DNA of 64,000 bases, taken from contig NZ_CP016450.1 in NCBI RefSeq assembly GCF_001713395.1, positions 248,001 to 312,000 on the forward strand, read 5' to 3'. Below the pieces are notes generated by a model. It searched no databases and was not told the origin of the DNA. It saw nothing but the letters and a program-made list of their open reading frames with translations. The position numbers were made by a program, and so were the translations under genes. Below, piece by piece: positions 1 to 64,000 of this stretch (position 1 is the stretch's first letter; each line of letters starts with the position of its first letter). The stretch comes from Sinorhizobium sp. RAC02. Its GTDB lineage: Bacteria > Pseudomonadota > Alphaproteobacteria > Rhizobiales > Rhizobiaceae.

Positions 1-1042
1 CGTATTTCAGGCTGTCTTCCTCCGAGCAGCGCCAGGTCGGCACGTTTTCGAGCAGCGCCTTGCGGCCGGTATAGAATTCTACGATTTCAGGCATATAGGA
101 GTAGATCGCCTTGTCGTCGCAAATGCCGGTGCCCGGCGCGTTGGCGATGGTGATGTTGCCGGCCTTGTAAACATCCATGATGCCGGGAATGCCGAGCGCT
201 GAATCCGGCCGAAAGGTCAAGGGATCGAGGAAGTCGTCGTCGACGCGGCGATAGAGCACGTCGATCGCCTCGTAGCCGCGGGTCGTGCGCATCTTCACCT
301 TGCCATCGACGACGCGCAGGTCCGAGCCCTCGACCAGCTCCACGCCCATCATGTCGGCGAGGAAGGAATGTTCGTAATAGGCAGAGTTGAAGATGCCTGG
401 CGTCAGCACGGCAATACGCGGCTTGCCGGAACAGCCGGGGGGTGCAAGGGACGCGAGGCTCTGGCGCAGGGTCTTCGGATAGTCTTCCACCGGCCGCACC
501 TTGTTCAGGTGGAACAGCTCCGGGAACATCTGCATCATGGTTTCCCGGTTTTCCAGCATGTAGCTGACGCCGGACGGGGTGCGGGCATTGTCTTCCAGCA
601 CATAGAACTGGTCTTCGCCGGTGCGCACGATGTCGGTGCCGACGATGTGGGTATAGACGCCGCCCGGCGGCTTGAAGCCGATCATCTGCGGCAGGAAGGC
701 GACGTTGCGCTCGATGAGCTCGCGCGGCACGCGGCCGGCCTTGATGATTTCCTGCTTGTGGTAGATGTCGTCGAGGAAGGCGTTGAGGGCGATGACCCGC
801 TGTTCGATGCCCTGGGCGAGCTTGCGCCACTCTCTGCCGGAAATGATGCGGGGTATGATATCGAAGGGGATGAGCTTTTCGGAGCTGTCCTCGTGTCCGT
901 AGACTGCGAAGGTGATGCCGGTTTTTCGAAAGAGGTTTTCTGCGTCCCTTGATTTGGCGATCAGGCGAGCCCGATCCTGTCCTTCGTACCAGTCATGGTA
1001 GTTGTCATAAGGTTGCCGCGGGTTGGAGTCCGCGTTCATCAT
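1..1042 (-). CDS. Circularly permuted ATP-grasp protein (DUF404/DUF407 family), 3' end outside window
   Basis: About 347 codons are visible from the start; the C-terminus runs off the left edge. The translation reads through residues such as NYHDWYEGQ near the N-terminus, then GTDIVRTGEDQFYVLEDN and the conserved block TPSGVSYMLENRE, followed by LTPGIFNSAYYEHSFLA and VLYRRVDDDFLDP. This is the pattern of the COG2308 proteins with a circularly permuted ATP-grasp fold, thought to ligate peptides; the substrate is unknown. In many bacteria the gene is followed by alpha-E and transglutaminase-like genes; that side lies outside the window. Start chosen at the ATG-ATG pair (1042), the first Met upstream of NADSNP; the Shine-Dalgarno sequence is weak. 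The family is clear, the reaction is not. Confidence 0.85.
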   Translation of the reverse strand, partial: MMNADSNPRQPYDNYHDWYEGQDRARLIAKSRDAENLFRKTGITFAVYGHEDSSEKLIPFDIIPRIISGREWRKLAQGIEQRVIALNAFLDDIYHKQEIIKAGRVPRELIERNVAFLPQMIGFKPPGGVYTHIVGTDIVRTGEDQFYVLEDNARTPSGVSYMLENRETMMQMFPELFHLNKVRPVEDYPKTLRQSLASLAPPGCSGKPRIAVLTPGIFNSAYYEHSFLADMMGVELVEGSDLRVVDGKVKMRTTRGYEAIDVLYRRVDDDFLDPLTFRPDSALGIPGIMDVYKAGNITIANAPGTGICDDKAIYSYMPEIVEFYTGRKALLENVPTWRCSEEDSLKY

Positions 1043-1387
1043 TTCATCAAATGCCAAAGGCGTGTTCCCCATTTTTCGCCATTTGAGTACAACATCAGGG
1101 GCAATGCAAGAACCATGCTCAATTAGCGGGAAAGAATTCTCACACCGCTTTGGGAATGGTCAAACCGCCCGGCAGGACGGTTTTTCGCGTGGAGTGAACA
1201 GGTCGGGGCGCCTGCTGTGCTGTTTCCTGCGAGGGGTCGAAACCGGTGCTGCCGAAAATAGAGGCAGATGCCGAAAAGCTGTCCCGCCCTGTCTTTCCCT
1301 GAACCTAATCATCAAGGAAATTCCTTTGACCATCATCGGCGTCGCGCCTATCGCTCGCGCACCGATTGTTCTTCTGCCGGAAGCCGC
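1043..1387. other. Divergent intergenic region, about 345 nt
   Basis: This stretch separates the start of the ATP-grasp gene from the start of the EamA transporter. It must hold both promoters. Open frames across it have no ribosome binding site and no recognisable protein pattern, and I see no strong hairpin, repeat or RNA gene in it. Confidence 0.5.
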
Positions 1388-2272
1388 ATGTCCCTCGATC
1401 GCCTGGCGCCAGTCATCTTCGTCCTGCTCTGGTCGACCGGCTGGGTCGTCGCGAAATTCGGCGCCATCGTTTCCGAACCGCTCACCTTTCTCAGCATTCG
1501 CTACCTTGCCGCCGCAATCCTCTTCGGCGGCCTGTGCTGGGTTTCCGGCGTCTCCTGGCCGCGCGATGCGCGCACCATCGTGCATGCCGTCGTCTCAGGC
1601 GCCTTCCTGCATGGGCTCTATCTGGGAGCGGTCTGGTGGGCGATCGGCGAGGGCGTTCCGGCCGCGCTCTCCTCGATCATCGCGGCTCTCCAGCCGCTGA
1701 TGACGGCGCTGGCCGCCCCCTTCTTCATCGGCGAGCGGCTGAACGGGCAGCAGAAGGCGGGTCTCTGTCTCGGCTTTCTCGGCGTGCTGCTGGCTGTGCT
1801 GCCGAAATTCTTCGGTCATGGTGCTGCGGAAATCCCGACCTTCGCCATCATCGTCAACATGATGGGCATGGCTGCCGTCACTTACGGCACGATCTACCAG
1901 AAGCAACATCTGCCGACTGGCGACATCCGCGCCATAGCGACCCTGCAATATATCGGGGCGTTGATCGTCACCGTGCCTTTCGCACTCGGCCTGGAAAGCC
2001 TGCACGTCGATTTCGGCTGGGCCTTCGTCGCGTTGCTCGCCTGGTCGGTGCTCGGCATTTCGATGGGCGCGATCCTGCTGCTGCTCTACCTGCTGCGCAG
2101 AGGGCAGGTCTCGCGCGCGGCCTCCCTCATCTACCTCGTGCCGCCCATCGCCGCCCTCCAGGCGGCCGCCATCTTCGGCGAGGAACTGACGGTCCCGATG
2201 ATTGTCGGTACGCTGATCGTCGTGGTCGGCGTCTACCTCACCAACCGCAAGGACCCGGCGCCGGCGGAATGA
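1388..2272 (+). CDS. EamA/DMT-family transporter (RhaT/YdcZ-like exporter)
   Basis: A 294-aa hydrophobic protein with about ten predicted membrane helices arranged as two EamA repeats. The first starts APVIFVLLWSTGWVVAKF, and the second is in the C-terminal half and ends PMIVGTLIVVVGVYLTNRK. Drug/metabolite transporters of this type export amino acids, purines or small toxic metabolites from the cytoplasm; the substrate cannot be read from sequence. An upstream extension to 1268 is open, but the ATG at 1388 has a GGAAG box five bases before it and begins right before the first helix, so it is preferred. It stands alone and ends at a strong hairpin. Confidence 0.88.
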   Translation: MSLDRLAPVIFVLLWSTGWVVAKFGAIVSEPLTFLSIRYLAAAILFGGLCWVSGVSWPRDARTIVHAVVSGAFLHGLYLGAVWWAIGEGVPAALSSIIAALQPLMTALAAPFFIGERLNGQQKAGLCLGFLGVLLAVLPKFFGHGAAEIPTFAIIVNMMGMAAVTYGTIYQKQHLPTGDIRAIATLQYIGALIVTVPFALGLESLHVDFGWAFVALLAWSVLGISMGAILLLLYLLRRGQVSRAASLIYLVPPIAALQAAAIFGEELTVPMIVGTLIVVVGVYLTNRKDPAPAE

Positions 2273-2280
2273 TCAAACGA

Positions 2281-2306
2281 AAACGGCGGGCCGAAGCCCG
2301 CCGTTT
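2281..2306. terminator. Bidirectional hairpin between EamA gene and DEAD-box helicase
   Basis: Perfect 11-bp inverted repeat (2281-2291 and 2296-2306, arms AAACGGCGGGC / GCCCGCCGTTT) with a CGAA tetraloop. It lies between two convergent genes, eight bases past the transporter stop. The A/T ends give short U tracts in both directions. Confidence 0.8.
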
Positions 2307-2328
2307 CCTCATTCAGTTGTGATGTCGA

Positions 2329-3759
2329 TTACGCCTGTTCGCGGCGCTGGCCTTCAGAGCGGCGCGGCTTGCCGTTCTGGTTCGGGCGACCCTGGCCGTT
2401 GCCGGCACCGTGGTTGCGGTTCTGGCGCTCGCCCTGCTTCTGCGGCGGGCGGCCGCCGTGGGGGCGCTTGCCGGCGCCCGGTGCGCCGTCGGAGGCTGCG
2501 TGTGCACCTTCGCCGAAGGGCTTGCGCGGCGGACGCTGGCCGGCGCGACCCTGGCTGGCACGATGGCCGCTGCCGCTGCGCGGCTTGCGCGACTTGCCGC
2601 CCGGGCCTGCCGTGATAACGGCCGGGGCTTCGCCGCTGGCGACGGCGATCTTGATGCCCATCAGCTTCTCGATGTCACGCAGCAGGTGTGCTTCGTCCGG
2701 GGCGCAGAAGGCGATCGCGATGCCATCGCGGCCGTTGCGGGCCGTGCGGCCGATGCGATGCACGTAGGCGTCCGGCACTTCCGGCAGGTCGTAGTTGTAG
2801 ACGTGGGTGACGCCCGGAATATCGATGCCGCGGGCGGCAACGTCGGTGGCGACGAGCACGCGGATCTCGCCGTCACGGAAGGCCTTGAGGGCACGCTCGC
2901 GCTGGCCCTGGCTCTTGTTGCCGTGGATCGAAGCGGCCTTGTAGCCGACCTGCTCGAGATGCTTCATCAGCTTTTCGGCGCCATGCTTGGTGCGCGAGAA
3001 GACCAGCGACAGGCCGTCCGGATTGGCGTTGAGCGTCTGCTTGAGGATCTGGGTCTTGTGGTCCTTGCCGGGCACGAAGTGCACGTACTGCTCGACCTTG
3101 TCGGCAGCCTTGCCGGGCGGGGAGACTTCAACCTTCTTCGGGTTGACGAGGTATTCGCCAGCGAGTTCGGCGATCAGCTTCGGCATGGTGGCCGAGAAGA
3201 GCAGCGTCTGGCGGGTCTTCGGCACGAGGCGCGAAATCTTGCGCAGGTCGTGGATGAAGCCGAGGTCCAGCATCTGGTCGGCTTCGTCGAGCACGAGATA
3301 ACGGGCCTGCGTCAGCGTCACGGCCTTGCGGGCGATGAGGTCGAGCAGACGGCCGGGCGTGGCGACGAGGATGTCGGTGCCACGGTTCAGCATTTCCGTC
3401 TGCTTGTTGATGGAAGCGCCACCAACGACGGTGACGATGCGCAGCGGCGTCTTCTTCACGAAGTCGCGCAGGTTGTCGGCGATCTGGTTCACCAGTTCGC
3501 GGGTCGGTGCAAGAATGAGGGCGCGGATGTTGCGCGGGTCGGGACGGCGCGGATCAGCCAGAAGCTTTTCGATCATCGGCAGGCCGAAGGCGGCCGTCTT
3601 GCCGGTGCCGGTCTGGGCGAGGCCGATCAGGTCGGAGCCTTCCATGACGAGCGGAATGGCCTTTTCCTGGATGGGGGTAGCGGTGGCGAAACCGAGGGTG
3701 GAAAGGGTATCGACAATGGTCTTCGAGAGGCCGAGGTCGTGAAAAGTGGTCAAGTGCAT
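2329..3759 (-). CDS. rhlE: DEAD-box ATP-dependent RNA helicase, RhlE type
   Basis: 476 aa. All core motifs are visible: Q-motif region (ATPIQEKAIP, about residue 28), motif I AQTGTGKT, Ia PTRELVNQ, motif II DEAD, motif III SAT, the C-terminal RecA domain with VATDVAARGIDIPG and motif VI HRIGRTAR. From about residue 380 comes a basic, Gly/Arg/Asn/Gln-rich low-complexity tail (for example NRNHGAGNGQGRPNQNG), typical of rhizobial RhlE-like helicases and likely to bind RNA nonspecifically. The cellular role is probably RNA structure remodelling in ribosome assembly, mRNA decay or cold adaptation. Start: the ATG at 3759 has an AAAGG box only one base away; a TTG two codons later (starting LTTFHDLGL) has better spacing, so the true start may be 3753. 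Confidence 0.92.
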   Translation of the reverse strand: MHLTTFHDLGLSKTIVDTLSTLGFATATPIQEKAIPLVMEGSDLIGLAQTGTGKTAAFGLPMIEKLLADPRRPDPRNIRALILAPTRELVNQIADNLRDFVKKTPLRIVTVVGGASINKQTEMLNRGTDILVATPGRLLDLIARKAVTLTQARYLVLDEADQMLDLGFIHDLRKISRLVPKTRQTLLFSATMPKLIAELAGEYLVNPKKVEVSPPGKAADKVEQYVHFVPGKDHKTQILKQTLNANPDGLSLVFSRTKHGAEKLMKHLEQVGYKAASIHGNKSQGQRERALKAFRDGEIRVLVATDVAARGIDIPGVTHVYNYDLPEVPDAYVHRIGRTARNGRDGIAIAFCAPDEAHLLRDIEKLMGIKIAVASGEAPAVITAGPGGKSRKPRSGSGHRASQGRAGQRPPRKPFGEGAHAASDGAPGAGKRPHGGRPPQKQGERQNRNHGAGNGQGRPNQNGKPRRSEGQRREQA

Positions 3760-4051
3760 ACCTTTCGGGGCGCCAAACGCGATAAGCCGGAACGCACCAT
3801 GCGTTTCCGGTTTCGTTCGGCGTCAAGAACCCCGCGTGAATTGGGAACTTGTGGGTTGGTTGGCAGTCGTCGGCGCAGTCATCCGCAAATGGGAGGCGGA
3901 TCGTCTCTTGCGCTTGTCCTTCTTAGCATCCCGTTGCAGGGACGTCGGTGGCTCGCTCACGCGGCGGCCGAAGGGCGACGCTGGGGGTCATGTCGTTGTT
4001 TTGCGGTGAAAAGTCAAGCCCTAGTTTTCGCAGGTGCGAAAGGATTGGGCC
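3760..4051. other. Upstream region of the helicase gene, about 290 nt
   Basis: A long non-coding stretch upstream of the helicase, where long 5' leaders are common. A TTGACT -35-like hexamer reads towards the helicase at 4017-4012, but no convincing -10 follows at the usual spacing. I see no cold-shock box or riboswitch that I could defend. Confidence 0.35.
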
Positions 4052-5164
4052 TCAACCTATGCGAAGATCGAAGTCCGCGGTCGCGCAAACGGCGCCGTTG
4101 ATCAGGATTTCGATCCGGTGCGTGCCGGGATAGTAGACCCGCGTGGTGATCGGCCGAATGGCATGGTCCTTGTCGATCGTCTGGCGCCCACCTGCCGGCA
4201 GGTCAAGCTGCTTCCACTTGAAGACCTTTGGCGCCAGGGTGCCGTTCGCCTTCACATGATGGATCGCATAATCGATCATCAGCCGCTGCGGCAGCGTATC
4301 GCCATTGGTCACGGTGATGGAAAAGCCGAGTTTGTCGCCGAAGACGACGACCGGTGTGGCGATCGCAAGCGTCGCGACTATGCCCTTTGCAGCCGCGAAG
4401 CCGAAATTGGCCAGTGCTTTTGCATCACCCTTCTTCAGGAGGGTGCGTGAGGCGTGCCGGAGCAATTGCTGTCGCTCGGTGGATGCGCCGTCGATATGGC
4501 GCTCGACGAAATCCGCGACCAGCGCCGGATGATCCTTGGCGATATCGTTGAGACTGTTGGCGACAGAGCGGCGCACATAGTCCTCCGGGTCGTCGAGGAG
4601 GGCGACGAGGATCGGCAGGATCGGCTGCGGGTCCTTGACGAGCGCCGGTAGGCGCATCGCCCAGGGCAGGCGGGGACGGGTACCTTCGCTGGCAAGCCGG
4701 CGCACATGATGATTGGCGTCGGTGGTCCAGCCTGAGATTTCCGTGAGCGCGCGGTCCTGTTCGGCATGGATGAGGCGGCGGATGCCGAATTCTGCGGTGA
4801 AATGCGGCGTCAGGGCCTTGAGGAGGGCGAGCGAAAGGTCAAAATGCTCAAGACCATGCTGGGAGACGAACTGGTTGACCGGCAACAGCGCCCAGCCGGA
4901 AAGGCCCGGCTTGCCATCGTTCGGCAGGGCTTGCCGCAGGATGTTTGCCGCCACGGTATAGTCCTTGGGCAGCGTTTCGGTGAGCGCCTCCCGAATTCGT
5001 TCCGACCGCTGCATCAGTTCCAGCGCCTCCATGCCATCGGTGGCGAGACGGGTGAAGCGGGCGGTATCGAAGTCCGGCGCATGGCGGGAGATGTGGGGCG
5101 CCATGTCTGTCACCAGTCCGGGATGCAGCAGGTTTTTCAGCGGTTCGGCCACGGGTTTCTCCAC
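4052..5164 (-). CDS. alkC: DNA alkylation repair protein, AlkC-like HEAT-repeat DNA glycosylase with C-terminal Ig-like domain
   Basis: 370 aa. The N-terminal about 260 residues are alpha-helical HEAT-like repeats (for example WTTDANHHVRRLASEGTRPR and DDPEDYVRRSVANSLNDIAK), as in the AlkC/AlkD glycosylases that excise N3- and N7-alkylated bases. The last about 105 residues (VVVFGDKLGFSITVTNGDT onward to ADFDLRIG) read as a beta-sandwich of the kind that distinguishes AlkC from AlkD. The long form therefore fits AlkC. The start codon is GTG at 5164; an in-frame ATG lies 19-20 codons later. It is transcribed alone, with no ada or alkB beside it. Family assignment is firm, the AlkC subfamily is an inference from the C-terminal domain. 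Confidence 0.78.
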   Translation of the reverse strand: MEKPVAEPLKNLLHPGLVTDMAPHISRHAPDFDTARFTRLATDGMEALELMQRSERIREALTETLPKDYTVAANILRQALPNDGKPGLSGWALLPVNQFVSQHGLEHFDLSLALLKALTPHFTAEFGIRRLIHAEQDRALTEISGWTTDANHHVRRLASEGTRPRLPWAMRLPALVKDPQPILPILVALLDDPEDYVRRSVANSLNDIAKDHPALVADFVERHIDGASTERQQLLRHASRTLLKKGDAKALANFGFAAAKGIVATLAIATPVVVFGDKLGFSITVTNGDTLPQRLMIDYAIHHVKANGTLAPKVFKWKQLDLPAGGRQTIDKDHAIRPITTRVYYPGTHRIEILINGAVCATADFDLRIG

Positions 5165-5366
5165 TCGTTTGCGGCACCCTAGCGAGCCTGGCCGGCACGG
5201 GGATAGGGGTGAACACGTCTTTCCAACAGCTTCGTGATCTTCGCCACCCGGAACATGCGGATGACCTGTTGCGTTCGGTCAACGTGCATCCTGCCACAAT
5301 GCTGGCGGATGCTGATCGGCGCAGATTCGCTTCTGCGCATCCATAACCTCGCTACGGGAGTGAAAC

Positions 5367-5819
5367 ATGACCGCTACGACTTGGATTCTCGCCGCCGACG
5401 GCAACCAGGCCCGCTTGCTCAAGGGGGTGAACCTGTTGATCGATGGCCAGCAGAGCCCGGAGCAGGAAGTCTTTCGCTGGGAGCCAAAAAGGGCGCAGGA
5501 CATCATGGCCGACAAGCCCGGCCGCAGTCACTCCTCCGTAGGCCGTGGCCGGTCCGCCATGGAATATTCGAGCGACCCGGTGCGGGAAGAGCAGCAGAAA
5601 TTCACCGCCGAAGTGGCCGGCCGCATTGATGACTATGCCGCCGAAGGTGCCTTCGACCGTCTTGTCGTCTGCGCGGCACCCCAGACGCTCGGCGATCTGC
5701 GCACGAAGCTTTCGGATAAATCCCGCACCTTGACCATGGCCGAGATCGACAAGAACTTTTCGAACCTGCCGACGGAGAAACTGATTTCTTCCGTCCGCTC
5801 GATCATGTTCGATGCGTAA
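5367..5819 (+). CDS. Host_attach family protein (protein required for attachment to host cells)
   Basis: 150 aa, soluble, no signal peptide. The N-terminus TTWILAADGNQARLL, the central HSSVGRGRSAMEYSSDP segment and the C-terminal LVVCAAPQTLGDLR...EIDKNFSNLP block are the Host_attach (PF10116) pattern, common in alphaproteobacteria. The family was named from Agrobacterium plant-cell attachment, but its fold resembles eRF1 domain 2-like (baeRF) proteins and the real biochemical role is unknown; a role in translation or stress has been proposed. A GGGAG box precedes the ATG. It is a single-gene unit followed by a strong hairpin. Confidence 0.85.
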   Translation: MTATTWILAADGNQARLLKGVNLLIDGQQSPEQEVFRWEPKRAQDIMADKPGRSHSSVGRGRSAMEYSSDPVREEQQKFTAEVAGRIDDYAAEGAFDRLVVCAAPQTLGDLRTKLSDKSRTLTMAEIDKNFSNLPTEKLISSVRSIMFDA

Positions 5820-5860
5820 GCTTTAGCCACGCTGATATCGATCAAATCCATGCCTCTTGC

Positions 5861-5885
5861 CCCTTCTCCCCACCGGGGAGAAGGG
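5861..5885. terminator. Strong hairpin, also a common rhizobial palindromic repeat type
   Basis: Perfect 11-bp stem (CCCTTCTCCCC, 5861-5871; complement 5875-5885) with an ACC loop, between the convergent Host_attach and MttB-family genes. There is no long U tract. Very similar C-rich/G-rich palindromes are scattered through Rhizobiaceae genomes, so it may be a repeat unit that also works as terminator or mRNA end. Confidence 0.65.
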
Positions 5886-5910
5886 AAGATGGGGCAACAT
5901 CCTGCCAAAC

Positions 5911-7572
5911 TTAGAAGTCGGTCGGAACGCCGCCCTCTTCCTTGCGCCTGGCGACGAACGCATCCAGTTCGTCCTCGATCGCCGGGTCGAGCGGCGGCTT
6001 TTCGTAGGTGTTGAGCTTTTCCTTGAACACCCGGTTGGCGTGGTCGTAGGTCGTCGGTCGGCCAGCCTCCGTCCATGTCTCGAAATTGCGCCAGTCCGAC
6101 AGGATCGGCGAATAGAAGGCGGTCTCATAGCGCGCAAGCGTGTGCGGCGTGCCGAAGAAATGTCCGCCCGGGCCGACATCGCGCACGGCATCGAGCCCGA
6201 GTGCGTCGGCGCTGACATCGAGCGGCGTCAGGTATTCCGCCACCATCTGCAGCATGTCGACATCGAGGATGAACTTTTCGAAGGAGGCGGTCAGGCCGCC
6301 TTCGCTCCAGCCTGCCGAATGCATGATGAAATTGCCGCCGCCCTGGGTCAGTGCCCAGAGCGAGAAGGCGGATTCATACGCCGCCTGCGCATCGATCGTG
6401 TTCGAGGCATTGGTGTTCGAGGTGCGGTAGGGGATATTGTATTTGCGGGCGAGCTGGCCGCCGGCCACCACCGCCTTCATATATTCCGGCGTGCCGAAGG
6501 CAGGCGCGCCCGTCTTCATGTCGACATTGGAGGTGAAGCCGCCATACATGACCGGCGCGCCCCTGCGCACCATCTGCGTGAAGGCAATGCCGGCCAGTGC
6601 CTCGGCGTTCTGCTGCACGACCGCACCGGCGATCGTCACCGGTGCCATGGCGCCGGCCAGCGTGAAAGGGGTTACCACCACGACTTGGTTGCGCGAGGAC
6701 ATTTCGATGATGCCCTGCAGCATGGGGCCGTCGAGGCGCAGCGGCGATGACGTGTTGATGATGGTGAAGAGCGAGGGTTCGCGCTCCATCTGCTCCATCG
6801 AAATGCCGCGGCCGATGCGGGCGATCTCGATACCGTCGACGTTGCGCTGTTTTCCCAGCGAATAGACGTGAAAGACCTTGTCGGTCAGCTTCACCATATC
6901 CGATAGGCAATCGAGGTGACGCACCGAGGCGTGGATATCGACAGGCTCGACCGGATAGCCACCGGTGGTGTGGATCACGTCATAGGACTGCGCGAGCTTC
7001 ACCAGCTTGCGGAAATCCTCCTGGTTGCCGGCACGCCGGCCGCCTTCTCGGTCCGCCACAAAGGGTGCGGAGGCGACCTGGGCGAAGACCAGGCTGTTGC
7101 CGCCGATCTCGACATTCCGCAGCGGGTTGCGGGCATGCAGGGTGAAGGCGGGCGGCACGGAGGCCATCATGTCGAGGATGAGGCCGCGGTCGAAACGCAC
7201 GCGGTCCGTGCCGGGCGTCACGTCGGCGCCGGCGGCCTTCATGCGCTCGCGCGCCTCCGGCAGGATGACGTCCATGCCGATCTCTTCGAGGATCGTCAGC
7301 GACGCCTGGTGCACGGCCTCCAGCGCATCCTCCGAAAGCACGGTGGACTTGGCGGTCGTGTTGACGAGATTGAGATATTTCGACGTGGCCGGTGCGCGAC
7401 GGGTGCGCTCGGCACCCCGCCCGCCGCCGCGTCGCCGCCGTTCGACGGGCGTGTCGGCGACGTCCGCCTCCGGTTGTTCGAGGTGATTTTCGAGTTTGAT
7501 CACGTCGCCCATATGCAGTGCAGCCCCGGTCTGGTTTGCCTTTTTCCCTTGTTGCACATCCTGCGACGCCAT
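5911..7572 (-). CDS. MttB-superfamily methyltransferase (non-pyrrolysine; betaine-type substrate likely)
   Basis: 553 aa. After an Arg-rich leader (VERRRRGGGRGAERTRR, residues about 43-60) the protein is collinear with the trimethylamine methyltransferase superfamily: HQASLTILEEIGMDV, a substrate-barrel region with SMEQMEREPSLFTIINTSSPL, VVVTPFTLAGAMAPVTIAGA, and the C-terminal GPGGHFFGTPHTLARY. Genuine MttB carries pyrrolysine at an in-frame amber codon; here the frame has no internal stop, so this belongs to the larger non-Pyl group, some members of which demethylate glycine betaine, proline betaine or carnitine and pass the methyl to a corrinoid protein. No corrinoid protein gene is present in the window. 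The start is uncertain: 7572 or an in-frame ATG about 20 codons downstream, both without a clear SD. Confidence 0.85.
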   Translation of the reverse strand: MASQDVQQGKKANQTGAALHMGDVIKLENHLEQPEADVADTPVERRRRGGGRGAERTRRAPATSKYLNLVNTTAKSTVLSEDALEAVHQASLTILEEIGMDVILPEARERMKAAGADVTPGTDRVRFDRGLILDMMASVPPAFTLHARNPLRNVEIGGNSLVFAQVASAPFVADREGGRRAGNQEDFRKLVKLAQSYDVIHTTGGYPVEPVDIHASVRHLDCLSDMVKLTDKVFHVYSLGKQRNVDGIEIARIGRGISMEQMEREPSLFTIINTSSPLRLDGPMLQGIIEMSSRNQVVVVTPFTLAGAMAPVTIAGAVVQQNAEALAGIAFTQMVRRGAPVMYGGFTSNVDMKTGAPAFGTPEYMKAVVAGGQLARKYNIPYRTSNTNASNTIDAQAAYESAFSLWALTQGGGNFIMHSAGWSEGGLTASFEKFILDVDMLQMVAEYLTPLDVSADALGLDAVRDVGPGGHFFGTPHTLARYETAFYSPILSDWRNFETWTEAGRPTTYDHANRVFKEKLNTYEKPPLDPAIEDELDAFVARRKEEGGVPTDF

Positions 7573-7726
7573 GGCCCATCATTTGCGACAGGGAAATGCT
7601 CTCTCGGATAAGAGGCCTGCATGCGGCATTTCCGGCAACGAACGGTTAACCATCCGTTCAAGGATTGCTGGTACTCCCCAAGGGGTACGAATCCCTCCTT
7701 CTGTCCCGCTTCGGGGAGTACATGGC

Positions 7727-10700
7727 GTGGCTGAATCTCAAGACGAATTGCTGGTGGCGGCCTGCGCGCGCGTTTGCGAGCATCCGTATCCAGCCTACGT
7801 CAAGAGCAGCGAACTGCGCTATCTCGCGGTAAACGACGCCTATGCGCGGCTTTTCGATCACCGGCCCTCGGAGATGATCGGCCTGCGCAGCGACGAAGTG
7901 GGCGAGCCGCTTGGCCATGGCGACCGGGACGATCCGGAACGCCGCTGCCTGATCTTCGGCAATCCCGAGCGCGCCCGTTACGCCCATCCTTTCGGCGGCG
8001 GCAGCTTCGATATTGCGTTGAAGCGCGAGCGGATTTCCCACACGCTGTCCATTCTCATCGGTCTTTTCACCCCTTCGATCGAGGCCTTGGCAACGACGGT
8101 GCGCAGCGTCGCGAACGGCAATGGCAATCCGCCGCAGGCGATGAACTTTGCAACTGCCGACCGCGCCGCGACGAACGCAACGCATGCCGTCGACAAGATC
8201 GAAGACGCGCTCGATACGCTTGGCGCTGGCATCGCCGTCTTCGGTGCGGACAACCGGCTGAGCTATGCCAATGCCAGCATGCGGGAGTTCTACCGGGTGC
8301 TCGTCGGCGATCTTTCGGATGGTCCGGTCAGCCTTGCGGCGCTGACCGAGGCGCTGCACGACCTCGAAGTCGGGCGCAAGCCATCGGCCGAGCGCGAGCG
8401 CTGGATGGCCGCCCGGCTCGCCAGCTACGACCTGCCACTCTACGAATCCGCCGCGCGCCACCCCGCCGGCGGCTGGACACGCCTCGTCACGCAGCGCCGG
8501 CCGGATGGCGTGCTGGTCGCGCTGCGCCTCGACGTGACGGCGCTGAAGGAGAGCGAAGGGCGGCTGAAGCAGCATGCGCAGGAGATCAGCCTCTACCGCG
8601 CGCTGCTCGACGAGTTGCCGGTTGCGAGCTTCATGCGGGACGAAAACCAGCGCATGATCTTCGCCAACCGTGCCTATGTCGAGATGACGGGACGGCAGCC
8701 GGAAGAACTGCTCGGCCTCACCACGCTTGAAATGTATCCCGAGCAGGGAGAGGAATTCCACCAGCAGAACCAGCTCGTGCTCGACAGCGGGGAGTTGGTG
8801 GAATCCGAGATCGAGTATCTTCGCCCCGACGGCTCCATGCTGCCGACGATCTCGCGGCTCTACCGCGTCACGACACTCGATGAGAAGAGCTACCTGATCG
8901 GCTCGATCACCGACACAACCGTGCTGAAGAAGCGCGAGGAGCAGTTGATCGAGGCGCAGCGCCAGGCCGAAGCCGCGCGCTCCGATCTCGAAAGCGTCGT
9001 CGAGTCGCTGCCTGTCGGGATCGTCGTGGTCGATGAGGACGGTTTCATCGAACTGGTCAACGGCGCCTTCGAGGAGCTTTGGGACGGTGCGTTGCCGCCG
9101 ATGAAGGGCCAGCCTCTCGGCACGCTTCTCACCTTTCAGCAGGCGCAGGGGGGAATTTGCGGCGAGGGCGGCCCTGACGTCGAAGGCTACGAACAGTGCC
9201 TTGTCGGCATCCGGGCCGGCGACATGCCGGCGCGCGAGGTTGCCTATGCCAACGGGCGGGCGGTGATCGAGGCGGGATGTGCGATTTCCGGCGGCCGCTG
9301 CCTGCTGACCTATATCGACATTACCGAGCGGCGCGAACGCGAGCGCGAAGTGCTGCAAGCCCGCAGCGCGCTCGAGGATGTCGGCAGCCTGATGAAGGAC
9401 GCCGTCTCCTCGATGAGCCAGGGCCTGCTGATCATCGAAGACGACAGGGTCGTGCTTTCGAACGAGGCGTTGTCGAGCATGATCGCCATGCCGGCGCACC
9501 TGCTGCAATCCGGCGCCCTGATCAAGGATGTTCTTCAGAGCTGCGTCGATCGCAAGATTGCCGGCTTTGCCGACGAGACGCCGGTCGACGCTAGCGAATT
9601 CGGCAAAATCCTCTTCACGGGCAAGCCGGCGACACTGACCGTCTTCAGCGGTTACCAGCGCTGGCTGCGCCTCGACGTGACGCCGACGGGTCGCGGGCGC
9701 TCCGTCATGGTGTTCTCCGATATCACCGATCTCAAGAACCGCGAGGACGAGTTGCGCCGGCTGGTCACCCGGGCCGAGACGGCCGACAAGGCGAAATCCG
9801 AATTCCTGGCCAATATGAGCCATGAAATCCGCACGCCGATGAACGGCGTGCTCGGCATGGCCGAACTGCTGGCCAAGTCCCATCTCGACACGCGCCAGAA
9901 GACCTTCATCGACATTATGGTGAAGTCCGGCAACGCGCTGCTGACCATCATCAACGACATTCTCGATTTTTCGAAGATCGATGCCGGCCAGATGACGCTG
10001 CGCAACATCGCCTTCAACCCGGTGGAGGCGATCGAGGACGTGGCGACGCTGCTTTCGGCCAAGGCGGCGGAAAAGGATATCGAGCTTGTGGTGCGCGGGG
10101 CGGCCAACATGCCGTCGGCCGTCATGGGCGATGCCGGTCGTTTTCGCCAGATCGTCACCAATCTCGTCGGCAATGCCGTGAAATTCACCGATCGCGGCCA
10201 TGTGCTGATCGACCTGACCTCCCGGGCAACCGAGGGCGGTGTCGAGATCGTCATCCGTGTCGAGGATACCGGTGCCGGCATCCCGACGGAAAAGATGGAA
10301 TCGATCTTCGAAAAGTTCTCGCAGGTCGACAGTTCCTCGACGCGCCGGCACGAGGGCACCGGGCTCGGCCTTGCCATCACCGACGGATTGACGCGCCTTT
10401 TCGGCGGCACGCTGGAGGCGACAAGCGAGATTGGCAGAGGGTCCGTCTTCACCCTGCGCCTGCCGATGACGCTTGCGGTCGCGTCGATGCCCGCCCGCAT
10501 CGTACCCGCCCCGACGCCGGGTGCTCGCATTCTTGTCGTCGATGCGCACGACCTTTCCCGCAAAGCCTCGCATGACATGTTGCTTGACTGGGGGTTCGAT
10601 GCGACGGCGGTCGGGTCGGAGGCCGAGGCGCTTGCCGTACTCGCCGCTGCCGGGGATATGGGTGTTTCGGTGGACGCAATCCTGCTGGATTACCGGCCGG

Positions 10701-11398
10701 ATCGTTCTGCGGACTTCGTTCGCTCGCTGCGGCAAAGCCCTTCGACTGCCGGCATTGCGCTGATCGTGCTCACCTCCATGAACCTGCCGACGGACGACAA
10801 GCTGTTCTCGTCGCACGATGTGCACGCCCATCTGATGAAGCCGGTTCGCGCGGAGCTTTTGCGCGAGACCGTGTCCGAAGTGCTGCGCGTGATGCGCAGC
10901 GCCAGAACGCCCGCAGTGGTGCCCGCCACCGAGGAATCCAAGGTGCTGCCGCTCCGGCCGCTCGTGGCCACGTCCGTCGCCCCGGCGGTGGAGGGCAACG
11001 TGCTGGATGTGCTGGTCGCCGAGGACAACGAGGTCAACCAGATCCTCTTCACCCAGATGCTGACGGCCGCGGGCGTCAGCTTCCGGCTGGTGGGCAATGG
11101 GGAGGAGGCCGTCGAGCTTTACCGCAGTACCCGTCCGGGCATGATCCTCATGGACATGTCCATGCCCGTCATGAACGGGTTGCAGGCCAGCCGGGCGATC
11201 CGCGACATCGAAAGCGGCACCGGCCACCGCGTGCCGATCGTCGCCGTCACCGCCCATGTGCTCGACGGCGACCGCGAGCAATGCCTTGCCGCCGGCATGG
11301 ATGATTACCTGGCGAAGCCGATCAGCATCGAGAAACTGGAAGAAAAGCTTGACCGCTGGCTGAAGCGCAGCACGGCGCTGGCGGCCAGTCGTTCATAG
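7727..11398 (+). CDS. Hybrid sensor histidine kinase with several PAS domains and two receiver domains
   Basis: 1223 aa, no transmembrane segment, so a cytoplasmic sensor. Order: N-terminal PAS-like region (about 1-100), then up to four more PAS-like units starting near DTLGAGIAVFGADNRLSYANA, ELPVASFMRDENQRMIFANRA, SLPVGIVVVDEDGFIELVNGA and SSMSQGLLIIEDDRVVLSNEA; HisKA with H-box NMSHEIRTPMNG (His699); HATPase from about 800 (FRQIVTNLVGNAVKF, DTGAGIP, GTGLGL); receiver 1 from about 934 (acceptor Asp988 in LLDY); receiver 2 from about 1095 (acceptor Asp1143 in LMDMSMPVMNG). Receiver 1 begins VVDAHD, lacking the usual adjacent acidic pair, so it may be weakly phosphorylated or a pseudo-receiver. 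GTG start at 7727 follows a GGGGAG box by eight bases. No Hpt or response regulator gene is adjacent. Confidence 0.9.
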   Translation: MAESQDELLVAACARVCEHPYPAYVKSSELRYLAVNDAYARLFDHRPSEMIGLRSDEVGEPLGHGDRDDPERRCLIFGNPERARYAHPFGGGSFDIALKRERISHTLSILIGLFTPSIEALATTVRSVANGNGNPPQAMNFATADRAATNATHAVDKIEDALDTLGAGIAVFGADNRLSYANASMREFYRVLVGDLSDGPVSLAALTEALHDLEVGRKPSAERERWMAARLASYDLPLYESAARHPAGGWTRLVTQRRPDGVLVALRLDVTALKESEGRLKQHAQEISLYRALLDELPVASFMRDENQRMIFANRAYVEMTGRQPEELLGLTTLEMYPEQGEEFHQQNQLVLDSGELVESEIEYLRPDGSMLPTISRLYRVTTLDEKSYLIGSITDTTVLKKREEQLIEAQRQAEAARSDLESVVESLPVGIVVVDEDGFIELVNGAFEELWDGALPPMKGQPLGTLLTFQQAQGGICGEGGPDVEGYEQCLVGIRAGDMPAREVAYANGRAVIEAGCAISGGRCLLTYIDITERREREREVLQARSALEDVGSLMKDAVSSMSQGLLIIEDDRVVLSNEALSSMIAMPAHLLQSGALIKDVLQSCVDRKIAGFADETPVDASEFGKILFTGKPATLTVFSGYQRWLRLDVTPTGRGRSVMVFSDITDLKNREDELRRLVTRAETADKAKSEFLANMSHEIRTPMNGVLGMAELLAKSHLDTRQKTFIDIMVKSGNALLTIINDILDFSKIDAGQMTLRNIAFNPVEAIEDVATLLSAKAAEKDIELVVRGAANMPSAVMGDAGRFRQIVTNLVGNAVKFTDRGHVLIDLTSRATEGGVEIVIRVEDTGAGIPTEKMESIFEKFSQVDSSSTRRHEGTGLGLAITDGLTRLFGGTLEATSEIGRGSVFTLRLPMTLAVASMPARIVPAPTPGARILVVDAHDLSRKASHDMLLDWGFDATAVGSEAEALAVLAAAGDMGVSVDAILLDYRPDRSADFVRSLRQSPSTAGIALIVLTSMNLPTDDKLFSSHDVHAHLMKPVRAELLRETVSEVLRVMRSARTPAVVPATEESKVLPLRPLVATSVAPAVEGNVLDVLVAEDNEVNQILFTQMLTAAGVSFRLVGNGEEAVELYRSTRPGMILMDMSMPVMNGLQASRAIRDIESGTGHRVPIVAVTAHVLDGDREQCLAAGMDDYLAKPISIEKLEEKLDRWLKRSTALAASRS

Positions 11399-11407
11399 AA
11401 CTGAGTC

Positions 11408-12127
11408 TTACGCCGGCTTTTGCCCGCAGAGCATTTCACGCTTTCCGGCAAATCCCGGTCGGCGTTCGACGATGAAGCCGGCGCTTCCAAGATTGCGTCG
11501 CACGAAGCCGGCCGCTGCATAGGTGCCGAAGCGCCCGCCGGGCGTGGTCAGGCGAAAGACTTCGGTCATCAGTTCCGCTGACCACATGTCCGGATTGCGC
11601 GACGGCGCAAAGCCGTCGAGATACCAGGCATCGAAGGGTGTCGTTCCCCGGCCGAGGCTTTCGAGCGCCGGTCCGCAGACGACAGTGAGGTGGACACGCG
11701 GCTCAAGATCGATCTCGATGCGGCCTGCCGGTGCATCCGGCCAGCTCGCGGTCAGCATCGCGCGTTCCTGCTCGATCTCCGGCCAATGCGCCAGCGCTCG
11801 TCCGATATCGGCGCGCGCCATCGGAAATCGCTCGAAGGAGGTGAAGTGCAGGCTTGCGCCTTCCGGCGCGGTTTCTCGCCATTGCCGCCAGGTCTCGCAG
11901 AGATTGAGGCCAGTGCCGAAGCCGAGTTCGGCGATGCGGAACGGTGCTGCGCGCTGCCAGCGCGCGGGCAGGTCGTTGCCGGCAAGAAAGACATGGCCGC
12001 ATTCCAGCCGGCCATCGCTGCGGCAATAAAAATGATCGTCAAAGGCGCGGGAATAGGGCATATCGCCCTCGTGCCAGTCGAGGACTGCTTCGCTCGGCGG
12101 CGCTTTTTCAGGAACGTGTTCAGCCAT
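11408..12127 (-). CDS. mnmD: tRNA 5-methylaminomethyl-2-thiouridine methyltransferase (MnmD / MnmC N-terminal domain type)
   Basis: 239 aa. The segment PYSRAFDDHFYCRSDG, the SAM-binding motif ELGFGTGLNLCETW (about residues 68-80) and the downstream FDAWYLDGFAPSRNPDMWS block, followed by GGRFGTYAAAGFVRRNL, are those of the methyltransferase half of bifunctional MnmC. That enzyme makes the last step of mnm5(s2)U in the tRNA wobble position. In E. coli it is fused to a FAD domain; here the FAD domain is the next, divergent gene. The ATG at 12127 overlaps the start of that gene by two bases. No SD is visible before it. Confidence 0.88.
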   Translation of the reverse strand: MAEHVPEKAPPSEAVLDWHEGDMPYSRAFDDHFYCRSDGRLECGHVFLAGNDLPARWQRAAPFRIAELGFGTGLNLCETWRQWRETAPEGASLHFTSFERFPMARADIGRALAHWPEIEQERAMLTASWPDAPAGRIEIDLEPRVHLTVVCGPALESLGRGTTPFDAWYLDGFAPSRNPDMWSAELMTEVFRLTTPGGRFGTYAAAGFVRRNLGSAGFIVERRPGFAGKREMLCGQKPA

Positions 12128-13304
12128 GGCATATGCCGATAGTCGCGCGAAGGCCGCCGGTCAACCGATCGTGGACCTCCTCGTCGGCGGCGGCGGGGTC
12201 ATGGGCCTGTGGACCGCACTTTTTGCCGCCCGCGACGGGTTTTCGGTGCGCCTTGTCGAAAAACGGACAATCGGCGCGGGCGCCAGCGGCGGCGTGCTCG
12301 GCGCGCTGATGCCGCACTTGCCGGACCGCTGGAATGCCAAGAAGGCGTTTCAGTTCGCCGCCCTCGTTTCGCTTGAGGGGGAAATCGCGACGCTGGAGGC
12401 TGAAACCGGCCTCTCCGTCGGCTACCGTCGCTCCGGTCGTCTCATCCCGCTGGCAAAGCCGCATAACCGGGACCTTGCGCTCGGCCAGGCGCAGGATGCG
12501 CTCACTGTCTGGAAGACGCCGGACCGTTCCTTTGCTTTCGACGTGCTGGAGGCAGCACCGTTGGCCGGTTGGCCGGGAGACGAGGCGATGGCGCACGGGC
12601 TGGTGCATGATCGTCTTGCAGCCCGCCTTGCGCCGCGCCGTTTGCTGGACGCCCTGCGAGCGGCACTCGACCGTCACCCGAAAGTCGAGGTCACGGAAGG
12701 TGTCGGGCTCGAGGCGATCGACCCGGCTGCCGGCCTCGCCCGTCTGGACGATGGAAGCGATGTGGCGTTTGAAAACTGTGTGCTCTCGGCGGGTGTCGAG
12801 ACCTTCCCTCTGCTGGCTCCCCTCAATCCGCCGATCGCCCGGCCGGCTGGCACTGGGGTCAAGGGGCAGGCGGCCTTGCTCAAGGCCACCATTGACCCCG
12901 CGTTTCCGGTGATCTTTGCCGGTGGCCTCTACATCGTGCCGCACGAAGACGGCCTGGTGGCCATCGGCAGCACCAGCGAAAACAGCTTTGCGGAACCGAC
13001 GTCCACCGATGGTCTCCTCGACGCCTTGATCGACAAGGCGCGGGCAATGGCACCGCTGCTTGCCGAGGCACCTGTGGTGGAGCGCTGGGCCGGGGTGAGG
13101 CCCAGGGCGGTCGGTCGCGAACCGATGGTCGGCCGGCATCCGGATCACGCAAACATCAGTCTGATGACAGGTGGCTTCAAGGTCAGTTTCGGCATCGCGC
13201 ACAAGTTGGCACGCGAAGTTCTGAACGAAATCAAGGGCGGCACGCTTGGCGTACCACCCTCGTTCACCGTCGAGGCCCACCTTGCGGAAGCCGGACGGCT
13301 TTAG
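12126..13304 (+). CDS. FAD-dependent oxidoreductase, DAO family (candidate MnmC C-terminal domain partner)
   Basis: 392 aa. Dinucleotide-binding motif LLVGGGGVMGLWTALFAARDGFSVRLVEK begins at about residue 18, with GAGASGGVLGALMPHLPDRWN immediately after; the C-terminal ERWAGVRPRAVGREPMVGR...GFKVSFGIAHKLA segment is the DAO fold FAD end. The AGASGG...LPH pattern and its position beside mnmD make it a good candidate for the oxidase activity that removes the carboxymethyl group from cmnm5U34. A generic amino-acid oxidase remains possible. The ATG at 12126 overlaps the divergent mnmD start; a GTG at 12169 just before the dinucleotide fold is an alternative start. It ends just before the PRC-barrel gene on the other strand. 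Confidence 0.8.
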   Translation: MAYADSRAKAAGQPIVDLLVGGGGVMGLWTALFAARDGFSVRLVEKRTIGAGASGGVLGALMPHLPDRWNAKKAFQFAALVSLEGEIATLEAETGLSVGYRRSGRLIPLAKPHNRDLALGQAQDALTVWKTPDRSFAFDVLEAAPLAGWPGDEAMAHGLVHDRLAARLAPRRLLDALRAALDRHPKVEVTEGVGLEAIDPAAGLARLDDGSDVAFENCVLSAGVETFPLLAPLNPPIARPAGTGVKGQAALLKATIDPAFPVIFAGGLYIVPHEDGLVAIGSTSENSFAEPTSTDGLLDALIDKARAMAPLLAEAPVVERWAGVRPRAVGREPMVGRHPDHANISLMTGGFKVSFGIAHKLAREVLNEIKGGTLGVPPSFTVEAHLAEAGRL

Positions 13305-13311
13305 GCATCGC

Positions 13312-13686
13312 TTACATCCAGTAGGGCGGCACGCCGTAATAGTCGTGGATCACCTTGCCGTTGCGACGGTTCCAGTCGTACTCCGCGTCGCTTTCATAGT
13401 GCGGCGCATTTTCGACCTGTTCCTTCGTCAGATCGACGCGGTAGCCGGCGAGGCCTTCGTCATAGTTCAGCTTGCCCCACGGCAACGGATAGTGGTCCTG
13501 GCCGATGCCGAGAAAGCCGCCGAAACTCAATACGGCGTAGGAGACCTGGCCGCTGCGCTTGTCGAGGATCAGTCGCTCCACCGCGCCGATATGCTTGCCG
13601 TCGGCGCCGTAAACGCTGGTGCCTTCGACCTTGTCACTGGCAATGAGGTCCTGGGTTTCGCGAATGTTTGCATCTTGCATGGCCAT
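13312..13686 (-). CDS. PRC-barrel domain protein
   Basis: 124 aa, soluble. The segment IASDKVEGTSVYGADGKHIGAVERLILDKRSGQVSYAVLSFG is a textbook PRC-barrel, followed by a C-terminal DYNWRRNGKVIHDYYGVPPYW-like tail with many aromatic residues (YESDAEYDW). Rhizobial genomes encode several such small stress-associated PRC-barrel proteins of unknown partner. An AAGGAG box lies eight bases before the ATG. It is convergent with the FAD gene and divergent from puuE, so it is an independent unit. Confidence 0.85.
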   Translation of the reverse strand: MAMQDANIRETQDLIASDKVEGTSVYGADGKHIGAVERLILDKRSGQVSYAVLSFGGFLGIGQDHYPLPWGKLNYDEGLAGYRVDLTKEQVENAPHYESDAEYDWNRRNGKVIHDYYGVPPYWM

Positions 13687-13811
13687 AGGTGTTTCTCCTT
13701 GGTTGTCATGGACAGGAAACGGGCCAAGGCGCTAATGGTTCCTTTTCAAGAGCTTTTGCACGCGGCTCGAACCCGTGTGTGCGACGGCTTCTGCCATTTC
13801 CGAGGTGACCA

Positions 13812-14741
13812 ATGACCGACAAGACTTATCCGCGCGACCTGATCGGCTACGGCCGCACCCCGCCGCAGGTGCGCTGGCCGGGCGATGCGAACATCGCCGT
13901 GCAGTTCGTGGTGAACTACGAAGAGGGCGCTGAAAGCTGCATCCTCGATGGTGACGCGTCGTCGGAAAACCTGCTCTCGGAAATCGTCGGCGCGGCGGCT
14001 TGGCCGGGCCAGCGCAACCTCAATATGGAATCGATCTACGAATACGGTTCGCGCGCCGGCTTCTGGCGCCTGCACCGGCTGTTCACCAGCCGCAACGTCA
14101 CCACGACGGTCTATGGCGTGACGCTTGCCATGGCGCGCAACCCGGAAGCTGTTGCCGCCATGAAGGAAGCCGGCTGGGAAATCGCCAGCCACGGCTATCG
14201 CTGGTTGGAATACAAGGATTTTTCGGAAGAGCAGGAGCGCGAGCATATCCGCGAGGCTGTGCGCCTGCACAAGGAACTGACGGGCTCGCACCCGCTCGGC
14301 ATGTACCAGGGCAAACCCTCGGCCAACACGCTGCGCCTCGTGATGGAAGAGGGCGGTTTCGTCTATTCCTCCGATTCCTATGCCGACGATCTGCCCTACT
14401 GGGTGCCGGGTCTCGATGGCGAACCCTTCCTCATCATCCCCTATACGCTCGAAACCAACGACATGCGCTTCGCGACGCCGCAGGGTTTCAACACGGGCGA
14501 CCAGTTCTTCACCTACCTGAAGGACGCGTTCGACGTGCTCTACCAGGAGGGCAAGGAAGGCAGCCCGAAGATGCTGAACATCGGCCTGCACTGCCGCCTC
14601 GTCGGCCGCCCCGGTCGTGTCGCGGCACTCGCCCGCTTCGTCGACTACGTGCTTGGCCACGAGAAGGTCTGGATCCCGCGCCGCATCGACATCGCCCGCC
14701 ACTGGATCGAGAACCACCATCCGTCGAAGGCCAAGGCATGA
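13812..14741 (+). CDS. puuE: Allantoinase PuuE (polysaccharide-deacetylase fold)
   Basis: 309 aa. The N-terminal DLIGYGRTPPQVRWPG..IAVQFVVNYEEGAE, the EYGSRAGFWRLHRLF segment, WEIASHGYRWLEY and the C-terminal LHCRLVGRPGRVAALARF are characteristic of the metal-independent allantoinase PuuE, which opens the hydantoin ring of allantoin to allantoate. It belongs to the carbohydrate esterase 4 superfamily but is not a carbohydrate enzyme. A GAGG box precedes the ATG. It is the first gene of puuE-uraD-allA-uraH, with its stop overlapping the uraD start (ATGA). Confidence 0.93.
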   Translation: MTDKTYPRDLIGYGRTPPQVRWPGDANIAVQFVVNYEEGAESCILDGDASSENLLSEIVGAAAWPGQRNLNMESIYEYGSRAGFWRLHRLFTSRNVTTTVYGVTLAMARNPEAVAAMKEAGWEIASHGYRWLEYKDFSEEQEREHIREAVRLHKELTGSHPLGMYQGKPSANTLRLVMEEGGFVYSSDSYADDLPYWVPGLDGEPFLIIPYTLETNDMRFATPQGFNTGDQFFTYLKDAFDVLYQEGKEGSPKMLNIGLHCRLVGRPGRVAALARFVDYVLGHEKVWIPRRIDIARHWIENHHPSKAKA

Positions 14742-15235
14742 TCGACCGCATCGATTTCCTCGACCGCTTCGGCGGCGTCTTCGAGCACTCGCCCTTCATT
14801 GCCGAACGGGCGCTCGATGCCGGTGCTGTTTCGGAACCGCTGACGGCGGGTGGCGTGCATGCCGCGCTCACCGATGCCTTCCGCAAGGCGAGCCACGCGG
14901 AACAGCTTGGTGTGCTCACCGCCCATCCCGACCTTGCCGGCAAGCTGGCCATTGCCGGCGGGCTCACCGAGGATAGCCGCAAGGAGCAGGCGGGTGCCGG
15001 CCTCGACCGGCTGAACCCGGCCGAACACGCCCGCTTCACCGAACTCAACACCGCCTATACGGAAAAATTCGGCTTCCCCTTCATCATCGCGGTCAAAGGC
15101 CTTGACAAGGACGACATCCTCGCGGCTTTCGAAAAGCGCGTAGGCAATACGGCCGATGAAGAATTCGAAACTGCGAAAGGCCAGGTGGAGCGTATCGCGC
15201 TCCTCCGGTTGAATGCTCTGCTCCCCGGAGATTAA
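14738..15235 (+). CDS. uraD: OHCU decarboxylase (2-oxo-4-hydroxy-4-carboxy-5-ureidoimidazoline decarboxylase)
   Basis: 165 aa. The motif LTAHPDLAGK near residue 65 with the conserved His, followed by SRKEQAGAGLDRL and FGFPFIIAVKG, defines this family. It converts OHCU, the product of hydroxyisourate hydrolase, to S-allantoin. The ATG at 14738 overlaps the puuE stop by four bases, implying translational coupling. The longer open frame that reaches back to 14000 runs in a wrong frame through puuE and is not part of the gene. Confidence 0.93.
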   Translation: MIDRIDFLDRFGGVFEHSPFIAERALDAGAVSEPLTAGGVHAALTDAFRKASHAEQLGVLTAHPDLAGKLAIAGGLTEDSRKEQAGAGLDRLNPAEHARFTELNTAYTEKFGFPFIIAVKGLDKDDILAAFEKRVGNTADEEFETAKGQVERIALLRLNALLPGD

Positions 15236-15286
15236 CAATGCCCGACTACCAAAGACCGCCCTTCCTCTCCCCGGGAGGGCTGTCCG

Positions 15287-15781
15287 ATGGCTGAGACACT
15301 CACGATCCAACCTTTGACCCAGGCGGCTTTTGCGCCCTTTGGTACGGTGATCGAGGCCGATCCCGCGTCGATGCGCTATATCAACGGCGGCACGACGGAG
15401 CGTTACCACGCGCTCGCCGAAGCCGAAGCCGTCGGCGAGGATGCGCGGGTTATCATCAACCTCTTCCGCGCGGCGCCGCGCACCTTCCCCTATGCGGTCG
15501 ACATGATGGAGCGCCACCCCTTCGGCAGCCAGAGTTTTTCACCGATCGACGACCGGCCCTGGCTGGTCGTGGTGGCGGAGGACGAGGGTGGCAAGCCGGG
15601 CCGGCCGCAGGTCTTTCGTGCCGGCGGGCGGCAGGGGGTCAACTACCGCCGCAATGTCTGGCACCATCCGCTGATCGCGATCGGTGCCGTCAGCGACTTC
15701 CTCGTCGTCGATCGCCTCGGTGGCGGCGTCAACCTGGAGGAGCTCGCCTTCGACACCCCGTTCATCATCGAACAGCCCTGA
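15287..15781 (+). CDS. allA: Ureidoglycolate lyase
   Basis: 164 aa. The sequence [19 protein letters not shown], then [18 protein letters not shown], the RPWLVVVA strand and [16 protein letters not shown] match the AllA cupin family, which splits ureidoglycolate into glyoxylate and urea. This gives the last step of allantoate use after an allantoicase, which is not in this window. It starts 51 bases after uraD with a GGGAGGG box before the ATG, and the stop is nine bases from uraH, so all four genes probably form one transcript. Confidence 0.92.
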
Positions 15782-15790
15782 GAGGGACCC

Positions 15791-16153
15791 ATGAACAAGC
15801 CCGGCCGCCTCACGACCCACGTTCTCGACACTGCACTCGGCAAGCCCGCCGTGGGCCTGAAGATCGACCTCTACTGGATCGAGAACGAGGAGCGCCAGCA
15901 CATCACGACCGTCACGACCAACAGTGACGGCCGGGTGGACGGCGCGCTGGTCGAGGGCGTCGGCTTCATGCCCGGCATCTACGAACTGGTCTTCCACGCC
16001 GGCGACTACCTGCTGGCAACCGGCGCCGCCGTCACCGAACCCGCTTTCCTCGACCGCATTCCACTGCGCTTCGGTGTCGCCGATCCGTCGAGCCACTACC
16101 ACGTGCCGCTGCTGCTTTCGGCCTACAGCTACTCGACCTATCGCGGGAGCTAA
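15791..16153 (+). CDS. uraH: 5-hydroxyisourate hydrolase (transthyretin-related)
   Basis: 120 aa. N-terminal [14 protein letters not shown] and C-terminal YRGS are the signature ends of hydroxyisourate hydrolase. The conserved His of the THVLD motif and the C-terminal YRGS tetrapeptide line the active site that distinguishes the enzyme from transthyretin. It hydrolyses 5-hydroxyisourate made by PuuD to OHCU for UraD. An AGAGGG box precedes the ATG. The stop codon overlaps the guaD stop on the other strand. Confidence 0.95.
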
Positions 16154-17457
16154 AGCACAGCCTTCATCGGCTTGCCCGCCACATAGGTCTCGTGTACCGC
16201 ACGATCATCCCCCATCGTCTGGAGCAGGAAAAGTTCGTCGGTGAGCGAGCGGACGACCTCCATCTTCAGCGCCATGGCGGGCGTGGCGGCAGCGTCGAGC
16301 ACGACGAAGTCGGCATCCGTGCCGGCGTCCAGCGTGCCGATGCGGTCTGCGAGTGACAGGGCTTCGGCGTTGCCGAGGGTCATGTGATAGAAGCTGTCGT
16401 AAGGGTTCAGCCGCTCGCCGAGCAACTGCTGGATCTTGTAAGCCTCGTCCATCGTCTTCAGCATGGAATAGCTCGTGCCGCCGCCGATATCTGTCGCGAC
16501 GCCAATGCGCACCGGCTTTTCCCGCCGCGAGAGCGCCTTCAGCGGAAACAGGCCGGAGCCGAGGAAGAGGTTGGAGGTGGGGCAATGCACGGCCACCGCG
16601 CCGGCCTCGCTCATCGCATCCGCCTCGCGCCCGGAGAGATGGATGCAGTGGCCGAACAGGCTTCTGGGTCCGAGCAGGCCGTACTGCGCGTAGACGTCCG
16701 TATAGTCGATCGCATCGGGATAGAGTTCGCTGGTGAAGCGGATCTCGTCGTGGTTTTCGGACAAATGCGTCTGGATATGCAGGTCCGGGAATTCGCGGGC
16801 CAGTGCCGCCGTCATTTCCATCTGCGCCGGCGTCGAGGTGATGGCGAAGCGCGGGGTGATGGCGACGTGGTTGCGGCCCTTGCCGTGCCATTCGGCGATG
16901 ACCGCGCGGGTCTCGTCATAACCCATCTGCGGCGTGTCGAGCAGGCCCTGCGGGGCGTTGCGGTCCATCATCACCTTGCCGCCGACCATGCACATGCCGC
17001 GCTTCAGCGCTTCGGCAAAGTAGGCATCGGCCGAGGCCTTGTGCACGGAGCAATAGGCGACCGCCGTCGTCGTGCCGTGGCGGATCATCTCGTCGTAGAA
17101 GTGACGCGCGATGCGGGCGGCATGTGCGCTTTCGACGAAGCGGCATTCTTCCGGGAAGGTGTAGGTGTTCAGCCATTCGAGCAGGTTGGCGGCATAGGAG
17201 CCGATCACCTGCATCTGCGGGAAATGCAGGTGCGTATCGATGAGTCCCGGCAGGATGAGGTGCGGCCTGTGGTCGATCTCGTCCACATCGTCCGGGGTGG
17301 CGGCGCGTATCTCGGCATAGGGACCGACGGCGGCGATCTTTCCGTCCTCGATGAGCAGTCCGCCATCCTCCTCGTAGCGATAGCTTGCCGCATCGTCGAT
17401 CGTTTCCGGCCGGCGAAGGAAGGAGAGCAGGCGTCCACGGATGAGGGTTTGGGTCAT
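16150..17457 (-). CDS. guaD: Guanine deaminase
   Basis: 435 aa, amidohydrolase superfamily. The metal-binding [18 protein letters not shown], then [30 protein letters not shown] and the catalytic-Asp segment [23 protein letters not shown] match guanine deaminases closely. It converts guanine to xanthine, feeding the same urate route as its neighbours. The gene starts six bases downstream of puuD and is probably co-transcribed with it, convergent with the puuE-uraH operon with a four-base 3' overlap. Confidence 0.93.
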
Positions 17458-17463
17458 GGGCGG

Positions 17464-18696
17464 TCAGCTTCCTTCTGCGGCGGTTTCAAACCAGGCGGTG
17501 ATGAGCGCGCGCTCTTCCTTCGTCATGCCGGTGACATTGCCCGGCGGCATGGCGTGGCTGCGGCCTGCCTGCAGATAGATCTCGCGGGCATGCAGGGCAA
17601 TCTGGGATTCGCTTTCGAACACAACGTCTTTCGGCGCGGCGCGCAGGCCTTCCCAGACCGGCTCGGCCGCATGGCACATCGAACAGCGCGTCGAGACGAG
17701 ATCGCGTACCGCCGGGAAGTGGCTGTTTGCCGCGACGCGCTGGGCCGAGGGGGCAAGGCCTGCATCGGCGCTTTCGCCGGTCAATACCTTCGGCACGGTG
17801 GAAAGCCACATGATGAGCAGGAAGAGGAGGGCCGTGACGAGCCAGGTCCAGGTGGGCTTGCCCTTGCGCGCGTGGGTCGTGTTGAACCAGTGGCGGATCG
17901 TCACGCCCATCAGGAAGACGAGGGCAGCGATGATCCAGTTGAAAGCCGTCGCGAAGGCCAGCGGATAGTGGTTCGACAGCATGAAGAAGATGACGGGCAA
18001 CGTCAGGTAGTTGTTGTGGGTGGAGCGCTGCTTGGCGATGGCGCCGTATTTCGGATCCGGCACGCGCCCTGCAATCAAGTCGGCAACGACCACGCGCTGG
18101 TTCGGCATGATGAGGAAGAAGACGTTCGCCGACATGATCGTCGCCGTGAAGGCGCCGAGATGCAGGAAGGCGGCGCGGCCGGTAAAGACCTGCGTGTAGC
18201 CCCAGGCCATGGCGACGAGGATGAAATAGAGGACGATCATCAGCCCCCAGGTGTTTTTGCCGAGCGGCGATTTGCAGAGCAGGTCGTAGAGGATCCAGCC
18301 CACGGCCAGCGAGGCGAGCGAGATGAGGATCGCCACCGGCGTCGAGACGTCGAGCACGTTGCGGTCGATCAGGAACAGATCGGCGCCGCCGTAATAGACC
18401 AGACAGAGTAGCGCGAAGCCGGAAAGCCACGTCATGTAGCTTTCCCATTTGAACCATGTCAGGTGCTCGGGCATCGAGGCCGGCGCCACGAGATACTTCT
18501 GGATGTGATAGAACCCGCCGCCATGGACCTGCCATTCCTCGCCATAGGCGCCGGCCGGCAGATGCGGCCGCTTCACCAGGCCGAGGTCGAGCGCGATGAA
18601 ATAGAAGGACGAGCCGATCCAGGCCATGGCGGTGATGACATGCAGCCAGCGGACCGCAAAGGTCAGCCACTCCCAGGCGATGGCATATTCGTACAT
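17464..18696 (-). CDS. puuD: Urate hydroxylase PuuD, membrane-bound with C-terminal cytochrome c domain
   Basis: 410 aa. Begins MYEYAIAWEWLTFAVRWLHVITAMAW; about eight membrane helices follow, including the GGGFYHIQKYLVAP loop typical of PuuD, and the C-terminus holds a haem c site CSMCH with a distal MPPGN methionine loop. PuuD oxidises urate to 5-hydroxyisourate and passes electrons into the respiratory chain instead of making peroxide, unlike cofactor-free uricase. An open extension upstream to 18795 has no support; the ATG at 18696 follows a GAAGGGA box. It heads the puuD-guaD unit. Confidence 0.93.
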   Translation of the reverse strand: MYEYAIAWEWLTFAVRWLHVITAMAWIGSSFYFIALDLGLVKRPHLPAGAYGEEWQVHGGGFYHIQKYLVAPASMPEHLTWFKWESYMTWLSGFALLCLVYYGGADLFLIDRNVLDVSTPVAILISLASLAVGWILYDLLCKSPLGKNTWGLMIVLYFILVAMAWGYTQVFTGRAAFLHLGAFTATIMSANVFFLIMPNQRVVVADLIAGRVPDPKYGAIAKQRSTHNNYLTLPVIFFMLSNHYPLAFATAFNWIIAALVFLMGVTIRHWFNTTHARKGKPTWTWLVTALLFLLIMWLSTVPKVLTGESADAGLAPSAQRVAANSHFPAVRDLVSTRCSMCHAAEPVWEGLRAAPKDVVFESESQIALHAREIYLQAGRSHAMPPGNVTGMTKEERALITAWFETAAEGS

Positions 18697-18836
18697 GTGG
18701 GCGCGTCCCTTCCGTCTTGTCTTTGGGCACGTACATTGCGCAATATTTACGGGTGAGGGAAGGGTGGACCGAACGCCTTGCATCCACCGGTTCACTTTGA
18801 ACGGAACCTCTTCGGGACCAAGGGTATTTCTGCGCT

Positions 18837-19550
18837 ATGGCATACGAACTCTATTATTGGACCGGCATTCAGGGACGGGGGGAATATATCCGCCTGGCAT
18901 TGGAGGCCGCCGGCGCGCCCTATCGGGATGTCGCACGGGAAGAGGGCGATCAGGTCATCGCCGCGGTGAGCAACGAGGTTTCGACGCCGTCCTTCGCGCC
19001 GCCCTTTCTCAGAGACGGTGATGTGGTCGTGGGCCAGGTGGCAGCGATCCTGCTTTATCTCGGCGACAAACTTGATCTTGCGCCCAAGGATGCGGCGCTC
19101 AGGCTCTGGACGCATCAAATCCAGTTGACCATCGCCGACTTCGTGCTCGAAGGCCATGATGTTCACCACCCGATCGGCGCCGGAGAATATTACGAGGACC
19201 AGAAGCCCGAATCAAAGCGGCGTGCCCTGGAGTTCCGTGAGCAGCGCGTTCCGAAATTCCTCGACTGGTTCGAGCGCATTCTGGCCAGAAACCCCAAAGG
19301 CTCCGCGCATCTCGTCGGCAGCCGGCTCAGCTATGTGGATCTGTCTCTGTTCCAGATCATGGATGGCCTAATCTACGCCTTCCCGACATTGATGGGCGAG
19401 CTTGCTCCTCGGTATCCGCATATCAAGGCGGTCTGCGCAACTGTTGCCGACCACCCGAAAATCCGTGCCTATCTTGCGAGCGATCGCCGTCTTCCGAGCA
19501 ATGAGAACGACCTGTTTCGGCACTATCCAGAATTGGACGCCAAGCCCTAG
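18837..19550 (+). CDS. Glutathione S-transferase family protein
   Basis: 237 aa. Thioredoxin-like N-terminal half (YELYYWTGIQGRGEYIRLALEAAGAPY, with STPSFAPPFL and the conserved turn GQVAAILLYLG) and an all-helical C-terminal half with LVGSRLSYVDLSLFQ. The catalytic Tyr/Ser is not certain; Tyr near residue 7 is a candidate. The substrate is unknown. It is divergent from puuD, which may be coincidence or may indicate a detoxification role near purine oxidation. Glutathionylation or dehalogenation roles cannot be told apart from sequence. Confidence 0.88.
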   Translation: MAYELYYWTGIQGRGEYIRLALEAAGAPYRDVAREEGDQVIAAVSNEVSTPSFAPPFLRDGDVVVGQVAAILLYLGDKLDLAPKDAALRLWTHQIQLTIADFVLEGHDVHHPIGAGEYYEDQKPESKRRALEFREQRVPKFLDWFERILARNPKGSAHLVGSRLSYVDLSLFQIMDGLIYAFPTLMGELAPRYPHIKAVCATVADHPKIRAYLASDRRLPSNENDLFRHYPELDAKP

Positions 19551-19645
19551 TGCCGCCGCGGACGGCTCTTTCGACGGTAGGCGGCAGTTCAGAATTTCGC
19601 CAGTTTTCAGGCGGGCCTTTGTGGGTATTTTTGACTAGAGCGCTG

Positions 19646-20014
19646 CTAACGCCAGTCAGGTAACGCCACGGTTTTTCCGTCCTCTACGGACCAATCCCGA
19701 TACATCTCATAGGTGACTTTTCCCGCGGTCATACCTTTCACCAACCTGCGGCATGCCTCCTGAACTACCTCTTCGGCACCGATTGAGTTGAGGCTTTCAA
19801 GTTCATCTCCCAGTCTTCCGTCCTGTTTCAATTCGGATTGGCCATCTTCAATGCAACGGGCGATTAACCGGGCGTGAGAGTCGGGATTTTGCTTTAAGCG
19901 CGTGACGATTTCCTGGAATTCTTGCTCGGTCCATCGGGGTCCTTCGGCGAACGCACTGGCGGGCAGCAGCAACGAGAGCAGAAGGTTTGTGGCAACAAAT
20001 CGATCTAGCTTCAA
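19646..20014 (-). CDS. Small secreted protein of unknown function
   Basis: 122 aa. An N-terminal signal peptide is clear (basic MKLDR, hydrophobic NLLLSLLLPASAFA, likely cut after AFA). The mature part is helical and charged, with three cysteines' worth of sites spread as RCIEDG and EACRRL (two Cys seen), so one disulfide in the periplasm is possible. I do not recognise the family. Codon use and GC are slightly lower than in the neighbours. It sits between a GST gene (convergent) and the GreA-like gene upstream on the same strand. Confidence 0.6.
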   Translation of the reverse strand: MKLDRFVATNLLLSLLLPASAFAEGPRWTEQEFQEIVTRLKQNPDSHARLIARCIEDGQSELKQDGRLGDELESLNSIGAEEVVQEACRRLVKGMTAGKVTYEMYRDWSVEDGKTVALPDWR

Positions 20015-20050
20015 TCTGTACGTCCTATTGTTGGTCCGGGCCGGTACTTC

Positions 20051-20533
20051 CTAGCTTATGGAGACAATCTCAAGTTCCTGCCCGCCCATGCTCACGACGT
20101 CGCCCACGGCCTTGCCCATCAGCAGCCTTGCCACCGGCGCGACGTAGGAAATCGTTCCTGCCTTCGGGTCGGCCTCGTCTTCGCCGACGATGCGATAGGT
20201 CTGTACCCGGCCGTCGTCGCGGCTGAAGGTCACCGTGTTGCCGAAGGCGACGGTGTTGTTTGATGTTGGTTCGGCCATGACCTGCGCCGTGCGGACGCGT
20301 TCTGCGAGATAACGCAGGTCGCGCAGCGGGCCGGCCGATTGGCGCCGCCGTTCGTTGACGTCCTCGATCGTGTTTGCGGCCTCGTATGCCGTGCGTGCCG
20401 CGGCGAGCTGCGTTTCGAGTGCAGTCAGACCCGCCTGCGTGACGAGATTGGGATGGGGAGAAATCGGCCGGTCGGGCAGCAGGGTCTCCGATGCCGCCTC
20501 GGCGCTTTCTTCCTTTACGAACGCAACGCTCAA
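20051..20533 (-). CDS. GreA/GreB-family protein with shortened coiled-coil
   Basis: 160 aa. The C-terminal globular domain is clear: FGNTVTFSRDDGRVQTYRIVGEDEADPKAGTISYVAPVARLLMGKAVGDVV. The N-terminal helical hairpin (LTALETQLAAARTAYEAAN ... YLAERVRTAQVM) is about 14 residues shorter than in E. coli GreA, and the acidic tip motif (GDLKENAEY in GreA, with Asp41 and Glu44) has no counterpart; IEDVNERRR is the nearest acidic stretch. It therefore probably enters the RNA polymerase secondary channel but may not stimulate transcript cleavage, resembling Rnk- or Gfh-like factors in concept. A 30-residue N-terminal extension precedes the hairpin. Single-gene unit. Confidence 0.8.
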   Translation of the reverse strand: MSVAFVKEESAEAASETLLPDRPISPHPNLVTQAGLTALETQLAAARTAYEAANTIEDVNERRRQSAGPLRDLRYLAERVRTAQVMAEPTSNNTVAFGNTVTFSRDDGRVQTYRIVGEDEADPKAGTISYVAPVARLLMGKAVGDVVSMGGQELEIVSIS

Positions 20534-20595
20534 TGTCCCACTCCATTCAAATGCGGCTTACCCCCGACAGGCTCATCGGGTCCTTGCTGGCCAAT

Positions 20596-21483
20596 TTAAG
20601 CTTCCTTCGGCATCGTCGCCAGAATCCATTCGCGAAACGCGCGGATTTTCACAATGTTGCGACGGTTCTCCGGATAGGCGAGCCAATAGTCGCGGCCATC
20701 GTTACAGGTGATATCGAAGGGCTGGTAGAGCAGGCCGGCCGCGATCTCAACGCGAAAATGGCCGGGGTTGAGGATCGCGACCCCCTGGCCGTTCATGGCC
20801 ACTTGCGCATCGATCGTCTGAACGCCCAGTTCGTTGCGTGGGTAACGTTCGAGGCCCGGCTTGTCGATTCCGGCTGCGGAGAACCAGATGGGCCACCAGA
20901 CGTCCGGGGCACTGATGATCGGCAGTTTCAGCAGGTCGGCCGGCTCCTTGACGCCGCCGATCGTTTCGGCGAGCGCCGGGCTCAGCAAGGGGGCGAAATC
21001 CATGCGCATGACGCGGTGGCATTCGAGGCCCGGCCAGTCGCCCTTGCCCCAGCGGATCGAGATGTCCGCCTCTTCGCGGGCGAAATCGATGACCTCCTGC
21101 GACGTGGAAAGCCGGACCGCGATGTTCGGGTGCTTGAGCTGGAAATCGCCGAGTGTACGGCTCAACCATTGCGTGGCGAAGGTGGGCGTCGAATGGATGT
21201 GCAGCTTCTGTTCGGTTGCGCCGCGCAGATCGGCTACCGCCTCCGCGAGTTTAGCGAGCCCTTCGGCCACCTTGGGCGCCAGCCGCTCGCCGGCCTCGCT
21301 CAGCATGACCTGCCGGGGCTGGCGCAGAAACAGCGTTTCGCCAAGCGTCTCCTCGAGCAGCTTGATCTGGTAGCTGACGGCCGTCTGCGTCATGCCGAGC
21401 TCGTCGCCGGCGCGGGTGAAGCTCGCATGCCGGGCTGCCGCCTCGAAAACACGAAGCGCATTGAGCGGGAAGTTGCGCGACAT
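20596..21483 (-). CDS. LysR-family transcriptional regulator, GcvA-like
   Basis: 295 aa from the ATG at 21483. The N-terminal winged helix (LNALRVFEAAARHASFTRAGDELGMTQTAVSYQIKLLEETLGETLF) is of the GcvA subgroup, followed by the effector-binding domain with FATQWLSRTLGDFQ and DISIRWGKG. An open extension to 21510 exists, but family members usually start right before the LNALR segment. The gene is divergent from a small DUF1127 gene, so the regulator may control that gene and itself from the shared 107-base gap. The effector is unknown. Confidence 0.9.
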   Translation of the reverse strand: MSRNFPLNALRVFEAAARHASFTRAGDELGMTQTAVSYQIKLLEETLGETLFLRQPRQVMLSEAGERLAPKVAEGLAKLAEAVADLRGATEQKLHIHSTPTFATQWLSRTLGDFQLKHPNIAVRLSTSQEVIDFAREEADISIRWGKGDWPGLECHRVMRMDFAPLLSPALAETIGGVKEPADLLKLPIISAPDVWWPIWFSAAGIDKPGLERYPRNELGVQTIDAQVAMNGQGVAILNPGHFRVEIAAGLLYQPFDITCNDGRDYWLAYPENRRNIVKIRAFREWILATMPKEA

Positions 21484-21590
21484 CTTCAAGGCTGAGTTCT
21501 CTTTATGCATGCAGACGAAGGTTCGATTGGAGTTCCATCACCTTTCGGCGCACCCTGCAAGCAATGGAAATGAGTTTTTGAGGTTTCGCC

Positions 21591-21773
21591 ATGACATGCA
21601 TTACCGATCACGGGCCGGCGGACGCCCTGCAGTTTCGCGAGCCGAGCCTTTGGCATAAGCTCTCTCTCGTCTTGCGTCGGCGGACGGCACAGCGCCTCCC
21701 GCGGCTCTACCCGCAGGAGCTTTCCGATCACATGAAGCGCGATCTCGGGTTCCTTGAGGGGCGCGGCCGCTAG
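21591..21773 (+). CDS. DUF1127-type Arg-rich microprotein
   Basis: 60 aa. After a variable N-terminus the pattern LWHKLSLVLRRRTAQRLPRLYPQELSDHMKRDLGFLEGRGR resembles the short DUF1127 (YjiS-like) proteins, which end with a leucine/arginine helix and an L-x-D-x-G element. In Agrobacterium and Rhodobacter, such proteins bind RNA or influence sRNA turnover, phosphate and carbon metabolism. A TGAGG box lies seven bases before the ATG. It is divergent from a LysR gene and its stop overlaps the xdhC stop (CTAG). Confidence 0.7.
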   Translation: MTCITDHGPADALQFREPSLWHKLSLVLRRRTAQRLPRLYPQELSDHMKRDLGFLEGRGR

Positions 21774-22591
21774 AGCATTTTCGATTTCCAGGCGGCGAAG
21801 GCGAGCAGCACTTCGGCGGCGGTCATTGCGGCGATGACTTCCGGCCGCTTGTCATCGACCGCCGTGCCGCCGATCGGCAAGACCAACCGCTCGGCCTCCG
21901 CGCGATCCACGCCCTGTTCGTCGAGATAGTGGAGGAAGGTGCCGCGCTTCGACTTCGAACCGACCATGCCGATATAGGCGAGGTCGGTGCGGGCGAGCGC
22001 TTCGCGGGCGATCAGGAAATCGAGTGCGTGGTCATGGGTGACGATGACCACGGCCGAGCCGGCCGGGATATCGGCGATCAGGGATTCCGGCATGGCGTTC
22101 AACCGGTGATGCACCTCGGAGGTGAGGCGGTCCAGTTCGCTCTCGCGCGTCTCGACGACGAACACCTTCAAGGGCAGCAGTGTCAGCGATTCGGCAAGTG
22201 CGCGCCCGACATGCCCGCCACCGAACACCCAGACCTGCGGCTTCTGCCGTTCATCCGTCGCGATCCGCTGGTCGAGGGCCTGGCGCGCGGCCTCGTCGGC
22301 GAAGGTGAAGGTGAGTTCGACGCGACCGCCGCAACATTGGCCGATATCGGGGCCGAGGGGGATGTCGAGCTTCGCTTCACCGCCGGCACTGCCGAGCATC
22401 TTTCGCGCGTTTTCGATTGCTACATATTCAAGCTGCCCGCCGCCGATCGTGCCGTGGATTTCGGTCGGCCCCACCAGCATGAACGTGCCTTCGTCGCGCG
22501 GCGCGGAGCCTTTGACGGCGGTAACATCGACGATGACGACACGGTGTTCCCGGGCGAGAAAGCCCTCGAGACTATCCTGCAGAAAGTTCAT
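21770..22591 (-). CDS. xdhC: Xanthine dehydrogenase accessory protein XdhC
   Basis: 273 aa. XdhC/CoxI N-terminal domain (VDVTAVKGSAPRDEGTFMLV, GTIGGGQLEYVAI, GQCCGGRVELTF) and C-terminal Rossmann domain (VWVFGGGHVGRALAESL, VIVTHDHALDFLIA). XdhC binds the molybdenum cofactor, helps its sulfuration and inserts it into xanthine dehydrogenase. The two cysteines of QCCGG are the Moco-binding site. The structural genes xdhA and xdhB are absent from the window. It lies 133 bases downstream of bdhA on the same strand. Confidence 0.93.
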   Translation of the reverse strand: MNFLQDSLEGFLAREHRVVIVDVTAVKGSAPRDEGTFMLVGPTEIHGTIGGGQLEYVAIENARKMLGSAGGEAKLDIPLGPDIGQCCGGRVELTFTFADEAARQALDQRIATDERQKPQVWVFGGGHVGRALAESLTLLPLKVFVVETRESELDRLTSEVHHRLNAMPESLIADIPAGSAVVIVTHDHALDFLIAREALARTDLAYIGMVGSKSKRGTFLHYLDEQGVDRAEAERLVLPIGGTAVDDKRPEVIAAMTAAEVLLAFAAWKSKML

Positions 22592-22724
22592 TTTTGCTCT
22601 TCTTTTTGGGCCGCGAGCCGTCCGGGTCCATCAGCAAGTGATTGGAACTAGACAGGCCCCGGAGGCCTTGAAGGCCGGACCCGTCGACCCGTTGAAGGCG
22701 CGGAAGACGGTGTTCGGTCATCCT

Positions 22725-23498
22725 CTATTGAGCGGTCCAGCCGCCATCGACGGAGATGTGGGTGCCGTTGATCGATTTTGCCGCATCGCTGGCGAGGAAC
22801 AGGGCGATGGCCGCCACCTCGTCGACACCGACGAACTCCTTGGTCGGCTGGAATTTCAGCATGACGTCGGACTTCACCTGCGCTTCGCTGATGCCGCGCG
22901 CCTTGGCCGTGTCGGGGATCTGCTTTTCGACGAGCGGTGTCAGCACATAGCCGGGGCAGATGGCATTGGCTGTGATGTGGTCTTCGGCGATTTCCAGCGC
23001 GACCGTTTTCGTCAGTCCCAGAATGCCGTGCTTGGCCGCCACATAGGCGGATTTGAACGGTGAGGCGACGAGGCCGTGGGCAGAGGCGACATTGATGATG
23101 CGCCCCCAGCCCTTGCGCTTCATGTGCGGAATGGCGGCGCGGATGGTGTGGAACGAGCTGGACAGATTGATCGCAATGATCTGGTCCCACTTCTCGACCG
23201 GAAAGTCCTCGATCTTTTCGACATGCTGGATGCCGGCATTGTTGACGAGGATGTCGACGCCGTCGAACTCTTCCACTGCCGTCTGGATGAGGTCGGCGAT
23301 CTCGTGCGGCTTGGTCATGTCGGCCGGATGATAGATGACGCGGCCCTTGCCGAGGCTGTCGAGCTTGGTGCGGGTCGCCTCGATCTCGTCCGCCGGGCCA
23401 AAACCGTTGATGACGACATTGGCGTTGCCTTCCGCAAAGGCCGTGGCGATGGCGAGGCCGATGCCGCTGGTGGAACCGGTTACGACGACACTCTTCAT
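22725..23498 (-). CDS. bdhA: D-3-hydroxybutyrate dehydrogenase
   Basis: 257 aa, short-chain dehydrogenase. VTGSTSGIGLAIA is the NAD motif, DILVNNAGIQHVEKIEDFP and the catalytic S-x12-YVAAKHG follow, and VLTPLVEKQIPDTAKARG is characteristic of bdhA. It oxidises 3-hydroxybutyrate to acetoacetate in polyhydroxybutyrate degradation. The start is set at 23498 because the GGAG box then lies eight bases upstream; the ATG three codons earlier would touch that box. In S. meliloti bdhA heads a mixed-function operon with xdhA2 and xdhB2; here xdhC follows instead. Confidence 0.94.
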   Translation of the reverse strand: MKSVVVTGSTSGIGLAIATAFAEGNANVVINGFGPADEIEATRTKLDSLGKGRVIYHPADMTKPHEIADLIQTAVEEFDGVDILVNNAGIQHVEKIEDFPVEKWDQIIAINLSSSFHTIRAAIPHMKRKGWGRIINVASAHGLVASPFKSAYVAAKHGILGLTKTVALEIAEDHITANAICPGYVLTPLVEKQIPDTAKARGISEAQVKSDVMLKFQPTKEFVGVDEVAAIALFLASDAAKSINGTHISVDGGWTAQ

Positions 23499-23621
23499 GT
23501 TTTTCATCTCCGATATGCTGCTTTGCGGTAGCCTACGCCTAAAACTCGAGCGATGACAATTGCGTTTTCCGCGCGGTAGAGTGGCGGTGAGGGCAGAGCG
23601 CGGCTTGCGTTTTATTTTCCT

Positions 23622-23648
23622 TTGACATTCGTTTTGATGTCGTATTGA
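23622..23648 (+). promoter_or_regulatory. Candidate glpK promoter
   Basis: A TTGACA -35 hexamer at 23622-23627 and a TATTGA -10-like hexamer at 23643-23648, 15 bases apart, 45 bases before the glpK start. The spacing is short, so the -10 assignment is doubtful. Confidence 0.35.
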
Positions 23649-23692
23649 AGATTCCGAAGGGCCTGGGAGCGGCCTTCAGCTGGGAGGAAAGC

Positions 23693-25186
23693 ATGGGCGG
23701 ATATGTTCTCGCGATCGATCAAGGCACGACATCGAGCCGGGCGATCGTCTTCGACGGCAACCAGAAGGTCGTCGGTTCCGGCCAGAAGGAATTCACGCAG
23801 CACTTTCCGCAATCCGGCTGGGTCGAGCATGATCCGGAGGAAATCTGGGACAGCGTCGTCTGGGCGGTCAAGGCCGCGCTGAAGAAGGCCGATCTCAAGG
23901 CGTCGGATATTTCCGCCATCGGTATCACCAACCAGCGCGAGACGGTCGTCGTCTGGGAGCGCGAAAGCGGCAAGCCGATCCACAATGCCATCGTCTGGCA
24001 GGACCGCCGCACGGCCTCCTATTGCGAGAAGCTGAAGAAGCAGGATCTCGAAAAGACCTTCACCAAGAAGACCGGCCTGCTGCTCGACCCTTATTTTTCC
24101 GGCACGAAACTGTCCTGGATGCTCTCCAACGTGAAGGGCGCGCGTGCACGGGGTGCCAAGGGCGACCTCTGCTTCGGCACGATCGACACGTTCCTGATCT
24201 GGCGGCTGACGGGCGGCAAGTCGCATGTCACCGACGCCACCAATGCCAGCCGCACGCTGATGTACAACATCGCGGCGAACGACTGGGACAACGAATTGTT
24301 GGACATCCTGCGCGTGCCGAAGGCCATGCTGCCCGAAGTGCTGGACTGCGCGGCCGACTTCGGCGTGACGGAGAAGGCGCTGTTCGGCGCGGAAATCCCG
24401 ATCCTCGGCGTTGCCGGCGACCAGCAGGCCGCGACCATCGGCCAGGCCTGCTTCGAGCCGGGCATGATGAAATCCACCTACGGCACTGGCTGCTTTGCGC
24501 TGCTCAACACCGGTCCGGACATGGTGCGTTCGAAAAACCGGCTGCTCACTACCATTGCCTACCGCCTCGACGGCGAGACGACCTATGCGCTGGAAGGCTC
24601 GATCTTCATCGCGGGTGCGGCCGTACAATGGCTGCGCGACGGGCTGAAGGTCATCAAGGCCGCACCCGACACCGGTGACCTCGCGGCGCAAGCCGACCCG
24701 ACGCAGAACGTCTACCTCGTGCCCGCCTTCACCGGGTTGGGCGCGCCGCACTGGGACCCGGACGCCCGTGCCGCCATCTACGGCATGACGCGCAACACAG
24801 GACCGGCGGAATTCGCCCGCGCAGCCCTTGAGGCCGTCTGCTACCAGACGCGCGACCTGCTGGACGCCATGCACAAGGACTGGAAAGCCAACGGCAAGGA
24901 AACGGTGCTGCGCGTCGACGGTGGCATGGTCGCCTCCGACTGGACCATGCAGCGCCTCGCCGACATTCTCGACGCCCCCGTCGACCGCCCGACCATCCTG
25001 GAGACGACGGCGCTCGGTGCCGCCTGGCTTGCCGGCCAGCGCGCCGGTGTCTGGCCGAACCGCAAGGGTTTCGCTAAATCCTGGGCACGCGATACGCGTT
25101 TTGAGCCGAAGATGGACGAGAAGACACGAGCGGTGAAGATCAGGGGTTGGAAGGACGCGGTGCGGCGGACGTTGAGCGCGGAGTAG
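23693..25186 (+). CDS. glpK: Glycerol kinase
   Basis: 497 aa. FGGY kinase: [16 protein letters not shown] at the N-terminus, [23 protein letters not shown], the ATP-site [14 protein letters not shown], and [22 protein letters not shown] near the C-terminus. It phosphorylates glycerol to glycerol 3-phosphate. The ATG at 23693 follows a GGGAGGAAA box by the right distance; the TTG at 23645 has none. No facilitator or glpD gene is adjacent; bdhA is divergent. The standard length is preserved and no residue of the active site seems missing. Confidence 0.96.
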
Positions 25187-25259
25187 GGGAACTCAAGTAT
25201 TCTCTGCCGTTGCAATGAGCGCCCCCAATGCCATCTGCACCGACAATTGAACGACTTTC

Positions 25260-25553
25260 CTACTTGGTCTTCTCGTCGTTTTTCATCATGGGCTCGGGCA
25301 CATGGTGGACATGGACCGGCATGACGTAGCGATGATTCTTGCGCGGCTTTTTAACCTGCCTTCTGAAGTTCATTGACGCTGCATAGACGGCTGCTTGGTC
25401 CGCTTCATCATGCCCAGAGGACTTTACGATATAGGTGCTCGCATGTTTGCCATTCGCATCCGTTCGGATGCCAACGGTCGCGATTTTTGTCGTGTCGCAG
25501 CCCGACAGGGCAAGCACCGCCAAGCACAGTGCCGACGTAATGATTTTTCTCAC
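25260..25553 (-). CDS. Small predicted lipoprotein
   Basis: 97 aa from GTG. A lipoprotein signal is clear: RKIITSALCLAVLALSGC, with the lipobox Cys after LSG. The mature part reads TTKIATVGIRTDANGKHASTYIVKSSG, then a basic stretch and the tail PVHVHHVPEPMMKNDEKTK. No family recognised. The start codon GTG at 25553 follows a GGGGA box; a 29-codon longer frame to 25640 has no signal peptide logic. Confidence 0.6.
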   Translation of the reverse strand: MRKIITSALCLAVLALSGCDTTKIATVGIRTDANGKHASTYIVKSSGHDEADQAAVYAASMNFRRQVKKPRKNHRYVMPVHVHHVPEPMMKNDEKTK

Positions 25554-25690
25554 GATGATCCCCGATTTCCCCAAATGCGTGCAATCTCCTACGAGAAGTT
25601 TTCTACTTCGGCAAGAGTCAATTTGTGGCTGTTGCCTCAAGTAGTTGACCGCTCTTCAGTGCGTCGCTTTCAGGTGCTATCGGTTGGGGC

Positions 25691-26095
25691 ATGTACCCAT
25701 CTCCGACCATCGTCCCCGGCCGATCCTGCGGCACCTGCACGCTCTGTTGCCGGCTGCCGGACATTGATCTTTTCGAGAAGCCCGCGAATGTCTGGTGTCG
25801 GCATTGCATCGCGGACAAGGGCTGCTCGATCTATGCGGATCGGCCTTCGGTCTGCCGGGATTTCCTCTGTCTGTGGATGACCGATGAGGCGCTAGACGAG
25901 GCATGGGCGCCATCCCGCTCGCATATGATGATCTACCGGCAGGGGCCGCAGATTACAGTGCTTGTCGATCCTGACCACCCCGACATCTGGCGAAGCGAGC
26001 CGTATCACGCGCAATTGCATCGATGGGCTCGCAAGGCCGAACCGGCTGGCGGCTACGTTATCGTCTTCTGGCGTGACGACGTGTTCAAGCTCTGA
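25691..26095 (+). CDS. YkgJ-type cysteine-cluster protein (putative Zn/Fe-binding)
   Basis: 134 aa. Cysteines CGTCTLCC (residues about 13-20), CRHC, GCSIYADRPSVC and FLCLW form the CxxC-rich YkgJ/CxxCxxCC pattern of proteins proposed to chelate a metal ion; their reaction is not known. The RPSVCRDF segment is the most conserved part. It has no signal peptide. It is convergent with a gene of unknown family. Codon use is like the rest of the window. Confidence 0.75.
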   Translation: MYPSPTIVPGRSCGTCTLCCRLPDIDLFEKPANVWCRHCIADKGCSIYADRPSVCRDFLCLWMTDEALDEAWAPSRSHMMIYRQGPQITVLVDPDHPDIWRSEPYHAQLHRWARKAEPAGGYVIVFWRDDVFKL

Positions 26096-26114
26096 TCCGC
26101 GCCGGCAGCCACCG

Positions 26115-26963
26115 TCATGGTCTTTGGGGGCGACGCCCGAAGACAGCGGTTTTTCCCGGGTTGGAGGCGACCTGCCGGATCGATGGCGGCGTCGGTGAGC
26201 GTTCGCGTGCTGCCGATCCTGGCAAGCGATAATGGGTGTGCGGCACGTAGATAAGGTCGTGTTCCGCGACGATCACGACCATGCTGTGCGGCAGGTCGAG
26301 GTTCGCCAGGCAGTCGCGCATGAAGCGGTGAAACTCGACGGCGATCAGCGCGTTGAAAACCACCTCCGCATAGGCCAGCGGTTCGTGGGCGGCTGTGCTT
26401 GTGCCTGTCGGCGTAACCTCGGTCACAAAGCCATAATGGTAGTGGTCGCCGCGCGGGATTGTCGCCGCCAGTGCCAGCACGTCGTGCATGCCGTCGATCG
26501 GGGCGGATTCGATTGTATCGAACGCGCCCTGCCATGCGCTACCGACCGCGTTGCACTCATCCGCGATCTCGGCATCGGTCTTCGCCAGGAAATCATAGAC
26601 CCCACGGTTGTAGAGGCTGACCTCGACACCCTGGTGGAAACGCCCCGCCGCATCGACGGCGCGCTCGTGCGCGGAGAGGTCAAAGCCAAGACCGGTGAAG
26701 GTCTCGGGCATTCCCGGCTGGTAGCCGGCGTGGCGAAAGGCTGCATTGGTTGTCCGCGGGATCTCGCCTGCCTCGTCGCTGATGCGAAGGTCGAGAACCG
26801 GATCGAAATTTCTGACGGGCAGATCTTTCAGGATTGCTGCAAGCTCGTCCTTGCCGTTCGAAAAGGCGCGTTGCGCGACGATCTCCCGGGTGAGAGCGAA
26901 TATCTCGGATTTCCACGCGCGGAACGCCTCGATGAGCCTTGCGCGCTCGCTGTCCATCGTCAT
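26115..26963 (-). CDS. Conserved-looking protein of unknown function (282 aa)
   Basis: I do not recognise a family. The protein is soluble, without signal peptide or membrane segments. Helical N-terminus (ERARLIEAFRAWKSEIFALTREIVAQR), a middle with many acidic residues and aromatic patches (GFDLSAHERAVDAAGRFHQGVEV, GDHYHYGFVTEV), then HSMVVIVAEHDLIYVPHTHYRLP. Histidines and acids cluster in HERAVD, DHYHYG and HTHYR, which might bind metal. The start at 26963 has a GGAGG box eight bases upstream; the open frame to 27041 does not. It is divergent from the DGPF-sigma operon across a 191-base region. Confidence 0.55.
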   Translation of the reverse strand: MTMDSERARLIEAFRAWKSEIFALTREIVAQRAFSNGKDELAAILKDLPVRNFDPVLDLRISDEAGEIPRTTNAAFRHAGYQPGMPETFTGLGFDLSAHERAVDAAGRFHQGVEVSLYNRGVYDFLAKTDAEIADECNAVGSAWQGAFDTIESAPIDGMHDVLALAATIPRGDHYHYGFVTEVTPTGTSTAAHEPLAYAEVVFNALIAVEFHRFMRDCLANLDLPHSMVVIVAEHDLIYVPHTHYRLPGSAARERSPTPPSIRQVASNPGKTAVFGRRPQRP

Positions 26964-26994
26964 GGGAGGGGCCTCCGTTTCGACCTTTCCTAAC

Positions 26995-27004
26995 ATTCCG
27001 GAAT
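26995..27004. promoter_or_regulatory. Palindromic element ATTCCGGAAT between two divergent genes
   Basis: Perfect 10-bp palindrome flanked by TAA, 31 bases upstream of the 282-aa gene's start. The same half-site ATTCCGG recurs at 27092-27098, on the sigma-operon side of the intergenic region. A regulator bound at both sites could link the two divergent units. No regulator is identified. Confidence 0.3.
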
Positions 27005-27105
27005 TAAGATATTTCCTGCTCCGTCGCGCAGACTGAGACAAGCCGGGCTGATGGCCGGCGCTGCCGGCTGTTTCTGCCGATCATCAAAAATATTCCGGTG
27101 CACCC

Positions 27106-27132
27106 TGTCGGCTGAGACGCTACTCCTACGTC
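27106..27132 (+). promoter_or_regulatory. Predicted ECF42 promoter in front of the DGPF-sigma operon
   Basis: TGTCGG at 27106-27111 and CGTC at 27129-27132 with a 17-base spacer, 22 bases before the start codon. The reported ECF42 promoter is TGTCGA at -35 and CGA/TC at -10. The identical arrangement occurs before the SRPBCC gene at 28794. Confidence 0.65.
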
Positions 27133-27154
27133 TTTCAACCAACGGGAGTTCCCC

Positions 27155-27529
27155 ATGCTGTATGCCGTTCTTTGTTACGATAGCGAAAGTGAAGTCAGCG
27201 CCTGGTCTAAGGAGCTGGACGACAAGGTCATGGCCGATCTCGGCGCGGTCAACCAGAAATATGCCGAGGCTGGCAAGCTGGGTCCCGTGGCGCGGCTGAT
27301 GCCGACGACGGCGGCCGTGACCGTGCGCAAGGGTGCCACGGACGATATCGTCATGGACGGGCCCTTTGCCGAAACCAAGGAACAGTTCCTCGGCTTCTTC
27401 GTCCTGCAGGCGGAAACGCTGGAGGAGGCGATCACCTTCGCCCGCGAACTTTCCGCCGCCAATCCGGCCAATGGGACTTATGAAATCCGGCCGCTGCAGT
27501 TCTTCAATCCGGGGGTACCGATAACATGA
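27155..27529 (+). CDS. DGPF/YCII-domain protein
   Basis: 124 aa. A YCII-like ferredoxin-like fold of the DGPF subgroup: MLYAVLCYDSE, the signature VMDGPFAETKEQFLGFF (residues about 68-84) and the C-terminal YEIRPLQFF. Members of this group are almost always next to ECF42-type sigma factors; their biochemical role is unproven. A GGGAG box precedes the ATG. The stop overlaps the sigma start (ATGA), so the two are translationally coupled. Confidence 0.88.
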   Translation: MLYAVLCYDSESEVSAWSKELDDKVMADLGAVNQKYAEAGKLGPVARLMPTTAAVTVRKGATDDIVMDGPFAETKEQFLGFFVLQAETLEEAITFARELSAANPANGTYEIRPLQFFNPGVPIT

Positions 27530-28782
27530 CAGAGCTTGCCTGGATCGATCTGGCACTGACTTCGGCTCGGCCGCAGGCCATGGGGGCGCTTCTGCGCTAC
27601 TTCCGCAACCTCGACCTCGCGGAGGAGGCCTTTCAGGAGGCCTGCCTTCGTGCGCTGAAGACCTGGCCCGACAAGGGCCCGCCGCGCGATCCGGCAGCAT
27701 GGCTGATCTTCGTCGGCCGCAACAGCGGCATCGACCAGGTGAGGAAGCGCGCCAAACACCAGCCGCTTCCGCCCGAGGAGGTGCTGTCCGATCTGGAGGA
27801 TACGGAAAGCGATCTCGCCGACCGGCTGGACGGCGCGCATTACCGAGATGATATCTTGCGGTTGCTGTTCGTCTGCTGCCATCCGGACCTGCCGGCCACA
27901 CAGCAGATTGCACTGGCGTTGCGCATCGTTTCCGGCCTTACAGTCAAGCAGATCGCCAAGGCGTTCCTCGTTTCGGAAGCGGCGATGGAGCAGCGCATCA
28001 CCCGGGCGAAGGGGAAGGTGGCAGCCGCCGGCATTCCCTTCGAGACGCCGGATGCCGTGGCGCGCGCCGAACGGCTCGGCATCGTCGCGGCGATGATCTA
28101 TCTCGTCTTCAACGAAGGCTATTCGGCCGGCGTGCCGGAGAGGGCGGATGCGCCCTTCTGTGCGGAGGCGATCCGGCTTTGCCGATTGCTGCTAAAACTC
28201 TTTCCCTCCGAGCCGGAGATCATGGGGCTGACGGCGCTCATCCTCATCCAGCATTCGCGGCTTGACGCCCGCTTCGACAAGGACGGCCAGATCGTTCTCT
28301 TGGAGGACCAGGACCGTGCGCTCTGGGATCGCGGGCTGATCGACGAGGCGCTGGTGCTGATCGACAAGGCGATCCGGCATCGCAAGCCCGGCGCCTTCCA
28401 GATACAGGCGGCGATCGCAGCCCTGCATGCGCGCGCCGCGACGGCGGCGGAGACGGACTGGCTGCAGATCGACCTGCTCTACCAGACGCTGGAGCGCCTT
28501 CAGCCGTCGCCGGTGGTGCGGCTCAATCGGGCCGTTGCAGTTTCGAAACGCGAAGGGCCGGAGGCGGCGCTGGCGCTCATCGAGCCGCTGGCGGACAAAC
28601 TCAACGGCTACTTCTATTTTCACGGCCTGCGCGGCGGCCTGCTGAAACAGCTTGGCCGCTACCGCGAGGCCCACGAGGCCTTCGACCGCGCCATCGCGCT
28701 TGCCACAACCTCGGCGGAAGCGGCGCATATCCGCCAGCATCTCGACAGCGTGCAGCGCGAGATGGCTGCCGCCGAAAAATAA
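27526..28782 (+). CDS. ECF RNA polymerase sigma factor, ECF42 type with long C-terminal TPR-like extension
   Basis: 418 aa, more than twice the size of a plain ECF sigma. Region 2 (RYFRNLDLAEEAFQEACLRALKTWPDKGPPRDPAAWLIFVGRNSGID, about 22-70), region 4 (LALRIVSGLTVKQIAKAFLVSEAAMEQRITRAKGK, about 125-165), then a helical TPR-like C-terminal domain from about 190 (DUF6596 region YLVFNEGYSAG, LCRLLLKLFPSEPEIMGLTALILIQ, LDQDRALWDRGLIDEAL). In this group the C-terminal extension replaces an anti-sigma factor for control and is needed for activity; no anti-sigma gene is adjacent here. The DGPF partner and promoter elements fit the group. Confidence 0.9.
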   Translation: MTELAWIDLALTSARPQAMGALLRYFRNLDLAEEAFQEACLRALKTWPDKGPPRDPAAWLIFVGRNSGIDQVRKRAKHQPLPPEEVLSDLEDTESDLADRLDGAHYRDDILRLLFVCCHPDLPATQQIALALRIVSGLTVKQIAKAFLVSEAAMEQRITRAKGKVAAAGIPFETPDAVARAERLGIVAAMIYLVFNEGYSAGVPERADAPFCAEAIRLCRLLLKLFPSEPEIMGLTALILIQHSRLDARFDKDGQIVLLEDQDRALWDRGLIDEALVLIDKAIRHRKPGAFQIQAAIAALHARAATAAETDWLQIDLLYQTLERLQPSPVVRLNRAVAVSKREGPEAALALIEPLADKLNGYFYFHGLRGGLLKQLGRYREAHEAFDRAIALATTSAEAAHIRQHLDSVQREMAAAEK

Positions 28783-28793
28783 TCGGCTTTCGA

Positions 28794-28820
28794 TGTCGGG
28801 TTGGCCGCTTGCCGGGCGTC
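28794..28820 (+). promoter_or_regulatory. Predicted ECF42 promoter in front of the SRPBCC gene
   Basis: TGTCGG at 28794-28799 and CGTC at 28817-28820, 17-base spacer, 43 bases before the ATG. It is identical in hexamer, tetramer and spacing to the element at 27106, while the spacers themselves are unrelated, as expected for a real promoter rather than a duplication. Confidence 0.6.
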
Positions 28821-28863
28821 CTTGATACGAACCGACCAATCATATTCCACCGAGGAGACAGAC

Positions 28864-29349
28864 ATGACCGACACCGCCGAAATCAAGCCCACCAACAACC
28901 GCGAACTGGTGCTGACCCGCGTGCTGAACGCCACGCCCGCCCAGCTCTTCAAGGCCTGGACGACGCCGGAAATCCTGAAGGAGTGGTTCATGCCGAAGCC
29001 GTACGCGATTGCCCTTGTCGAAATGGAGCCGCGTGACGGCGGCAAGTTCCGCACCGTCATGACCGGCCCGGACGGTTTCCACATGGACAGCACGGGTGTG
29101 TTCCTGAAGGTGGAGAAGGATCGGCGCATCATCACGACGGATGCCTTCGGCCCGGACTGGAAGCCGACCGAAAAGGCCTTCTTCAGCGCCGAAATCCTCT
29201 TCGATGATCTCGGCAACGGAAAGACCCGCTACACCGCGATCGCCCGCCACTGGACTGTCGAGGATTGCGAGGCGCACGAGAAGATGGGGTTCCACGAGGG
29301 CTGGGGCCAGGTGGCAGGCCAGCTCGAAGAGGTTGCCTCCAAGCTTTGA
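28864..29349 (+). CDS. SRPBCC/AHSA1-domain protein
   Basis: 161 aa. START/SRPBCC fold of the activator of Hsp90 (AHSA1) type: [26 protein letters not shown], then [19 protein letters not shown] and the C-terminal [17 protein letters not shown] helix. Such proteins bind hydrophobic ligands; the ligand here is unknown. GAGGAG box seven bases before the ATG. The gene lies 81 bases after the sigma gene with its own ECF42-like promoter. SRPBCC and DGPF genes are frequent companions of ECF42. Confidence 0.85.
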
Positions 29350-29355
29350 GGTGAC

Positions 29356-29382
29356 GAGCGGGGCGGAAAACCGCTCCGTTTT
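29356..29382 (+). terminator. Candidate terminator after the SRPBCC gene
   Basis: Stem GAGCGG (29356-29361) with CCGCTC (29371-29376), followed by CGTTTT. The stem is short but GC-rich and lies seven bases after the SRPBCC stop. Confidence 0.5.
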
Positions 29383-29488
29383 CGTTCGGCCGCGATCGCC
29401 CTGTAAACACACTGTTTCCCGATCTGCCCTTTCAACCTGCCACTGCCGGCCATATCTCTGGGAAAATCTCTCTCTTCTGGAACATCCC

Positions 29489-30550
29489 ATGGAACTTGGC
29501 CTCTATACATTTGCCGATGTCGATCCCAATGCCGCCGACAAGGGGCGGGAAGGGGAGCGACGGCTGAAAAACCTCCTCGAAGAGATCGAACTTGCCGATC
29601 AGGTCGGGCTCGATGTCTTCGGGCTTGGTGAACATCACCGAGCGGACTATGCCGCCTCGGCGCCGGCCGTGGTGCTGGCGGCTGCCGCGGCGCGCACGAA
29701 AAACATCCGGCTCACGAGTGCGGTGACGGTGCTGTCGTCGGACGATCCGGTGCGGGTCTTCCAGCAATATTCCACCGTCGATCTCATTTCCGGTGGCCGG
29801 GCCGAGATCATGGCGGGGCGGGGCTCGTTCATCGAATCCTTCCCGCTCTTCGGCTATGCGCTCGATGATTACGACCAGCTTTTCGAGGAAAAACTCGATC
29901 TGCTGCTTGCGCTGAACGAGAGCGAGAAGGTCTCGTGGACCGGCGTGATGCGGCCGCCGCTGGCAGGGCTTGGCGTCTATCCGCGCCCGGCGCATGGCAG
30001 GCTGCCGATCTGGATTGCCGTTGGCGGCACGCCGCAATCGGTGGCGCGCGCGGGCGCCTATGGCCTGCCGCTGGCGCTTGCCATCATCGGCGGCACGCCG
30101 TCGCGCTATGCACCGTTGTTCGATCTCTACCGCGAGGCGGCACGCCGGGCGGGGCAGGACGAGGCAAAATTGAAGACCAGCATCAACGTGCACGGCTTCA
30201 TTGCGGACAGCACGCAGGCGGCGGCAGACGCCTTCTACGGGCCGCAGGCCGAGGTGATGAACCGCATCGGCCGCGAGCGCGGCTGGGGGCCGACGAGCCG
30301 GGCGCAGTTCGACCAGTCGATCGGTCCGACCGGCCATCTCTTCCTCGGCGATCCGGAGACGGTGGCGAAGAAGATCGTCGACCATCAGCGGATTTTCCGC
30401 AACGATCGCTTCCTGCTGCAGATGGCGATCGGGTTGATGCCGCATGACCAGATCCTGCGCGGCATCGAGCTTTACGGCACCAAGGTTGCGCCCCTGGTGC
30501 GCGAAATGCTGGCGGCGGAACAGAAGGACGCAGTGGTTGCTTCCGCCTGA
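29489..30550 (+). CDS. LLM-class flavin-dependent oxidoreductase
   Basis: 353 aa. Luciferase-like TIM barrel: [86 protein letters not shown], and [28 protein letters not shown]. The flavin is FMN or F420; FMN is likelier in this lineage. The substrate is unknown. The first ATG with the family's start MELGLYTF is at 29489; the frame is open to 29141 but upstream reading overlaps the SRPBCC gene. It is followed by a GC-rich hairpin and map. Confidence 0.88.
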
Positions 30551-30558
30551 CAGCAGCG

Positions 30559-30583
30559 CGCGGGCGTGATAGACACGCCCGCG
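30559..30583. terminator. Ten-bp hairpin between the LLM oxidoreductase and map
   Basis: Perfect inverted repeat CGCGGGCGTG (30559-30568) / CACGCCCGCG (30574-30583) with an ATAGA loop, no U tract. It ends 13 bases before the map ATG, so it could terminate, attenuate, or shield the map leader. Confidence 0.5.
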
Positions 30584-30596
30584 AAAGAGAGATGCG

Positions 30597-31349
30597 ATGA
30601 CCCTCGAGAATGACGATGACCTCAACGGCCTGAAGGCGATCGGCCGGATCTGCGCCAATGTGCTCCAGCACATGTCGACCTCCATCCGGCCGGGCATGAC
30701 CACGGCCGAACTGGACCTGATCGGCCGGCGAATGCTGGAGGAGGCGGGTGCACGTTCGGCGCCGGAAAGCTGCTACGCCTTTCCGGGTGCGACCTGCATC
30801 AGCGTCAACGAGGAGGTGGCGCACGGCATTCCGGGCGACCGGGTGATCAAGGACGGCGATCTCGTTAATATCGACGTTTCCGCCGAACTCGACGGCTATT
30901 TCGCCGATACCGGCGCGTCCTTCACCGTCGGGCGCTCGACGCCGGCGGTGGAGCGGCTGTGCCGGGATGGCAAGCGGGCGCTCTGGGTCGGCCTCAAGGA
31001 GGTCAAGGCCGGCAAGCCGCTGGCGCAGGTCGGCAATGCCATCGGTGAATTCGCGCGCAAGAACCGTTACACGCTGATCGCCAACCTCGCGAGCCATGGC
31101 GTCGGTCGCTCTCTGCACGAGGAGCCGACGGAAATCGCCACCTGGCCGGACCCGCAGGAAAAGCGCCGCATGACGGACGGCCTCGTCTTCACCGTCGAGC
31201 CGTTCCTGTCGCTCGGCGCCAACTGGGCGGAAAGCGGCAAAAATGACGAGTGGACGCTCTACAGCGATCCGCGCGCACCGACGGTGCAGTTCGAGCACAC
31301 GGTCGTGGCGACACGGAACGGACCGCTCGTGGTGACACTGCCCGGATGA
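30597..31349 (+). CDS. map: Type I methionine aminopeptidase (likely a second copy)
   Basis: 250 aa. The pita-bread metal ligands are all present: Asp in NIDVSAELDGYFADTGASF (two Asp), His in LASHGVGRSLHEEP, Glu in FTVEPFL and Glu in FEHTVV, plus the substrate-site His in NEEVAHGIPG. It removes the initiator Met from nascent proteins. The housekeeping map in rhizobia is usually elsewhere and slightly longer, so this may be a paralogue; that cannot be checked here. GAGAG box before the ATG. It follows the LLM gene closely. Confidence 0.9.
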   Translation: MTLENDDDLNGLKAIGRICANVLQHMSTSIRPGMTTAELDLIGRRMLEEAGARSAPESCYAFPGATCISVNEEVAHGIPGDRVIKDGDLVNIDVSAELDGYFADTGASFTVGRSTPAVERLCRDGKRALWVGLKEVKAGKPLAQVGNAIGEFARKNRYTLIANLASHGVGRSLHEEPTEIATWPDPQEKRRMTDGLVFTVEPFLSLGANWAESGKNDEWTLYSDPRAPTVQFEHTVVATRNGPLVVTLPG

Positions 31350-31423
31350 ACCTTCACCGGCGCTGATCCGACGATCAATTAATCTTGTTTGTCGGAGCTA
31401 TGTTGCAGTGCGATGGTCGCGGC

Positions 31424-32614
31424 ATGATGCAACGCATTCCCGCCCTGTCGCGCGAGCCCGTCCGGGCGGCCATCGCCGGTGCTATCGCCATGGCCGTGGC
31501 TATGGGGCTCGGCCGCTTCTTCTATACGCCGGTGCTGCCCGGCATGATGGCCGGCCTCGGGCTCAACGCTGCAGACGCCGGCATCATCGCGGCGGCGAAT
31601 TTTGCGGGCTACCTGCTCGGCGCGGTTCTGGCCGCCTATGGCTGGGCGGCGGGTCTGGAGCGGCGACTGGCGATCGGTGCGCTGGTTTCGACGGTGCTGC
31701 TGCTTCTCGTGATGGCTCTGATTTCCGACGTTGCGGCACTCTCCGTCGTGCGGTTCCTCGCGGGGCTTGCCAGTGCCTTTGCCATGATTTTCACCTCCGG
31801 CATCGTGCTTTCGATCGGGCTCCGGCATCAGGATGCGCGCGTGCAGATGGCGCATTTTTCCGGCGTCGGCCTGGGCATCGCGGTGTCGGCCGTTCTCGTC
31901 TACCTGCTGTCGCTCGTCCAGTTCCCGGCCATCGCCGCCTGGCGCGCGGACTGGCTTGCCGGGGCCGCGCTCGGCGCCATCGGTCTTGCCGCCGTCATGG
32001 TTCTGCTGCCGCGACCCGAAGGCGGTGCCTCGGGGTTGCGCGAGCTGCCCATTGTCTGGACCCGGCCGCTCGTCGCGCTGACACTGAGCTACGGTCTCTT
32101 CGGCATCGGCTATGTCGTGACCGCCACCTTCATCGTCGCCATTGCGCGGGAGGGGGCGGAGAGCCCGTTGCTCGAATGTTTAATCTGGCTCGTCACCGGC
32201 GCCTCGGCGGCGATTTCCCTCGTCGCGTGGAAGCCGGTCGTGCGGCGTTACGGCGTGGCGGTGGCCTATCTCGCGGCGATCCTCGTCGAGATGGTGGGCG
32301 TCGCCGTCACCGTCACGCTACCCTTCCCGGCCTCTGCACTGATCGGCGGCGCGCTGCTGGGCCTTACCTTCATCGTCATCACCGCCTATGGCCTCCAGCT
32401 TGGGCGGGTTCTGGCGAGCGAGAGCCCGCGGCAGGTGCTGGCGCTGATGACGGCGGCCTTCGGTGTGGGGCAGATCCTCGGGCCGCTCGGCGCAGGCTTC
32501 CTGGCGGCACGTACGGGAAGCTATGTGCTGCCGAGCCTCGCGGCCGCGGGCATCCTTCTGCTTGCCGCAGCCATCACCGTCGCGGGCGGCGCGCTTTCCA
32601 TTAAATCTCGGTAA
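31424..32614 (+). CDS. MFS transporter, YbfB/YjiJ family
   Basis: 396 aa, about 12 membrane helices. The segment GAIAMAVAMGLGRFFYTPVLPGMMAGLGL at the first helix and FAGYLLGAVLAAYGWAAGLERR at the next are typical of the YbfB/YjiJ branch of the major facilitator superfamily. The exported or imported substrate is not known. Starts at 31400, 31424 and 31427 are all possible; none has a good SD, and 31424 places the family's first conserved residues near the N-terminus. Confidence 0.85.
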   Translation: MMQRIPALSREPVRAAIAGAIAMAVAMGLGRFFYTPVLPGMMAGLGLNAADAGIIAAANFAGYLLGAVLAAYGWAAGLERRLAIGALVSTVLLLLVMALISDVAALSVVRFLAGLASAFAMIFTSGIVLSIGLRHQDARVQMAHFSGVGLGIAVSAVLVYLLSLVQFPAIAAWRADWLAGAALGAIGLAAVMVLLPRPEGGASGLRELPIVWTRPLVALTLSYGLFGIGYVVTATFIVAIAREGAESPLLECLIWLVTGASAAISLVAWKPVVRRYGVAVAYLAAILVEMVGVAVTVTLPFPASALIGGALLGLTFIVITAYGLQLGRVLASESPRQVLALMTAAFGVGQILGPLGAGFLAARTGSYVLPSLAAAGILLLAAAITVAGGALSIKSR

Positions 32615-32709
32615 TACAAGGTTGCGGCGATTGTTGCGCTGCGCAAACTCCTTTAGTTTCAGCGCGAACCGGCAGCACGGCTGCCCCATGCAAACGAGAG
32701 TTTCGCACC

Positions 32710-33978
32710 TTGTTCCACTCCTTCTTCCCGCAGCCAAAGCTGTTTTTCACCTCCGCCGCTATCTGGACAGCGATCTGTATCGCCGTCTGGTATACGGTCG
32801 GACCGCAAATTGGCGCCGCGATCGGATTGCCGCCGCTTGCCCCGGGGGAGAAAGCCCCGCTCGGGCTTGCCTTCTTCCTCTCTCCGGACAATCTCTGGTT
32901 CTATCTCTACTTCTTCATTTTCGTGCTGGTTTTCGGCTTCGCCTGGAAAATCATCGCGCGTGACCATCCCTGGACCAACTGGTCTATCTGGGGCAGCGCT
33001 TTCATCGTTTTCATTGCCTATTTTGCCGTGCAGTTGCAGGTGGCGCTCAACAACTGGCGTGGTCCATTCTTCGACATGTTCCAAAAAGGTCTTTCAGGCG
33101 ACAAGAGCGTCACTGCGGGGCAGCTTTGGGGCCTGCAATGGTACTTCCTTGAAATTGGTATCGTTTTTGTTGTGGTCAACGTTGTCACCGCATTCTTTAC
33201 GAACCACTATGTCTTCCGTTGGCGAACGGCCATGAACGACTACTACATGTCGCTCTGGCCGAAACTGCGTCACATCGAGGGTGCCTCGCAGCGTGTGCAG
33301 GAAGATACGATGCGCTTTGCCAACATCCTTGAAGGACTGGGCGTCGTCTTTATCAATTCGATCATGACGCTCGTCGTCTTTCTGCCGTTGCTTTTCCAAA
33401 TGTCGGAATATGTCGGCGACGTGCCGATCCTCGGCGCGATTCCGCATTCTTTGTTCTGGTTGGCCATCGGCTGGTCGCTGTTTGGCACCGCGTTGCTGGC
33501 ATTCGCGGGCATCAAGCTTCCCGGGCTCCAGTTCCGCAACCAGCGGGTGGAAGCGGCTTATCGAAAAGAGCTCGTCTATGGTGAGGACCACGCGGATCGC
33601 GCCGATCCCGTGACCGTGCGCGAACTCTTTGTGAATGTGCGGCGCAACTACTTCAGGATGTACTGGCACTACTGCTATTTCAACGCCGCTCGCTTCACCT
33701 ACAACCAGCTGGACGCGATGTTGCTGACCTTCATTCTTATTCCCACCGTTGCGGCAGGCCGTATCACGATGGGTGTCTGGCAGCAGATTGCCACCGCCTT
33801 CGGCGAGGTCAGCAATTCCTTCCAGTATCTCGTCAGCTACTGGTCGACGATTGTCGAACTTCTGTCGATCCACAAACGTCTGAAGGCCTTCGAAGCGGCG
33901 ATCGAGGGCGAGCCCTTGCCGGAGATCGACCAACGCTATCTGGAAACTCAGATGGAAGAAGAGGGCCGGCCGGCCTGA
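32710..33978 (+). CDS. bacA: BacA/SbmA family peptide transporter
   Basis: 422 aa, close to the 406-420 aa of SbmA and BacA. MFHSFFPQPKLFFTSAAIW start, FRWRTAMNDYYMSLWPKLRHIEGASQRVQEDTMRFA, FINSIMTLVVFLPLLF, GIKLPGLQFRNQRVEAAYRKELVYGEDHADRA and FQYLVSYWSTIVELLSIHKRL are near-perfect matches to the SbmA core. This dimeric inner-membrane protein imports proline-rich and nodule cysteine-rich peptides by proton drive and, in rhizobia, affects very-long-chain fatty acid content of lipid A and persistence in host cells. It uses TTG as start, after a GAGAG box. Whether this is the main BacA or a paralogue is open. Confidence 0.85.
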   Translation: MFHSFFPQPKLFFTSAAIWTAICIAVWYTVGPQIGAAIGLPPLAPGEKAPLGLAFFLSPDNLWFYLYFFIFVLVFGFAWKIIARDHPWTNWSIWGSAFIVFIAYFAVQLQVALNNWRGPFFDMFQKGLSGDKSVTAGQLWGLQWYFLEIGIVFVVVNVVTAFFTNHYVFRWRTAMNDYYMSLWPKLRHIEGASQRVQEDTMRFANILEGLGVVFINSIMTLVVFLPLLFQMSEYVGDVPILGAIPHSLFWLAIGWSLFGTALLAFAGIKLPGLQFRNQRVEAAYRKELVYGEDHADRADPVTVRELFVNVRRNYFRMYWHYCYFNAARFTYNQLDAMLLTFILIPTVAAGRITMGVWQQIATAFGEVSNSFQYLVSYWSTIVELLSIHKRLKAFEAAIEGEPLPEIDQRYLETQMEEEGRPA

Positions 33979-34001
33979 TCAGCCGACTGCCAAACGAGAC
34001 A

Positions 34002-35030
34002 TCAGAGGGCGGCGCCAGTCGCCCTCTTTTCTTTTGCGAGAATGCCCATCGCCTCGGCATAGCTGACGCAGGCGACGTCCTTCTGCCCGCAGGTCTCCGT
34101 GAGGAACCGGTCAAGCGCGCGCCAGTAGGCGCCGGCGTTCATTTCGACGAAGTGGAAGCCGAGCTGGAGGGGGATGCGTTCGCCGTCATATTGTCTGGCG
34201 AAGGCGTCGCGATAGGCTTTCAGCGTGCTTTCCTCGAAGGTGGCGCTTTTCTCCGGGGCCTCCTTGGCCTTGGAATGGCGAACATAGAGATTGTAGTCCA
34301 TGGCGATGACGGGGCGTTGTGATGCGCCTTCCGGAACGAGGGGGAGCGCGAAGCGGGCGAGCTTGCCGCTGGCGACCGGCATTGCCGGTCCCTTCGAGAC
34401 GAGGCTGGCGTCGTAGGTGAAGCCGTTGTCCTCCAGCGCCTTCACCAGTCCGCTGCCGGCGGAAAGGTAAGGCGCGCGAAATCCCTTGATGTCTTCCGCG
34501 ACGAAGCGCTGCCAGTCGGCGGGTTCGCGCTCGCCGACGCCGGCATTCTGCCAGCCGTTCTTCAGCGCCTCGTGGAAGAAGGTGAACTCGGCTTTCCAGT
34601 CCGCAGCACTCCACTTGCCGCCGTCGAAATGGCCGCAGGCGTGGCTGCCGATATCGTGGCCTTCCAGTTTCGCCAGCCAGATTTCGCCGAGACGCAGGAT
34701 CGTGTCCTCCTTGTCCGGCGAAAAGCCGACATTGGAACGGCCGCGTTTTTCGTGTGGCGCCTGGTAGTTGGCGCGTTCGTCCTTGGGGAACAGGAAGGTG
34801 CAGGAGAGGAAATAGGTGAAGTGCGCGCCGGTGCGCTTGGCCATGGCGCGGCTCTTCTCCCAGAGCAGGTTATCGTGCGCACCGTCGAAGGAAACGATGA
34901 CGAGCTGCTTGCGCTTCGGCGTTTCGATCACGTCGTCCTTGGCAAGCGCCGTGCCCGAGACGAGCCCGGCGGCGAGGAGGGGGAGGACGATTCGAGACGA
35001 TAGTTGAGACAAGATGGGCACCCGCGACAA
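34002..35030 (-). CDS. Secreted polysaccharide deacetylase (NodB-homology)
   Basis: 342 aa. Signal peptide (ILSQLSSRIVLPLLAAGLVSGTALA), then the NodB-fold VIVSFDGAHDNLLW with the catalytic/metal Asp, a long insert, the H-x(3-4)-H-like metal site GHDIGSHACGHF, and ADWQRFVAEDIKGFRAPYL with the FRAPY motif. It probably deacetylates an acetylated sugar polymer in the periplasm or at the cell surface. It starts with TTG at 35030 or another alternative codon; there is no ATG near the signal peptide. It is divergent from the NnrU gene. Confidence 0.82.
   Translation of the reverse strand: MSRVPILSQLSSRIVLPLLAAGLVSGTALAKDDVIETPKRKQLVIVSFDGAHDNLLWEKSRAMAKRTGAHFTYFLSCTFLFPKDERANYQAPHEKRGRSNVGFSPDKEDTILRLGEIWLAKLEGHDIGSHACGHFDGGKWSAADWKAEFTFFHEALKNGWQNAGVGEREPADWQRFVAEDIKGFRAPYLSAGSGLVKALEDNGFTYDASLVSKGPAMPVASGKLARFALPLVPEGASQRPVIAMDYNLYVRHSKAKEAPEKSATFEESTLKAYRDAFARQYDGERIPLQLGFHFVEMNAGAYWRALDRFLTETCGQKDVACVSYAEAMGILAKEKRATGAAL
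34004..34036 (+). terminator. Rho-independent terminator of bacA, overlapping the 3' end of the next gene
   Basis: Stem AGAGGGCG (34004-34011) / CGCCCTCT (34020-34027), loop GCGCCAGT, then TTTTCTTTT-like U tract. It lies just beyond the bacA stop and is inside the last codons of the convergent polysaccharide deacetylase gene. Confidence 0.75.
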
Positions 35031-35154
35031 TTTGCTAAGGGTCTGTCATCGGTTCCGAATGCGGCAATCCTTTGATCGGGCTGGAATTGTCATCTCGCGA
35101 AGGCTATTCCAGAGAGAACGGCCAGGGGCCGACTTTTCTTCAAGGGGCTTTTTC

Positions 35155-35739
35155 ATGACGTTGCTCATCGCCGGTCTCGTTCTCTTCATCGTCACCCACC
35201 TGCTGCGGCCCTTTGCGCCCGGCCTTCGCAATGCGGGCATCACAGCACTCGGCAAGCCGGGCTGGATGGCGCTGCACGGCGTGCTGTCGTTGGTAAGCCT
35301 CGCGCTCATCGCCTACGGCTTTGTCAATGCGCGCGAAAACGGCGGCACGATGCTTTATTTCCCGCCGACCTTCATGGCGCATATCGCGCTGACGCTGATG
35401 TTGATCGCGTCGATCTGTCTCGTCGCCGGCTTCCTGCCGGCCGGCCATATACGCACGAAGATGAAGTTCCCCATCCTCGTCGCGATCAAGATCTGGGCGC
35501 TGGCGCATCTTCTGGCGAATGGCGAGAGCTATTCGGTGTTGCTGTTCGTGACGATCCTTGCCTGGGCAGTCATTCTGCGCATCACGCTGAAGAAGCGCAT
35601 CGCCGCCGGTGAGACAAAACTGCCGGTTTTCGTCTCGGCGAAATACGACCTGATTTCGGTCGTCGTCGGCCTCGCGCTCTATGGGGCCATCGTCTTCTGG
35701 CTTCACGAGTGGTTGATCGGCGTGGCGCCGCTGCCCTGA
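35155..35739 (+). CDS. NnrU family membrane protein
   Basis: 194 aa, about five to six membrane helices. The N-terminal LFIVTHLLRPFAPGLRNAGITALGKPGWMALHGVLSLVSLALIAYGF and AGFLPAGHIRTKMKFPILVAIKIWALAHLLANGE are the NnrU pattern, with conserved His residues (HLLR, LAHLLANG) that could hold haem or metal. The family was first seen next to nitric-oxide/denitrification genes, but no denitrification gene is here. AGGGG box before the ATG at 35155. Confidence 0.85.
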   Translation: MTLLIAGLVLFIVTHLLRPFAPGLRNAGITALGKPGWMALHGVLSLVSLALIAYGFVNARENGGTMLYFPPTFMAHIALTLMLIASICLVAGFLPAGHIRTKMKFPILVAIKIWALAHLLANGESYSVLLFVTILAWAVILRITLKKRIAAGETKLPVFVSAKYDLISVVVGLALYGAIVFWLHEWLIGVAPLP

Positions 35740-35748
35740 TCCCAGGGC
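35733..35748. other. Short hairpin over the NnrU stop
   Basis: GCCCTG/CAGGGC arms around ATCC overlap the TGA of the NnrU gene. A minor hairpin with no U tract. The 113 bases up to the next start hold no gene. Confidence 0.3.
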
Positions 35749-35852
35749 TGATCCTCGCCTGATCCCGGGCTTTTCGCGCCTGCCCCCTTACAACGCGGCC
35801 AAAATGGAGTAGAAGGCGCAAACTCCAATCGTCAGCAAGAGCCGGGCAGGGA

Positions 35853-36524
35853 ATGGTAAATCAGGACGACAGCTTTATCCGCGAGGTCAACGACGAACTC
35901 CGGTCCGACCGGATGCGTCTGGTCTGGCTGCGTTTCGGCCGTATCTTCATCGGCATCGCCGTGCTGGTCGTTCTCGGCACAATCGGCAAGGTGAGCTACG
36001 AATACTGGCGCGACAGCGAGGCTTCCGCCGCCGGAGACAGCTTCCTCGCGGCGCTCACGCTTGCCCGTGAAGGCAAGAACGAAGAGGCGCTTGCCGCGCT
36101 GACCGCGCTGGAAAAGGATGGCTTCGGCTCCTACCCGGTGCTCGCCCGCATGCGCTCCGCCTCGCTTCTTGCCGAGACGGACGCACAGGGTGCGGTCAAC
36201 GCGTTTACCGCGATCGCCAAGGATACGTCGGTGCCGGCAGCGCTGCGCGATGCAGCCCGACTGCGCGCCGCCTATCTGCTCGTCGATACCGGGACGTATG
36301 AGCAGGTCTCGGCCGAAGCCGAGCAGCTTGCGACCCCGCAAAGCGCACAGCGCCATTCCGCGCGCGAAGTTCTCGGCCTCTCCGCCTTCAAGCACGAGGA
36401 CTATGCCCGTGCCAAGGAATGGTTCGATGCCATCATCAATGACAGCGAAAGCCCGCGCAACGTTGCCAACCGCGCGCAGATGCTGCTTGACCTGATTGCC
36501 GCAAGCGGCAAGCTGTCCTCCTGA
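35853..36524 (+). CDS. YfgM-like TPR membrane protein (ancillary translocon/cell-envelope)
   Basis: 223 aa. N-terminal cytoplasmic helix ([20 protein letters not shown]), one membrane span ([22 protein letters not shown], about 28-50), and a periplasmic TPR-like helical domain ([47 protein letters not shown]). This is the arrangement of YfgM/DUF2133 proteins. The neighbour der is downstream by 37 bases on the same strand, as in the yfgM-bamB-der cluster of other proteobacteria; bamB is missing here. Confidence 0.78.
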
Positions 36525-36561
36525 TCCGGTATTCACCGGACCACCGAAACGGAACACGTTC

Positions 36562-37995
36562 ATGAGCTTCACCGTCGCCATTGTCGGACGCCCCAATGTC
36601 GGCAAGTCCACCCTGTTCAACAGGCTCGTGGGCAAGAAGCTCGCGCTTGTCGATGACACGCCCGGCGTCACCCGCGACCGTCGGCCGGGCGATGCCCGCC
36701 TGATCGACCTGAAATTCCGCATCATCGACACTGCCGGTCTCGAAGAGGCAGCACCCGAGACGCTGCAGGGCCGCATGCGCGCCCAGACGGAAGCCGCGAT
36801 CGACGAGGCGGACCTGTCGCTCTTCGTCGTCGATGCCAAGATGGGCCTGACGCCCGTCGACCAGGCGCTGGCCGACATGCTGCGCCGCAAGGGCAAGCCG
36901 GTCGTGCTCGTCGCCAACAAGTCGGAAGCCCGTGGCTCCGATGGTGGCTTTTACGATGCCTTCACGCTCGGCCTTGGCGAGCCGACGGGGATTTCCGCCG
37001 AACATGGTCAGGGCATGCTGGATCTGCGTGACGCGATCGTTGCCGCAATCGGCGAGGAACGCGCCTATCCCGAAGAAAACGAAGCCGTCACCGATGTCGA
37101 CCTGCGCGCCGAGGCGGCTGCCGAAGGCGTGGAAAAGGACGACGACTACGAGCCGGAATATGACGAGACGAAGCCGCTGCGCGTCGCCATCGTCGGTCGC
37201 CCGAATGCCGGCAAGTCCACGCTGATCAACCGCTTCCTTGGCGAAGACCGGCTGCTGACCGGCCCGGAAGCCGGTATCACGCGCGACTCGATTTCCGTCG
37301 AATGGGACTGGAAGGGCCGCACGATCAAGATGTTCGACACGGCCGGCATGCGGCGCAAGGCCAGGGTGCAGGAGAAGCTGGAAAAGCTCTCCGTCGCCGA
37401 CGGTCTGCGCGCCATCCGCTTTGCCGAGACGGTGGTCATCATCTTCGACGCCACCATTCCCTTCGAGAAGCAGGACTTGCAGATCGTCGATCTCGTGCTG
37501 CGCGAAGGCCGTGCGGCCGTGCTCGCCTTCAACAAGTGGGATCTGATCGACGATCCGCAGGCGGTGCTTGCGGAGCTGCGTGAAAAGACCGAGCGGCTGC
37601 TGCCGCAGGCGCGCGGCATTCGCGCCGTGCCGGTGTCCGGCCAGACGGGCCGCGGCCTCGACAAGCTGATGCAGGCCGTCATCGAGACGGACCGCACCTG
37701 GAACCGCCGCATCTCGACAGCCAAGCTCAACCGTTGGCTCGATGCACAGCAGACGCAGCATCCACCACCGGCCGTTTCGGGCCGCCGCCTGAAGCTGAAA
37801 TACATGACGCAGGTGAAGGCCCGCCCGCCGGGCTTCATGATTTCGTGCACGCGCCCCGATGCGCTGCCGGAATCCTATATCCGCTATCTGACGAATGGCC
37901 TGCGCGCCGACTTCAACCTGCCGGGCGTGCCGATCCGCATCCACTTCAAGGCGGCGGATAACCCGTTCGCCTCTAAGGCGAAGAAGCGGCGCTGA
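36562..37995 (+). CDS. der: Ribosome assembly GTPase Der (EngA)
   Basis: 477 aa, tandem GTPase domains. Domain 1: GRPNVGKST (about 8-16), DTAGLEE, and NKSE as the G4 box (instead of NKxD, normal in rhizobia). Domain 2: [42 protein letters not shown]. The C-terminal KH-like domain ends KKRR. Der acts in 50S subunit maturation. The frame is open upstream to 36496, but the ATG at 36562 begins the canonical [12 protein letters not shown]. It is likely co-transcribed with the YfgM-like gene. Confidence 0.97.
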
Positions 37996-38010
37996 GCGCA
38001 GCCCTTTCGA

Positions 38011-38925
38011 TCAGTCTTTCGGCAGCTTGTCCTTGGGGACCAGCGCGCCGTGATGCTGGATGACGGCGGCGGCGGCTTCGGCAGCGAAGCGTGCCGCCTC
38101 CTGCGGGCTCGCACCGGTAGCGAGGCGGGCCAGGAAGGCACCGTTGAAACTGTCGCCGGCGCTCGTGGTGTCGACAATCGTCCTGACCTCGGCAGACGGC
38201 ACATGGCTGCGTTCGGCGCCGAAGACGAGCGTTGCGCCCTTGTCACCATCCTTCACGACCAGGTTTTCAACGCCGAGGGTCCGGTAGCGGACAAGCGTTT
38301 CCTCCAGCGAGGCATCGCCGAAATGGGTCGTCTCGTCGTCGAGGCTGGGCATGACCAGCGTTGCGGCGCGCGCGCCTTCGGTGATGGTGGCGCGCATGCG
38401 TTCGGTATCGTCCCAGAGGCGTGGGCGGATATTCGGATCGAAGACGATGCGCTTGCCCGAGGCCTTGGCGCGGCGAAGCTCCGCGAGCAGCGTGTCGAGA
38501 TCCTCCGGCTGCACGATTGCCAGGGTGATGCCGGAGAAGACGACGATGTCGGAGGCTTCGATGGCAGTGCGCAGCCGGTCGCCGTCGTGGGCCAGCAGCT
38601 TTGCCGCGGAGACGGAGCGCCAGTAGGAGAAACTGCGCTCGCCATCCTTCAGGTGGATCATGTAGAGGCCGGGCGAACGGCCCTCGATGCGGGCGACATG
38701 GCCGGTGCCGATGCCATGCGCTTCCATGAAGGCGAGCATTTCGTCGGAAATCATGTCCTTTCCGACGGCGGAGACGTAGTCGACGCTCCAGTCCGACGGC
38801 AGGTATTGGCGGGCATAGTAGGCGGTATTGAAGGTGTCACCGGCAAAACCCTTGCGCAGCAGGCCGCCTTCGGCCTGCATCAGTTCCACCATGCACTCGC
38901 CGATCGAAAGCAGCCGTCCTGCCAT
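38011..38925 (-). CDS. kdgK: 2-dehydro-3-deoxygluconokinase
   Basis: 304 aa, PfkB family. LLSIGECMVELMQAEGGLLRKGFAGDTFNTAYYARQYLP at the N-terminus is specific to KDG kinases; the C-terminal VDTTSAGDSFNGAFLARLATG contains the catalytic Asp and anion hole. It phosphorylates KDG to KDPG for the Entner-Doudoroff pathway. The 3' end is convergent with der across 15 bases. No KDPG aldolase or uronate gene is adjacent. It is separated by 295 bases from a divergent LysR gene, which holds both promoters and nothing else that I can see. Confidence 0.92.
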   Translation of the reverse strand: MAGRLLSIGECMVELMQAEGGLLRKGFAGDTFNTAYYARQYLPSDWSVDYVSAVGKDMISDEMLAFMEAHGIGTGHVARIEGRSPGLYMIHLKDGERSFSYWRSVSAAKLLAHDGDRLRTAIEASDIVVFSGITLAIVQPEDLDTLLAELRRAKASGKRIVFDPNIRPRLWDDTERMRATITEGARAATLVMPSLDDETTHFGDASLEETLVRYRTLGVENLVVKDGDKGATLVFGAERSHVPSAEVRTIVDTTSAGDSFNGAFLARLATGASPQEAARFAAEAAAAVIQHHGALVPKDKLPKD

Positions 38926-39220
38926 GTCCTGAAATCCTCCGGTTCACTCCGCCGGAAAGAGGAAATACGATCAAAGAGTTGGCGGGGCAAGGCTATGCCG
39001 GCGCTTTCTGCGCAGCGCATGCGATGTGCCGCCGTGACGACCGGCCTCGACCCGAACGCGGCCTGTTTGATCGCGCTGATGCAAGACGAATCTTGACGCG
39101 CCGCGCTTCATTGCTTCATCCGTAACCAGCAAGTCCGCGCTCACCTGGGTGGCCGACCCTTCCGGTCGAGCCTTGTCCATGGATCGTGATCAACTCTCAC
39201 CCGTCAAAGGTGCCGGCCTC
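38926..39220. other. Divergent intergenic region between kdgK and a LysR gene, 295 nt
   Basis: Promoter region for two divergent genes. Upstream extensions of both neighbours are open but lack ribosome binding sites. I see no strong palindrome or hairpin. Confidence 0.4.
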
Positions 39221-40126
39221 ATGAACATCAAGCAGCTCGAAGTGTTGCGCACGCTTCTCGCCACGGGTTCGACCATTGCGACGGCCAAGGCCATGGGGCT
39301 CAGCCAGTCGGGTGTGAGCCGGCTGTTGGCACAGCTCGAATCCGATCTGGCGCTGACGCTGTTTGCCCGCGACAAGGGACGGCTGATCCCGACGCCGGAG
39401 GCGACGATCCTGGCGCGGGACGCCGAGAACGTTTTGCTTGCCGTCGACCGCATGTCCGGGCATGCGGAGGATCTGCGCAACGGCGCTTCGGGGCCGGAAA
39501 CCGTGCGGATCGGCCTGCCGAGCAGCATGTGGGAGAATTTCGCGCCCGCCATGCTGATCGACTATGTGCGTGCCTTTCCCGGCGTGCGCATCGAGACCTT
39601 CTTCGAATCGACGACAGCCATCAACAAGCTCGTCGAGGAGCGGACCATCGATCTCGGTTTCCTGCGCATGGAAGGGGAGGTCGGGCCGGGCATCGTGGTC
39701 GATAGAGTTGCCAGCGGCCAAAGCGTCTGCGTCATTCCGGAGGGGCATCCGCTCGCCGAACTGGAGGAAGTCACCGCAAAGCACCTGCGCAATGTGCCGC
39801 TCATCCTCATCGGCCGGCAAAGGCCGAACCGCATGGCGCTCGACCAGGCCTTCAAGCGGGCAGGGGTGAAGCAACTGGTCAAGATCGAGACCCACACCAA
39901 CAGTTCCGCCTGTTCCTATGTGGCGCATGGGCTGGGCGTCACGATCATCAGCAGCTTCTATGCGAATCTCTATCGTCACCTTCCGGTGGTGCACCGCCCG
40001 TTCGTGCCGCGCAGCACGCAGGAATTCGGTCTAGCACGCGCCGATGGCGTTCCGTTGTCCATCGCCGCGCAGGCACTGAGCGACGCTCTGAAGAGGCAGA
40101 TTCAATTTTCGCAGAATAGCAAATGA
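39221..40126 (+). CDS. LysR-family transcriptional regulator
   Basis: 301 aa. Winged-helix N-terminus MNIKQLEVLRTLLATGSTIATAKAMGLSQSGVSRLLAQLESDLALTLFARDKGRLIPTPEA, then the effector domain with VRIGLPSSMWENFAPAMLIDYVRAFPGVRIETFFESTTAI and VVDRVASGQSVCVIPEGHPL. The C-terminal part (SYVAHGLGVTIISSFY) is typical. An AAAGG box lies 11 bases before the ATG at 39221. It lies directly upstream of the peptide-transport operon on the same strand and is the likely regulator of it. Confidence 0.9.
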   Translation: MNIKQLEVLRTLLATGSTIATAKAMGLSQSGVSRLLAQLESDLALTLFARDKGRLIPTPEATILARDAENVLLAVDRMSGHAEDLRNGASGPETVRIGLPSSMWENFAPAMLIDYVRAFPGVRIETFFESTTAINKLVEERTIDLGFLRMEGEVGPGIVVDRVASGQSVCVIPEGHPLAELEEVTAKHLRNVPLILIGRQRPNRMALDQAFKRAGVKQLVKIETHTNSSACSYVAHGLGVTIISSFYANLYRHLPVVHRPFVPRSTQEFGLARADGVPLSIAAQALSDALKRQIQFSQNSK

Positions 40127-40200
40127 AATCAGCCAAGTGAGGCGGCTCCTGTGCCCTGTCTGATGCGGGCGAGGATGGGCCGAGTCTGCATAGGCATATG

Positions 40201-40230
40201 ACAAAAACGCATAATATTGCACGTTTTTGT
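40201..40230. promoter_or_regulatory. Inverted repeat in the peptide-operon leader
   Basis: ACAAAAACG (40201-40209) and CGTTTTTGT (40222-40230), a perfect 9-bp inverted repeat with a 12-base centre that includes AATATT-rich sequence. It ends 75 bases upstream of the first permease gene. The AT-rich arms argue against a terminator and for a LysR-type (T-N11-A like) or similar operator. Confidence 0.45.
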
Positions 40231-40305
40231 TCAATCACTCATAGTCGTTCCCAACGAAACCGATGACGGTCGCCGGGAATGATGGCCATCAATCGTGGGG
40301 AAACA

Positions 40306-41250
40306 ATGCTGAGATTCATCCTGAACCGCCTGGTGATGGCGCTTCCGACGATCGCGCTCGTGTCGATCACGGTTTTCGCGCTGATCCGCTTCATTCCCGG
40401 CGACCCCGCCGCGCTGATGCTCGGCGACATGGCCGAGCCCGATCAGATCGCCGCCATGCGCACCGAGCTTGGTCTCGACAAGCCGATGCCGCAGCAATTC
40501 CTGATCTGGGCCGGCAACGTGCTGCAGGGCGATTTCGGCCAGTCGATCGTCAATGACGAGGCGGTGCTGCCGCTGGTCGTGTCGCGCTTCATGGTCAGCG
40601 CCGAGATCGTGCTCGTCGCCGTGCTTCTGGCCAGCCTGATCGCCGTGCCGGCCGGCGTGATCGCCGCCTGGCGCCAGAACAGCCTGACGGATCTGGCTCT
40701 TGTCGGAACAGCGACCGTTCTCCTCTCCATCCCCACCTTCTGGCTCGGCCTGTTGCTGCTGCTGTTCTTCGGGCTGGAACTCGGCTGGCTGCCGGTGCTG
40801 GGTTACGTGTCGATCCGCGAGAATTTCGTCGGCGGGCTGCTCTATCTCGTACTGCCGATCATGACCCTCGTCATCCATGAAGCGGGCGTGCTGATCCGCA
40901 TGGCGCGCGCCTCGACGCTGGAAGTGCTGCGGCTCGATTACATTACCCATGCCCGGGCCAAGGGGCTTTCCGAAAGTGCGGTGCTCTGGCGCCACGCCTT
41001 CAAGAACGCCTTCGGCCCGACCTGGACGATGATCGGCCTCATTCTCGGCAACCTGCTCGGCGGCATCGCCGTCATCGAGACGGTCTTCACCATTCCGGGT
41101 CTCGGTCGCCTGATGGTCGACAGCATCTTTGCCCGTGACTACCCGGTCATCCAGGGCTGCCTGCTGTTCGTCTCGCTCTCCTATGTGCTGGTCAACCTCG
41201 TGATCGACCTTCTCTATCCCCTCTTCGATCCGCGGGTTGTCGCCGAATGA
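40306..41250 (+). CDS. Peptide ABC transporter permease, DppB/OppB type
   Basis: 314 aa, six membrane helices. MLRFILNRLVMALPTIALVSITVFALIRFIPGDPA is the canonical DppB start, and the EAA-loop EVLRLDYITHARAKGLSESAVLWRHAFKNA sits near the C-terminal third. It forms the channel with the next permease. The ATG at 40306 follows a GGGGAAAC box; an ATG at 40279 is less likely. Its stop overlaps the following permease start (ATGA). Confidence 0.93.
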   Translation: MLRFILNRLVMALPTIALVSITVFALIRFIPGDPAALMLGDMAEPDQIAAMRTELGLDKPMPQQFLIWAGNVLQGDFGQSIVNDEAVLPLVVSRFMVSAEIVLVAVLLASLIAVPAGVIAAWRQNSLTDLALVGTATVLLSIPTFWLGLLLLLFFGLELGWLPVLGYVSIRENFVGGLLYLVLPIMTLVIHEAGVLIRMARASTLEVLRLDYITHARAKGLSESAVLWRHAFKNAFGPTWTMIGLILGNLLGGIAVIETVFTIPGLGRLMVDSIFARDYPVIQGCLLFVSLSYVLVNLVIDLLYPLFDPRVVAE

Positions 41251-42065
41251 AAAAGGTCTCTCTCAACGCGCTCATCGGCGGCGTCCTCATCGCCCTGCTG
41301 CTCGCCACCGCCGCCCTCGGCCTCGTCTGGACGCCGTTCGATCCGATGCAGCTCTCCTTCACCGCGCGCCTTGCCGCACCCGATGCGAGCCACCTCCTCG
41401 GCACCGACGAGTTCGGCCGCGACGTGCTGAGCCGCCTGATGGTCGGCGCCCGCGCCAGCGTGTGGATCGGCCTTCTGACGGTCGGCTTCGCTACCATCTG
41501 CGGCACGCTGATCGGCCTCGTCAGTGGTTATGCGCGTGGCTGGGTGGATGGCGTCATCATGGCGGTCAACAATGCCCTGCTCGCCTTTCCGGGCATCCTG
41601 CTGGCGCTTGGCCTGCTAGCGGTGTTCGGCGCCAACCAGTACGGCATCATCTTTGCGCTCGGCATCGCCTATACGCCCTCCATGGCACGCGTGGTGCGGG
41701 GCGCCGTGCTGTCGCTGCGCGAGCGGGAGTTCATCGAGGCTTCACGGGTCATGGGCAATGGCGAGCTCTACACCATGGCCCGCCATATCCTGCCGAACTG
41801 CCTGGCGCCGATCACCGTGCTCGCCACCTCCATGTTCGGCTGGGCGATCCTCTCGGAAAGCGCGCTGTCCTTCCTCGGCCTTGGTGTGCCGCCGCCGGCA
41901 CCGACCTGGGGCAACATGCTGGCCGCCGGCCGCCCCTTTATCGAGCAGGCCGTCTGGCTCGGCCTGTTTCCCGGCCTCTGCATCGCGCTGACGCTGCTCG
42001 GCATCAATCTTCTGGGCGACGCCCTTCGCGACAGGCTCGACCCGCGCATGAGAGGCCTGAAATGA
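41247..42065 (+). CDS. Peptide ABC transporter permease, DppC/OppC type
   Basis: 272 aa. The N-terminal signature DASHLLGTDEFGRDVLSRLMVGARASV and the EAA loop LREREFIEASRVMGNGELYTMARHILPNCLAPI are those of DppC/OppC. It dimerises with the upstream permease in the inner membrane. Four-base overlaps with both neighbours indicate translational coupling in a single operon. Confidence 0.93.
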   Translation: MKKVSLNALIGGVLIALLLATAALGLVWTPFDPMQLSFTARLAAPDASHLLGTDEFGRDVLSRLMVGARASVWIGLLTVGFATICGTLIGLVSGYARGWVDGVIMAVNNALLAFPGILLALGLLAVFGANQYGIIFALGIAYTPSMARVVRGAVLSLREREFIEASRVMGNGELYTMARHILPNCLAPITVLATSMFGWAILSESALSFLGLGVPPPAPTWGNMLAAGRPFIEQAVWLGLFPGLCIALTLLGINLLGDALRDRLDPRMRGLK

Positions 42066-43687
42066 CGGATACATTGCTGACCGTTCGCGACCTCTCCCTG
42101 GCGGTCGCGCATAACCACCGGCAGGTCGTCAAGGCCGTCTCCTTCGACATCGCGCCGGGCGAGATCTTCGGGATCGTCGGCGAAAGCGGCTCGGGCAAGA
42201 CGCTGGCGACACGTGCCCTGATCTCGCTCCTGCCGCCGGCCATCAAGGTGACGGGTGGCTCGGTGCTCTACAAGGGCCGGGACGTGCTGACGATGAAGAA
42301 CCGCGAGCTGCGCAGCCTGCGCGGCGCGGAGATCGGTGTCGTCTTCCAGGAGCCGATGACCTCGCTCAACCCGTCGATGACCATCGGGCGGCAGCTGGAG
42401 GAGGGTCTCATCCTGCACAGCAAGGCGTCTCCCGAAGAACGTCGTGCCCGCATCCTCGACATGCTGAAGCGCGTCGGCATCCGCGATCCCGAGGGCGCGC
42501 TGACGGCCTATCCGCACGAGTTCTCCGGCGGCATGCGCCAGCGCATCATGCTGGCCTCCGTCATGCTGCTGAAGCCGGCTTTGCTGATCGCCGACGAGCC
42601 GACCACCGCGCTCGATGCCGTCATCCAGCGCGACGTGATGGAACTGATGGTGGAGCTGACGCGGGCCGAGGGCACCGCCGTGCTGTTGATCAGCCACGAC
42701 CTTCCCATGGTGGCACGCTATACCAGCCGCATCGTGGTGATGGAGCAGGGCGCGATCGTCGAGCACGGCCGCACCGAGGACCTGCTGGAAGCACCGCAGC
42801 ATCCCTATACCAAGAAGCTGCTCTCCTCGCTGCCCTTCCGCGGCGAGGTGCGGGCGATCGATACGGCGAAGGCGCCGATGGTGTCGGCCCGCGATATCGT
42901 CGTCGACTATGCGGGTCGCAAGTCGCTGCTCCGCAGAGGCAAGGCGAAGCGGGCGCTGCATGGTGTCAGCATCGATATACACGAGGGCGAGGTGGTGGCA
43001 CTCGTCGGCGGTTCCGGCTCGGGCAAGACGACGCTCGGCCGCACCATTGCCGGCCTCGTCAAGGAAACCGGCGGCGAAATCCGCTTCCAGGGCCGGTCGC
43101 GTGATGCCGACTGGACCGACTACCGCCTGAACTGCCAGATGGTGTTCCAGGACCCCTATTCCTCACTCGATCCGCGCATGACCATCCAGGCGCTGGTCGA
43201 GGAGGCCTTGCGGCTGGTGCCGGGCTTGGATGCCGCGGCCAAGCGCAAACGCGCGCTGGAAACACTGGAGGAGGTCGGCCTTGGCACCGATTATGCCGAA
43301 CGGTATCCGCACGAGCTTTCCGGCGGTCAGCGTCAACGCGTGGCGATCGCCCGGGCGATTGCCCGCCGCCCGCGCTTCCTGATTGCCGACGAGCCGGTCT
43401 CCGCGCTCGACGTGACGGTCCGGGCGCAGGTGCTCGACCTCTTCTCCGATCTGCAACGCCGCTACGGCTTCTCCTGCCTGTTCATCAGCCACGACCTCGG
43501 CGTGGTCGAGCAGGTCGCCGACCGCGTCGTCGTCATGCAGGACGGCCGTATCATCGAACAGGGCGACCGCGACACGATTTTCGACAGCCCGAAGGAGGCC
43601 TATACGCGCCGGCTTCTCTCGGCCATTCCCGCGCTCGACCAGAACGAACGGGGCGGCGTGACCCTGAAATGGCGCCTGGAGAATTGA
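42062..43687 (+). CDS. Fused two-domain peptide ABC transporter ATPase (OppD-OppF type)
   Basis: 541 aa with two complete ABC units. First: GESGSGKT, signature FSGGMRQR, Walker B LLIADEPTTALD. Second: GGSGSGKT, signature LSGGQRQR, Walker B FLIADEPVSALD, H-loop SHDLGV. The C-terminal Opp extensions (HPYTKKLLSSLP; KEAYTRRLLSAIP) follow each. Both domains keep their catalytic residues, so it powers the transporter alone. The start overlaps the DppC stop. A one-base gap separates it from the hydrolase gene. Confidence 0.93.
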   Translation: MTDTLLTVRDLSLAVAHNHRQVVKAVSFDIAPGEIFGIVGESGSGKTLATRALISLLPPAIKVTGGSVLYKGRDVLTMKNRELRSLRGAEIGVVFQEPMTSLNPSMTIGRQLEEGLILHSKASPEERRARILDMLKRVGIRDPEGALTAYPHEFSGGMRQRIMLASVMLLKPALLIADEPTTALDAVIQRDVMELMVELTRAEGTAVLLISHDLPMVARYTSRIVVMEQGAIVEHGRTEDLLEAPQHPYTKKLLSSLPFRGEVRAIDTAKAPMVSARDIVVDYAGRKSLLRRGKAKRALHGVSIDIHEGEVVALVGGSGSGKTTLGRTIAGLVKETGGEIRFQGRSRDADWTDYRLNCQMVFQDPYSSLDPRMTIQALVEEALRLVPGLDAAAKRKRALETLEEVGLGTDYAERYPHELSGGQRQRVAIARAIARRPRFLIADEPVSALDVTVRAQVLDLFSDLQRRYGFSCLFISHDLGVVEQVADRVVVMQDGRIIEQGDRDTIFDSPKEAYTRRLLSAIPALDQNERGGVTLKWRLEN

Positions 43688-43688
43688 T

Positions 43689-44552
43689 GTGAACACGTCT
43701 TCGAACGCCCCTTCCGTCGCCGAGCAGCTTGCCGGGATCTGCGACGCACAGCCCTTCGTGACGCGCTTCGCGATCCGCAATCTCCGGACCGGCGAGACGA
43801 TCGAACGCGGCGCCGGCGAGGAAACGCCGTCGGCCAGCACACGCAAGACCTCGATCATGATGGCCGCGCTGAAGGCGGTGCACGAGGGTCGGCTCGATCT
43901 TGACGAGCAGATCACCTACGAGGCGCGTTTTGCCGAGGAAGTGGCGAGCGGCATGTTCCGCTACCTGACGCCTGGCATCGTCATTTCGCTACGCGATGCC
44001 ATTACCGGCATGATGGTGCTGAGCGACAATGTCTGCACCAAGATGGTGTTCGAGCGCCTGACGCTGGAAGAGGTCGGTGCCTATTGCAAGGCAATCGGCA
44101 TGGAGGGCACGCACCACCGCTTCCTCATCCCGCCGCTGGCGCTTTCGCCGGATCATGCGCTGACCTCCGTCACCACGACGACGGCGCGCGACCAGATGTT
44201 CCTCCTCCAGACGATCCTCGACGCGCAGACATCTGCCGAGGCGGTGGCGCGGCTCGGCACCTCGCCGGAACTCTGCGCCTATGCCCTGCAGACGCTGAAG
44301 AACCAGATCCTGCGCTACGCCATCCCCTCGCGCCTGCCGTTCGGCACGGTGGTGGCGCACAAGGGCGGTACGGGCAAGCGCGGCCGCATGAATGCCGGCA
44401 TCGTCTACCGCGACGGCGCACCCTTCTACATCATCGCCGCCTTTACGGACGCGGTGCCGCTGGCCATGCCCGACGGCACGCCGGGCTATACGATGGCGCT
44501 CGAGACGATCGGCAGGCTTTCACGCGCCTGCTGGGACGGATTCAACACATGA
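43689..44552 (+). CDS. Serine hydrolase of the class A beta-lactamase fold, cytosolic
   Basis: 287 aa. Penicillin-binding-fold motifs in order: STRK (Ser-x-x-Lys, about residues 38-41), SDN in LSDNVCTKMVF (about 113-115) and KGG in VVAHKGGTGKRG. There is no signal peptide or lipobox, so it acts in the cytoplasm. The omega-loop deacylation motif ExxLN of real class A beta-lactamases is not found. The place in the operon, one base after the ATPase gene, suggests a peptidase, amidase or D-amino-peptide hydrolase acting on the imported compound rather than drug resistance. GTG start. Confidence 0.8.
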   Translation: MNTSSNAPSVAEQLAGICDAQPFVTRFAIRNLRTGETIERGAGEETPSASTRKTSIMMAALKAVHEGRLDLDEQITYEARFAEEVASGMFRYLTPGIVISLRDAITGMMVLSDNVCTKMVFERLTLEEVGAYCKAIGMEGTHHRFLIPPLALSPDHALTSVTTTTARDQMFLLQTILDAQTSAEAVARLGTSPELCAYALQTLKNQILRYAIPSRLPFGTVVAHKGGTGKRGRMNAGIVYRDGAPFYIIAAFTDAVPLAMPDGTPGYTMALETIGRLSRACWDGFNT

Positions 44553-44581
44553 CAACCAACGACAGAACAGAGGGTAGAACA

Positions 44582-46126
44582 ATGAAAAAGCTTCTTCTTT
44601 CGGGTGTGGCCCTCATCGCCGCAACCCAGATCGCCACCGCGCGCGACGTCACTGTGGCGCTGAGTTCGGACCTGCGCAGCAGCAATCCCGGCGTCAACCG
44701 CGACGGCAACACCGACAGCGTGATCCTGCACATCGTCGAGGGTCTCGTCGGCTACAACAATGGCGGCGAGGTGAAGCCGCTGCTCGCCAAGAGCTTCGAG
44801 ACCTCGGCCGATGGCCTGACCTATACGTTCAAGCTGCGCACCGACGTGAAATTCCACAACGGCAAGCCGCTGACGGCCGACGACGTGGTGTGGAACTGGA
44901 CGCGCTACCTGAAGCCCGACACGAAATGGACCTGCATCAAGGATTTTGCCGAGGGCGGTGCTGCGGCAGTGACCGGCGTAACCGCGGTCGATGCCGGAAC
45001 GGTCGAGATCAAGCTTGCAAAGCCGTCCGCCGTCTTCCTCGGCCTGATGTCGAGGCCGGAATGCGGGTTTACCGGCATCATTTCGCCGGACTCCGTCGCT
45101 GCGGACGGCAGCTTCGCCAAACCGATCGGCACCGGCCCGTTCCAGTGGGACGAGTGGAAGAAGGGTGAATACATCCACCTCACCAAGTTCGCCGACTACG
45201 TCTCGCCGGAAAACAATGGCCAGCCGGACGGCATGGTCGGCTCCAAGCGGCCGCTCGTCGATGGCGTCAAGTTCATGATCATTCCGGATGCCTCGACCAT
45301 CAAGGCAGGCCTCCAGTCCGGCGTGCTCGACACGGCGGAAATCTCGCCGGACCTCATCCCGGAATTCAAGGATAGCGAGAAGACCCAGCTCATCGTTGCG
45401 CGCAACAACGGCAAGAACCTCCTCTACATCCAGACCCGCGACAAGGTGTTGAGCAAGCCCGGCGTGCGCCGCGCCATGGCGATGGCGCTCGACCTCGACC
45501 AACTCGTCGCTGCGGCCTCCAATGGCACCGGCGAGGCGAACGGCTCGATGGTCTCGCAGGACTCCGTCTACTTCAGCGAAACGCAGAAGAAGCGGCTGCC
45601 CTATGACATCGAGGCTGCGAAGAAGGAACTGGCGGACGCCGGCTACAATGGCGAGCCGATCTCGATCATCGCCAACAAGCGCGGCAACGTGCCGAGCTTC
45701 CCGGCTGCCGTCATGGCGCAGGCGATGATGCAGCAGGTGGGCCTCAACGTGCAGATCGAGGTTCTCGACTACGCGACCCAGGTCGATCGCCGCCGCTCGG
45801 GCAACTACCAGGTCATTTCCCAGTCGGTATCGCCGCGTCTCGACCCGGCGCTGATGTATGCCTTCTATGTCGGCAACAAGGACGAGAACGCCTCGCTGAT
45901 GTGGGACGACCCGAAGGCGATCGAGCTGATGAAGGCGGCCTATGTCGAGGCCGACCAGGCCAAGCGCCAGAAGATCTTCGACGAATTCCACGAGCTGATG
46001 CTGAAGGAGATGCCCGGCATCTTCCTCTACGACATGGTCGACGTCTGGGGCGCGACGAAGGCTCTGAAGGGCCAGCCGGTCTGGCAGTCGAACGCCCGTC
46101 TCTGGGAAGTGTCGGTCGAGGAATAG
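44582..46126 (+). CDS. Periplasmic peptide/amine-binding protein (SBP family 5)
   Basis: 514 aa. Signal peptide MKKLLLSGVALIAATQIATA then mature RDVTVALSSDLRSSNPGVNRDGNTD. Family-5 solute-binding pattern: HIVEGLVGYNNGGEVKPLLAKSFETSADGLTYTFKLRTDVKFHNGKPLTADDVVWNWTRYLKPD. The C-terminal half keeps VSPRLDPALMYAFY. It captures oligopeptides, nickel-peptide, opine or related compounds for the preceding transporter; the ligand is not predicted. AGAGGG box before the ATG. Confidence 0.93.
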   Translation: MKKLLLSGVALIAATQIATARDVTVALSSDLRSSNPGVNRDGNTDSVILHIVEGLVGYNNGGEVKPLLAKSFETSADGLTYTFKLRTDVKFHNGKPLTADDVVWNWTRYLKPDTKWTCIKDFAEGGAAAVTGVTAVDAGTVEIKLAKPSAVFLGLMSRPECGFTGIISPDSVAADGSFAKPIGTGPFQWDEWKKGEYIHLTKFADYVSPENNGQPDGMVGSKRPLVDGVKFMIIPDASTIKAGLQSGVLDTAEISPDLIPEFKDSEKTQLIVARNNGKNLLYIQTRDKVLSKPGVRRAMAMALDLDQLVAAASNGTGEANGSMVSQDSVYFSETQKKRLPYDIEAAKKELADAGYNGEPISIIANKRGNVPSFPAAVMAQAMMQQVGLNVQIEVLDYATQVDRRRSGNYQVISQSVSPRLDPALMYAFYVGNKDENASLMWDDPKAIELMKAAYVEADQAKRQKIFDEFHELMLKEMPGIFLYDMVDVWGATKALKGQPVWQSNARLWEVSVEE

Positions 46127-46185
46127 GCCCGGTTTCCGCGCCGCAGGCGGCCCCGGCGCGGACCAGTTTGATCACAATCATTGCG

Positions 46186-46208
46186 GCCCGGCGGCCTATC
46201 CGCCGGGC
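46186..46208. terminator. Intra-operon hairpin between the binding-protein and amidohydrolase genes
   Basis: Perfect GCCCGGCGG / CCGCCGGGC stem (46186-46194, 46200-46208), loop CCTAT. No U tract. Such hairpins after binding-protein genes raise their transcript level relative to downstream genes. Confidence 0.5.
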
Positions 46209-46254
46209 GCTTGGCCCGCTGTTGTCTGCGGGTGGATAGAAGCGAGGACGGATT

Positions 46255-47709
46255 ATGGATCGGGATGCCGTGGCGGCACTTTCCGCAGCAATCGAGGCGA
46301 TGGCGCCCGATTTTACGACGATCAGCGACAGCATCTGGGATTTCGCCGAGCTGAAATTCGAGGAGCAGCAATCCTCGGCGCTTCTGGCGAAGGCGCTCGA
46401 GGACAACGGCTTTGCCGTGCGCCGTGGCGTCGCCGGCATGGAGACGGCGTTCATCGGCGAGGCCGGCAGCGGCGCCCCGGTCATCGCCTTCCTGGGGGAA
46501 TTCGATGCGCTGGCCGGCATGAGCCAGCTCGCTGGCATTGCCGAGGCGAAGCCGGCTGTCGATGGTGCCACTGGCCATGGCTGCGGTCACAATCTGCTTG
46601 GCGTCGGTTCGCTGATGGCGGCCATTGCGCTCTCCCGTCATTTGAAGACGCATAACCTGCCCGGTACGGTGCGCTACTACGGCTGCCCGGGCGAGGAGGG
46701 CGGTTCCGGCAAGACCTTCATGGTGCGGGCCGGCCTGTTCGACGATGTCGACACTGCGCTGACCTGGCATCCGGCCCCCTTCAACGGCGTGCGCTCGACC
46801 AACAATCTCGCTGTGCTCGAATATTTCTACCGCTTCAAGGGCATTGCCGCCCATGCGGCCAACGCTGCCCATCTCGGCCGCTCGGCGCTCGACGCGGTGG
46901 AACTGATGAATGTCGGCGTCAATTTCCTGCGCGAGCACATGCCGCAGGATTGCCGGGTGCACTATGCCATCACCGATGCGGGCGGCAAGGCGGCGAATGT
47001 CGTGCAGGCGAAGGCCGAGGTGATGTATCTGATCCGCGCACCGGAAATGGCGCAGGCGCTGGCTCTCGCGGCACGAGTGGACAAGGTGGCCCGTGGCGCG
47101 GCGATGATGACGGAGACGGAGGTGGAGATCGTCTTCGACACCGCCTCGACCAACCTCCTGCCCAATCTCACGCTGGAGACGGCGCTGCACGAAAATTTGG
47201 TGGCGCTCGGCCCCGTCGCTTTCGACGAGCGGGACATCGCCTTTGCCCGGTCGATCCAGGAGACCTTCACGGAGGAGGCGATCAGCAGCAGCATCCGGCT
47301 CTACCGGATCAAGGACGACGTCTTCTCCAACGCCCGGATCGACGGCTCGACACCGCTGCATCTCGGCCTGCGCGCCTTCGAAGGCGAATCCCATTTCCGC
47401 GCCGGCTCCACCGATGTAGGTGACGTCAGCTGGGTGACGCCGACGGCGCAATGCTGGACGCCCGCCTGGGCGATCGGCACCAATCCGCACACCTGGCAGG
47501 TGGTGGCGCAGGGCAGGAGCCCCGCCGCACACAAGGCGATGGCGCACGCCGCCAAGGCGCTCGCCGCCACCGGGCTTTCGCTGCTGACCACGCCGGACCT
47601 GCTTGCCGCGGCGAAGGCCGAATGGCGGGAGAAAACAGATGGAAAACCCTATGTCTGCCCGATCCCCGTGGATGTGATGCCGGGTGGGAAGTTGCCGGAA
47701 CGGGCATAA
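46255..47709 (+). CDS. M20-family amidohydrolase (AbgB-like)
   Basis: 484 aa. M20 metallopeptidase: IAFLGEFDALAGMSQ, DGATGHGCGHNLLGVGSLMAAIAL (zinc ligands), GCPGEEGGSGKTFMV, and the dimerisation insert FYRFKGIAAHAANAAHLGRSALDAVELM. The closest well-studied relatives are AbgB (p-aminobenzoyl-glutamate hydrolase subunit) and related aminoacylases. Operon context suggests it hydrolyses an amide in the imported compound. GAGGA box before the ATG. The gene ends 37 bases before the stop of the convergent demethylase gene. Confidence 0.88.
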   Translation: MDRDAVAALSAAIEAMAPDFTTISDSIWDFAELKFEEQQSSALLAKALEDNGFAVRRGVAGMETAFIGEAGSGAPVIAFLGEFDALAGMSQLAGIAEAKPAVDGATGHGCGHNLLGVGSLMAAIALSRHLKTHNLPGTVRYYGCPGEEGGSGKTFMVRAGLFDDVDTALTWHPAPFNGVRSTNNLAVLEYFYRFKGIAAHAANAAHLGRSALDAVELMNVGVNFLREHMPQDCRVHYAITDAGGKAANVVQAKAEVMYLIRAPEMAQALALAARVDKVARGAAMMTETEVEIVFDTASTNLLPNLTLETALHENLVALGPVAFDERDIAFARSIQETFTEEAISSSIRLYRIKDDVFSNARIDGSTPLHLGLRAFEGESHFRAGSTDVGDVSWVTPTAQCWTPAWAIGTNPHTWQVVAQGRSPAAHKAMAHAAKALAATGLSLLTTPDLLAAAKAEWREKTDGKPYVCPIPVDVMPGGKLPERA

Positions 47710-47746
47710 ACGCGACCGAGACAGAGCTGGTTTGCCCGGCGGCAGC

Positions 47747-49840
47747 TTACGCCGGACACTGTCCAATCAGCCTCGCGATGTCCTCGCGCTGGAACGGAGC
47801 CTGATCGACGTCGACGGGCTCCTGATAGGTGCGGGCATATTGGTGGCCGGAATAGACGGCTGCGGCGATCAGGCCGGGTGCAAGGCAATCGCCGAGCCGG
47901 GTCACGGTCCTGATGCCGGCATCGGCCCACTCGTCTTCCCGCGCCTTGAGCGCCAGCCAAAGCGTTTCGTCCGGCAGGCGGGCGGTGACGGGCACGAGCG
48001 TGGCGCAATCGATCGGCCGAATCCTGCCGCTGTAGATGCAGGACAGTTCCAACTGATCCTTCGTGCGGCCGCCAAGTGCTTGTGCCGTGATGATCTCGAC
48101 GCCGAGATCGATGAGGCGGCGCTGGACGCGGCCCTGTTCCAGCGTGTTCTTGCTCCAGGGAGATACCTGGGCTTCGGGCGTCACGAAGATCACCGTGCGG
48201 CCGGCCTTCGCGAGCAGTTCGGCAAGCACGCTGCCCATGTAGAAACAGTCGTCGTCGAACACGACGACCGGGCCATCGGCGGGCACTGCCTGGGCGCCGT
48301 CGGAGAGGATGGCATCGGGCGAGACGACGGTGCCTTCCGCCAGACAATCGAGCGGCGTGCGATGGGTGCGGCCGACGCCGTCGGTGCGCCAGCGTGCGCC
48401 GGTGGCGATCGCCACATGGGGGATGGCATATTGCAGCACGTCGTCGGCGGAAAGCGGGCTGTGCAGGTAGAGTTCGGCGTTGACTCGGGTGCCGAGCTGG
48501 CCGACGCGCCAGTCGCGCACACGCCCCCAGGTGGCGAGCCCCGGCAGGCGACATTCGCGCGCGATGCGGCCGCCCCATTCGCCGCCGCCTTCCGCCAGAA
48601 CCACATCGACGCCGCGCTCGGCAAGCGCCCGTGCGGCCTCCAGGCCGGCCGGGCCGCCGCCGATGACGAGGGCGGGCTCGGGTGTTTCGGCCCTTGCGAT
48701 GATCTCCGGGTGCCAGCCCTTGCGCCACTCCTCGCCGATCGTCGGGTTCTGCGTGCAGCGCATCGGTACGTTGGTGTTGTCGCCGGAGGTACAGATGTTG
48801 CAGCCGATGCATTCGCGGATGTCGTCGATGCGGCCGTCCTCGATCTTCTTCGGCAGGTAGGGATCGGCAATCGACGGGCGTGCCGCGCCGATGAAATCGA
48901 GAATGCCCTGCCTGACCACCCGCACCATGCTGTCCGGTGACGTATAGCGGCCGACACCCACCACCGGCTTGGTGGTGACGGATTTGACGAAGCGGGTATA
49001 GGGCTCCTGATAGCCCTCCTCGGAGAAGCGGGCCGTCTGGCTGTCGTTCGACCAGTCGGACAGGTTGACGTCCCAAAGGTCGGGAAGCTCGGCAAGGGCT
49101 GTGATGATGTCCTTGCCTTCCCCCTCGCTGGTGATGCCGGTCGGCCCCATCAGTTCGTCGACGGCCAGGCGTATGGCGAGCGCGCAGGTATCGCCGATCG
49201 CCTCGCGCGTATCGTCGATGATTTCGCGAAACAGCCGGAGCCGGTTTTCGAACGAGCCGCCATATTCGTCGCTGCGGTCGTTATGGCGGCGGGACAGGAA
49301 GTGCTGCAGCACGCTCATGTCATGGCCGGCATAGAGATAGACGATGTCGAAGCCGGCCCGTTTGGCGCGGAGTGCAGCGTTGCGATACCAGCGCCGCATG
49401 TCGGCGATGTCGGCCTTGTCCATGGCGCGCGCCTGGACGGGATCGAGGCTGTCGGTGATGGTGTGGGACGGGGCGAGCGGGATCATCCGGCTGAAACGGT
49501 TGGCGACATGCAGGCCGTTGTGCACGAGCTGGATGGCGGCGAGGCTGCCATGGGCGTGGATGCGTTCGGTCACGGCCGATAGCGCCGGCAGGTCGCCATC
49601 ATCCCAAAGCCGGGCTTCGTTGGCCGGCGTCAGGTCGGAGGTCGGGTGGATTTCGGCTTCCTGGGTGGAGACGACAGCCCAGCCACCCTCCGCCTTCATG
49701 CCGCGCAGCTGGGCTTCCGCATTCGGATAGCGGTAACCCATGCCGGAACAGTGCGGCACCTGGTAGAAACGGTTGCGCGCCGTGACCGGGCCGATCTTGA
49801 CGGGTTCGAAGAGAATATCGAAGCGGGGATCTCGGGTCAT
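47747..49840 (-). CDS. FMN/[4Fe-4S]/FAD N-demethylating dehydrogenase, trimethylamine-dehydrogenase-like
   Basis: 697 aa. TIM-barrel old-yellow-enzyme domain with NRFYQVPHC, where Cys31 aligns with the covalent 6-S-cysteinyl-FMN Cys30 of TMADH; the [4Fe-4S] site CIGCNIC...CTQNP; then FAD/NAD-like domains from about 390 (ALVIGGGPAGLEAARALAERG). The aromatic substrate-bowl residues of TMADH (Tyr60, Trp264, Trp355) are not kept: STQEAEIHP replaces the Tyr region and CTSGDNTN the Trp355 loop. It is therefore likely to oxidise another N-methyl compound, such as N-methylproline or dimethylglycine. AGGA box before the ATG. Divergent from the glucosidase. Confidence 0.87.
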   Translation of the reverse strand: MTRDPRFDILFEPVKIGPVTARNRFYQVPHCSGMGYRYPNAEAQLRGMKAEGGWAVVSTQEAEIHPTSDLTPANEARLWDDGDLPALSAVTERIHAHGSLAAIQLVHNGLHVANRFSRMIPLAPSHTITDSLDPVQARAMDKADIADMRRWYRNAALRAKRAGFDIVYLYAGHDMSVLQHFLSRRHNDRSDEYGGSFENRLRLFREIIDDTREAIGDTCALAIRLAVDELMGPTGITSEGEGKDIITALAELPDLWDVNLSDWSNDSQTARFSEEGYQEPYTRFVKSVTTKPVVGVGRYTSPDSMVRVVRQGILDFIGAARPSIADPYLPKKIEDGRIDDIRECIGCNICTSGDNTNVPMRCTQNPTIGEEWRKGWHPEIIARAETPEPALVIGGGPAGLEAARALAERGVDVVLAEGGGEWGGRIARECRLPGLATWGRVRDWRVGQLGTRVNAELYLHSPLSADDVLQYAIPHVAIATGARWRTDGVGRTHRTPLDCLAEGTVVSPDAILSDGAQAVPADGPVVVFDDDCFYMGSVLAELLAKAGRTVIFVTPEAQVSPWSKNTLEQGRVQRRLIDLGVEIITAQALGGRTKDQLELSCIYSGRIRPIDCATLVPVTARLPDETLWLALKAREDEWADAGIRTVTRLGDCLAPGLIAAAVYSGHQYARTYQEPVDVDQAPFQREDIARLIGQCPA

Positions 49841-50137
49841 GGCCTGTCATCCTGAAAGAAGCTGTGGTCCGCCGCTAGAGGGTGCGGCGGTCGGATGATC
49901 GACAGGATATCGGGAACGCACAAGCAGGCAAGAGAATTGCTATACGTTTGTATAATTCCTTCATGGCAAACAGTTTTGATCTTAGTCCGTTTCGTCATGA
50001 TGGGTCCGTTTGGGTTTTGACCCGGCTCTCGTTTGACCGGTGCGCCTATCACCCGGAAAATCTCCGTTCGCCCGTTTACGCTCCCCGGGGTGCGCGTTAC
50101 ATCTGGCCTATCGAAACAGAAGCCGGAGCGCGAACGC
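49841..50137. other. Divergent intergenic region, about 297 nt
   Basis: It separates the demethylase and alpha-glucosidase starts. A short open frame beginning at 49963 merges into the glucosidase in a different frame and has no ribosome binding site, so it is not called. The region contains the operator-like element below. Confidence 0.4.
49941..49956. promoter_or_regulatory. Operator-like TATAC-N4-GTATA with overlapping TATAAT
   Basis: Perfect inverted repeat TATAC (49941-49945) / GTATA (49950-49954), and a TATAAT hexamer at 49951-49956 that could be a -10 element of a promoter towards the glucosidase. GntR-family operators often have such TATAC/GTATA arms. Regulator unknown. Confidence 0.35.
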
Positions 50138-51781
50138 ATGGCGAAGTCCCACAAGAAGGCCGAGGATTGGTGGCGCGGCGCGGTGATCTATCAGGTCTAT
50201 CCCCGCTCGTTCCAGGATACGACCGGCGACGGCATGGGGGATCTTCGCGGCATCACGAAGCGGCTCGGGCACATTGCGTCACTCGGCGTCGATGCGATCT
50301 GGCTGTCACCCTTCTTCAAGTCGCCGATGGGGGATATGGGCTATGACGTTTCGGACTACTGCGATGTCGACCCGATGTTCGGAACGCTCGCCGATTTCGA
50401 CGCCATGCTGGCGGAGGCCCACCGCCTCGGCCTGAAGATCATCATCGACCAGGTGATCTCGCACACATCAGACCAGCATCAATGGTTCGTGGAAAGCCGG
50501 TCCAGCCGTTCGAACCCCAAGGCGGACTGGTATGTCTGGGCCGAACCGAAGCCGGACGGCACGGCGCCCAACAACTGGCTGTCGATCTTCGGCGGCCCGG
50601 GCTGGGAATGGGACGGCGTGCGCAAGCAATATTACATGCACAACTTCCTGACCTCGCAGCCGGATCTCAATTTCCACAATCCGGATGTGCAGGACGCGCT
50701 TCTGAAGACCGTGCGCTTCTGGCTCGACCGCGGGGTGGATGGTTTCCGCCTCGATACGGTGAACTTCTACTTCCACGACAAGAAGCTGCGCGACAACCCG
50801 CCCCATGAGCCGGACCCCGACGGGATCGGCCTCGATGCGCCAGACGTCAACCCCTACGGCATGCAGACGCACCGCTACGACAAGACGCAGCCGGAGAATG
50901 TCGGTTTCCTGAAACGCTTCCGGGCGCTGCTCGACGAGTATGAGGGGCGCATGACGGTCGGCGAGGTGGGCGACGGCGCGCGCTCGCTGAAGACGGTCGC
51001 CGAGTATACCAGCGGCGGCGACAAGCTGAACATGTGCTACACGTTCGACCTGCTCGGGCCGGATTTCACTGCCGATCATGTGCGCAAATGCGTGCAGAGT
51101 TTTCAGAAAGCGGTGACGGACGGCTGGGTTTGCTGGGCTTTCTCCAACCACGACGTCAACCGCCATGTCAGCCGCTTCATCAAGACACCGGAGGAGCGCG
51201 AGCGCGTTGCCAAGCTGGCGATCACCCTGCTTTCGACCCTGCGTGGCTCGATCTGCCTTTACCAGGGCGAAGAGCTCGGCCTGACCGAAGCCGATCTTGC
51301 CTTCGAGGACCTGCGCGATCCCTACGGCATCCGCTTCTGGCCGGCCTTCAAGGGCCGCGACGGATGCCGCACGCCGATGCCCTGGCAGCACAATGAGGCC
51401 CATGCCGGCTTCAGCACGGGAAAACCCTGGCTGCCGGTGCCGGAGGATCACGCCCGCCACGCCGTGGACACGCAGGAAAAGGTCTCCGGCTCCGTGCTCA
51501 ACCACTACCGCGCGACGCTTGCCTTCCGAAAGGCGCATGACGCGCTTCACGACGGCGACATGGCCTTCCTGCACTCAAACCAGGACATCCTGGCCTTCAC
51601 CCGTGAGAAGGGCGGCGAAAAACTGCTCTTCGTCTTCAACCTGACGCGGGAAAAGGCCGAGTTCGTGCCGGCGAAATCGCTGAAGCTCGGCGAGCCACTG
51701 CCGGTGCCCGGCTTCGGTGCGAAGCTGAAGGACGGGACGATCGAGCTGGACGGGCTGGATATGGCGTGCGTGCGGCTTTAG
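50138..51781 (+). CDS. aglA: GH13 alpha-glucosidase (AglA-like)
   Basis: 547 aa. Begins AEDWWRGAVIYQVYPRSFQDTTGDGMGDLRGI. The four GH13 regions are visible: IIIDQVISHTSDQH, DGFRLDTVNFYF (nucleophile Asp), VGEVGDG (acid/base Glu) and FSNHDVNR. The FYFHDKKLRDNPP loop resembles rhizobial AglA, which splits sucrose, maltose, trehalose or trehalulose analogues after import. In S. meliloti aglA lies inside aglEFGAK; here it is without its transporter genes. The start MAKSHKKAEDWW at 50138 is favoured over an alternative start at 50033. The stop overlaps the toxin stop. Confidence 0.88.
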   Translation: MAKSHKKAEDWWRGAVIYQVYPRSFQDTTGDGMGDLRGITKRLGHIASLGVDAIWLSPFFKSPMGDMGYDVSDYCDVDPMFGTLADFDAMLAEAHRLGLKIIIDQVISHTSDQHQWFVESRSSRSNPKADWYVWAEPKPDGTAPNNWLSIFGGPGWEWDGVRKQYYMHNFLTSQPDLNFHNPDVQDALLKTVRFWLDRGVDGFRLDTVNFYFHDKKLRDNPPHEPDPDGIGLDAPDVNPYGMQTHRYDKTQPENVGFLKRFRALLDEYEGRMTVGEVGDGARSLKTVAEYTSGGDKLNMCYTFDLLGPDFTADHVRKCVQSFQKAVTDGWVCWAFSNHDVNRHVSRFIKTPEERERVAKLAITLLSTLRGSICLYQGEELGLTEADLAFEDLRDPYGIRFWPAFKGRDGCRTPMPWQHNEAHAGFSTGKPWLPVPEDHARHAVDTQEKVSGSVLNHYRATLAFRKAHDALHDGDMAFLHSNQDILAFTREKGGEKLLFVFNLTREKAEFVPAKSLKLGEPLPVPGFGAKLKDGTIELDGLDMACVRL

Positions 51782-52047
51782 CGTTTTCGCCCAACGAGCC
51801 GGTCATATTCGGCATGCGAGCCGATCCAGAACCAGACGAGTGTCTGTGTCTCGTTATCGTGGACGGCCAGCGCCCGCCAGGAGAGGCCGACGCGGACGGA
51901 CCAGAAGCGCCCGACCGGCTTGAGTTGCAAAGATGGGTGCGTCGGATCGGCTTTGAGGAGAGCGAAATTTCTATCGGCCTGCTCTCGGATGTGGAATGGC
52001 AACGCCTCGTAACACGTCCAGAACGCGTTCGTGGCTTGGTGTTTCAA
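51778..52047 (-). CDS. RelE/ParE-superfamily toxin
   Basis: 89 aa. FWTCYEALPFHIREQADRNFALLKADPTHPSLQLKPVG, then WSVRVGLSWRALAVH and WFWIGSHAEYDRLV, the ParE/RelE/HigB fold with a C-terminal basic tail. Such proteins cleave mRNA on the ribosome or poison gyrase. It is the second gene of a type II pair: its ATG overlaps the antitoxin stop (ATGA), and its stop overlaps the aglA stop on the other strand. Confidence 0.82.
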   Translation of the reverse strand: MKHQATNAFWTCYEALPFHIREQADRNFALLKADPTHPSLQLKPVGRFWSVRVGLSWRALAVHDNETQTLVWFWIGSHAEYDRLVGRKR

Positions 52048-52244
52048 AGCGATCGTGTCCGATTGCTGCGGAATTCTGCCAAGGCGAGTTCAGCGAGTTC
52101 GTCCAATGTGCCGTTAGCCACATCCTCGACGAGATCCCGGTCCCATCGTTCAGCCTGAAGTGCTTCGAACCAGGCCGAGAACCGCTCGAACTCTTCTGCG
52201 CTAAGTTCCGAGACGCTCTTTTCGATTTGCTCCAGTTTGGTCAT
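52044..52244 (-). CDS. Cognate antitoxin
   Basis: 66 aa, acidic and helical: MTKLEQIEKSVSELSAEEFERFSAWFEALQAERWDRDLVEDVANGTLDELAELALAEFRS. The C-terminal half is rich in Asp/Glu and would wrap the toxin, the N-terminus resembles short antitoxins with ribbon or helix dimerisation domains. AAGGAG box seven bases before the ATG. An upstream extension to 52295 is unlikely. Confidence 0.75.
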   Translation of the reverse strand: MTKLEQIEKSVSELSAEEFERFSAWFEALQAERWDRDLVEDVANGTLDELAELALAEFRSNRTRSL

Positions 52245-52258
52245 GCCGCGCTCCTTGT

Positions 52259-52273
52259 CGTACGTATTGTACG
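52259..52273. promoter_or_regulatory. Operator-like palindrome before the toxin-antitoxin operon
   Basis: CGTAC (52259-52263) N5 GTACG (52269-52273), perfect, 14 bases before the antitoxin start. Type II pairs are normally autoregulated from such a site. Confidence 0.55.
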
Positions 52274-52298
52274 CGAAGGGAGCGTCGGATGGCAAACC

Positions 52299-53993
52299 TC
52301 ACCCGATCAGCGCAAACCGGTCCACATCCACCATGCCCTTGTCCGAAATCTTCAGGTGCGGGATGACGGGGAGTGGGAGGAAGGCGAGTTGCAGGAAGGG
52401 TTCTTCCAGCGTCGCACCCAGCGCGAAGGCGGCCTGGCGCAGGTGGTGCAGCGTGTCGCGGACCGTCTCGTAGGGTTCGAGGCTCATCAGGCCGGCGACG
52501 GGCAGCGCGATTTCGCCGGTCACCTTGCCGTCTTCTACCACGACGAAGCCGCCCTTGATTTCGCCCAGGCGATTGGCGGCGAGCGCCATGTCATCCTCGT
52601 CGACGCCGACGACGCAGATATTGTGGCTGTCATGGCCGACCGTCGAGGCGATGGCGCCCTTCTTCAGCCCGAAACCCTGAACGAAACCGTTGGCATGATT
52701 GCCGTTCTTGCCGTGACGTTCGATGACGGCGACCTTGATGATGTCCTGCGCGAGGTCGATGGTGGTCTGGTTGCCCTTGGAAGGCAGGCGGTAGCGGCGG
52801 TGCTCGGTGATGATTTTGCCCGGCAGCACACCCATGACCGGCGTTTCGCCGTCCGTGACGGGAACTGCGAAATGGGCGGCGGCGACGGGTCGCGCCTTGA
52901 CGCTGTCGAGGCCGACGGGTGCCACGGGCTTGCGGGTCGCGAAGAGCGCGTCATCGACCTTCCGCCCGCCCGAGAACACGATCTCCGCCTTGCAGTTTTC
53001 CAGCGTGTCGATAACGACGAGGTCGGCCCGCCAGCCGGGCGCAACGAGGCCGCGATCGCGCAGTCCGAAGGCCTTCGCGGCGGAAATCGAGGCGGCGCGA
53101 TAGACGGCGAGCGGCGCGCGGCCGTGGCCGATCGCGGTGCGGATCATATAGTCGAGATGGCCCTGTTCGGCGATGTCGAGCGGGTTTCGGTCGTCCGTGC
53201 AGAGCGCGATGAACGGTGAAAGCCGCTCGGTCATGATCGGCAGCAGCGCCAGCAGATCCTTGGAGACCGAGCCTTCGCGCACGAGGATGTGCATGCCCTT
53301 GCGGATCTTTTCCAGCGCCTCTTCGGCGGTCGTGCATTCATGTTCCGTGCGGATGCCGGCGGAGAGGTAGCCGTTGAGATCGTTGCCGGAGAGCAGCGGC
53401 GCATGGCCATCGATATGGTCGCCCTGGAAGGCGTCCAGCTTGGCGAGACAGATGGGATCCTTGTGGATGACGCCCGGGAAATTCATGAATTCCGCCAGGC
53501 CGATGACCTTCGGATGGTCGCGGAAGGGCAGCAGGCGCTCGATCGGCAGGTCCGCGCCTGATGTCTCCAGATGGGTCGCCGGTACGCAGCTCGACAGCTG
53601 CACGCGGATGTCCATGATGGTTTCGAGCGCGCTGTCGAGGAAAAACTCGATGCCCTCGCTGCCGAGCACATTGGCGATCTCGTGCGGATCGCAGATGACG
53701 GTCGTCACGCCGTATGGCAGCACGCAGCGATCGAATTCGTGCGGCGTCACCAGCGAGGATTCGATGTGAAGGTGGGTATCGATGAAGCCGGGAACGACGA
53801 TGCGGCCGGAAATGTCAATTTCGGTGCGGCCCCGGTAGTCGCCGCAGGTGCCGACGATGCGGTCGCCCGAAATCGCGATGTCCGAAGCGACGAGTTCACC
53901 CGTCACGAGATCGAAGAACTGCCCGCCCTTCAACACGATATCGGCGGGCTCGCGGCCGGTTCCCTGATCGATGAAGCGTTCCAAGTCGGTCAT
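52299..53993 (-). CDS. ade: Adenine deaminase
   Basis: 564 aa, normal length. Amidohydrolase family: [44 protein letters not shown] (metal site), [51 protein letters not shown], and the C-terminal [23 protein letters not shown]. It converts adenine to hypoxanthine, feeding xanthine dehydrogenase and the urate genes earlier in the window. GGAGA box before the ATG. Confidence 0.95.
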
Positions 53994-54067
53994 GGCGAAG
54001 TCTCCGAATCCTTTTGGGAGACTCTAGCGGTACCGCGGGAAGAGGGAAGGGCCGATGCGGTGAAACT

Positions 54068-54937
54068 TCAGACCGGAAATGTCACGGAAAAGGCGAAACG
54101 CCTGCTTTCGCCGGCGGAAAGCACGGTCGTGTAGGGCCGGTCCTTCAATTCGCGTGAGCCGCCGAATTCCGCCGCCGTGCCATGCCAGGGCTCGATGCAG
54201 AGGAAGGGTGCGCCGGGCTTGGTCCAGAGCGCGAGGTTCGGCAGGTTTTCGAAATGGAATTTCAGCGCCGGCCCGCCCTCGGCTTGGTAGGTCAGACCAT
54301 CGCCCGCGCCTTCTGGGAAAACCAGGGCGTCGTTTTCGAACTGGCCTTGCGCAAGAACGAGCCGGCCTTTGCAGAAGGGTGAGGTTTCCCGAGCCTGGGA
54401 CAGCAGGCCGTTTTCCAGCGGCTGGCGCTTTGGTTCGGCGCCATTGTCGAGCGTCACCACATGCGGCTTGCCGTCGCCGCCGGGCAATGGCCAGAGGAAG
54501 GCGGGGTGGAAACCAAAGCCGAAGGGCATGGGGACATCACCGCGATTTTCGACTTTGGCGGCGACGGTGAGGGTCGGGCCATCGAGGCTGTGCTCGACGG
54601 ACAGCCGGAAGTCGAACGGATAGGTAGCACGGGTGTCTTCGGTGGCGTCCAGCGTATAGCGGCAGAGGGTTGCCGTTGCGCTGGCCAGCGAAAACTCCCG
54701 CCGCCGGGCAAAGCCGTGCTGCGCCATCGTGTAAGGTTTTCCGTCGATCAGGAGCGTATCGTCCGGCGCCTTGCCGACGATCGGGAAGAGCACCGGTGAT
54801 CGCCCGGTCCAGAAGGCGGCGTCACCGTTCCACAGCCAGTTGGCGCCGTCGCGTGTCGTAACAGCCTGCATTTCGGCGCCGAGCGAGGAAACCTCGATCG
54901 AGAGGACGTCGTTTGCTATGCGGGTGATGGTCGGCAT
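54068..54937 (-). CDS. Aldose 1-epimerase family protein
   Basis: 289 aa. Galactose-mutarotase-like beta-sandwich: SSLGAEMQAVTTRDGANWLWNGDAAFWTGRSPVLFPIVG, the catalytic-His segment FGFHPAFLWPLPG and the catalytic Glu in LCIEPWHGTA. The LacX/YihR-like subgroup epimerises C1 of phosphorylated or free aldoses; the sugar is unknown. The start at 54937 places the conserved residues normally; the open frame reaches 55027. Confidence 0.87.
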   Translation of the reverse strand: MPTITRIANDVLSIEVSSLGAEMQAVTTRDGANWLWNGDAAFWTGRSPVLFPIVGKAPDDTLLIDGKPYTMAQHGFARRREFSLASATATLCRYTLDATEDTRATYPFDFRLSVEHSLDGPTLTVAAKVENRGDVPMPFGFGFHPAFLWPLPGGDGKPHVVTLDNGAEPKRQPLENGLLSQARETSPFCKGRLVLAQGQFENDALVFPEGAGDGLTYQAEGGPALKFHFENLPNLALWTKPGAPFLCIEPWHGTAAEFGGSRELKDRPYTTVLSAGESRRFAFSVTFPV

Positions 54938-55050
54938 GATCGTGGCCCCATGGTTTCTGCGCGGCACAATAGCGCCGAAACCGAGTGGGCTTGCAAGCGC
55001 TATCCCGACGCGGCTAGGTATCGGCAATTGCGTGGCAGACAGAGGAATGG

Positions 55051-55545
55051 ATGCAGGTATCCCCTATCATACGACAGGCCGAGACTTCCGAGATCGATGC
55101 GCTTGCGCAGCTATGGCATGCCGGCTGGCAGGATGCGCATGCGGCATTGCTTCCGGCCGCACTTGCCCGCCTGCGCACGCTCCAGAGTTTTGCAGAGCGC
55201 CTGCAGAGCATGCTCGCCGATGTGCGGGTTATCGGTGATTTCGGCGCACCGCTCGGCTTCTGTGCCATCAAACACGATGAGCTGGACCAGCTGTTCGTCG
55301 CGCCGGAGGGGCGGGGTACGGGCATGGCGGCGGCGCTCGTGGCGGATGCCGAGCAGCGTCTTGCCGCGCATGGCGTGACGACGGCCTGGCTTGCCTGCGC
55401 GATCGGCAATCATCGGGCAGCGCGCTTCTACGAGAAATGCGGATGGGCGCTCGCCGGCACCGTCGTCAACCGGCTGGACACCGTCGAGGGGCCGTTTGAT
55501 CTGGAGATCTGGCGCTACGAAAAGACACTTCCACCCGCGGCTTAA
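55051..55545 (+). CDS. GNAT-family N-acetyltransferase
   Basis: 164 aa. Acetyl-CoA motif LFVAPEGRGTGMAAALVADAEQRLAAHG (residues about 88-115) and the following NHRAARFYEKCGWALAG. The substrate is unknown. AGAGGA box just before the ATG. It may lead the DCC-saccharopine dehydrogenase-DUF4166 group, 38 bases before the next gene. Confidence 0.86.
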   Translation: MQVSPIIRQAETSEIDALAQLWHAGWQDAHAALLPAALARLRTLQSFAERLQSMLADVRVIGDFGAPLGFCAIKHDELDQLFVAPEGRGTGMAAALVADAEQRLAAHGVTTAWLACAIGNHRAARFYEKCGWALAGTVVNRLDTVEGPFDLEIWRYEKTLPPAA

Positions 55546-55583
55546 CGGTTGCTGGCGAGAGGGGCCGGCCTTATGCTGGGCGT

Positions 55584-55994
55584 ATGAACCGGAACGACGC
55601 GGCAGGCCCGATCATCGTCTTCGATGCGGAGTGCATTCTCTGCACAGCCAATGCGCAATTCGTGCTCAAGCATGATCACAACAGGCATTTTCGCCTCGCC
55701 TCCATGCAGAAGGAGGTGGGGGCAGCGCTCTATCGTCGCTTCGGCATCGATCCGGCCAATCCGGAATCGATGATCGTTGTTGCGGGTGATCGGCTGTTCA
55801 GGGACAGCGATGCGGTACTGGCGATCTATGCCGGCCTCGGCTGGCCCTGGAAGGCGGTTTCCCTGCTGCGCGCCATCCCGCGTTTCCTGCGCGACCCCGT
55901 CTATCGCTGGCTCGCGCGAAACCGCTACCGCATTTTCGGGCGGCGCGACGCCTGCTGGGTGCCGTCACCGGGTGATGCGGATCGAGTGCTGTGA
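55584..55994 (+). CDS. DCC-family thiol-disulfide oxidoreductase-like protein (DUF393)
   Basis: 136 aa. Named from the DxxCxxC motif, here DAECILC near residue 14, followed by HFRLASMQKEVGAALYRRFGID and the C-terminal WLARNRYRIFGRRDACWVPSP. DCC proteins are thioredoxin-like, of unproven activity. The stop overlaps the start of the next gene (GTGA). Confidence 0.85.
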   Translation: MNRNDAAGPIIVFDAECILCTANAQFVLKHDHNRHFRLASMQKEVGAALYRRFGIDPANPESMIVVAGDRLFRDSDAVLAIYAGLGWPWKAVSLLRAIPRFLRDPVYRWLARNRYRIFGRRDACWVPSPGDADRVL

Positions 55995-57022
55995 AAAGCG
56001 TTATCGTGCTGGGCGGTTACGGTGGCTTTGGCGCGCGGCTTTCAAAACGGCTGGCAGCGGATGGCTGGGCGGTGCTGGTCGCCGGCCGGAATGCCGCAGC
56101 GGCGGAACGGCTTGCCGCGGAATTGCCCAATGCCCAGCCGCTGGTCGTGGATCGGAATGGCGATCTTCGCTCTGCCCTTCAAGCGGTTCGCCCCTTCTTG
56201 CTGATCGATGCGGCCGGCCCCTTTCAGGGGAGCGGCTACCAGGTCGTGGAAGCCTGCATCGCTTGCGGCGTGCACTATATAGACTTGGCGGACGCTCGCG
56301 ATTTCGTCTGCGGCATTGGACGGCTGGACGAAGTGGCAAAGGCGGCAGGCGTTGCGGTGGTGTCCGGCGGCTCCAGCGTACCGGCGCTATCCGGTGCCGT
56401 GATCGCGGAACTGTCCCGCGGCATGGAGGAGATCTGCTCGGTCGAAACCTCGATCAGCGCCTCCAACCGCGCAACGGCGGGCGCCTCGGTTGCGGCGGCG
56501 ATCCTGAGCTATGTCGGCAAGCCTGTGCGCCTCTGGCATGGCCGGCGCTGGCGGCAGGAAACGGGCTGGCATCGGCTTCATGTTCAGGACTACCGCGTCC
56601 CCGGCCGCGTGCCGATCCGGCGGCTGGTGGCGCTGGCGGATGTGCCGGATCACGATATCGTTCCGAGTGCCGTTCCCGGAAAGCCGGCGACCACGTTTCG
56701 TGCTGGGCCGGAATTCGCCTTTCAGCTTCTGACGCTCTGGCTCCTCAGCTGGCCGGTGAGATGGGGCTGGGTCCGCTCGCTGTCACCCTTCGCGCGATGG
56801 CTTTTGCCGCTTCAGAAGCTGAGCGCGCGTCTCGGCACCGATCGGTCGGCCATGGCGATCGAGGTCAAGGGCATATCGGAGGGCGAACCGGTGGTGGGCC
56901 GCTGGACATTGATTGCGGAAAACGGTGATGGGCCGGAAATCTCGACCATTGCCGCCCATGTGCTCGCAAACGCCCTTGCCGCCGGGCGGCTGGCGCCCGG
57001 TGCGCGCCACGCGGCGGGCTAG
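55991..57022 (+). CDS. Saccharopine dehydrogenase-like NAD(P)-binding protein
   Basis: 343 aa. Rossmann motif VLGGYGGFGARLSKRLAADGWAVLVAGR, then AAGPFQGSGYQVVEACIACGVHYIDLAD and VVSGGSSVPALSGAVI, typical of the saccharopine-dehydrogenase-related membrane-associated reductases. A hydrophobic stretch (AFQLLTLWLLSWPVRWGW) near residue 245 may anchor it to the membrane. The reaction is not known. GTG start overlapping the DCC stop. Confidence 0.83.
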   Translation: MKSVIVLGGYGGFGARLSKRLAADGWAVLVAGRNAAAAERLAAELPNAQPLVVDRNGDLRSALQAVRPFLLIDAAGPFQGSGYQVVEACIACGVHYIDLADARDFVCGIGRLDEVAKAAGVAVVSGGSSVPALSGAVIAELSRGMEEICSVETSISASNRATAGASVAAAILSYVGKPVRLWHGRRWRQETGWHRLHVQDYRVPGRVPIRRLVALADVPDHDIVPSAVPGKPATTFRAGPEFAFQLLTLWLLSWPVRWGWVRSLSPFARWLLPLQKLSARLGTDRSAMAIEVKGISEGEPVVGRWTLIAENGDGPEISTIAAHVLANALAAGRLAPGARHAAG

Positions 57023-57613
57023 GTGACGCTCGATGACTTCAATCCGCATTTCGACAGGCTTGCCATTTTTCGGGCGGTCGAAAGTTGGCCCTACGTGCCG
57101 CTTTACCGCCGTGTCATCGGGCCGGCCTATACGGTCATGCCGAAACCCGTCCGTGACATGCACGATATCGTCGGCGATGCAGGCGCTTGCGGGCGCGGGA
57201 AGGTGCAACGGGGCGGCTCGCCTCTTGCCCGTCTTGTCTGCGCCGTCATGCGTTTTCCGCCGGAGGGTGAGCACGATCTGCACGTCTCCTTCGTCGAACG
57301 CAACGGCGTCGAACGCTGGACGCGGGATTTTGCCGGCCATGCCTTTACGAGCGAGCTCGGGCAGCGCGGCGACCGTCTCGTCGAGCGGTTCGGCCCGATG
57401 CGGTTTTCCTTCGACCTGCCCTCCAATGCGTCCGGCCTGACGATGGTGATGCGGGGCTGGTCCATCCTCGGCGTTCCCATGCCGCTGTGGCTCGCGCCGC
57501 GCAGTGAGGCGCGGGAATGGGCGGAGGGCGAGGATTTCTGCTTCGACGTGCCGATCGCATTGCCGGGTATCGGCACGGTCGTGCATTACTCCGGCCGCCT
57601 GCGGCGGATCTGA
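57023..57613 (+). CDS. DUF4166 protein
   Basis: 196 aa. PVRDMHDIVGDAGACGRGKVQRGGSPLARLVCAVMRFPPEGEHDLHVSF followed by SNASGLTMVMRGWSILGVPMPLWLAPRSEAREW, the DUF4166 pattern, often fused to saccharopine-dehydrogenase-like domains in other bacteria. It starts with GTG immediately after the TAG of that gene, so the two are the split form of the fusion. A lipid-related role is suggested by the fused forms; this is inference. Confidence 0.82.
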   Translation: MTLDDFNPHFDRLAIFRAVESWPYVPLYRRVIGPAYTVMPKPVRDMHDIVGDAGACGRGKVQRGGSPLARLVCAVMRFPPEGEHDLHVSFVERNGVERWTRDFAGHAFTSELGQRGDRLVERFGPMRFSFDLPSNASGLTMVMRGWSILGVPMPLWLAPRSEAREWAEGEDFCFDVPIALPGIGTVVHYSGRLRRI

Positions 57614-57626
57614 CCGCACCAACAAA

Positions 57627-57648
57627 AATGGCGGCCGGAGCCGCCATT
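57627..57648. terminator. Bidirectional terminator between DUF4166 and aminotransferase genes
   Basis: Stem AATGGCGGC (57627-57635) / GCCGCCATT (57640-57648), CGGA loop, A-rich on the left side (AAAAA) giving a U tract for the aminotransferase transcript. Confidence 0.75.
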
Positions 57649-57671
57649 CGCAATCTGCCGGATGGATCGGG

Positions 57672-58997
57672 TCAGATATTGTTCTGCAACACCTCGCGCA
57701 GCTTGCCGAACAGTTCGTCGATATGGTGCTTCTCGATGATGAGCGGCGGGGAGAGCGCGATGATATCGCCGGTCGTACGGATGAGCAGGCCCTTTTCGTA
57801 GGCCTTGAGGAAGGCGTTGAAGGCGCGCTTGGTCGGCTCGCCGGCGATGGGGGCGAGTTCGATGGCGCCGATCAGGCCGACATTTCTGACATCGATGACA
57901 TTCGGGCAATCCTTCAGCGAATGCAGGCCGTCTTCCCAGTAGGAGGCGAGTTCGCTCGCGCGGGTCAGCAGGCCTTCTTCCTTGTAGGTGTCGAGCGTGC
58001 CGAGGGCTGCGGCGCAGGCGATCGGGTTGCCGGAATAGGTGTAGCCGTGCATGAACTCGATCATGTGCTCCGGGCCGTTCATGAAGGCATCATGGATCTC
58101 GGAGGTCACGAAGACGGCGCCCATCGGGATCACGCCGTTGGTGAGGCCCTTGGCGGTGGTGATGATATCCGGCTTCACGTCGAAATACTGCGCGGCGAAC
58201 GGTGCGCCGAGGCGGCCGAAACCGGTGATGACTTCGTCGAAGATCAGCAGGATGCCGTGCTGCGTGCAGATTTCGCGCAGCTTCTGGAGGTAACCCTTCG
58301 GCGGAATGAGCACGCCGGTGGAACCGGCGACCGGTTCGACGATGACAGCGGCGATGGTCGAGGCGTCATGCAGGGTGACGATGCGCTGGAGTTCGCTGGC
58401 AATGTCGCCGCCATGCTCCGGCTCGCCGCGGGTAAAGGCATTCTTGTCTGGGAAATGGGTGTGCGGCATGTGGTCGACGCCTGTCAGCAGCGTGCCGAAC
58501 ATCTTGCGGTTGGACACGATGCCGCCGACGGATATGCCGCCGAAATTGACGCCGTGATAGCCGCGCTCGCGGCCGATCAGGCGGAAGCGCGATCCGTCAC
58601 CCTTGGCGCGGTGGTAGGCGAGCGCGACCTTCAGCGCGGTCTCGACCGATTCCGAGCCGGAATTGGTATAGAGGACATGGTTCATGCCCTCGGGCGCGAT
58701 GTCGACGAGACGGTTGGCAAGCTCGAAGGCCTTGGGGTGGCCGAGTTGGAAGGCGGGTGCATAGTCGAGTTCGCCGGCCTGTTCGCGGATCGCCTCGGTG
58801 ATCTTGGGGCGGCAGTGGCCGGCATTGACGCACCAGAGGCCGGCGGTGCCATCGAGCACCTGGCGACCGTCATGGGTGGTGTAATACATGTCCTTGGCGC
58901 CGACGAAGAGGCGCGGTTCCTTCTTGAACTGCCGGTTTGCCGTGAACGGCATCCAGAAGGCACGCAGATCGTTGGGGGTGTTGAGGCGGTTGGACAT
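57672..58997 (-). CDS. Class III aminotransferase (omega-amino acid/beta-alanine:pyruvate type)
   Basis: 441 aa. DLRAFWMPFTANRQFKKEPRLFVGAKDMYY at the N-terminus, the PLP-phosphate turn NSGSESVETALKVALAYHRAKG, GRERGYHGVNFGG, LLIFDEVITGFGRLG and the PLP lysine in DIITTAKGLTNGVIPMG. It moves amino groups from omega-amino acids or amines to pyruvate. The start at 58997 has a GGAGAG box; the frame is open to 59045. Monocistronic, between two terminators. Confidence 0.9.
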   Translation of the reverse strand: MSNRLNTPNDLRAFWMPFTANRQFKKEPRLFVGAKDMYYTTHDGRQVLDGTAGLWCVNAGHCRPKITEAIREQAGELDYAPAFQLGHPKAFELANRLVDIAPEGMNHVLYTNSGSESVETALKVALAYHRAKGDGSRFRLIGRERGYHGVNFGGISVGGIVSNRKMFGTLLTGVDHMPHTHFPDKNAFTRGEPEHGGDIASELQRIVTLHDASTIAAVIVEPVAGSTGVLIPPKGYLQKLREICTQHGILLIFDEVITGFGRLGAPFAAQYFDVKPDIITTAKGLTNGVIPMGAVFVTSEIHDAFMNGPEHMIEFMHGYTYSGNPIACAAALGTLDTYKEEGLLTRASELASYWEDGLHSLKDCPNVIDVRNVGLIGAIELAPIAGEPTKRAFNAFLKAYEKGLLIRTTGDIIALSPPLIIEKHHIDELFGKLREVLQNNI

Positions 58998-59121
58998 GCG
59001 GTCTCTCCATGGCCTTTGGAATGCGGGGGCCGTCCCGGCTGGCAACGCGGATGGTTGGATTTTTACCCGGTGGTCAAAGTATCAAGGCGATTCACGTCGT
59101 CAAGACGATGATTCCACGCAA

Positions 59122-59149
59122 AACGCCTCGGATCGCCATCCGAGGCGTT
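59122..59149 (-). terminator. Terminator of nolR
   Basis: Perfect 12-bp stem AACGCCTCGGAT (59122-59133) / ATCCGAGGCGTT (59138-59149), loop CGCC, with TTTTGCG following on the minus strand. It lies 25 bases after the nolR stop. Confidence 0.85.
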
Positions 59150-59174
59150 ACGAATCAGGGCTTTTCAGCGCCAT

Positions 59175-59516
59175 TCAGGCGATACGGAGCTTCTTTTCCG
59201 CGTTTCCATGGCTGGCGGCAGCCTTGTAGATGCGATCAAGCGAATCGAGGATTGTCAGAACGGCGTCCGACTTGCTCGAATAGTAGATCGTCTGGGCATC
59301 GCGACGGGTGGTCACGAGATTCTGCGCACGCAGCTTCGACAGGTGCTGCGACAGGGCCGATTGGCTGAGGCCGACCTGGTTTGCCAGGGCTCCGACGGCG
59401 ATCTCACCCTCGACAAGAACCTTCAGAATGAGCAGGCGCTTCGGGTTCGCCATGGCGGAAAGAAAGTCGGATGCAACTTCGGCCTGCGCATGTTCTGCGT
59501 CTGAAATCTTGTCCAT
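59175..59516 (-). CDS. nolR: NolR-type ArsR-family transcriptional regulator
   Basis: 113 aa. FLSAMANPKRLLILKVL ... AVGALANQVGLSQSALSQHLSKLRAQNLVTTRRDAQTIYYSSKSDAVLTILDSLDRIY is nearly identical to S. meliloti NolR over the winged helix; the ends differ. There are no metal-binding cysteines, as in NolR. In Sinorhizobium it represses nod genes and tunes growth and quorum sensing. AAGGAG box six bases before the ATG. It is preceded by an AT-rich region with a perfect palindrome, so autoregulation is likely. Confidence 0.82.
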   Translation of the reverse strand: MDKISDAEHAQAEVASDFLSAMANPKRLLILKVLVEGEIAVGALANQVGLSQSALSQHLSKLRAQNLVTTRRDAQTIYYSSKSDAVLTILDSLDRIYKAAASHGNAEKKLRIA

Positions 59517-59544
59517 CTGAAACTCCTTCGGGCGCTTCCGCTTC

Positions 59545-59558
59545 AAATCATATGATTT
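59545..59558. promoter_or_regulatory. Perfect 14-bp palindrome upstream of nolR
   Basis: AAATCATATGATTT, 28 bases before the nolR ATG, in a local AT-rich island. Size and symmetry suit an ArsR-family dimer. Confidence 0.5.
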
Positions 59559-59574
59559 TATGTTAATCCGCTTG

Positions 59575-59589
59575 TTAGCATATAAACAA
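59575..59589 (+). promoter_or_regulatory. Near-match to the NolR binding consensus
   Basis: TTAG-N9-AA, compared with the known (A/T)TTAG-N9-A(T/A); only the first base before TTAG (G) deviates. It lies 58 bases upstream of the nolR start. Confidence 0.4.
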
Positions 59590-59699
59590 AACCCCCTTCA
59601 TCAAGAGCCAGAAATGGGGGTATGCTGCACGCATAGCGATAAACGCATACCGCAATCGCAGAAAGCGTCCAAGCGGACGGTTGCGGAAATGCCGGTTCT

Positions 59700-60467
59700 T
59701 CAGCCGGTCGCTCTGGTTTCTTTCAGTAAACGCGCAAGTTCGCTGCGGAGTTCCACGGCCTGATCAAGTTCGCGTGAAAACTCCAGTCGCTTCAATTTGT
59801 CACCGCTCGCAAGGTCTATACCGCCGGCATCGAGGCCGACAATGGTCCACTCGCCGTCTTTCGCACCGCAATAGTGGCGCGCATAGATGCCGGCTGCTTC
59901 CGCATGATCGCTGTTCATGTGTTCGATGGCGCCGGCTTCCATGTCAGCGAGCGCGCTGCGGGCGGCCGAGTGAATCAGCAGGTCGTCGGCGGTGAGCACG
60001 AAAGCTTTGCCGAAGCCGCCGTTGAGATGGGCGCGCAGCGGCACGAGCCGGAAGAAGGCGAAATCCGGGAAATCGACGTAGAGCTTTGCCTTGGGGTGGC
60101 GGCGGACGAATCGCGCACGCAATGCCGCATGAGCGTCGCTGTCGCGCGCCACCTCCTCGGCCTCGCAGATGACCGTCAGGCGCGGATGGGCGAGCGGATC
60201 GCCCTTGCCGGGCTCGCCGGCGAGCAGCGAGGCGCGGGGATCGCGGCGCAACGCCTGGGTGTGGACGGAAAGCGCCGAGACGAGGATGACCGGCGTGCCG
60301 TCCGTATCGGTGCCGGTCAGCGTGCGGCTGGCGAAGGGCGCGCCGCTTTCCGGCTCGATGACTGCGAGTGCGCAGCTTCGGGCCGACCGCAGCAGGGTGC
60401 GGGCAAGGCGACGCGCGTCATCGTCGGTTTCGCGCAGAACGCTTGGTTTATCCTTCTCGGCCATCAT
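59700..60467 (-). CDS. hugZ: HugZ-family haem oxygenase/haem-utilisation protein
   Basis: 255 aa. Split-barrel FMN-binding fold with RTLLRSARSCALAVIEPESGAPFASRTLTGTDTDGTPVILVSALSVHTQALRRDPRASLLAGEPGKGDPLAHPR, then the C-terminal DUF2470 domain with AGAIEHMNSDHAEAAGIYARHYCGAKDGEWTIVGLDAGGIDL. HugZ-like proteins degrade haem or store it in rhizobia and pathogens; a pyridoxamine-phosphate-oxidase-like role is less likely. Upstream of nolR on the same strand by about 180 bases. GGAG box before the ATG. Confidence 0.85.
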   Translation of the reverse strand: MMAEKDKPSVLRETDDDARRLARTLLRSARSCALAVIEPESGAPFASRTLTGTDTDGTPVILVSALSVHTQALRRDPRASLLAGEPGKGDPLAHPRLTVICEAEEVARDSDAHAALRARFVRRHPKAKLYVDFPDFAFFRLVPLRAHLNGGFGKAFVLTADDLLIHSAARSALADMEAGAIEHMNSDHAEAAGIYARHYCGAKDGEWTIVGLDAGGIDLASGDKLKRLEFSRELDQAVELRSELARLLKETRATG

Positions 60468-60496
60468 GCTTGCTCCGGTCGTCTTTCCAAATGAAA

Positions 60497-60525
60497 AAGG
60501 CAGCGCCCGTTTTCGGCGCTGCCTT
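60497..60525 (-). terminator. Terminator of the choXWV operon
   Basis: 11-bp stem AAGGCAGCGCC (60497-60507) / GGCGCTGCCTT (60515-60525), followed on the minus strand by TTTTT. It lies 25 bases after the choV stop. Confidence 0.85.
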
Positions 60526-60549
60526 ATCTAATCCGATCGGGGCGGTCTG

Positions 60550-61593
60550 TCAGCCGCGACGACGGTGCCGAGTCAATCCGGTCACGACGTCCTGTGCGCT
60601 GATCGTGCCGATCACCGTGCCGTTTTCGACGACGCCGACATTGCCGGGCGTGCGCGACATAGCGTCGAGGATGTCGACGAGCGGGGTCTCCCGTGTCGCG
60701 GTTGCGGTTACGCCGCCATTGGCGGAGGCGCCCTGCTGCATGACGTCCTGCGCCGTCAGCATGGTGATCGGGTTCATGTTCTGCACGAAATCCGCGACAT
60801 ACTGGTTGGCCGGGTTCTTCACGATATCCTGCGGCGTACCGCACTGGATGATGCGTCCGCCCTCCATGATGGCGATGCGGTTGCCGATGCGGAAGGCCTC
60901 GTCGAGATCGTGGCTGACGAAGAGGATGGTCTTCTTCAGCCGGCGCTGGAACTCCAGCAGCTCGTCCTGCAGGCGCGTGCGGATCAACGGGTCGAGCGCC
61001 GAGAACGGCTCGTCCATGAGCAGGATCGGTGCGCCCGTTGCAAAGGCGCGGGCGAGGCCCACGCGCTGCTGCATGCCGCCAGACAGCTCGTTCACCTTGC
61101 GGTCTGCCCACTTGGCGAGGTTGACGAGCTCGAGCTGTTCGGCAACGCGGGCCTTGCGCTCGGCATCTGGCACGCCGGCAAGCTCGAGGCCGAAGCCGAC
61201 ATTGTCTGCGACGGTGCGCCAGGGCAGCAGCGCGAACTGCTGGAACACCATGGAAACGGTGTGCATGCGGAAGTCGCGCAGCGCCTTGGGTGTCGATGCG
61301 TAGGGGTTCACGCTGCCGCTGCCGGCCTTCACCTGCACATCACCGCGCACCACCGGGGCAAGCCCGTTGACGGCGCGAAGAAGCGTCGACTTGCCGGAGC
61401 CGGACAGGCCCATCAGCACGAGGATTTCGCCCTCGGTGATCGACAGCGTGGCATCGGCGACGCCGAGCACGAGGCCGGTTTCCGCGCCGATCTCGTCGCG
61501 GGACTTGCCCGCATCGGCCATCGCGAGCGCCTTTTGCGGGCTGTCGCCGAAGATGATGGAGACGTTCTTGAAGACGACGGATTCAGTCATCAT
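60550..61593 (-). CDS. choV: Choline ABC transporter ATP-binding protein
   Basis: 347 aa. QAT-type ATPase: GLSGSGKST (Walker A), LSGGMQQRVGLARA (signature), ILLMDEPFSALDP (Walker B), SHDLDEA. A C-terminal CBS-like remnant (TLVDILDAMSRTPGNVGVVENGTVIGTISAQDVV) may sense osmotic or energy state. Start MMTESVV overlaps the choW stop (ATGATGA). A longer open frame reaching 62517 reads choW in the wrong frame and is not real. Confidence 0.93.
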   Translation of the reverse strand: MMTESVVFKNVSIIFGDSPQKALAMADAGKSRDEIGAETGLVLGVADATLSITEGEILVLMGLSGSGKSTLLRAVNGLAPVVRGDVQVKAGSGSVNPYASTPKALRDFRMHTVSMVFQQFALLPWRTVADNVGFGLELAGVPDAERKARVAEQLELVNLAKWADRKVNELSGGMQQRVGLARAFATGAPILLMDEPFSALDPLIRTRLQDELLEFQRRLKKTILFVSHDLDEAFRIGNRIAIMEGGRIIQCGTPQDIVKNPANQYVADFVQNMNPITMLTAQDVMQQGASANGGVTATATRETPLVDILDAMSRTPGNVGVVENGTVIGTISAQDVVTGLTRHRRRG

Positions 61594-62459
61594 GCGTCTC
61601 CATCGTCGGAAGAGCGGAAGAGGCGGTCGAGGATGATCGCCAGGATCACGATACAGAGACCGGCCTCGAAGCCCATGGAGATGTTCACGGTGTTGAGCGC
61701 ACGGACCACCGGAACGCCAAGACCCTTGGCGCCGACGAGGGCGGCGATGACCACCATCGAGAGCGAAAGCATGATGGTCTGGGTGAGACCCGCCATGATC
61801 TGGGGCGTCGCGAAGGGCAGTTCCACCTTTCGCAGCACCTGGCTTGGCGTCGCGCCGAAGGCCTGGGCCGCTTCGACCAGCGAAGGCGGCGTCGAAATGA
61901 TGCCGAGGCGGGTGAGGCGGATCGGCGCGGGGATAGCGAAGATCACCGTTGCGATCAGGCCGGGCACCATGCCCAGGCCGAAGAGAATGAGCGCCGGGAT
62001 CAGATAGACGAAGGTCGGGATCGTCTGCATGAGATCGAGGATCGGCCGCAGGATCGAGTAGAACCACGGCCGGCGCGCGGCGGCGATGCCGAGCGGCACG
62101 CCGACGACCATGCTGACGCCGGTCGCCGCCAGCACGAGCGCCAGCGTCTCCGTCGTTTCTTTCCAGTAGCCCTGGTTCACGATGAGCAGCAGGCCGAGGA
62201 AGGTGAAGACCGCGACGCCGATCGAGCGGCGGAAATACCAGCTCGCGCCCGTGACGAGCAGGATGAGCGCTATCGCATAACCGAACTTGCCGCCGGCACT
62301 GGAGAAGGGGCCTTGCAGCACGAAGAGCACGGCATCGATGCCGGCCTGCAGGAAGACCTTGAGGAAATCGAACAGTCCCTTGCCATTCGTCGTCAGCCAG
62401 CTGACGGCTTCCTTGGCGATCGGACCGATCGGAATTTTTGAGACGGTAAGCCAATCCAC
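61590..62459 (-). CDS. choW: Choline ABC transporter permease
   Basis: 289 aa. Six to seven membrane helices; binding-protein-dependent permease with EAA loop IISTPPSLVEAAQAFGATPSQVLRKVELPFATPQIMAGL. Part of the osmoprotectant (QAT) family. The stop overlaps the choV start. The gap to choX contains an intra-operon hairpin. Confidence 0.93.
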   Translation of the reverse strand: MDWLTVSKIPIGPIAKEAVSWLTTNGKGLFDFLKVFLQAGIDAVLFVLQGPFSSAGGKFGYAIALILLVTGASWYFRRSIGVAVFTFLGLLLIVNQGYWKETTETLALVLAATGVSMVVGVPLGIAAARRPWFYSILRPILDLMQTIPTFVYLIPALILFGLGMVPGLIATVIFAIPAPIRLTRLGIISTPPSLVEAAQAFGATPSQVLRKVELPFATPQIMAGLTQTIMLSLSMVVIAALVGAKGLGVPVVRALNTVNISMGFEAGLCIVILAIILDRLFRSSDDGDA

Positions 62460-62565
62460 GAGAGTATGTCCCTGGCTGGAGTTCGACGATGCACGCTAGA
62501 TTCGCAACACGCGGCAAGCAAGGCCGCTCGGGCCTGCTTGCTGGAATGCAGTATCCGGAGGCAAG

Positions 62566-62597
62566 AAGGGCGGGAAAGTTTCCTCCCCGCCCTTTTT
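62566..62597. terminator. Hairpin between choX and choW
   Basis: AAGGGCGGG (62566-62574) / CCCGCCCTT (62586-62594) with TTTTT on the plus strand. On the transcript of choXWV it has only a weak U tract, so it probably acts as an attenuator or 3' stabiliser that favours choX. Confidence 0.55.
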
Positions 62598-62604
62598 CGG
62601 CCTA

Positions 62605-63564
62605 TTAGAGACCGAGTGCCGTTTTCACAGCCGGCAGGGCCTCGCCGCTACCGTCCTTGGTGGTCACGCCTGCAAGCCACGGCTCGATGGCCGCAGGGTT
62701 TGCCTTGATCCATTCGGTCGCTGCCGTTTCCGGATCCTTGCCGTCGTTCAGGATCTTGCCCATGACCTGGTTTTCCATCTCCAGCGAGAACTTGAGGTTC
62801 TGCAGGAACTTGCCGACATTCGGGCATTCGGTGGTGTAGCCCTTGCGTACGTTGGTGTAGATCGTCGCGCCGCCGAAGTTCGGGCCGAAGACGTCGTCGC
62901 CGCCTGTCAGGTAGGTGAGCTTGAAGTTGGCGTTCATCGGGTGCGGCTCCCAGCCGAGGAAGACGACCGGGGTGCCTTCCTGCTCGGCGCGGGCCACTTC
63001 CGCCAGCATGCCCTGTTCGGACGATTCGACGACCTCGAAGCCCGTGAGGCCGAACTTATCGCCGGAAACCATGTCGATGATCAGGCGGTTGCCGTCATTG
63101 CCCGGCTCGATGCCGTAGATCTTGTTGCCGAGCGCGTCCTTCTGCTTGGCGATGTCGGCGAAGTCCTTGATGCCGAGTTCGGCGCCCTTGGCATTGGTCG
63201 CGAGCGTGTACTTCGCGCCCTCAAGGTTTTCGCGCACGGTCTCGACCGAGCCGTCCTCGCGGAACGGCTTGATATCGGCTTCCATGGTCGGCATCCAGTT
63301 GCCGAGGAAGACGTCGATGTCCTTGTTGCTGAGCGAGGTGTAGGTGACCGGAACGGAGAGCACGGTGGTTTCCGTTTCGTAGCCGAGGCTCTTCAGGACG
63401 ACGGTCGCGGTCGCGGTCGTGGCGGTAATGTCCGTCCAGCCAACATCCGAGAAACGGACCTTGCCACAGCTTTCCGCTTCGGCGGCCGAAACATGGGCGA
63501 CGCCAAGTGCGAGGACGGATACGGCGGCGGCAAGAAAGGTCTTCAATGGCGATGCAGTCTTCAT
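62605..63564 (-). CDS. choX: Periplasmic choline-binding protein
   Basis: 319 aa. Signal peptide TFLAAAVSVLALGVAHVSAAEA, mature start ESCGKVRFSDVGWTDITATTATATVVLKSLGYETE, which is the ChoX signature; NWMPTMEADIKPF and EPHPMNANFKLTYL follow. ChoX binds choline in an aromatic box in the periplasm. AAGGGGAG box before the ATG. First gene of choXWV. Confidence 0.94.
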   Translation of the reverse strand: MKTASPLKTFLAAAVSVLALGVAHVSAAEAESCGKVRFSDVGWTDITATTATATVVLKSLGYETETTVLSVPVTYTSLSNKDIDVFLGNWMPTMEADIKPFREDGSVETVRENLEGAKYTLATNAKGAELGIKDFADIAKQKDALGNKIYGIEPGNDGNRLIIDMVSGDKFGLTGFEVVESSEQGMLAEVARAEQEGTPVVFLGWEPHPMNANFKLTYLTGGDDVFGPNFGGATIYTNVRKGYTTECPNVGKFLQNLKFSLEMENQVMGKILNDGKDPETAATEWIKANPAAIEPWLAGVTTKDGSGEALPAVKTALGL

Positions 63565-63793
63565 TTTATAGCTCCCCTTATAACTGGTTGTTTAGCCAAT
63601 CATCAAAACGATATGCTTTCAAGCGCCTTGGCGTAACCGGAAGCTGCTGAATCGTCCAATAAATTTCGGGCCGGTTCGCAATTGTGCACATGGATGTCGC
63701 AACGGATGGGCCGCGCTGTTTTCTGTGGTTTTCCGCCCTTTCCGGCTGGAAAATTGCGCCTTCCCGCGTCATGAGGCAGGGACGGAGAAAATC
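63565..63793. other. Divergent region between choX and tdk
   Basis: 229 bases with the promoters of choX and tdk. No perfect palindrome, riboswitch or gene was found; choline-responsive BetI/ChoR-like sites could not be assigned. Confidence 0.4.
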
Positions 63794-64000
63794 ATGGCCA
63801 AGCTCTATTTCAGTTACGCGACGATGAACGCGGGCAAGTCGACATTGCTCTTGCAGGCGTCCTACAATTACCGCGAACGCGGCATGCGCACGGCGATCTT
63901 CATCGCCTCCTTCGATGATCGTGCCGGCCAGGGCCGCATCTCCTCGCGCATCGGGCTGACCTCGGATGCCATCGCCTTCGACTACACCGACGATCTCTAC
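63794..64000 (+). CDS. tdk: Thymidine kinase (5' part)
   Basis: The first 69 codons are present; the gene runs off the right edge. [36 protein letters not shown] contains the type II thymidine kinase P-loop (MNAGKST) and [16 protein letters not shown] the next conserved block. It phosphorylates thymidine for dTMP salvage. A GGAG box lies seven bases before the ATG. Confidence 0.93.

Follow-up and report, generated by a model that had tools for sequence, protein, structure and literature searches.

The window, i.e., the whole 64-kb stretch of DNA analyzed here, belongs to a genome of 6.63 Mb in three contigs that was treated as Shinella (Rhizobiaceae) in our comparisons. At its center of interest is a two-gene operon coding for a YCII/DGPF protein and an ECF42-type sigma factor, the genes of which overlap by 4 bases. 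It is followed by a gene for an AHSA1/SRPBCC ligand-binding protein and, downstream of that, by one for an LLM monooxygenase of the Atu2307/SP_0267 family (Table 1). An earlier note, made from the DNA letters, had placed the same promoter, TGTCGG-N17-CGTC, in front of both the operon and the SRPBCC gene. Both copies (hereinafter P1 and P2, at 27106-27132 and 28794-28820) are exact, and they share hexamer, tetramer and spacing with spacers that are unlike each other, as had been claimed. P1 lies 22 nt from the ATG of the YCII gene (27155) and P2 43 nt from that of the AHSA1 gene (28864). The A/T tract of P2 sits on the last codons and the stop of the sigma gene, i.e., the promoter is embedded in the end of a reading frame. 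Further upstream of the operon (window 25691-26095) is a gene for a small protein rich in cysteine, which matches a CxxCxxCC metal-chelating family below threshold (E 0.062).

Table 1. Features of the locus (window coordinates) and predicted dispersed targets in the window genome (contig:position)
Feature	Position	Strand	Basis
A/T tract of P1 (UP-element-like; -18 to -10 from the -35 hexamer)	27088..27096	+	Sequence; at least 6/9 A/T at the same offset in 77/77 P1 sites
P1, ECF42-type promoter TGTCGG-N17-CGTC of the YCII-sigma operon	27106..27132	+	Exact in sequence; kept in 77/80 named loci, 75 exact
YCII/DGPF protein, 124 aa, contains DGPF	27155..27529	+	Pfam YCII 1.2e-18
ECF42-type sigma factor, 418 aa: sigma-70 r2, r4, DUF6596, C-terminal TPR-like repeat	27526..28782	+	Pfam domains; 69-96% identical to the 23 closest matches elsewhere
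A/T tract of P2	28776..28784	+	Sequence; at least 6/9 A/T at this offset in 43/48 P2 sites
P2, TGTCGG-N17-CGTC then CTTG, AHSA1 promoter (motif itself 28794-28820)	28794..28824	+	Sequence
Transcription start predicted for P2, 9 nt past CGTC	28829	+	Analogy with the mapped SMc01149 start (PMC6180224, Table 1)
AHSA1/SRPBCC ligand-binding protein, 161 aa, predicted target	28864..29349	+	Pfam AHSA1 2.5e-27; solved relative 1xfs
Two VOC-type proteins, 3-dmu-9_3-mt family	C1:331918, C1:447682		Pfam
Third VOC protein, 3-dmu-9_3-mt and Glyoxalase matches; YjdN-like below the model cut-off	C1:1906845		Pfam
Ble-like VOC protein	C1:2046682		Pfam
DUF1428 protein	C1:459236		Pfam
RibD_C protein	C1:430594		Pfam
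Two GSTs	C1:1458586, C3:435595		Pfam
Alpha/beta hydrolase, signal-peptide-like start (by eye)	C1:1484349		Pfam

The domain architecture of the sigma factor bears out its earlier assignment to ECF42. Pfam recovers two sigma-70 regions, Sigma70_r2 (1.8e-11) and Sigma70_r4_2 (7.5e-10), and no further one, and a long C-terminal extension runs for about 250 residues past region 4. Scanned alone, this extension matches DUF6596 (1.4e-31), TPR_2 (29.1 bits, cut-off 27) and TPR_14 (27.9, cut-off 23.5); when the full-length sequence is scanned, the TPR matches no longer reach their cut-offs (TPR_2 25.6), and there is one clear TPR-like repeat only. The YCII/DGPF gene adjoins that of the sigma factor, as is characteristic of the group. 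The ECF42 consensus of Streptomyces reportedly comprises TGTCGA and CGA/TC. The group promoter, its -35 element containing TGTCG- and its -10 element CGTC, recurs here with the hexamer, tetramer and spacing of the promoters of Sinorhizobium meliloti RpoE10. Also in keeping with the earlier note, no anti-sigma factor is evident: a Pfam scan of five neighboring ORFs (25260-25640, 25691-26095, 26115-27041, 28864-29349 and 29489-30550) gave no anti-sigma match, a scan which an undescribed type would escape.

Conservation and abundance of the P1 and P2 motif

The two promoters were sought in 80 named loci of relatives only at set distances from the sigma gene. P1 is found in 77 of them if TGTCGR and CGWC are allowed, 75 being exact, and the remaining three match at 9/10 bases with a spacing of 17 too; where present, it lies 419-473 nt upstream of the sigma gene. 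P2 is present near the end of the sigma gene in 48/80 loci, with a spacer that varies from locus to locus and a constant hexamer, tetramer and spacing. Thirteen of the 20 Shinella loci have an exact P2, and another has one with a single mismatch. In the other six, both P2 and the AHSA1 gene are absent, the latter being judged on the first 107 bases past the sigma stop, where the next start codon is that of the LLM gene. The AHSA1 protein of the window shares 50% identity with its AHSA1 counterpart at the equivalent position in Sinorhizobium saheli.

Abundance tells a different story for the bare motif. P1 and P2 are the only exact N17 copies in the window, in which the spacings N13 and N19 also occur twice each, and the relaxed pattern yields 7 matches against 3.4 expected, a count reached by 6/100 shuffles. 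Genome-wide, there are 25 copies of the bare motif against 17 of the reversed pattern, and the spacings from 14 to 20 pooled give 400 copies, with N17 (25) under their mean of 57. Enrichment of the bare motif was accordingly dropped as proof. Because a CG-rich motif is ill served by a reversed pattern as its control, N16 and N18 spacing controls were added. The earlier note had named random genome-wide frequency as the observation that would tell against its proposal: the bare motif does occur at such a frequency, but the extended promoter described below does not. Hence, it is the comparative evidence, which is strong, and not abundance that leads us to regard the motif of P1 and P2 as real.

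The extended promoter and its predicted targets

Alignment of the sites reveals two additional elements, namely an A/T tract about 10-18 nt upstream of TGTCGG and, at P2, a CTTG following CGTC, which is present at 27/48 P2 sites as compared to 3/77 P1 sites. We counted 85 extended sites, TGTCGG-N17-CGTCCTTG, distributed over 20 of 21 Shinella genomes, as against 3 for the reversed pattern; none is in G006, the sole Shinella of the 21 that lacks the sigma factor (a single genome). In Shinella, the N18 form with CTTG gives 45 matches, two of which come from the sigma-less genome, and the N16 form 9.

The surroundings of these matches differ sharply. An ORF start with a Shine-Dalgarno-like stretch lies within 90 nt of 73/74 N17 sites in Shinella and 34/40 in other genera, as compared to 7/31 N18 and 0/9 N16 matches; likewise, an A/T tract (at least 6/9) accompanies 67/74 and 24/40 N17 sites, respectively, and 0/31 N18 and 0/9 N16 matches. 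For these counts, 74 of the 85 extended Shinella sites were checked for downstream genes (the other 11 being P2 sites at known sigma loci), along with 31/45 N18 and 9/9 N16 matches, and the 40 sites from other genera were hand-picked among the matches listed. Two of the 73 counted ORFs look wrong in frame or start, one having no Pfam match (L135) and the other Pfam matches only near its end (L153). In twenty further control regions with the bare motif at other spacings, an ORF with a Shine-Dalgarno-like stretch lies within 200 nt in 2/21. Judged by such sequence context, the N18 and N16 matches are a different population from the N17 sites.

Family-wide, across 247 genomes, the extended site is present in 81/89 genomes with a close orthologue of the sigma factor (240 sites), eight having none, as compared to 12/158 without one (14 sites; p=4e-42). 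A close orthologue is defined here by an E-value below 1e-135, a cut-off chosen after viewing the gap in E-values. With one genome per genus as a control for kinship, the figures are 32/36 and 5/73, respectively (p=5e-18). The genomes with only a distant kind of the sigma factor contain the extended site in 4/42; three genomes (G007, G010 and G046) carry, beside the close type, another ECF42-like sigma gene that is distant (38-40% identity). This co-occurrence of sigma factor and site, computed here together with the promoter anatomy, gene positions and conservation, is an association across the family. A causal link between the two is provided by S. meliloti: overexpression of RpoE10 (SMc01150, ECF42) induced the motif-bearing operons SMc01149-01148 and SMb20475-20474, with six genes up in all (at least two-fold for four) and SMc01151 unchanged (PMC6180224). 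SMc01149 is predicted to bind hydrophobic ligands and SMc01148 is glyoxalase-like (PMC6180224); the SMb20475-20474 operon is of a glyoxalase-like kind as well. The induction of SMc01149, at the position of which three Sinorhizobium relatives have an AHSA1 gene, upholds the proposal of an SRPBCC target.

In the window genome, 11/25 copies of the motif are gene-positioned, lying 22-141 nt upstream of well-formed genes in the same direction, and CTTG is present at 6/11 of these. The nine dispersed targets (Table 1) comprise eight apparently single genes and a ninth with a doubtful second ORF. Matches in L001, L045 (minus) and L047 were left out by judgement: each has an ORF and a Shine-Dalgarno-like stretch, but inside a larger ORF in another frame. 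The 108 target proteins collected from the genomes are dominated by a few Pfam families, which overlap: Glyoxalase (31), 3-dmu-9_3-mt (22), DUF1428 (19), Ble-like_N (18), Abhydrolase_1 (12), AHSA1 (9) and RibD_C (7), with GST domains and DoxX_2 in four each and GyrI-like in one. As 73 of these come from closely related Shinella, they are not independent; among the 35 from other genera the leading families are AHSA1 and 3-dmu-9_3-mt (7 each), RibD_C and Glyoxalase (5 each) and DoxX_2 (4). A perfect 10-base site is retained at the orthologues of the DUF1428 gene in 18/20 genomes and of the VOC gene in 14/16, with drifting spacers.

The earlier description of a compact regulon, confined to the DGPF protein, its sigma factor and the SRPBCC protein, thus proves too small given the 11 gene-positioned copies, provided that the sigma factor reads them. 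That control extends no further than the YCII-sigma operon and the AHSA1 gene, the other copies being there by chance, would agree with the commonness of the bare motif, 14/25 copies of which were not counted as gene-positioned, and with the mere six genes raised by RpoE10. However, the nine dispersed sites precede genes of small-molecule enzyme families, the perfect sites are kept at the DUF1428 and VOC orthologues, extended sites follow the sigma factor across the 247 genomes, and S. meliloti itself has a dispersed target in SMb20475-74 (PMC6180224), making this restricted regulon improbable. It is still harder to credit that another factor, i.e., a repressor or an ECF41-group sigma with a similar promoter, mainly reads the sites with the ECF42 gene as a passenger: the mapped promoter of the S. 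meliloti ECF41 factor RpoE9 does have a similar TGTCAC and CTCGTC (PMC6180224) and the site occurs in 12 genomes without a close orthologue, but the sigma-less Shinella has no extended site, the 158 genomes without a close orthologue have few, and it is RpoE10 that induced operons with this motif.

Two side observations concern the mobility and loss of such units. Thirteen loci (L193, L196, L199, L201, L206-L209, L211, L212, L221, L224 and L238) share an ECF42-like site downstream of the sigma gene, after which comes CTAGGTTC or a sequence very near to it (CTAAGTTC, CTAGATTC). The distance of this site from the start of the sigma gene ranges between about 1.6 and 10.7 kb, as if one promoter-plus-gene unit had relocated. 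Genome G006 lacks, besides the sigma gene, the DUF1428 gene present in the other 20 Shinella and the MKVTQ-type VOC gene, as in a naturally occurring regulon knock-out; the MKVTQ-type VOC gene is also absent from four genomes that keep the sigma factor.

Predicted control of the system and autoregulation at P1

We consider it very probable that the locus is the core of an RpoE10-type ECF42 system, which reads P1, P2 and about nine scattered promoters and is devoted to the handling of small molecules. The sigma factor would recognize the A/T tract followed by TGTCGG, 17 nt and CGTC, often with CTTG, and act at its own YCII-sigma operon (P1), at the AHSA1 gene (P2) and at the approximately nine dispersed promoters. 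CTTG is dispensable, SMb20475 being induced by RpoE10 without it (PMC6180224). The C-terminal DUF6596/TPR-like extension would set the activity of the sigma factor in place of an anti-sigma factor, probably via a partner, YCII being a candidate. Once a signal arrives, the holoenzyme would open P2 and the dispersed promoters, and the products of the regulon would bind, modify or remove a small molecule. We infer that the Shinella sigma factor reads the dispersed sites, and likewise its gating, the signal and any autoregulation at P1.

Self-control of the operon through P1, as the earlier note had it, is doubtful: in S. meliloti, SMc01151 was unresponsive to RpoE10 and its motif overlaps the putative start (PMC6180224), though P1 is nearly invariant. 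The operon might instead be transcribed mainly from another start, with the P1 motif overlapping that start. We take this seriously as a possibility without adopting it: in addition to the behavior of SMc01151, it would suit the rarity of CTTG at P1 and a conserved element peculiar to the P1 spacer, G.TACTCCT. Against it, the hexamer, tetramer and spacing are kept in 77/80 loci and the A/T tract in 77/77 sites, a conservation that a housekeeping promoter does not explain, and a consensus scan of window 26900-29600 found no sigma-70-like promoter.

The spacer element (within window 27112-27128) is complementary to the Shine-Dalgarno sequence of the YCII gene. It or close variants are present in most Rhizobium, Neorhizobium and Shinella P1 loci and absent from Sinorhizobium/Ensifer loci and from the consensus of the other promoters. 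A hairpin in which TACTCCT of the P1 spacer sequesters the YCII ribosome-binding site was considered and is not supported. The own P1 spacer does pair better than shuffled spacers in 44/51 cases, and better than swapped arms (p=0.014); against shuffles, the controls gave 52/89 (p=0.046) for other promoters and a non-significant 23/36 (p=0.09) for P2. There is no excess of covariation in 46 aligned sequences (0.181 vs 0.170 shuffled, with 70/500 shuffles as high), and RNAalifold returned no consensus structure. A housekeeping promoter overlapping P1 was likewise set aside: TTGACG-N18-GATACT is discernible by eye in some Rhizobium loci and is unsupported in the window genome, with no -35-like housekeeping element visible by eye at the Shinella P1.

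More tentatively, and with rather less confidence than an even bet would demand, we propose that ECF42 in Rhizobiaceae might govern a dispersed detoxification regulon of around ten units, most of them single genes, whose products together deal with a reactive small molecule. The units would be VOC/glyoxalases, GSTs, DUF1428 and AHSA1 proteins, RibD-type reductases and hydrolases, under a sigma factor with a built-in sensor. The promoter of its own operon, lacking CTTG and bearing a conserved spacer element, would be separately tuned, decoupling synthesis of the sigma factor from the response, and promoter-plus-gene cassettes would enter and leave. The promoter definition picks targets, tracks the sigma factor over 247 genomes and indicates consistent families of small-molecule enzymes. 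It thereby narrows the question of what the widespread ECF42 group does to a short list of genes and candidate compounds, in tractable soil bacteria.

Comparison with known ECF42 systems

Text searches of the main text of openly accessible papers yielded no report of an ECF42 regulon of comparable size in Rhizobiaceae and no phenotype in print for ECF42 in Shinella. The regulon predicted from sequence would be larger than any recorded one that we found; its core motif and gene order are already published.

In Streptomyces venezuelae, Sven_0747, Sven_7131 and Sven_4377 resemble the factor described here in having a sigma core with a TPR-rich extension of about 200 residues and a YCII-type protein alongside (PMC8999054). 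That review describes the extension of the Streptomyces ECF42 factors as essential for activity and the YCII protein as a suspected partner. The discussion of a paper on OrbS mentions a suggestion by which binding of a ligand or protein to the TPR domain suppresses activity (PMC9023288). ECF-10 of Pseudomonas putida, also of the ECF42 group, has a genomic context called similar to that of RpoE10 (PMC6180224); it differs in being tied to stress and antibiotic tolerance and to biofilm (PMC6180224, PMC8999054).

The closest parallel is RpoE10 of S. meliloti. The earlier note had thought a rhizobial version of this circuit little studied, which is wrong in part, as the same motif is already in print for RpoE10 (PMC6180224); a later paper deleted SMc01150 along with other ECF genes (PMC9561847). 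The two systems share the order of YCII, sigma factor and ligand-binding protein, and glyoxalase-like targets. TGTCGG-N17-CGTC stands at all three promoters listed for RpoE10, the spacing of 17 being counted here from the letters in Table 1 of PMC6180224, and RpoE10, too, has no identifiable anti-sigma factor. S. meliloti is outside our set of loci, in which three Sinorhizobium relatives have an AHSA1 gene at the position of SMc01149. The gene after AHSA1 differs: in Shinella it is the LLM monooxygenase, with no motif in between, whereas in the Sinorhizobium relatives it is a SnoaL/glyoxalase gene. In these relatives (L229, L237 and L259), that gene fuses SnoaL_3 and Glyoxalase domains; SnoaL-like domains are known as the C-terminal sensors of ECF41 sigma factors (PMC9023288). 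Finally, the systems differ in size, with 11 gene-positioned copies predicted here as against the three promoters listed for RpoE10 in PMC6180224.
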